Notes under the pieces: generated by a model
Database searches by the model: none
The model's input: only the letters and a program-made list of their open reading frames with translations
Told to the model about the DNA's origin: nothing
Translations under genes and position numbers: made by a program
Source: a virus
Virus record (IMG/VR): IMGVR_UViG_3300050821_000527
Span: 1 to 20,933 of that record
DNA: 20,933 bases
Direction: 5' to 3' (one strand)
Part shown: positions 1 through 20,933 of the stretch, piece after piece
Layout: each line of letters opens with the position of its first letter
Position numbering within the stretch: the stretch's first letter is position 1

Positions 1-890
1 GTTACAAGCTGAGTCAATCGGGTGGGCTCTCTTTCGAGGCAGTAATTGTCAAGGACGGGAACGATATCAAGGTGCTTTCCAATCGCGAAGGTAGCTGGGG
101 CGAAGACAAGGACATTGGCTTCGCTGACCTAGTAATGCCTGAGCAGAAGCTTTCCGATTGGGAAGTTACGACGCTGGAACCTGGTGAGCTTCCGACGCTT
201 ACCCAACGCGCGACTGATCGTCGTCAGCTAGACACCACTGATATTGAATATTACACCGCAGAGAGTATCGGCCCAAATCGCGAGCGCACCCCCGAGGGTT
301 TTCTGATTTGCTACGATGTCCCGGTGGCCCGCATCGGTGAAATGATCTACGCTCCAAAGGAGGTTCCGAAGGAGCTAGGCTCCGGGCCAGACGGTCGTGT
401 TCGTGTCACCCGCAGCGAGGCAGAGGTGTTCGACCCGCGTTCGTTGGCCTCGCTCAACGGTAAGCCAGTTACTGATGATCATCCGCCGAAGGACGTGGAC
501 CCCAAGAACTGGAAGCAGTACACGAAGGGCTTTGTCGTTAAGCCTCGCCGTGGCGAAGACGACCAAGATGACTTCGTGGTCGTTGACATGATCATTTATG
601 ACTACGACATGATTGAAGACATCGAGTCAGGAAAGCGCGAGGTTTCCTGCGGTTACAATCCTGACTATCTCCAGCTACTCGATCCTGATACGCTGGAACC
701 TATCCCGGGGCGTGGTGAGCAAGTACGTATTCGCTACAACCACCTGGCTCTGGTTCAGAGCGGGCGATGCGGCCCGAACTGCGCAATCGGTGACCAACGT
801 ACCGTTGATGAGGAACCTGTCCCAGACACGTTCTTCACGCCCGCCAGGGCGAGGCGGCTAAATCGGTTGCTGCGGCGCATGAGTAGATAA
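1..890 (+). CDS. DUF2213 phage protein, prohead protease-like (5' partial)
   Basis: The reading frame is open from base 3, so the gene begins upstream of the window; GTG at 72 is internal to the open frame and has no convincing ribosome binding site. About the first 68 visible residues are unassigned. The DUF2213 domain follows, from roughly base 220 to 800. Its landmarks are an N-terminal strand region (EGFLICYDVPVARIGEMIY), the motif GKPVTDDHPP near 460-490 and NHLALVQSGRCGPNC near 740-785. DUF2213 proteins lie just before scaffold and capsid genes in many phages and are thought to act as head maturation proteases; the conserved His and Ser/Cys positions fit that but do not prove it. In many relatives an acidic tail is fused to this domain; here the next gene seems to carry it. 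RATD at 207-218 lies just before the domain and may be a processing site. Confidence 0.85.
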   Translation, partial: YKLSQSGGLSFEAVIVKDGNDIKVLSNREGSWGEDKDIGFADLVMPEQKLSDWEVTTLEPGELPTLTQRATDRRQLDTTDIEYYTAESIGPNRERTPEGFLICYDVPVARIGEMIYAPKEVPKELGSGPDGRVRVTRSEAEVFDPRSLASLNGKPVTDDHPPKDVDPKNWKQYTKGFVVKPRRGEDDQDDFVVVDMIIYDYDMIEDIESGKREVSCGYNPDYLQLLDPDTLEPIPGRGEQVRIRYNHLALVQSGRCGPNCAIGDQRTVDEEPVPDTFFTPARARRLNRLLRRMSR

Positions 891-924
891 CCCTGTAAAC
901 CACTAAACATAAGGAGAGCCTTTT

Positions 925-1965
925 ATGGCTAAGAGAACCAATGCAGTTACCCGGGCGTTTCGTAAGCTTGGACGGGCGTTTGCCGCCAAGGACGAACGCG
1001 CGTTCGAAGATGCGATGGACGAACTGGAAGAGCATGTGGAAGAGCCTTCCGAAGATGAGCAGCCGGAAATCGAGGTGCACAACCACGTGCCCGATTACCG
1101 GGGCATGGACAACGGGCGCGGCGAATTGCCCGAGAAGGACCCGCCTGGCTTCGATCGTGCTCATGACGAGGAAGAGATGCCGCCTTGGTTCAAGAAGGAG
1201 AAGGAGGCCAACGACAAGCGCTTCAAGGCCATGAGCGATACGCTTGAGGAACTCAGGAAGGGTGACCGTCGCAACAAGGACGGCGAGCTTCCGGAAGAGT
1301 TGGAAGAGCACGAGTTCGGAAAGGGCGAAGACGAAACGGCCTCTGAGGAGAACCTGGAGATGGATCGTCACCGCGACCGTAGCCGTGACGAACCGTCGGA
1401 GCGCGAAGAGATGGCTGAGCGCATCAAGGAGCGGGGTGGTGATCGTCGTCGCAACGCCGACAAGCGGGACGAAGCCAACAAGGAAATCCTTGGTGAGCTT
1501 GAGTTCGAAGCTCCTCCCGGCACTGGCGACAAGGCCCGCCGCGCCACCGACAGCCGGTACCTGGAAGATGCGTTCCAGGACACGCTATCCAAGGCGGAAG
1601 TTCTTGCCCCGGGTATCGCCCTGCCGACCTTCGACAGCAAGGCTTCTCCGGTCCGGACCTTCGGTCAGATCGCGAGGCTTCGGCAAACGGCCCTCGACCT
1701 CGCCTATAACAAGGCGGGCACGCGGGGCGTCATCGACGCAGCGATGGGTGGTCGCACGATGGATTCGAAGCGGATGTCGCATGCATCCACCCGTGTCCTG
1801 TTCAATGCGGCGGCCTCGACTGTCGGTTCCAGCAACAACCACCGGGCCACAGACCGTTCGTCTTACGACGGCGGCGGCACTCGTGGTGGAAACGCTGCTG
1901 GTGGTATCCAGTCGATTGCGGAACTGAACAAGGTGAACCGCGAAAAATACGCTGCGAAGCACTAA
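925..1965 (+). CDS. Charged scaffold-like head assembly protein
   Basis: A 346-residue protein with a clear ribosome binding site (AAGGAGAG, 911-918) before ATG at 925. Residues 1 to about 200 are dominated by Glu, Asp, Lys and Arg, with predicted helix and low complexity, as in phage scaffolds. The C-terminal part (about 205-346) is more ordered: RATD at 206-209, a helical core with LAPGIALPTFDSKASP, then a Gly/Ser-rich stretch with a second RATD at 307-310 and a helical end. Related sequence often forms the C-terminal extension of DUF2213 proteins, so this looks like a split of that arrangement. Lying between protease and cement/capsid genes, it would fill the prohead and be removed on maturation. 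The scaffold role is inferred from position and composition; a head-associated protein of another kind is possible. Confidence 0.7.
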   Translation: MAKRTNAVTRAFRKLGRAFAAKDERAFEDAMDELEEHVEEPSEDEQPEIEVHNHVPDYRGMDNGRGELPEKDPPGFDRAHDEEEMPPWFKKEKEANDKRFKAMSDTLEELRKGDRRNKDGELPEELEEHEFGKGEDETASEENLEMDRHRDRSRDEPSEREEMAERIKERGGDRRRNADKRDEANKEILGELEFEAPPGTGDKARRATDSRYLEDAFQDTLSKAEVLAPGIALPTFDSKASPVRTFGQIARLRQTALDLAYNKAGTRGVIDAAMGGRTMDSKRMSHASTRVLFNAAASTVGSSNNHRATDRSSYDGGGTRGGNAAGGIQSIAELNKVNREKYAAKH

Positions 1966-1977
1966 CAAGCGCTTCGC
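1954..1977 (+). other. Hairpin spanning the scaffold stop codon
   Basis: GCGAAGC at 1954-1960 pairs perfectly with GCTTCGC at 1971-1977 around a 10-base loop that holds the TAA stop (1963-1965). There is no T-run after it, so it is not a typical rho-independent terminator. It could stabilise or process mRNA between the scaffold gene and the highly expressed cement and capsid genes, or be chance. Confidence 0.35.
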
Positions 1978-2012
1978 CTCAAGCAACAACTTCAACAAGG
2001 AGCTCAGGAGTT

Positions 2013-2639
2013 ATGAAACTCATCACGAACGATAAGGCGCTGCTGATGGCCGCGCCTGCCTTATTGCGGGGCCGTTCTCTTGGCCGTTACCGCACGCTGG
2101 ACACCGCGATTGCCTTCCGCATGGGAATGGGTTTCCCGGGCGATGTCAATCGCGGCCATCCCGCTTCGATCCAACCGGCGCTCAACTCGCCGATCAACCC
2201 GATCACGCTCTATGGTCAGCCCTGCGTCGTTGACACGGCTGGTGGCGCCAACGCTGGTGTTCGCCCGCTCTCCGTTGGTGACGGGGCGCTCACCTCGATC
2301 TGGGGTGTCGTTGTTCGGCCCTACCCGATCCAGCAGGCCACAACTTCGAACCAGAGCGGTGCCGTGCCTTACGGTGCGGTGGCTCCGCCGACGCAACAGC
2401 CGGTGGATGTGATTCGTGGCGGCTACGTCATGGTCACCTGCGGCGTCCTCAACGGTGCTCCGGCCAAGGGCGGCGCGGTCTTTATCTGGATTGCGGCGTC
2501 GGGTGGTGGTCACGTCCAGGGCGGCTTCGAAGGCGCGGCGTCGGGTGGTAATACCATTGCGTTGGACGTCACCGACTACTCTTGGAACTCCCCTGCGGAT
2601 TCCAATGGTGTCGCCGAACTCATCCTGAACAAGTTCTAA
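2013..2639 (+). CDS. Structural cement / head decoration protein
   Basis: A 208-residue protein preceded by AGGAGCTCAGGAG. After an N-terminal stretch carrying RGRSLGRYRTLD (residues 19-30), the chain is Gly-, Val- and Ala-rich beta protein. It has motifs typical of phage structural cement proteins: NPITLYGQPCVVDT, GVRPLSVGD, SIWGVVVRPYPIQQ and a central GGYVMVTCGV strand. Such proteins sit on or between capsomers and stabilise the expanded head; they are commonly encoded directly before DUF2184-type capsid genes, as here. The N-terminal motif recurs at the start of the next gene, suggesting a shared maturation or assembly signal. The fold assignment rests on motif pattern and position. A fibre-like head protein is the main alternative. 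Confidence 0.75.
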   Translation: MKLITNDKALLMAAPALLRGRSLGRYRTLDTAIAFRMGMGFPGDVNRGHPASIQPALNSPINPITLYGQPCVVDTAGGANAGVRPLSVGDGALTSIWGVVVRPYPIQQATTSNQSGAVPYGAVAPPTQQPVDVIRGGYVMVTCGVLNGAPAKGGAVFIWIAASGGGHVQGGFEGAASGGNTIALDVTDYSWNSPADSNGVAELILNKF

Positions 2640-2670
2640 TCGGCGCGAAGCCAGAAAAGGATATTCCAAA

Positions 2671-3825
2671 ATGAAACACGAACGCTTGGTTCGCGGCCGA
2701 AGCCTTGGCCGCTACCGGACGACCGACATGCTGACCTATGACAGCCGTGGCTACCAGGCCATGGATGAGTCAGGCAATCAGCGTGGCAAGGTCTTCGCTC
2801 AGGCCTACAAGACCCACGACAATCGCACGGTGGATTCCTCCGGTGCGTTCCTGGTGGGTGAGTTGGAGCGTCTTGACTTAACGCTCCACGAGCCGCTGGC
2901 CGCCGTTACCTGGGGCCGCGACATCGACCTTCGCGAAGACGTGACGACTGCTGACGAAGTGAGTTCTTTCACCACTTCGACCTATACCTCTGCTGGTGGC
3001 CTCGGTACCGGCGCAGGCGTCGGCAACTCGAAGTCCTGGATTGGTAAGAACACCAACCAGGTCTCCCGGGTCAGCGTCGATATCGCGAAGATCACCCAGC
3101 CACTGATTCCTTGGGGCAAGGAAATTGCCTACACGGTGTTGGAACTGGAAAGCGCCGCGCGAATCGGCCGCCCGGTGGACGAGCAGAAGTACAAGGCACT
3201 TCAGCTGGCTCACCAGATGGAAATTGACGAAATGGTCTACTACGGAGACACCCCAGGTGCCTTCTATGGCCTCGTCAACTCCAACAACCGCACCACCACT
3301 GATGCGGTCACCAACGTCGCCAACGTTGCCAACGGGGCGCAGAACTCGCCCCTTTGGACCAGCAAGACGCCCGACGAAATTCTTCAGGACTTCAACGAGG
3401 CCCTGACGAGTGCGTGGGCTGCTTCTGGTTGGGCCATCCTGCCGGATAGTGTTCTTCTTCCACCGGCAGATTTCGGCTACATCGCCACCCAGAAGGTGTC
3501 GAGCGCCGGTAACGTGAGCATCCTCAACTACGTGCTGGAGAATAACATCACGGCTCGTCAGGGCGGTGCAACGCTGGACATCAAGTCACTGAAGTGGTGC
3601 CTCGGTACTGGCGTCGGCGGCACAGTGACAGTGGGCGCTGCCGGTCATGACCGGATGGTGGTCTACACAAAGGACAAGGATCGGGTGCGTTACCCGATGA
3701 CACTCCTGGCGAAGACGCCACTCCAATATGACTCGATTTGGCACCGCAGTACTTATTATGGCAGGCTTGGTGTATGCGAGATAGTCTACCCGGAGTTGCT
3801 CTGCTATCGCGACGGATTAAGCTGA
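2671..3825 (+). CDS. Major capsid protein, DUF2184 family
   Basis: A 384-residue protein, the usual length for DUF2184 capsid proteins, which adopt the HK97 fold. Ribosome binding site AAAAGGA lies at 2655-2661. Residues 8-19 carry the RGRSLGRYRTTD motif shared with the cement protein. Family features follow: an N-terminal segment with FLVGELERLDLTLHEPL, a stretch rich in Thr, Ser and Gly around SFTTSTYTSAGGLGTG that may form the extended loop, ITQPLIPWGKEIAYTVLELE, then IGRPVDEQKYKAL and EIDEMVYYGD. The end, with YGRLGVCEIVYPELLCYRDG, also fits the family, so the gene is complete. It forms the icosahedral shell. If the N-terminal motif is a cleavage site, the mature protein would lack about 19 residues. 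Confidence 0.93.
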   Translation: MKHERLVRGRSLGRYRTTDMLTYDSRGYQAMDESGNQRGKVFAQAYKTHDNRTVDSSGAFLVGELERLDLTLHEPLAAVTWGRDIDLREDVTTADEVSSFTTSTYTSAGGLGTGAGVGNSKSWIGKNTNQVSRVSVDIAKITQPLIPWGKEIAYTVLELESAARIGRPVDEQKYKALQLAHQMEIDEMVYYGDTPGAFYGLVNSNNRTTTDAVTNVANVANGAQNSPLWTSKTPDEILQDFNEALTSAWAASGWAILPDSVLLPPADFGYIATQKVSSAGNVSILNYVLENNITARQGGATLDIKSLKWCLGTGVGGTVTVGAAGHDRMVVYTKDKDRVRYPMTLLAKTPLQYDSIWHRSTYYGRLGVCEIVYPELLCYRDGLS

Positions 3826-3838
3826 GAGATCAACGGTT

Positions 3839-3883
3839 TAGCCCCCGAGCTACTTTTGGGTAACCTCCAGCAATTAGGGGCTA
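3839..3883 (+). terminator. Possible weak terminator or attenuator after the capsid gene
   Basis: TAGCCCC (3839-3845) and GGGGCTA (3877-3883) form a perfect 7-bp stem with a 31-base loop, followed by only TTTCC. The long loop and short T-run make it a poor intrinsic terminator. It lies just after the capsid stop and could trim or stabilise the capsid transcript. Confidence 0.3.
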
Positions 3884-3907
3884 TTTCCAGAACGAACTAG
3901 ACGTTTT

Positions 3908-3950
3908 CGGGTTGAGTATGTATAGCTACGGCTAGAATTTACTCAACCCG
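3908..3950 (+). promoter_or_regulatory. Strong hairpin abutting the endonuclease ribosome binding site
   Basis: CGGGTTGAGTA (3908-3918) pairs perfectly with TACTCAACCCG (3940-3950). Inside the 21-base loop is a second stem, TAGC (3923-3926) with GCTA (3931-3934), closed by TACG; as RNA this is C(UACG)G, a very stable UNCG tetraloop. The outer arm ends on the first G of the likely ribosome binding site GGAG (3950-3953), seven bases before the GTG at 3961. The structure also contains TTGAGT (3912-3917) and TAGAAT (3933-3938), a promoter-like pair with a short 15-base spacer. In T4, hairpins upstream of free-standing homing endonuclease genes block translation on long transcripts; a similar role here is inference. 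Confidence 0.65.
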
Positions 3951-3960
3951 GAGACGAAAC

Positions 3961-4188
3961 GTGACAGATGACGCGCAGGTAATTTATATCTACGCCCTCT
4001 ACGACGAAACCGACGAGCGACTGCACCCTGATTGGAGACCTTGGGGCGATAAGTGGATTCGCTATATCGGGCGAGCCCATACTCCAGAGAAGCGGTTGAC
4101 TGAGCATCTTCATGACTCAAAAAAGAACAACAAGACCCGAAAGCAGAAGTGGATCAGAAGTGTTCTCAAAGAAAGGAGCGTTACCTAA
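3961..4188 (+). CDS. GIY-YIG homing endonuclease, N-terminal fragment
   Basis: A 75-codon frame starting at GTG 3961 with GGAG at 3950-3953. It encodes the catalytic start of a GIY-YIG nuclease: VIYIYALYDE for the GIY strand, IRYIGRAHTPEKRLTEHL for the YIG strand and the helix with the catalytic Arg, and KQKWIRSVLKE for the following helix. In a whole domain the chain should continue with the strand and the Glu-bearing segment; that segment lies one base over, in the frame that runs to 5086. The gene is therefore broken by a +1 shift at about 4168-4176 (AAAGAAAGG). Without it, translation stops at TAA 4186-4188. It sits alone between the capsid gene and the next phage gene, as free-standing homing endonucleases do, and is richer in Lys and A than its neighbours, suggesting transfer. 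Confidence 0.75.
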   Translation: MTDDAQVIYIYALYDETDERLHPDWRPWGDKWIRYIGRAHTPEKRLTEHLHDSKKNNKTRKQKWIRSVLKERSVT

Positions 4189-5086
4189 GCTGGCTGTTCT
4201 AGAGAAGACTACATTGAAGGAATGGCGAAAGCGCGAGCGGCATTGGATCGCTAAATTTTCTAGGAGACAGTTGACTAACGGCACCCTCGGGGGTGACGGG
4301 CTTGTTGACGCAGATGAAGCGGTACGGAAAGCAATTTCTGAGAAGACCGCGATCAAACTCCAAGGCAATCAGTTTAGAAAGGGTATTGGTTGGATTACTA
4401 ACGGTGACGTTAACCAGTGTTGGCCAAAAACTGAGCCAATGCCTCAAGGGTTTCGTCCTGGACTAACTGGAAGTGCCAAGTATCTTCGCCAAGAAATTGT
4501 AATCCGCCCTCGTGAGATCACTAACGGTTTGGAGACGAAGAAGCTAGGGCCAGATGAGCCTCTACCAGAGGGTTGGTTCTACGGTCGAAGGGGTAAATGC
4601 GGGCCTCTTTCTGAAGAGCATAAGGCGTCAATTGGTAGAAGCAATTCAGGAAAGAAGCGACCCTGGGCCAGAAAAACTGCTAAGCTCGCTCACGCTAAGG
4701 TTAGAGGCTCGCACTGGATAACCAACGGGACAGAGGAACAATTTTTCAAGGGCGAAGATTTACCAGAGGGCTGGCGACGCGGGCGACTTCCCTCTAACAA
4801 ACCGAAGAAGCCCAAGAAGCCGCGCCCAAAGAAGCGTAAGTACAACGGACAGACGAAGGAACAACGCGCGTTCCACAAGCGCATGAAAGTTATGATCACT
4901 GACCTGCGTTGGATAACCAACGGGACCGAGCGCAAACGGATTAACAAGAACGAATCTTTGCCAGAGGGTTGGAGTTACCTTCAGGGAAGCAGCCGCTGGA
5001 TAACGAATGGGGTGCGCAACCAGATGATCCTTCCGGACCAGCCAATCCCAAACGGATGGAGACTGGGAATGACAAAAGGCGTATGA
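4112..5086 (+). CDS. GIY-YIG homing endonuclease, C-terminal part with NUMOD3-like motif and ITNG repeats
   Basis: The frame opens with ATG at 4112, but residues 1-19 merely overlap the upstream fragment in another frame. Meaningful sequence starts at about 4169 with KKGALPKLAVLEKTT. Then comes RERHWIAKF, whose Glu-class segment belongs to the GIY-YIG core, and LTNGTLGGDG, the usual end of that domain. The DNA-binding part follows: PLSEEHKASIGRSNSGKKRP (residues 165-184) is a NUMOD3-like motif, and five repeats of the form W-ITNG, about 12 residues, PEGW, occur at residues 94-118, 135-159, 202-224, 267-289 and 296-319. A Lys/Pro-rich basic linker lies at 230-243. Together with the 3961 fragment this is one ancestral gene of about 375 codons. 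Whether it still makes nuclease depends on frameshifting, or on the shift being a sequence error. The internal AAAGGAG at 4172-4178 could permit reinitiation, but no good start follows. Confidence 0.75.
   Translation: MTQKRTTRPESRSGSEVFSKKGALPKLAVLEKTTLKEWRKRERHWIAKFSRRQLTNGTLGGDGLVDADEAVRKAISEKTAIKLQGNQFRKGIGWITNGDVNQCWPKTEPMPQGFRPGLTGSAKYLRQEIVIRPREITNGLETKKLGPDEPLPEGWFYGRRGKCGPLSEEHKASIGRSNSGKKRPWARKTAKLAHAKVRGSHWITNGTEEQFFKGEDLPEGWRRGRLPSNKPKKPKKPRPKKRKYNGQTKEQRAFHKRMKVMITDLRWITNGTERKRINKNESLPEGWSYLQGSSRWITNGVRNQMILPDQPIPNGWRLGMTKGV
4391..5068 (+). repeat. Five degenerate coding repeats (ITNG...PEGW modules)
   Basis: Five imperfect repeats of about 75 bases lie at 4391-4465, 4514-4588, 4715-4783, 4910-4978 and 4997-5068. 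Each encodes [WE]ITNG, a variable middle of 11-13 residues and a P-x-G-[WF] end, usually PEGW. At DNA level only the 'ggataaccaacgg' cores are well conserved. Repeats 2 and 3 are separated by the NUMOD3-like segment, and 3 and 4 by a basic linker. The pattern matches repeats seen in DNA-binding tails of phage homing endonucleases. Confidence 0.7.
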
Positions 5087-5117
5087 TTAAGAGTAAGAAT
5101 CAACAGGAGTCATACGA

Positions 5118-5408
5118 ATGAGTTTCAAGGACAAGTACTTCTGTTACTGTGGCAACCATGTCGCCTATGGCAAGGTTGCCGATCAATTCGACGGGGTACT
5201 GCTGCTGCGGCTCGATAGTTGTAGCGACCCGCTTAACCGGGGCAACCTGATCGCAACTCCGGTTGAGGTTGTTTTTGAAACCTTCGACAGCGAGTACTTC
5301 GCTCAGTGGATGTTTTTCGAGACCGAAGAGAAAATGCAGAAGTACCGCGATCATCTGGACGATATTTGTGAGGACAAAACTCCCAAGATCGTTTCCATCA
5401 AGAAATAG
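5118..5408 (+). CDS. Hypothetical acidic protein
   Basis: A 96-residue protein with a good ribosome binding site (CAGGAG, 5104-5109) before ATG at 5118. I do not recognise a family. It begins with SFKDKYFCYCGNHV, a CxC pair that could bind metal or be chance. Next come strands with DGVLLLRLDSCSDP, then an aromatic, acidic part (FETFDSEYFAQWMFFETEE) and a helix ending in a Lys tail. No signal peptide or membrane segment is seen. An almost equally long open frame exists on the opposite strand over the same bases, but only the plus-strand frame has a ribosome binding site and fits the direction of transcription. It is the first intact gene after the endonuclease insertion. Confidence 0.7.
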   Translation: MSFKDKYFCYCGNHVAYGKVADQFDGVLLLRLDSCSDPLNRGNLIATPVEVVFETFDSEYFAQWMFFETEEKMQKYRDHLDDICEDKTPKIVSIKK

Positions 5409-5460
5409 CATGGCCTAGTCCAAGCTATACCGAAGCCAACAGGAAAAGGAGATACATTCC

Positions 5461-6003
5461 ATGGCAACAGAACGCATTCGTTTTCCCGGTGATCCAGTCC
5501 CGGGTGAGACTGGTGACCCCAACTCGAAGCCGAATATTCCCCTCAGTGCCAGCGTCCAAGGCGTCACGCAGGAATTGCTCAACAAGAAGGACAAGGAGGC
5601 CGAACAGCCGAAAGACTTCCGGCCCAAGAAAGCGTTGAAGGACAGCGACGACGAAGATGATATCTCTGAGGAGACCGAAGGTCCGGCCTACGAGCGCGAG
5701 CGTATCGGAGCCCGCATCGGTGTCCCAGTCGAAGAGGCCGCCAAGGTCGAAGTCTACGAGAAAGCGCTCGATACTGAGCAAGTGGTGCCCTGCATCTTCC
5801 GCAGTACCGTACATCTCAATCACGCAGGCCTGATGCACCACTGGAATCCAGGCGTACACCTTGTACCCCTCTCAATTGCGGGTGACAAGGAAGCCGGTCA
5901 GAAGATGCACTGGTGGCTGCGTCACAACCGCGTGAAAAGAACGGGCGCACCCCAGGCCAATCCGCGATTGCAGCCCGACGACGAAGACGAAGAAGCTGCA
6001 TAG
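5461..6003 (+). CDS. Hypothetical protein with disordered N-terminal half
   Basis: A 180-residue protein with a strong ribosome binding site (AAAAGGAGA, 5444-5452) before ATG at 5461. Residues 1 to about 85 are Pro-, Glu-, Asp- and Lys-rich and probably unstructured. Residues about 90-160 look folded: AAKVEVYEKALDTEQVVPCI, FRSTVHLNHAGLMHHWNPGVHLV, and an amphipathic stretch with GQKMHWWLRHNRVKRTG. Four His and several Trp cluster in this part. The last residues are acidic. No family is recognised. It directly precedes a strong terminator, so it is probably the last gene of the transcript that starts in the head region. Confidence 0.7.
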   Translation: MATERIRFPGDPVPGETGDPNSKPNIPLSASVQGVTQELLNKKDKEAEQPKDFRPKKALKDSDDEDDISEETEGPAYERERIGARIGVPVEEAAKVEVYEKALDTEQVVPCIFRSTVHLNHAGLMHHWNPGVHLVPLSIAGDKEAGQKMHWWLRHNRVKRTGAPQANPRLQPDDEDEEAA

Positions 6004-6029
6004 AGCTACCCTCCCGATGGGTAAAACTC

Positions 6030-6080
6030 CCCCGCGTTCTTTCCTTGGTTCCTAGACTGGGAAAGAGCGCGGGGCTTTTT
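6030..6080 (+). terminator. Strong rho-independent terminator
   Basis: CCCCGCGTTCTTTCC (6030-6044) pairs with GGAAAGAGCGCGGGG (6060-6074) to make a 15-bp stem whose only irregularity is one G-T pair. The loop is 15 bases and the stem is followed by CTTTTT (6075-6080). On the opposite strand the same stem is followed by GAGTTTTA, so it may also stop leftward transcripts. It separates the head block from the accessory and neck genes. Confidence 0.9.
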
Positions 6081-6107
6081 GATTAGGACATTTTCAGGAG
6101 AACGACC

Positions 6108-6596
6108 ATGCCCCTTACCCCAGGTTCCTCGCAGGAAACCATCTCTAAGAATATCAAGGAAATGGTCAATTCAGGTCACCCCCAGAAACAGGCTGTTGCC
6201 GCTGCGATGAATGAGGCGGGAAAGAGTAATCAGAAAGATAGGAGAGACACGATGTCGAACAGCGACGGTGGTCCAGGTTCTGGTGTGCGTTTCGGGGCGA
6301 ATAGGCAGGAAGCTACTCAACACGCGCTTGAGGCTTCGAAAGAAAAACAACGCGAGTTTTTGGAACGTCAAAAAGCAACTGGCACTGGGGTGCAACCTAA
6401 GCACAAGACCGTCCCGGGATCGAAGGATCAGACCCAACCTGACCCTGCCGGCGGCCCGATGTCTACAAAAGGCCCGAGCGGCGGCAAGGTCAATAACCTA
6501 CCCGAGGCTGCGACCCCGAGCAGCAAACCCGCGAGCGACTGCGCGATGAGCCTCGACGCGATCAAGTCCGAAGGCAAGCGCATCGGGCGCTACTGA
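6108..6596 (+). CDS. Hypothetical protein with N-terminal 'PQKQAVAAA' motif
   Basis: A 162-residue protein with ribosome binding site CAGGAGA (6095-6101) before ATG at 6108. The first 40 residues ([16 protein letters not shown], then [15 protein letters not shown]) match a helical motif of small phage proteins, usually written as SKNI...GKPQKQAVAIA; its function is unknown to me. The rest is Gly-, Pro-, Lys- and Gln-rich and likely disordered, apart from a charged helix near 65-90 ([20 protein letters not shown]). It ends with [15 protein letters not shown]. An internal ATG at 6252 with GGAGAGA upstream could start a shorter form of 114 residues. It overlaps by 7 bases, tail to tail, with the minus-strand gene that follows. 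Confidence 0.7.
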
Positions 6597-6883
6597 ACGT
6601 CCTTGCGTGGGCTTGCGGTGAGCTTGAAGAACTCTGAGCCGTCGATTACCGGGTCCCAAGTCACGTCGTAGTTGAAGAAGTTCTTCTCGACTTCGTTCTT
6701 GTTGAGAACCGCCGCCCCGTTGTGTTTCTGGATAAGCAGCGCGGCCATAAAGGCGAGCATCATCTTGTTGGCATCAACGAGTTGCTTGTTGGCGCTGGTT
6801 AGCATCTTCTGAGTTTCCCTGCACTGGCTGAGTGACCTCTCAGCCTGCTTCAGCGCTTCCCGGGTCTGACTTTCGCTTAGCAT
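6590..6883 (-). CDS. Hypothetical coiled-coil protein on the minus strand
   Basis: A 97-residue protein read leftward from ATG at 6883-6881, with a good ribosome binding site on that strand (GGAGAAC, ending 7 bases upstream). Residues 1-40 are a polar helix with heptad-like spacing ([20 protein letters not shown]). Then comes a short hydrophobic run, [11 protein letters not shown] (41-51), too short for a certain membrane span. The folded-looking end has [20 protein letters not shown]. No plus-strand gene fills this interval, which supports the call. It converges with the 6108 gene. A single opposed gene amid structural genes resembles a moron or a late-acquired regulator; no function is recognised. 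I see no clear promoter, and its transcript may end at the 6030-6080 stem. Confidence 0.7.
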
Positions 6884-6927
6884 TTCTGTTCTCCGTTTCC
6901 CGTAAACATACCGAAAGGTTAGCTCTC

Positions 6928-7227
6928 ATGGTCACGAAGCCTAACATGCCCGTGCCGCCCGCGCCAACAGGGCTGCAACCGGGTCGCAAGATGGAAGCGC
7001 CTCAGTTGGCCACGACGGCAACCTACAGTCCGAAGTACTCGGGCGATCCTTCGGTAGCGAAGAAGGACCCGGTGAACGCCGACAAGAGCGCTGACAGCAA
7101 GTTCAAGCTGCCGGAGAAGGTCACTCCAGCCGAAATTCGCGACGGCTCTTTCCGCTACGGTGGGAGCCGTTCATCAGGCAACCGTTCGCTCGAAGCGAAC
7201 AAAGACATGCAGAAGAAGCAGCCATGA
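6928..7227 (+). CDS. Hypothetical Pro/Lys-rich protein
   Basis: A 99-residue protein. The frame is open further upstream, but that part runs antisense to the minus-strand gene. ATG at 6928, preceded by GAAAGG (6913-6918), is the sensible start. The chain is low in hydrophobic residues and rich in Pro, Lys, Ser and Gly, so probably disordered. Recognisable phrases are PEKVTPAEIRDGSFRYGG and SSGNRSLEANKDM. No family is recognised. Its stop overlaps the next start by four bases (ATGA), implying coupled translation with the 7224 gene. Confidence 0.65.
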   Translation: MVTKPNMPVPPAPTGLQPGRKMEAPQLATTATYSPKYSGDPSVAKKDPVNADKSADSKFKLPEKVTPAEIRDGSFRYGGSRSSGNRSLEANKDMQKKQP

Positions 7228-7463
7228 GCAACACAGCCATACACGGAGCCTTAACCACCGCGCAAGTAAGAAGCCTGGCTGAAGCAGACGGTCAGGCAGC
7301 GCTAACCGCCATTCAAGTCGATTTCGTTCGGCGCGTTCGGGTTTCGCATATAGAGCTAGCGCAGGAACTCATGTTGAGGCTCAAGACGACTGGTTATAGC
7401 GCTGCTGATCAGGCAACGGCCTACGGAACAGTCATGACAGCGCTTCAGGCTGTGACTTGGTAG
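7224..7463 (+). CDS. Hypothetical small helical protein
   Basis: A 79-residue protein whose ATG overlaps the previous stop (ATGA at 7224-7227). It is predicted almost wholly helical: TAQVRSLAEADGQAALTAIQ, a basic-amphipathic segment VDFVRRVRVSHIELAQELML, and a C-terminal helix with TAYGTVMTALQAVTW. It sits directly before the DUF4054 connector, 4 bases away, so it is a candidate head-completion or head-tail accessory protein. That role comes only from position; no family is recognised. Confidence 0.65.
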   Translation: MSNTAIHGALTTAQVRSLAEADGQAALTAIQVDFVRRVRVSHIELAQELMLRLKTTGYSAADQATAYGTVMTALQAVTW

Positions 7464-7467
7464 GGCT

Positions 7468-8283
7468 ATGACTGTAACCGCTACCAGCTTCCGCACGGAC
7501 TTGCCCGAGTTTGCAAGTCAGGCTGTGTATCCAACTGGAGTGATCTCCTATTGGATCGCAATTGCGCAGCTATTGTTCGGTGTCGCGGTCGGTTCACAGC
7601 CTAAGGTCTGTTCGTTCGTAGGGGCGCTCGCTGCCAACAAGGTGCTCACGGTCAGCGAGGTGGACTTCGGTTCGTTGTCGCTTTTTCCGCTTGCTTATCA
7701 AGGCAACAACCTTCCGACCAGCGCAGCCATTACGGGTCAACTTACTGGGGCACCGGGTGGTATTGGTACGTATCAAAGTTCTGTTGCGGGGAATATCGCG
7801 GCGGAGCCTATGGTGGCCTATGGTAACCCAACAGGTCAGGCGGGTAACCCTTTCTGGGGGCCGTCATCACCTACAGCTGATACGCCTCCGACCACGCTCG
7901 TTGATTTTGCCACTGAGATGTGGGTAGCGCACCAGATCGTGCTAGAGAAGCAGGCGATTGCAACGGCCGCAGCCGGAGGCGATCCCGGTACCAAGATCGG
8001 TATCATCTCCAACAAGAGCGTTAACGGTGTCAGCGTTGGCTTTGATATCGGGGCCGTCACCGGTGGTAATATGCAGGCGAACGCTGGTTACTACAATAGT
8101 ACGGTCTATGGCATACGCTTCTACCGATTGATGAAGCTTCGAGGAGCCGGGCCTATCCAACTGGGCATTGGTCGTCCTCCGCCGTTCCTGTTCTTCAACA
8201 ATTTTGGCTATCTCGGAAGCTCCAATGCTTGGGCAGGCCCCTGGCCCGGGATTTCGCAGGGCGACACAGGGTTTGGCTCTTGA
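7468..8283 (+). CDS. DUF4054 head-tail connector with inserted domain
   Basis: A 271-residue protein starting four bases after the previous stop. DUF4054 proteins are neck adaptors of about 130-150 residues. Here the N-terminal part is clear (residues 1-46, FRTDLPEFASQAVYPTGVISYW and AIAQLLFG). The C-terminal part is also clear (about 143-234): VDFATEMWVAHQIVLEKQAI, then GIISNKSVNGVSVGFD and YGIRFYRLMKLRGAGPIQLG. Between them lies an insertion of 70-95 residues. Residues 48-116 (7609-7815) have the pattern of a beta-rich phage module: LTVSEVDFG-S-L, then ITGQLTGAPGGIGTYQSS and a closing strand, like the 'sGttLTVt...GtGGtGtYtv' modules of virion proteins. The product should form the ring under the portal, with the inserted module projecting outward. 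The C-terminal tail is aromatic and Gly/Pro-rich. Confidence 0.85.
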   Translation: MTVTATSFRTDLPEFASQAVYPTGVISYWIAIAQLLFGVAVGSQPKVCSFVGALAANKVLTVSEVDFGSLSLFPLAYQGNNLPTSAAITGQLTGAPGGIGTYQSSVAGNIAAEPMVAYGNPTGQAGNPFWGPSSPTADTPPTTLVDFATEMWVAHQIVLEKQAIATAAAGGDPGTKIGIISNKSVNGVSVGFDIGAVTGGNMQANAGYYNSTVYGIRFYRLMKLRGAGPIQLGIGRPPPFLFFNNFGYLGSSNAWAGPWPGISQGDTGFGS

Positions 8284-8405
8284 GGTTCGATCCGGTTAAC
8301 GACTTGGTGTTACCCCTTATTGGGGCGGCACTACTCTTCTGGCTTTGGTACGCCGGGTACATTTCCATCGAAGTCATAAAAGCTATTCTCACCGAGGGTA
8401 TCTAA
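8280..8405 (+). CDS. Small membrane protein (41 residues, TTG start)
   Basis: A short frame fills the gap between the connector and the 8412 gene. It begins at TTG 8280-8282, overlapping the connector's TGA (TTGA), and ends at TAA 8403-8405, six bases before the next ATG. The peptide has a polar start (MRFDPVND), one membrane span of about 20 residues (LVLPLIGAALLFWLWYAGYI) and a short amphipathic end (EVIKAILTEGI). The same TTGA overlap occurs at 14090, and TTG starts are used elsewhere here. The ribosome binding site is weak (CAGGG about 10 bases upstream), so expression would rely on coupling. Function unknown; single-span peptides in tail operons are sometimes lysis- or entry-related. Confidence 0.5.
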   Translation: MRFDPVNDLVLPLIGAALLFWLWYAGYISIEVIKAILTEGI

Positions 8406-8411
8406 AATCCC

Positions 8412-9281
8412 ATGACTAGGCGTATTATCATTATAAATGAGTTCGCGCGAACGCTAGACATTCGCGAAGGCCTTCAGCAGGTACCAGTCCATGCGCTTCA
8501 GAAGGGTGATATTCTAAGCGGCAATGGCGAAAGCGTTGTCTCAGTGCAGCGTGGTGTACGTACGCCTTCCGGCAAGAGTGAGATCATCCTAGAAAAGAAC
8601 GGCTATCGCAGGCTAGTGCTCTGGGGCTCTCATACGAGAGTAGCGGTTCAGACCCGTAGCTCACCCTCGGTTCCGCCTGAGCGCTCAGAGGACGCTACTC
8701 CGAAGTCCTTCTGGAGCTATCAGGCTAGCTCGGAAACGCCTAGCTTAGAGGAAGCTATTCGAATCGGTGCAATTTCTCCGAAGACAACGCAGGTCGAATG
8801 GGACCGGCTGAGCCCGGGCTTTAAGCGCGAGATTGTTCGCAGTAAGAACAAGAATAAGGACGGCGTAGGAACGCCAGAGGAGGTCGCCTACGGCGAGGGC
8901 TGGCATTCGACGGAGAACGCTAACCCCTACACGAACGCTGCCGAGCGGGCTTCCTGGGAGCGCGGGCGGGCCGCTAGGAAGCAGAAGTTCCGGATGAATC
9001 AACATAGCGCAAATCAGGGGCCACTCGGTGCGGGCATGAAGCGCAAGGTCGGCTTCGAGCCCCCGAAGAAGCGCATCGCTGACTTCAAGTCCGAGAAGGG
9101 CTACGTCGCGAAGCTGATCGATGTCAAGACGGGTAGTACACTTGCCCGGTCTGAGCCGCATATCTCCAATGGCGAGGGCCTGAAGAAATGGATACTGAGT
9201 GAAGCTCAGAAGCTAATCGCTCGCGGTAAGCGTGTCAAGGCTGAGATCAGTGTCGAGTTCTTCGACCCAGACAGGATGTAA
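8412..9281 (+). CDS. Hypothetical protein with RMF-like motif
   Basis: A 289-residue protein; ATG at 8412 follows the membrane peptide by six bases. Three parts are visible. Residues 22-80 form a small beta domain (VPVHALQKGDILSGNGESVV, then VRTPSGKSEIIL and LVLWGSHTRVAV), a pattern I have seen in phage proteins of unknown role. Residues 155-190 have YGEGWHSTENANPYTNAAER followed by ASWERGRAARK. This G-x-x-x...NPY...W-x-x-G-x-x-A spacing resembles ribosome modulation factor and CrpP-type domains. The end (from about 225) has YVAKLIDVKTGSTLARSE and a helix plus strand, EGLKKWILSEAQKL with VKAEISVEFF. A whole-family assignment is not possible. It lies within the neck cluster, yet may not be structural. 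Confidence 0.65.
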   Translation: MTRRIIIINEFARTLDIREGLQQVPVHALQKGDILSGNGESVVSVQRGVRTPSGKSEIILEKNGYRRLVLWGSHTRVAVQTRSSPSVPPERSEDATPKSFWSYQASSETPSLEEAIRIGAISPKTTQVEWDRLSPGFKREIVRSKNKNKDGVGTPEEVAYGEGWHSTENANPYTNAAERASWERGRAARKQKFRMNQHSANQGPLGAGMKRKVGFEPPKKRIADFKSEKGYVAKLIDVKTGSTLARSEPHISNGEGLKKWILSEAQKLIARGKRVKAEISVEFFDPDRM

Positions 9282-9292
9282 GGGCTTCTTGG

Positions 9293-9490
9293 ATGTTTGG
9301 AATCGTGACGATGTTGATCGGGGCTGCGTTCGCCTTAAACCAAGAGGTGAACGCCTGCAAGCTCTACTATCCGGGTATTACAGAGCAGCGTGCCCTAGAA
9401 CTTAGTACCCGCACCTACGGGTGTGTTCCTAAAGTTTCAAAAGGACAGTCGCTTGGCCAAGATCGCAGGCGTGTTCAAAAAGGTCGATAA
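9293..9490 (+). CDS. Small protein with N-terminal hydrophobic segment
   Basis: A 65-codon frame at ATG 9293 with TAAGGG (9279-9284) at suitable spacing. The start (MFGIVTMLIGAAFA) is hydrophobic like a membrane anchor or signal peptide, though without the usual positive charge. It is followed by NQEVNACKLYYPGITEQRAL and a second Cys (YGCVPK). The last 13 codons overlap the next gene in another frame, and the Arg/Gln-rich end there reflects that. The two Cys could pair outside the cytoplasm. No family is recognised. It is the second membrane-type small ORF in this cluster. Confidence 0.5.
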   Translation: MFGIVTMLIGAAFALNQEVNACKLYYPGITEQRALELSTRTYGCVPKVSKGQSLGQDRRRVQKGR

Positions 9491-10031
9491 CGTCTCTAAG
9501 GTCTTGAAGGGCGTTGATGTCTTGACCAACACCACCGTAATGGTGGGTGTTCCCGAAGACAAGAACGACCGTCGCGAGGCCGGAATTAGCAACGCAGCTT
9601 TGGCCTACGTACACGATAAGGGAAGTCCAGCGGCTAGGATTCCCGCCCGCCCATTTATGCAGCCGGGTATCAAGGCGGTTCAGGGTGAGATAATCAAGCT
9701 GCTAGGCGATGCGGGTAAGGCTGTACTCAAGGGCGGTGCAAGTAGTGTTACGACCTATCTCAACAAGATCGGTATCATCGCTACGCGCTCGATCAAGTCG
9801 AAGATCACTGAGGGTATTCCGCCTCCGCTAGCACCTTCTACGATTGCCGGTAGGATAACAAGGGTCAAGAGTAAGAAGCGTCGCGCTAAGCTTCGGGCTG
9901 ATTTGGCTTCTGGTACTCCAGCTTCCCGTCAAGGTGGTGCGGAAGGAATTTTCACGCCCTTAATTGTCACAGCGCAATTAAGAAATGCAATTGTTTATGT
10001 GCTCCGCAGAGCGAAAGGCAAAGGCTCATGA
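9453..10031 (+). CDS. Neck / tail-completion protein (virion morphogenesis type)
   Basis: The frame is open from GTG 9423, but TTG at 9453 is preceded by AAGGA (9441-9445) at seven bases and is the better start, giving 192 residues. The diagnostic stretch is VMVGVPEDKNDRREAGISNA followed by LAYVHDKGSPAARIPARPFM. The combination of a G-x-P/V strand, a SNA-x-x-A-Y-x-H/E-x-G segment and IPARPF is typical of HK97-gp10-like and Mu-type neck or virion morphogenesis proteins, which complete the head-tail joint. The rest has helices and a basic segment near RVKSKKRRAKLRAD. It overlaps the next gene by ATGA. Confidence 0.75.
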   Translation: MAKIAGVFKKVDNVSKVLKGVDVLTNTTVMVGVPEDKNDRREAGISNAALAYVHDKGSPAARIPARPFMQPGIKAVQGEIIKLLGDAGKAVLKGGASSVTTYLNKIGIIATRSIKSKITEGIPPPLAPSTIAGRITRVKSKKRRAKLRADLASGTPASRQGGAEGIFTPLIVTAQLRNAIVYVLRRAKGKGS

Positions 10032-10219
10032 AACCGAAGATCGTTATCCACAATCATTTCCGGAAGCCTACGCGGGACTCCAAATTTAGTCCAGGGCAGA
10101 AGGTCAAGTACAAGGGTATGGCCGCCGAAGTCGAAGGCCCGGGGCCGTCTGAGGGAATGGTGAAGATCAGGCTTGCCAAGTCGCCCAAGTCGATTGTGGG
10201 CTCTGAGGACTACTTGTAA
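10028..10219 (+). CDS. Small basic hypothetical protein
   Basis: A 63-residue protein whose ATG overlaps the preceding stop (ATGA, 10028-10031). It is basic at the start (KPKIVIHNHFRKPTRD), then has KFSPGQKVKYKGMAAEVEGP and GMVKIRLAKS, a pattern like a small beta-barrel or SH3-like fold with a turn at SPGQKVKYKG. It ends with GSEDYL. No family is assigned. It lies between two neck genes and is translationally coupled. Confidence 0.6.
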   Translation: MKPKIVIHNHFRKPTRDSKFSPGQKVKYKGMAAEVEGPGPSEGMVKIRLAKSPKSIVGSEDYL

Positions 10220-10223
10220 CCTC

Positions 10224-10703
10224 ATGCCTACCGTTGACGTCACCGACATCCTGATTGATACCGACGTTGCCGCACAGACATTCGTGGTTCTGCGTCGTCA
10301 GGAGATCGTTAATCAATACGGCGAATCGACTGTATTGGCCTCAAACGCCAACGCAATCGGTTCTGTTCAGCCGAAAGGCGATCAGTCACTCATTCGTGAA
10401 GACGGCTTCGATGCTCAGGCTGATTCGATCGTGGTAGTGACTACCTATCGTTTGCGGGGCGTTACCAAGGGCCCATCAAATACCCAATACAAGCCAGATA
10501 TCATTATCTGGCAGAATAACTACTACGAAGTGATTAGCCCTAACAACTGGAGCCAATTCGGGACGGGCTTCATCGAGGTTGAGGCGACTTCAATCCACAA
10601 TGTCGATGGCCCGCCCGGCTCGCTTCCTCCCTACGTTGGACAGCTAGTGTTTACCAATCCTGCAAATTCAAGCCTTGCCCACGGCGTGAGCGGAGGAATC
10701 TGA
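10224..10703 (+). CDS. Putative head-tail joining / tail-completion protein
   Basis: The frame is open from 10173, but that part overlaps the previous gene. ATG at 10224, four bases after its stop, is the likely start and gives 159 residues. The pattern fits head-closure and tail-completion proteins: TFVVLRRQEIVNQYGEST, NAIGSVQPKGDQSLI, DSIVVVTTYRL, DIIIWQNNYYEVISPNNWSQ with FGTGFIEVEAT. Such proteins replace V, Q and Y strands in a small beta-barrel that sits between connector and tail. The order connector, gp10-like protein, this gene, then terminator matches that role. Identity rests on pattern and position. Confidence 0.6.
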   Translation: MPTVDVTDILIDTDVAAQTFVVLRRQEIVNQYGESTVLASNANAIGSVQPKGDQSLIREDGFDAQADSIVVVTTYRLRGVTKGPSNTQYKPDIIIWQNNYYEVISPNNWSQFGTGFIEVEATSIHNVDGPPGSLPPYVGQLVFTNPANSSLAHGVSGGI

Positions 10704-10705
10704 GA

Positions 10706-11074
10706 ATGGCTCTCGTTACGATTATCGATGGCAACGGCTTTCCACAGCAGGTCACTTGGCAGGCTCAGGACCAGATCAATGACTTCTCCGGAGTGCTTGG
10801 GGCTCCTGCGATCGGTCCCACGTTTACGCCTCAGCAGGTTGCTCCAGCCAATCTTCTACGGGCTGGCTTCCTTTACCAAAACACGTCACAAGTCGCGATG
10901 ATCATCTTTGAGGACGGAGACACCGAAGCTGGCTTCATTGTAGCCCCAAGCGAATACTTCCCGCCGTTTCAGAATTACCCGATACCGACGGGGGCAATGT
11001 TTGTAGTGGGTACGGCCAACTCTGAAATTGGGGACAGCTTTACTTTCCGAGAGTGGGTTAACGCTCCAACATGA
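10706..11074 (+). CDS. Hypothetical virion-associated beta protein
   Basis: A 122-residue protein two bases after the previous stop; a ribosome binding site (GGAGGAATCTGAG, from 10690) overlaps the end of the upstream gene. Sequence is beta-rich without charge clusters: RAGFLYQNTSQVAMIIFEDG, then FIVAPSEYFPPFQNYPIPTG and FVVGTANSEIGDSFTFREW. This QN-x-S...G...PGE-like run resembles small adaptor or decoration proteins with a compact beta fold, but no family is certain. Its stop overlaps the next start (ATGA, 11071-11074). Confidence 0.65.
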   Translation: MALVTIIDGNGFPQQVTWQAQDQINDFSGVLGAPAIGPTFTPQQVAPANLLRAGFLYQNTSQVAMIIFEDGDTEAGFIVAPSEYFPPFQNYPIPTGAMFVVGTANSEIGDSFTFREWVNAPT

Positions 11075-11676
11075 CCAACACTAGTTCTACTGGGGGCTAT
11101 CTCCAACCAGCGCCCGCACCCGCGCCGCTAGAAGGGCAGGCCCTTCTTAGGTTTTTCCACGATGTGATTTCAGGAATAAGTGGTCTTGACAGAACTATGG
11201 TGCGTCCCTATTGGCAGACGGAACCCCCCAACGTGCCTGAGCAAGGTAACGCCTGGTGTGCGTTTAAGATCGCGCGGCGGCCCTCCGATGAGTATCCTTT
11301 TGTAGGAAGACTTCCCTACGCTCCAGAAGACGGAGCGGATCATCTCCAGAAGCATGAAGAGCTAAACGTCGCCACAACGTTCTATGATACCGGCTCATTA
11401 GGATTGGCTGACCAGTACGCTGCATTGTTGCGCGATGGGTTGTCTATCCCACAGAACCGAGAGCCGCTATTTCTGGCTGGAATGGGTCTCACCAAGCTCG
11501 GTGAGGCAATTACTGTTCCCGAGCTACTGAAGAAGCGCTGGCAATACCGCGTTGATTTCGAGTTTGCGGTCAATCGACAGATCGATCGCGCTTACCCGGT
11601 CAACACGATAATCTCAGCAACGGGCATTATCTACTACGACACCGGACTGCCTCCGCAGTCCTGGCGCGCAACCTAA
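11071..11676 (+). CDS. Neck/tail terminator protein, gp12-like (LIC_12616 type)
   Basis: A 201-residue protein overlapping the previous gene by ATGA. After a Pro/Ala-rich leader it matches the phage neck terminator pattern: MVRPYWQTEPPNVPEQGNAW and CAFKIARR. Next is a HEELNVATTFYDTGSLGLAD segment, LRDGLSIPQNREPL, then VPELLKKRWQYRVDFEF and a C-terminal QIDRAYPVNTIISATG. Members of this family cap the tail tube and sheath and join it to the head. It is encoded one gene before the sheath, as expected. Confidence 0.82.
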   Translation: MTNTSSTGGYLQPAPAPAPLEGQALLRFFHDVISGISGLDRTMVRPYWQTEPPNVPEQGNAWCAFKIARRPSDEYPFVGRLPYAPEDGADHLQKHEELNVATTFYDTGSLGLADQYAALLRDGLSIPQNREPLFLAGMGLTKLGEAITVPELLKKRWQYRVDFEFAVNRQIDRAYPVNTIISATGIIYYDTGLPPQSWRAT

Positions 11677-11687
11677 GGAGGGCTGTC

Positions 11688-12107
11688 ATGCCTGATGATA
11701 ATGGTATCAATAACGGGCAGGCGGCCCCTCCGGCTATTCCTGTCCTGGAAGAGAAGGTCAAGCTTCCCCCGACCGAAGCTGAGCGACACAAGCTTCGGCT
11801 GGACAACGCCGCAAAGGAAAGCGACGACGACCGGACAAAGCGGCGCGCCAAGGAATTTGGCGCGCATCTCGAAGCCCACAAGACCTACGTTGCCGAAGCG
11901 CACGAGAAGTTTCCGGCCCCGCTTCACCGCAATTGGGCGGCGTTCACCGAGGAAGAGAAAAAGAACTGGAACCTTCGCGGCACAGAGATTGCGAGCGCGA
12001 ACCGGGCGTACCACCTCGCGGTCAGGCGCACCTTCGATGAGCACCAGGCCGAGGAACGTCACATCGGGAAGCTTCGTGACGAAGCGGCGCAGAAGGAGAA
12101 CGTCTAA
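11688..12107 (+). CDS. Hypothetical charged helical protein
   Basis: A 139-residue protein with an excellent ribosome binding site (TAAGGAGG, 11673-11680) before ATG at 11688. It is very hydrophilic and largely helical, with a short Pro-rich start, then LPPTEAERHKLRLDNAAKES, KRRAKEFGAHLEAHKTYV, KFPAPLHRNWAAFTEEEKKN, and a C-terminal helix RTFDEHQAEERHIGKL. No membrane segment and no known domain. Long antisense open frames overlap it but lack ribosome binding sites. Its TAA overlaps the sheath ATG by one base (TAATG), so it is co-translated with the sheath and may be a tail assembly accessory protein. Confidence 0.7.
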   Translation: MPDDNGINNGQAAPPAIPVLEEKVKLPPTEAERHKLRLDNAAKESDDDRTKRRAKEFGAHLEAHKTYVAEAHEKFPAPLHRNWAAFTEEEKKNWNLRGTEIASANRAYHLAVRRTFDEHQAEERHIGKLRDEAAQKENV

Positions 12108-13621
12108 TGACCGCTACGCCCCTTCCTATTTCGCGGTTGGTTAATACCCAACTGGTTATCACGCCGACTGGCGTACAGGCCCCGTCGCTAAGCACAGGAC
12201 TTGTCCTCGGTACCAGCACGGTAATCGATACCGTGTCGCGCATGCGGACCTACTTGACGCTAGGTGCGATTGCCACTGACTTCGGCACCAGCGCGGAAGA
12301 ATACCTCGCTGCGGTGTTATGGTTCGGTCAATCCCCTCAACCGCTTTCGATGAACGTCGGTCGTTGGTGCAAGAACGCCGCAGCGGGCAAGCTGATCTGC
12401 GCTCCACTCAGCGCAGCGAATCAGTTGCTTTCGGCTTGGACCGGAATCACTACCGGAAGCTTCAAGGTCGCGGTGGACGGTGGTGCGTCCACTAACGTTC
12501 CGGCCATGAACTTCTCGGCAGCGGTTACGCTCGCGGGCGTGGCGGCTATCATCCAGACTGCTGTTCAAGGTCTGGGCGGTGCCTATGCAGCGGTCACTGT
12601 CGTCTACAACGCGGTCTACACCCGTTTCGAGTTTACGTCTGGAACCACGGGCGCTACGTCGGCAATTTCGTTCATGCTGGCTGGTACGACCGGCGTTGAC
12701 ATCTCGGCTCAGGTAGGCGGCCTAGCGGCCTCCAATGGGGCCTATGTTGCGAATGGTGTCGCAGCCGAATCTGCGCTCGCGGCAGTTGTGTTATTCGATA
12801 CGCAGTTCGGGGGTCAGTGGTATAATGTTATCATTCCCGACGCGGTGGACACAGACACGGTTGCGATTGCGCCTTACATCGATGGCGCTAGTACCCCGCA
12901 TTTCCAATGGGTCACAACCAACGAAGTGCAGGTGCTTTCGACCGGCGATATCACGCACATTGGGTATCTGCTCCAGCAACTTCAATCCCAGCACACGGCG
13001 TGGCAGTATTCGTCCACGAACCTCTATGCGGCCTGGAGTATGGCGGCTCGTATTGCAACTACCAACTACGCTGGCAGCCTGACTTGCATCAGCCTGATGT
13101 ACAAGTCAGAGCCGGGCGTTATCCCTGAGTTGCTGACCGGCTCTCAGGCCAGCGCCATCGATAGCTACAATGGCAACGTCTACGTTAGCTATCAGTTTGG
13201 AACGGGCACGCCGATTATCGAACAAGGCATCTGTCCCTCGGGACAGTTCATCGATACGATCATCGGAGCCGACGCGCTTCGGTTGCAGATCATGTCGAAT
13301 GTCTTTGGCATCCTGCAAGGCACGCCGACCAAGATTCCGCAGACTGATCCAGGGGTCAACACTATCAAGACTGGTGTTGAGGGAGCCTGCGCGCAGTTTG
13401 TCGTCAACGGCTTCCTGGCTCCCGGGGTTTGGACTGGGAACGCCTTCGGGCAACTTACAGCGGGCCAGTTCCTGGACAAGGGCTACTACATCTATGCCCA
13501 GCCGATTGCGAACCAGGCGCAATCCGCCCGTGCTGCACGCATCTGCCCGCCGATCCAAACGGCTGCAAAATGCGCGGGTGCCATCGACACTGTTTTGAAT
13601 ACACTCTTCGTCAACATTTGA
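12107..13621 (+). CDS. Contractile tail sheath protein, DUF3383 family
   Basis: A 504-residue protein with AAGGAGA (12093-12099) upstream of ATG 12107. The DUF3383 pattern spans the whole length: ITPTGVQAPSLSTGLVLGTS, TDFGTSAEEYLAAVLWFGQSP, the Gly/Ala/Thr-rich insertion domain in the middle, and FDTQFGGQWYNVIIPD. The end is highly characteristic: FGTGTPIIEQGICPSGQFID, KIPQTDPGVNTIK, VNGFLAPGVWTG, KGYYIYAQPIANQAQSARAA and KCAGAIDTVLNTLFVNI. This protein polymerises around the tube and contracts at infection; its presence makes the phage myovirus-like. Confidence 0.92.
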   Translation: MTATPLPISRLVNTQLVITPTGVQAPSLSTGLVLGTSTVIDTVSRMRTYLTLGAIATDFGTSAEEYLAAVLWFGQSPQPLSMNVGRWCKNAAAGKLICAPLSAANQLLSAWTGITTGSFKVAVDGGASTNVPAMNFSAAVTLAGVAAIIQTAVQGLGGAYAAVTVVYNAVYTRFEFTSGTTGATSAISFMLAGTTGVDISAQVGGLAASNGAYVANGVAAESALAAVVLFDTQFGGQWYNVIIPDAVDTDTVAIAPYIDGASTPHFQWVTTNEVQVLSTGDITHIGYLLQQLQSQHTAWQYSSTNLYAAWSMAARIATTNYAGSLTCISLMYKSEPGVIPELLTGSQASAIDSYNGNVYVSYQFGTGTPIIEQGICPSGQFIDTIIGADALRLQIMSNVFGILQGTPTKIPQTDPGVNTIKTGVEGACAQFVVNGFLAPGVWTGNAFGQLTAGQFLDKGYYIYAQPIANQAQSARAARICPPIQTAAKCAGAIDTVLNTLFVNI

Positions 13622-13634
13622 GAGGGCCTGAACT

Positions 13635-14093
13635 ATGGGTGCTTATTCGTTTTTGTCAGTTCAGGCCAGTATTCTCGGTCCAGGACTGAATGCTCAAATC
13701 GGCTCTTCGGCGGGCTCCGCCAAAGAGGGTATCTCCGTCGAAATGGAAGAAGACAAGACGACGGTTACAACCGGGGCCGATGGCAGTATCATGACATCGC
13801 TACGGGCGTCGATGACTGGGCGGGTCATTGTGCGGCTTCTCAAGACCTCGCCGATCAATGCGGTCCTGATGAATGGTCTTAACTTTCAGCGCATCAGCGC
13901 TGCGAATTGGGGCCAGAACGTTATCGTAGTCAGTGACACGGCCCGTGGCGATGTGGTGTCCGGACGCCAGATGTCCTTTGTTCGTTTCCCGAACAACAGC
14001 TGGGCTGAGGAAGGCAACGTGATCGAATGGTCCTACGTCGGAATCGTCAACGAGTGGATGGGGGCCGGTATCCCCGATCTCACCAATCCTTGA
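13635..14093 (+). CDS. Tail tube protein, DUF3277 family
   Basis: A 152-residue protein, the family's normal length; AGAGGG (13621-13626) precedes ATG 13635 at eight bases. Family landmarks are YSFLSVQASILGPGLNAQIG, KEGISVEMEEDKTTVTTGAD, GSIMTSLRASMTGRVIVRLL followed by KTSPINAVLM, NWGQNVIVVSD and a C-terminal strand with GIVNEWMG. It forms the inner tube through which DNA passes. It directly follows the sheath, as usual in contractile-tail phages. Its TGA overlaps a TTG that begins the next small frame. Confidence 0.92.
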   Translation: MGAYSFLSVQASILGPGLNAQIGSSAGSAKEGISVEMEEDKTTVTTGADGSIMTSLRASMTGRVIVRLLKTSPINAVLMNGLNFQRISAANWGQNVIVVSDTARGDVVSGRQMSFVRFPNNSWAEEGNVIEWSYVGIVNEWMGAGIPDLTNP

Positions 14094-14278
14094 GCCGTGA
14101 GGCTGAGTTAGCCGCAACGTTGAAGGTCGCGGCTGCCGAACACTTCGGTGAAATGGCTTCTGAGTTCCTACTAGGCGTAATAGACGAAAGGGAGATGGAG
14201 CAAGACTACGTTGTCTACACCAACCTTGAATTTTTTGAGAACTTCGAAACCCCCAACCATAACCGGAAATTACAATGA
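14090..14278 (+). CDS. Hypothetical small acidic protein (TTG start)
   Basis: A frame in the 181-base gap between tube and chaperone genes. It begins with TTG 14090-14092 overlapping the tube's TGA (TTGA) and ends with TGA 14276-14278 overlapping the chaperone's ATG (ATGA), which fits a coupled operon gene. The 62-residue product is helical then acidic: SREAELAATLKVAAAEHFGE, ASEFLLGVIDEREMEQDYVV and NLEFFENFETPNHNRKLQ. ATG at 14152 would give a 42-residue form; neither start has a strong ribosome binding site. No family is recognised. Confidence 0.5.
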   Translation: MSREAELAATLKVAAAEHFGEMASEFLLGVIDEREMEQDYVVYTNLEFFENFETPNHNRKLQ

Positions 14279-14748
14279 CGGATGCCCTCGAAACTACAGT
14301 CCAGATTGAATCGAAGACCTACGCCGTAGGACGCCTTTCAGCGTTTGACCAGATGCACTTGATTGCCGATGCGCGAAGTATTCTCACAGGCCTCGCGCTG
14401 CTTAAGCGCGACCGTCCGAAGGAGATGGATGACCGCAGCTACCTCTCAACTGTGGGAATGATTACCTCTTCACTAGGGGGCTTACAACCGGAAACTCGTG
14501 AGCGTATCTGGAACATGTGTCTGGGCGTTGTTAAGCAGCGAGGAGCGGTGGGTTTTCAGCCAGTGTTGGCTTCAGCCGGTCAGATGCAATTCGCGGACAT
14601 GGACATCCACACAATCACCAAGCTGATCTACGCGGTCTTCGAGCACAATAAGCTACTCGATTTTTTCTCCGAAGGCCTGTCCGGTTCGGACGGGCCGAAG
14701 ACAACCGAAAGCAATGGGCAGGGCTCGATGGAGGAGAAGACTGGTTGA
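14275..14748 (+). CDS. Tail assembly chaperone (upstream product)
   Basis: A 157-residue protein with ATGA overlap at its start. It sits exactly where tail assembly chaperones lie, between tube and tape measure. The chain has a short beta start (TVQIESKTYAVGRLSAFDQM), then helices (HLIADARSILTGLALLKRD, TVGMITSSLGGLQPETRERI), a strand-turn with VGFQPVLASAGQMQF, and the helix DIHTITKLIYAVFEHNKLLD. The last 25 residues are Ser/Gly-rich and disordered. The slippery heptamer T TTT TTC at 14661-14667 overlaps codons 129-131, just where the folded part ends, so a fraction of ribosomes should make the longer product to 14882. Chaperones of this type bind the tape measure and recruit tube subunits. 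They are not kept in the virion. Confidence 0.8.
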   Translation: MTDALETTVQIESKTYAVGRLSAFDQMHLIADARSILTGLALLKRDRPKEMDDRSYLSTVGMITSSLGGLQPETRERIWNMCLGVVKQRGAVGFQPVLASAGQMQFADMDIHTITKLIYAVFEHNKLLDFFSEGLSGSDGPKTTESNGQGSMEEKTG

Positions 14749-14882
14749 TGGCCCCGGTGGGCCGTGGCTATTGTAAGCTGGAAAGCTTGCTTGATGGTAC
14801 AATTACGCTCTACGATCTAGCGATAGCCAACGATCACATTGCGGTGGTTGCTGAGAACCAGCGGCGGGCTCAAGAGAAATGA
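14275..14882 (+). CDS. Tail assembly chaperone, predicted -1 frameshift product
   Basis: Predicted join of 14275-14667 with 14667-14882: zero frame to the TTC codon at 14665-14667, slip back one base, then continue from CTC at 14667. This gives 202 residues: the first 131 of the upstream product plus 71 in the -1 frame. The -1 frame is open from 14652 (TAA at 14649-14651) to TGA 14880-14882. The junction segment includes GGEDWL just before MAPVGRGYCKLESLLDG, so the downstream domain may extend upstream of its own ATG, favouring frameshifting over independent initiation. The counterpart in lambda is the G-T product. Inference from sequence; frequency unknown. Confidence 0.65.
14661..14667 (+). 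promoter_or_regulatory. Programmed -1 ribosomal frameshift site (T TTT TTC)
   Basis: Zero-frame codons are GAT TTT TTC TCC, so the heptamer T TTT TTC has the X XXY YYZ phase needed for simultaneous -1 slippage of both tRNAs. It lies at the end of the folded part of the chaperone and inside the window where the -1 frame is open. A GC-rich stretch follows within ten bases (GGCCTGTCCGG and CGGGCCG), which may fold as a stimulator. Confidence 0.7.
14748..14882 (+). CDS. Downstream tail assembly chaperone ORF (44 residues)
   Basis: ATG 14748 overlaps the chaperone's TGA (TGATG) and the frame ends at TGA 14880-14882, overlapping the tape-measure ATG (ATGA). The product (GRGYCKLESLLDGTITLYDL, then AIANDHIAVVAENQRRAQEK) fits a short phage family with the pattern 'G-x-C/W...ESL-x-DG-x-[IL]-x-L-x-D[IL]A...N...EN-x-x-R', found between chaperone and tape-measure genes. 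It could be made alone by termination-reinitiation or fused by the -1 frameshift at 14661. Both routes may work. Confidence 0.65.
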   Translation: MAPVGRGYCKLESLLDGTITLYDLAIANDHIAVVAENQRRAQEK

Positions 14883-16420
14883 CTCTACAAGAATATTTGG
14901 TCCAACTCGGCTGGAAAATTGACGAACCGTCCATGAAACGGTTTCTCGGTGTTCTCGCCCATACTGGCGCCAAGACTGCGGAGCTAGGTGCTACAGCCGT
15001 AGAGACGGCTGGTGCTATCGAGGCGATGGTTACCCGCGTCGCGCGACAGTACGAGAGCTTGTACTACATGTCGCAGCGCACGAGTCAAAGTGTGCGCTAT
15101 ATCCAGTCTACGCAATTCGCGTTTAAACAGATAGGTCTTAGCGCCGACGAAGCCAATGCCTCGATTGAGGGTATCGCCACGACGTTGCGTACCCAGCCCT
15201 GGCTGAAGGCGATCTTTGGCGGCGCGAATACTCCACAGGGTGTTGCTGACCGGCTCGGCAAGAGCGGGATGCCCTACTTCTTACAGGCCCGGTTTGCCGA
15301 GATGATCGGCATGGACGAAAAGACGCTCTTTCACCTTCAGAAGTTCGGAGCCGTTGAGCGACAGGCTCAGGAAGATTTTGTCCGGCGTCAGAAGGCAGCT
15401 GGAATTGACCCTGAAGCGCTGGCTGGCAAATCGGTTATTCTTGGACGGGCGATTAACAGCCTAGAGAGTGTCCTGGAGATATTCGGCGAGCGTATGGCGC
15501 TTGACTTCATCGACCCGGTCACTCATGGCGTTGAGCGCCTGACCGCCTTTATCGATTGGCTGACTAAGGCCGACGTGGCTACGAACGGTTGGATTAGCAC
15601 TCTCGGTACGCTCGCGGGGACGGTAGGGGCCAGCGCGATCCTCACCAAGATTTTTGGAAGGGTCCTAGGCGGCGGAGCGGGGACCGCTAGCGCGGCGGGC
15701 GGTATCGGGGCAGGCGGCCTAGCCTTTCCCCTACTAGCCGCCGGAGGGGCTGTTTACGGGGCTCACGCGGCTGTAGGTAAGTACGGCGCGAGCGCGATAC
15801 CCTTCCTAGGGGGCACGCCCGGTAAGGCAGCGACCGACCGGGCTAAGCAGGCAGCCGATTTCTTTGAGGCAGCCGGGTTTCCCCGTAGTTCGGCTCAGGG
15901 CATCGCTGCGGGCCTCTTTAGTGAAAGCGGTCTTGACCCGAACAATACCAATCCAACGAGCGGTGCAACTGGAATTGCGCAATGGCTCACCAAGTCGCGC
16001 AAGGACGCTATCGAGAAGCGCTTCGGACAAAAGATCGAAGGCTCGTCTTTCGAGGACCAGCTAAAGTACGTCCTTTGGGAGCTTACTCAGGGCGGCGAGA
16101 CAGAAGCGGGCAAGAAGCTTTATCAGCCGGGCATGAGTAACAAGGAAGCGGCCGGAACGTTCATACATCTTTTTGAGAGGCCAGGGGCAGCGGGTGAGAT
16201 GTCCGATATGTCACGGGCTGGGCCAATGGCTGATACCTTGTCCAACCTAGCTGACAAAGGTCAAAAAGGTGGCGACACAACGCACATCAATTTGAACAGT
16301 AAAACCACGGTCAACGTTCCACCCGGAGCCGATGTCATGTCTACGGCGAAAGCCTACGGGGACGCCCACAACATGGCTAACGAGAACCTGATTAGGAACA
16401 TCCAAGGCGTGGTACGATGA
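14879..16420 (+). CDS. Tape measure protein with C-terminal phage tail lysozyme domain
   Basis: A 513-residue protein starting in an ATGA overlap. Residues 1 to about 235 are mostly helical, with MTLQEYLVQLGWKIDEPSMK and RQYESLYYMSQRTSQSVRYI in the usual tape-measure start. Residues 238-300 form a hydrophobic Gly/Ala-rich stretch that could insert in a membrane on injection. Residues about 323-440 match the phage tail lysozyme domain: AADFFEAAGFPRSSAQGIAA, GLFSESGLDPNNTNPTSG with the probable catalytic Glu349, GIAQWLTKSRKDAIEKRFG, and FERPG (432-436). The C-terminal end is polar. It sets tail length during assembly, then leaves with the DNA and digests peptidoglycan. At the usual rule of about 0.15 nm per residue the tail would be only about 75 nm, short for a contractile tail. 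Confidence 0.88.
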   Translation: MTLQEYLVQLGWKIDEPSMKRFLGVLAHTGAKTAELGATAVETAGAIEAMVTRVARQYESLYYMSQRTSQSVRYIQSTQFAFKQIGLSADEANASIEGIATTLRTQPWLKAIFGGANTPQGVADRLGKSGMPYFLQARFAEMIGMDEKTLFHLQKFGAVERQAQEDFVRRQKAAGIDPEALAGKSVILGRAINSLESVLEIFGERMALDFIDPVTHGVERLTAFIDWLTKADVATNGWISTLGTLAGTVGASAILTKIFGRVLGGGAGTASAAGGIGAGGLAFPLLAAGGAVYGAHAAVGKYGASAIPFLGGTPGKAATDRAKQAADFFEAAGFPRSSAQGIAAGLFSESGLDPNNTNPTSGATGIAQWLTKSRKDAIEKRFGQKIEGSSFEDQLKYVLWELTQGGETEAGKKLYQPGMSNKEAAGTFIHLFERPGAAGEMSDMSRAGPMADTLSNLADKGQKGGDTTHINLNSKTTVNVPPGADVMSTAKAYGDAHNMANENLIRNIQGVVR

Positions 16421-17043
16421 GCTTCCTCCCGATTGGACTACCTCTCATTGAAGCTGTGGCCCAGGGGCTGCTGGACTTCATCTTTGTGCGTCAGCGAAAT
16501 ATTGCGGGCTTTATTGCGGACGTTACAATTCGTGAAGATCACGAAGATGAACTGATCGTCACTGACAACCCGGTGGAGCAGGGCGCTGATGTTACCGATC
16601 ATTCCTACAAAGCTCCCGCCCGCCTTACGATCGATGTGGGATACTCTAATAGCTCGCCTAATAGTTTTGGGGACCCGAACTACGTCCAGAATGTCTACGC
16701 GCAGTTCCTAGCACTTCAAGCCAGTCGCCAACCGTTTGAGGTTATCACCGGCAAGCGTTTTTACCGCAACATGGTTATCTTGATGCTGCACACGGTCACC
16801 GACGAAGCGACAGAGAACGTCCTTCTTCTGACCGTGCGGATGCGCGAGATTATCCTAGTTGACACGCAGACAGTGTCGGTGCCTCCAAGCGCGAACATGG
16901 CTGCTCCGCAGGACACCGGAGCGACGCAGAGCACCGGTACCCAGCAGACCCAGTTTGCAGGTGGTACGGGCGTAATTCGTGCACCAACCCAGGCCGCGTT
17001 TAACTACGGCAACGCCCCCTTCTCAGCGGGCTTCGGTCGGTAA
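16417..17043 (+). CDS. Dit-like baseplate protein
   Basis: A 208-residue protein overlapping the tape measure by ATGA. After a hydrophobic start (FLPIGLPLIEAVAQGLLDFI) the core matches the phage Dit-like domain: VTIREDHEDELIVTDNPVEQ, GADVTDHSYKAPARLTIDVG, YAQFLALQASRQPFEVITGK with RFYRNMVILMLHT, and TENVLLLTVRMREIILVDTQ. The 'ITxNPVExGAxVxDHxY' signature is the strongest. Such proteins form the ring at the end of the tube at the baseplate's centre. The last 50 residues are Thr-, Gln-, Gly- and Ala-rich and probably flexible. Confidence 0.85.
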   Translation: MSFLPIGLPLIEAVAQGLLDFIFVRQRNIAGFIADVTIREDHEDELIVTDNPVEQGADVTDHSYKAPARLTIDVGYSNSSPNSFGDPNYVQNVYAQFLALQASRQPFEVITGKRFYRNMVILMLHTVTDEATENVLLLTVRMREIILVDTQTVSVPPSANMAAPQDTGATQSTGTQQTQFAGGTGVIRAPTQAAFNYGNAPFSAGFGR

Positions 17044-17046
17044 GCT

Positions 17047-17397
17047 ATGCCCGCTGCAAACATTCTACCATCAAATAGCAACGCTTACGTCATTCCGCTC
17101 ATTCCGGCAAACCAGGAGTTTAACATCTCGTTGGCTGGCGTGAGTTATCATCTGAAGGTCAAGTGGAACAAGTTTTCGAACGCCTGGGTACTCGACATTC
17201 AGGATATTCAGCAGAACAATATTCTCACGGGCGTTCCGATGATTACCGGGTGCGACCTTCTAGAGCAGTACAGCTATCTTGGTATTGGGGGCGCGATGGT
17301 TGTTCAAAGCACGAACAATCCTGATCTAGTACCTGACTTCAAGACGCTTGGTTCAACAGGTAACCTTTTCTTCATAATTCCGACCGCAACGCCCTAA
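17047..17397 (+). CDS. Baseplate plug protein (Pam3 gp18-like, DUF6983 type)
   Basis: A 116-residue protein three bases after the Dit-like gene. Its pattern is that of the small beta protein that plugs or lines the baseplate hub in cyanophage Pam3: YVIPLIPANQEFNISLAGVS, YHLKVKWNKFSNAWVLDIQD, ILTGVPMITGCDLLEQYSYL, and ending with FKTLGSTGNLFFIIP. Length and neighbours (Dit-like before, hub after) agree. Its TAA overlaps the hub's ATG by one base. Confidence 0.8.
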   Translation: MPAANILPSNSNAYVIPLIPANQEFNISLAGVSYHLKVKWNKFSNAWVLDIQDIQQNNILTGVPMITGCDLLEQYSYLGIGGAMVVQSTNNPDLVPDFKTLGSTGNLFFIIPTATP

Positions 17398-18518
17398 TGG
17401 CTAATCAGTACCTTCGCAAGACTTCGTTGATTGTCTATGGCAATCCGTCCACCCCGGGCGGAACAGGCCTAGCGGTTCCGGCTGCGCCCGCAACAGATGC
17501 GGGTACAACTGGAGCCGCGCCAGCGGCCAATTCAGGAAGGTTGTTCGTTGGTAAGGCTCCGGCCCAACAACAGTCCAACCAGCCGGGCCTAGAGCTAGGT
17601 GCGTTGCGCTGTACGTTCCAGGTCAACGCGATGGACCTAGACGCCCCGCCGACCGCACTGATTCGTGTGTTTAACCTCGCTGCCTCAACAGCCCAGCAAA
17701 TCCAAAAAGAGTTTCAAAGCGTGACGCTTCAGGCTGGATACGAGACAGGTAACTTCGGTGTAGTCTTCACAGGCACCATCATTCGCGTCAAGAAGGGTCG
17801 CTTGAGCAACATCGAATCGTTTGTTGACATCATGGCGTCAAACTTGGACATCATCCACAACTTCGGCTTTGTGAACACTTCGATCAAGGCGGGCGCTTCT
17901 CAGAAAGATCAACTCCACGCAGCACAGAACGCAGTCAACAACTCATCTGTTGTTAAGGGCCTCGCTGGCCCAGAAGCTCAGGGGCTTCAGTACGGGAACC
18001 TTCCCGATAGCCTCGGAACAGGTGGCGTCCTTCCGCGTGGTAAGGTTATGTTCGGCCTCGCCCGCGAAAAGATGAGCGATGTTGCCGACACGAGCGGTAT
18101 GGTTTGGTCGATTGGACCAGATGGGAAAGTCAACTTTCATCCGTTGACGGGTTACCTTCCGGGCGAGGCGGTTGTCATTAATGCTCAAACCGGAATGATC
18201 GGTGTTCCCATTGCAACAACGCAGGGCATCGAGGTAAGTTGTCTACTCAATCCGCAGATCAAGCCTGGCACACGCATCAAGCTCAATAACAAAGACATCG
18301 TAACGACAACGAATACCTACCAGGGCGCGGGTTACCCCGCTTACAGTGACTTCCAGTTCTTTGCAAATACATCGACAGACGGTACGTATGTCGCGCTCGT
18401 TGTCGAGCACGAAGGCGATAATCGTGGCCACGGCAACGACTGGAAGACAAACATCATCGCGCTTTCGATGGATCAGTCTGGTAATTCGGGTGCCGGTAAC
18501 GTTCCGGCTTACGGCTAG
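17397..18518 (+). CDS. Baseplate hub protein (gp44 / gp27-like)
   Basis: A 373-residue protein; ATG overlaps the previous stop (TAATG). The start (YLRKTSLIVYGNP) is separated from the core by a low-complexity Ala/Pro/Gly/Thr segment at residues 19-60. The core begins at LELGALRCTFQVNAMDLDAP with TALIRVFNLAAST, IQKEFQSVTLQAGYETGNFG and VVFTGTIIRVKKG. These are the strands of the tube-like domain of phage hub proteins (Mu gp44, T4 gp27). Later parts include MVWSIGPDGKVNFHPLTGYL and VSCLLNPQIKPGTRIKLNN. It would form the trimeric hub linking the tube to the spike that follows. Confidence 0.85.
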   Translation: MANQYLRKTSLIVYGNPSTPGGTGLAVPAAPATDAGTTGAAPAANSGRLFVGKAPAQQQSNQPGLELGALRCTFQVNAMDLDAPPTALIRVFNLAASTAQQIQKEFQSVTLQAGYETGNFGVVFTGTIIRVKKGRLSNIESFVDIMASNLDIIHNFGFVNTSIKAGASQKDQLHAAQNAVNNSSVVKGLAGPEAQGLQYGNLPDSLGTGGVLPRGKVMFGLAREKMSDVADTSGMVWSIGPDGKVNFHPLTGYLPGEAVVINAQTGMIGVPIATTQGIEVSCLLNPQIKPGTRIKLNNKDIVTTTNTYQGAGYPAYSDFQFFANTSTDGTYVALVVEHEGDNRGHGNDWKTNIIALSMDQSGNSGAGNVPAYG

Positions 18519-18536
18519 ACGGTTGAGGGTAGTACA

Positions 18537-19247
18537 TTGGACCGCAACGAGCGAGTACCGACAAAAGGCTTTAACGCTGGCCTACAGGCGATTAAGGCAG
18601 CGCTGCGCGATAAGCAGGCCAACATGTGGACGGCGCTTCCCGCCACGGTGTCTTCGTTCAATGCGGCGGCAGTAACGGTTCAGGCTCAACCTACCATACA
18701 GGCCCAGATTTGGCAACCAGATGGCACCTGGGTAGATACTCAATTGCCGCTTTGCCTCGATTGTCCGGTCATGTACCCGGGTGGTGGGGGCTTCGTCTTT
18801 ACGTTTCCGCTCGCGGCAGGCGACGAAGGGCTGCTGGTCTTTGCATCGCGCTGCATCGATGCCTGGTGGCAGAACGGTGGTATTCAGAAGCAGGCCGAAC
18901 TTCGGATGCACGATCTTTCGGATGGGTTCTTCTTTCCGACTGGAGGAATGTCGCAACCAAATATTCCGGGAGACATCAGTACAGTAAGTGCGCAGCTTCG
19001 TACCAAGGATGGTACAGAGTTCATCGAACTCAATCCGACAACGCATACGATCTCTCTTATGGCCACCAACATTGCCTTACTTGGTAATTTGCAACTGGGC
19101 GGGGCCGGTAACACGATCAAGGGGCAGAACGGAGGCGCGGTGGATTTTGGTACTGCTCAGGTCAAACAGGGCGGTAAGGATATTGGGGCCACACATGTTC
19201 ATACGGGTGTACAAACTGGTGGTGGCGACACGGGGCCGATCCTATGA
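18537..19247 (+). CDS. Baseplate central spike, gp138-type
   Basis: A 236-residue protein with TTG start at 18537 and GAGGGTAG (18525-18532) upstream. The N-terminal part matches the gp138-type OB-fold domain: NMWTALPATVSSFNAAAVTV, PLCLDCPVMYPGGGGFVFTF, PLAAGDEGLLVFASRCIDAW with W, and ELRMHDLSDGFFFPTGGMSQ. The rest is a repetitive beta-helix ending in GATHVHTGVQTGGGDTGPIL; His220 and His222 form the HxH pair that coordinates a metal at the tip of many phage spikes. This trimer would sit under the hub and pierce the outer membrane, consistent with a Gram-negative host. Confidence 0.88.
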   Translation: MDRNERVPTKGFNAGLQAIKAALRDKQANMWTALPATVSSFNAAAVTVQAQPTIQAQIWQPDGTWVDTQLPLCLDCPVMYPGGGGFVFTFPLAAGDEGLLVFASRCIDAWWQNGGIQKQAELRMHDLSDGFFFPTGGMSQPNIPGDISTVSAQLRTKDGTEFIELNPTTHTISLMATNIALLGNLQLGGAGNTIKGQNGGAVDFGTAQVKQGGKDIGATHVHTGVQTGGGDTGPIL

Positions 19248-19606
19248 GGGTTCGCAAGCTGAGTGCGGTGGGCGACTACCAAATTGGACAAGGTGAGGCC
19301 AACTTCTGGATCAATTCCCCCGAAGGAGTGGCTCAGAAAGTCAAGACCAGGTTGGGATTATGGACGGGTGAGTGGTTTCTAGACAAGACGATTGGTACGC
19401 CTTACCTCCAAAAGATTCTTGGTTACAACACGGCCTCGTTGCGCGATGTCGCCCTTAGGACAGTCATCCTAGAGACAGATGGCGTTACCGCGCTGAGCAA
19501 CTACAGCAGTGTTTTAGGCGGCCCCGGCCCTCGTGGACTTACTGTTTCAGGAACGATTACGACCGTGTATAGCCAAACTCCAGTTCCGCTCCAGGTGGTT
19601 TTATGA
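19244..19606 (+). CDS. Baseplate wedge protein, gp25-like
   Basis: A 120-residue protein overlapping the spike by ATGA. The chain has the pattern of the gp25/W-type wedge family: VGDYQIGQGEANFWINSPEG, VAQKVKTRLGLWTGEWFLDK, TIGTPYLQKILGY and RTVILETDGVTALSNY. The TRL-x-L-x-x-GEWFLD motif and the G-T-P turn are diagnostic. It nucleates the baseplate and starts sheath assembly, working with the J-like protein that follows. Confidence 0.88.
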   Translation: MRVRKLSAVGDYQIGQGEANFWINSPEGVAQKVKTRLGLWTGEWFLDKTIGTPYLQKILGYNTASLRDVALRTVILETDGVTALSNYSSVLGGPGPRGLTVSGTITTVYSQTPVPLQVVL

Positions 19607-20826
19607 GCACACTCGGTCCCACACTTGATTCAACGGGGATAAGTATCCCCGATTACTCTGATGTCTTCACGCAGCTTCAGTCGCAGTACCTCACGATTTA
19701 CGGTGCTGACTCAGCGCTGGACGCCGACGACCAGGACGGACAATTTCTTGCGATCTTTGCTCAGGCGGTCGATGATGCTAACAACGCAACACAGAATACC
19801 TACAATGCGTTTTCGCTTAACACCGCGCAAGGGGCTGGGCTTTCCAGCCTTGTTAAGCTGACTGGCGTTCGCCGGGCAGTGGCTGGGTTCAGTACCGATA
19901 CGATTACAATTGTTGGTACGGCTAACACGCCCATCAATAACGGTCAGGTCGGGGACAACCTAGGTCAGGGCACGATTTGGAATCTTCCCCCGACAGTAGT
20001 GATTCCTGACTCTGGTACAATCAATGTTTCGATCACCAACACAGTAGCGGGGGCTACGTCCTTTGCCCCGGGCCAGATCAGTGCGATCCTAACCCCGACG
20101 CAGGGTTGGCAATCAGCCGTAAACATCGGCCCTGCAACGGCTGGAGCCCCTGTGCAGCAAGACGGGGCTCTTCGGGAGATTGCGACCAACTCGGTGGCAG
20201 GACCAGCCATTACGATCTTGGGTTCGATCTTTGCAGCTATCGCAAACGTCGCAAACGTCACCAGGTTTACGATTTATGAGAACGACACAGACGTTGACGA
20301 TGTCAATGGTCAAGGGCCGCATTCGATCTATGCTGTCATTCAGGGCGGGACTACTCAGGATATCGTAGACGCAATTGGCAAAACGAAGTCCCCTGGGACA
20401 ACCACGCTCGGAACCACTTCGGGGGTCTTTGTAGACAGCAAGGGCGTGCCTAACACAATTCACTACTACCAACTAACCGTCGTGCAGATCACGGTTGTAG
20501 TCAACATAGCCAAGCTGACTGGCTACACGGTAGCGGCCGCAACGGCTATACAACAAGCCGTTGCAGCTTTCCTTACAGGGCTTTCAATTGGCGAGAAATC
20601 GTATCTAAGTCGTCTGTATAGCCCGGCCAACCTAAGTGGTGATGCAGCGGTAGCCGCAACGGGACTAACCCAAGCCCAGCTTGACGCTTTGGGAAATACT
20701 TATAACGTCACGTCGATTCTGCAGAGCCGCCCGAGCGATGCGCCTCCTGCCGTACAGGACGTTCCAATTGCGTTCAACGAGGCGGCGGCTTGCATCATTG
20801 CTAACGTCACTGTGAACGCGGTCTAG
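19603..20826 (+). CDS. Baseplate wedge protein, J-like
   Basis: A 407-residue protein overlapping the gp25-like gene by ATGA. The start (TGISIPDYSDVFTQLQSQYL and TIYGADSALDADDQDGQFLA) is typical of baseplate J-like proteins, with the following helix NNATQNTYNAFSLNTAQGAG. The middle is beta-rich: GFSTDTITIVGTANTPINNG and TQGWQSAVNIGPAT. It has REIATNSVAGPAITILGSIF and the conserved strand VTRFTIYENDTDVDDVNGQG with PHSIYAVIQGG. It makes up the wedge arms that carry fibres and pass the signal to contract. The gene is complete; the next begins three bases later. Confidence 0.9.
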   Translation: MSTLGPTLDSTGISIPDYSDVFTQLQSQYLTIYGADSALDADDQDGQFLAIFAQAVDDANNATQNTYNAFSLNTAQGAGLSSLVKLTGVRRAVAGFSTDTITIVGTANTPINNGQVGDNLGQGTIWNLPPTVVIPDSGTINVSITNTVAGATSFAPGQISAILTPTQGWQSAVNIGPATAGAPVQQDGALREIATNSVAGPAITILGSIFAAIANVANVTRFTIYENDTDVDDVNGQGPHSIYAVIQGGTTQDIVDAIGKTKSPGTTTLGTTSGVFVDSKGVPNTIHYYQLTVVQITVVVNIAKLTGYTVAAATAIQQAVAAFLTGLSIGEKSYLSRLYSPANLSGDAAVAATGLTQAQLDALGNTYNVTSILQSRPSDAPPAVQDVPIAFNEAAACIIANVTVNAV

Positions 20827-20829
20827 TCG

Positions 20830-20933
20830 ATGGTCGTTCCTCCGCTAATCACGCAATGGGATTCTGGTCAGCCACTGGCGACTTGGGACAGTGGCCTTCA
20901 GTGGGACGTGAACTTGGGGCCGTCATCGGGCTC
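20830..20933 (+). CDS. Tail/baseplate protein start (3' partial)
   Basis: ATG at 20830, three bases after the J-like stop, opens a frame that runs off the window end (34 full codons visible). It contains WDSG at residues 10-13 and 19-22 with a related QWDVN following. Short 'WDSG' phrases are common at the start of small proteins encoded after J-like genes in such phages. No function can be given from this fragment; a fibre or fibre-linker protein would fit its place. Confidence 0.5.
   Translation, partial: MVVPPLITQWDSGQPLATWDSGLQWDVNLGPSSG

Follow-up and report, generated by a model that had tools for sequence, protein, structure and literature searches.

Evidence for a probable programmed -1 ribosomal frameshift joining a DUF6889 domain to the tail assembly chaperone of a contractile-tailed phage

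How the short reading frame squeezed between the genes for the tail assembly chaperone and the tape measure of this phage is translated is the question raised by this locus. The window, that is, the whole 20,933-bp virus sequence of the source record, carries structural genes of a contractile-tailed phage in the order sheath, KPP10_Orf10 protein (probable tube), small ORF, tail assembly chaperone, DUF6889 frame and tape measure, so that the chaperone gene lies between the tube and sheath genes and the tape measure gene.

12107 to 13621, plus strand: tail sheath (DUF3383), matching PF11863 and phrog_205 (tail sheath).
13635 to 14093, plus strand: probable tail tube protein, matching PF11681 KPP10_Orf10 (E 5.6e-43).
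14275 to 14748, plus strand: tail assembly chaperone, the 157-aa product of the 0-frame, matching PF21822 Phage_TAC_15 (E 1.7e-10) and phrog_1688 tail assembly chaperone (E 3.4e-12).
14879 to 16420, plus strand: tail tape measure protein, the next gene, matching phrog_9570 and phrog_12506 (tail length tape measure) and PF18013 Phage_lysozyme2.

The match of the chaperone to Phage_TAC_15 scores 41.9 bits (curated cut-off 22), and a comparison of the chaperone with the PDB gave no match. Judging from gene order, the product of 13635-14093 is probably the tail tube protein; the genes at this position in relatives carry a DUF3277 family annotation. The small frame SREAELAATLKVAAAEHFGEMASEFLLGVIDEREMEQDYVVYTNLEFFENFETPNHNRKLQ at 14093-14278, between the tube gene and the chaperone, gave no match in Pfam or PHROG comparisons. 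Elsewhere in the window, directly after the major capsid gene (2671-3825), an ORF with a GIY-YIG domain (3961-4188, PF01541, E 2.9e-6) is continued in a different frame by a long ORF (4112-5086) that holds repeated ITNG...P.GW motifs; the region 3961-5086 resembles a homing endonuclease gene broken up by a change of frame.

We then examined the end of the chaperone gene, where a reading made earlier from the sequence only had proposed a slippery heptamer and an open -1 frame.

14661 to 14667, plus strand: slippery heptamer U UUU UUC, in phase, with heptamers kept at the homologous position across the family.
14668 to 14673, plus strand: 6-nt spacer UCCGAA, between the heptamer and a hairpin.
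14652 to 14882, plus strand: open region of the -1 frame, giving the C-terminal extension of the fusion past the heptamer; DUF6889 PF21829 (E 6.5e-12), phrog_4364 (E 1.8e-16), post-heptamer residues conserved.

The chaperone codons GAT (14659) TTT TTC TCC place TTTTTTC in the X XXY YYZ phase, as proposed, and translation confirmed an open -1 frame that runs from 14652 to the TGA stop at 14880-14882 (ATRFFLRRPVRFGRAEDNRKQWAGLDGGEDWLMAPVGRGY...AQEK). The overlaps TGATG and ATGA, with the chaperone stop and the tape measure start respectively, are present at 14746-14750 and 14879-14882. The DUF6889 match in the -1 frame reaches 45.4 bits (curated cut-off 23.9). The match to phrog_4364, which PHROG labels 'unknown function', starts at Glu29 of the -1 frame, upstream of the ATG and inside the GEDWL stretch; the sequence-only reading had noted GGEDWL as plausible residues directly ahead of this ATG. 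A second in-phase heptamer, GGGTTTT at 14550, is irrelevant to the frameshift because the -1 frame is closed there, and close upstream of the heptamer at 14661 there is no clear Shine-Dalgarno-like stimulator. The sole PDB match to a profile of the -1 domain, over 25 residues of a designed helix bundle, was judged spurious.

A search with the -1 frame (tblastn) found 30 phage records, 19 of which cover 80% or more of the query, in alignments that extend upstream past the ATG. The chaperone by itself retrieved no relative from viral contigs in a protein search, so the sheath and the -1 domain served as queries, and the survey loci were drawn from phage records and IMG/VR; bacterial genomes scanned by sheath alignment gave no relative. 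Of the 180 survey loci, 171 contain a DUF6889-like domain detected by a profile of its core, and in 169 of these a -1 shift from the frame of the chaperone ORF would enter the domain, the two exceptions being L083, which is cut by the contig end, and L034, where both domains lie in a single ORF. After the removal of near-duplicates, the 169 loci gave 121 non-redundant cases. The -1 frame is open at the site in all 121, and an in-phase heptamer stands 45-90 nt upstream of the domain core in 104 of them (32 and 2 for the other two phases); L103 and L104 fall just outside this range, yet carry TTTTTTC, so that 104 is a minimum for the homologous position. The commonest heptamers are TTTTTTT, TTTTTTC, CCCTTTT and the run GGGAAATTTTTTG, and GGGAAAT and CCCTTTC are also found at the homologous site. 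A strict XXXYYYZ heptamer is missing in 15-17 of the 121, and most of those listed keep a relaxed one, for example G CCT TTT. A single heptamer alone is weak evidence, because shuffling of synonymous codons predicts a chance in-phase heptamer within an 80-nt stretch in about 32% of such genes; family-wide, the count is far beyond chance (98 of 109 genes observed, 34.8 expected). In the same comparison, the -1 frame is open from 72 nt upstream in 89 cases, against 57.6 expected. In Edwardsiella phage vB_EpM_ZHS (L018:1498-2177), the -1 relation exists without a strict heptamer (GGG GAT TTT ATG) and the downstream gene is annotated separately; a relaxed site may serve here, or the downstream gene may be initiated on its own.

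We also looked for signs of selection on the -1 frame. The sequence-only reading had named the comparison of homologues as the place where it could fail. The homologues instead retain a slippery heptamer at this place and an open -1 frame, together with conserved -1 residues between the heptamer and the domain (FFxRxP... GEDWL), and phages with 28-42% identity share GKFFxRxP. Substitutions in the near clade at chaperone codon positions 3, 1 and 2 number 198, 145 and 72 before the heptamer, and 68, 71 and 129 at the same 0-frame positions after it, where 0-frame position 2 corresponds to -1-frame position 3. For these post-heptamer bases, the mean identity in this clade is 63% in the -1 frame and 47% in the 0-frame, and the switch in substitution position at the heptamer is found family-wide. 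Such a pattern is the mark expected of a -1 frame translated between the heptamer and the ATG, and re-initiation at the ATG would not leave it. In L034 (898-1752), the chaperone and DUF6889 are encoded in one in-frame ORF matched by both Pfam models; the ORF may have arisen by natural fusion or through a mistake in assembly. There, CCG TTT TTC stands in place of the heptamer, and the gene follows, rather than precedes, a lysozyme/tape-measure-like ORF.

One element that had escaped the sequence-only reading is a predicted hairpin downstream of the heptamer.

14674 to 14696, plus strand: candidate stimulatory hairpin GGCCUGUCCG-GUU-CGGACGGGCC, 10 bp, from local folding, synonymous shuffles and near relatives.

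It begins 6 nt past the heptamer, at the distance usual for a -1 stimulator, and is the most stable 40-nt local fold within 14275-14880. The predicted fold has -19.9 kcal/mol in 45 nt, compared to a mean of -11.7 when synonymous codons of the chaperone are shuffled, and only 1 of 300 shuffles is equally stable. A hairpin at the same place is predicted in the near relatives L169, L150, L154, L153 and L152, with 8, 20, 2, 1 and 5 of 300 shuffles as stable, respectively. Of the stem cells in the alignment, 91.7% are paired, a share that drops to 14-58% with a slid partner. One pair is changed on both sides among the five distinct sequences, no better than in column shuffles; covariation is uninformative here because the sequences are too alike, and the conservation of the stem could partly reflect coding in two frames. 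A downstream hairpin common to the whole family was rejected, as the median z of the 45 nt past the heptamer is only -0.4; hence, the strong hairpin is a feature of the clade of the source phage and of some others, not of the whole family.

In summary, the tail assembly chaperone gene very probably contains a programmed -1 frameshift of the type described for lambda G/GT, as the comparison of homologues indicates, and the earlier proposal is thus supported. The majority of ribosomes would reach the TGA at 14746-14748 and release the 157-aa chaperone, and a minority would be paused by the hairpin. Two Phe tRNAs could then slip in tandem on U UUU UUC, from UUU-UUC to UUU-UUU, both re-pairing in the -1 frame, and the slipped ribosomes would read 71 more codons to give a fusion of about 202 aa ending in the DUF6889 domain. 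If lambda gpG/gpGT is a guide, coating of the tape measure protein may fall to the chaperone part and recruitment of the tube protein to the -1 domain. Documented here are the heptamer phase, the open -1 frame, their conservation and a predicted hairpin; we infer that slippage occurs, as well as its rate and the roles of both products.

This proposal resembles known systems to different degrees. Phage P2 E/E' shares with the source phage a contractile tail and a T-run heptamer, the -1 shift in its chaperone gene taking place on TTTTTTG. Lambda is a siphophage without a sheath, unlike the contractile-tailed source phage, and its heptamer, GGGAAAG, also differs from TTTTTTC. Tail chaperones of long-tailed phages widely conserve -1 programmed frameshifting (PMC5009743). 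Like the pair proposed here, lambda gpG/gpGT consists of a short product, which coats the tape measure, and a long one, whose -1 domain recruits the tube protein (PMC5009743). The closest case is Burkholderia phage Magia, for which a programmed translational frameshift in the homologous gene has been reported from annotation (PMC7883833). Magia (PQC04_gp15, gp16), a member of the survey set, has the order sheath, tube, chaperone and tape measure, the same -1 relation, a homologous DUF6889-type extension and a heptamer at the homologous place, CCCTTTT instead of TTTTTTC. Its shift is a predicted annotation, and its -1 frame is about 53% identical to the domain of the source phage.

The DUF6889 frame also has a start codon of its own, which raises the question of separate translation.

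14748 to 14882, plus strand: 44-codon ORF with its own ATG over the chaperone stop and AGGAG (14732-14736) upstream; unconserved in the family.

Re-initiation at TGATG (14746-14750), instead of or besides frameshifting, would fit the overlap of this ATG with the chaperone stop, the AGGAG 11 nt upstream, the retention of the ATG in near relatives and some GenBank records that give the DUF6889 domain as a separate CDS. We nevertheless consider it unlikely, as only 28 of the 121 relatives combine an ATG and a Shine-Dalgarno-like motif close to where the domain starts and only 15 have the stop/ATG overlap, the Met position is mostly Leu (63 Leu, 48 Met), and re-initiation leaves unexplained both the heptamers and the conservation of the -1 frame between heptamer and ATG. 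The sequence-only reading had suggested two routes to the same domain; the ATG with its AGGAG is indeed present here, but the counts in the family lend this idea little weight. It is rather improbable that this clade makes both the frameshift fusion and, via TGATG, a free 44-aa protein with its own role in tail assembly.

Slippage of the RNA polymerase on the T run, yielding mRNAs with an altered number of U that are read in a new frame, draws on the six T found here and the seven in many relatives. However, six T is short for efficient polymerase slippage, CCCTTTT, CCCTTTC and GGGAAAT at the same place in relatives suit tandem tRNA slippage instead, and a polymerase would need no phase bias (104 against 32 and 2); hence, we give this explanation very little credence. 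Finally, the heptamer and the open frame could both be accidental and overlie a small gene unrelated to them, given that a heptamer alone is expected in about one third of such genes, but the positional conservation, the -1 frame open in 121 of 121 cases, its pattern of selection and the domain match leave this next to no probability, and we regard it as already refuted by the comparative data.

The programmed -1 frameshift is thus the preferred reading, and since it has already been reported for Magia in the same gene family, the source phage is a further example of a known mechanism. The finding is ordinary in kind and useful for annotation: most public records examined miss the fusion or list the DUF6889 domain as a stray hypothetical gene, and our literature search found no paper naming DUF6889. 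What it adds to earlier knowledge of such chaperone frameshifts is the clade-conserved hairpin, together with evidence on the identity of DUF6889. TTTTTTN, CCCTTTY and GGGAAAT, which share one homologous site and occur both beside a hairpin and in its absence, offer a natural series on what a -1 site needs. The comparison of sequences indicates that, in phages with a DUF3383 sheath, DUF6889 (phrog_4364) extends the tail chaperone through a -1 frameshift in nearly all the cases examined.
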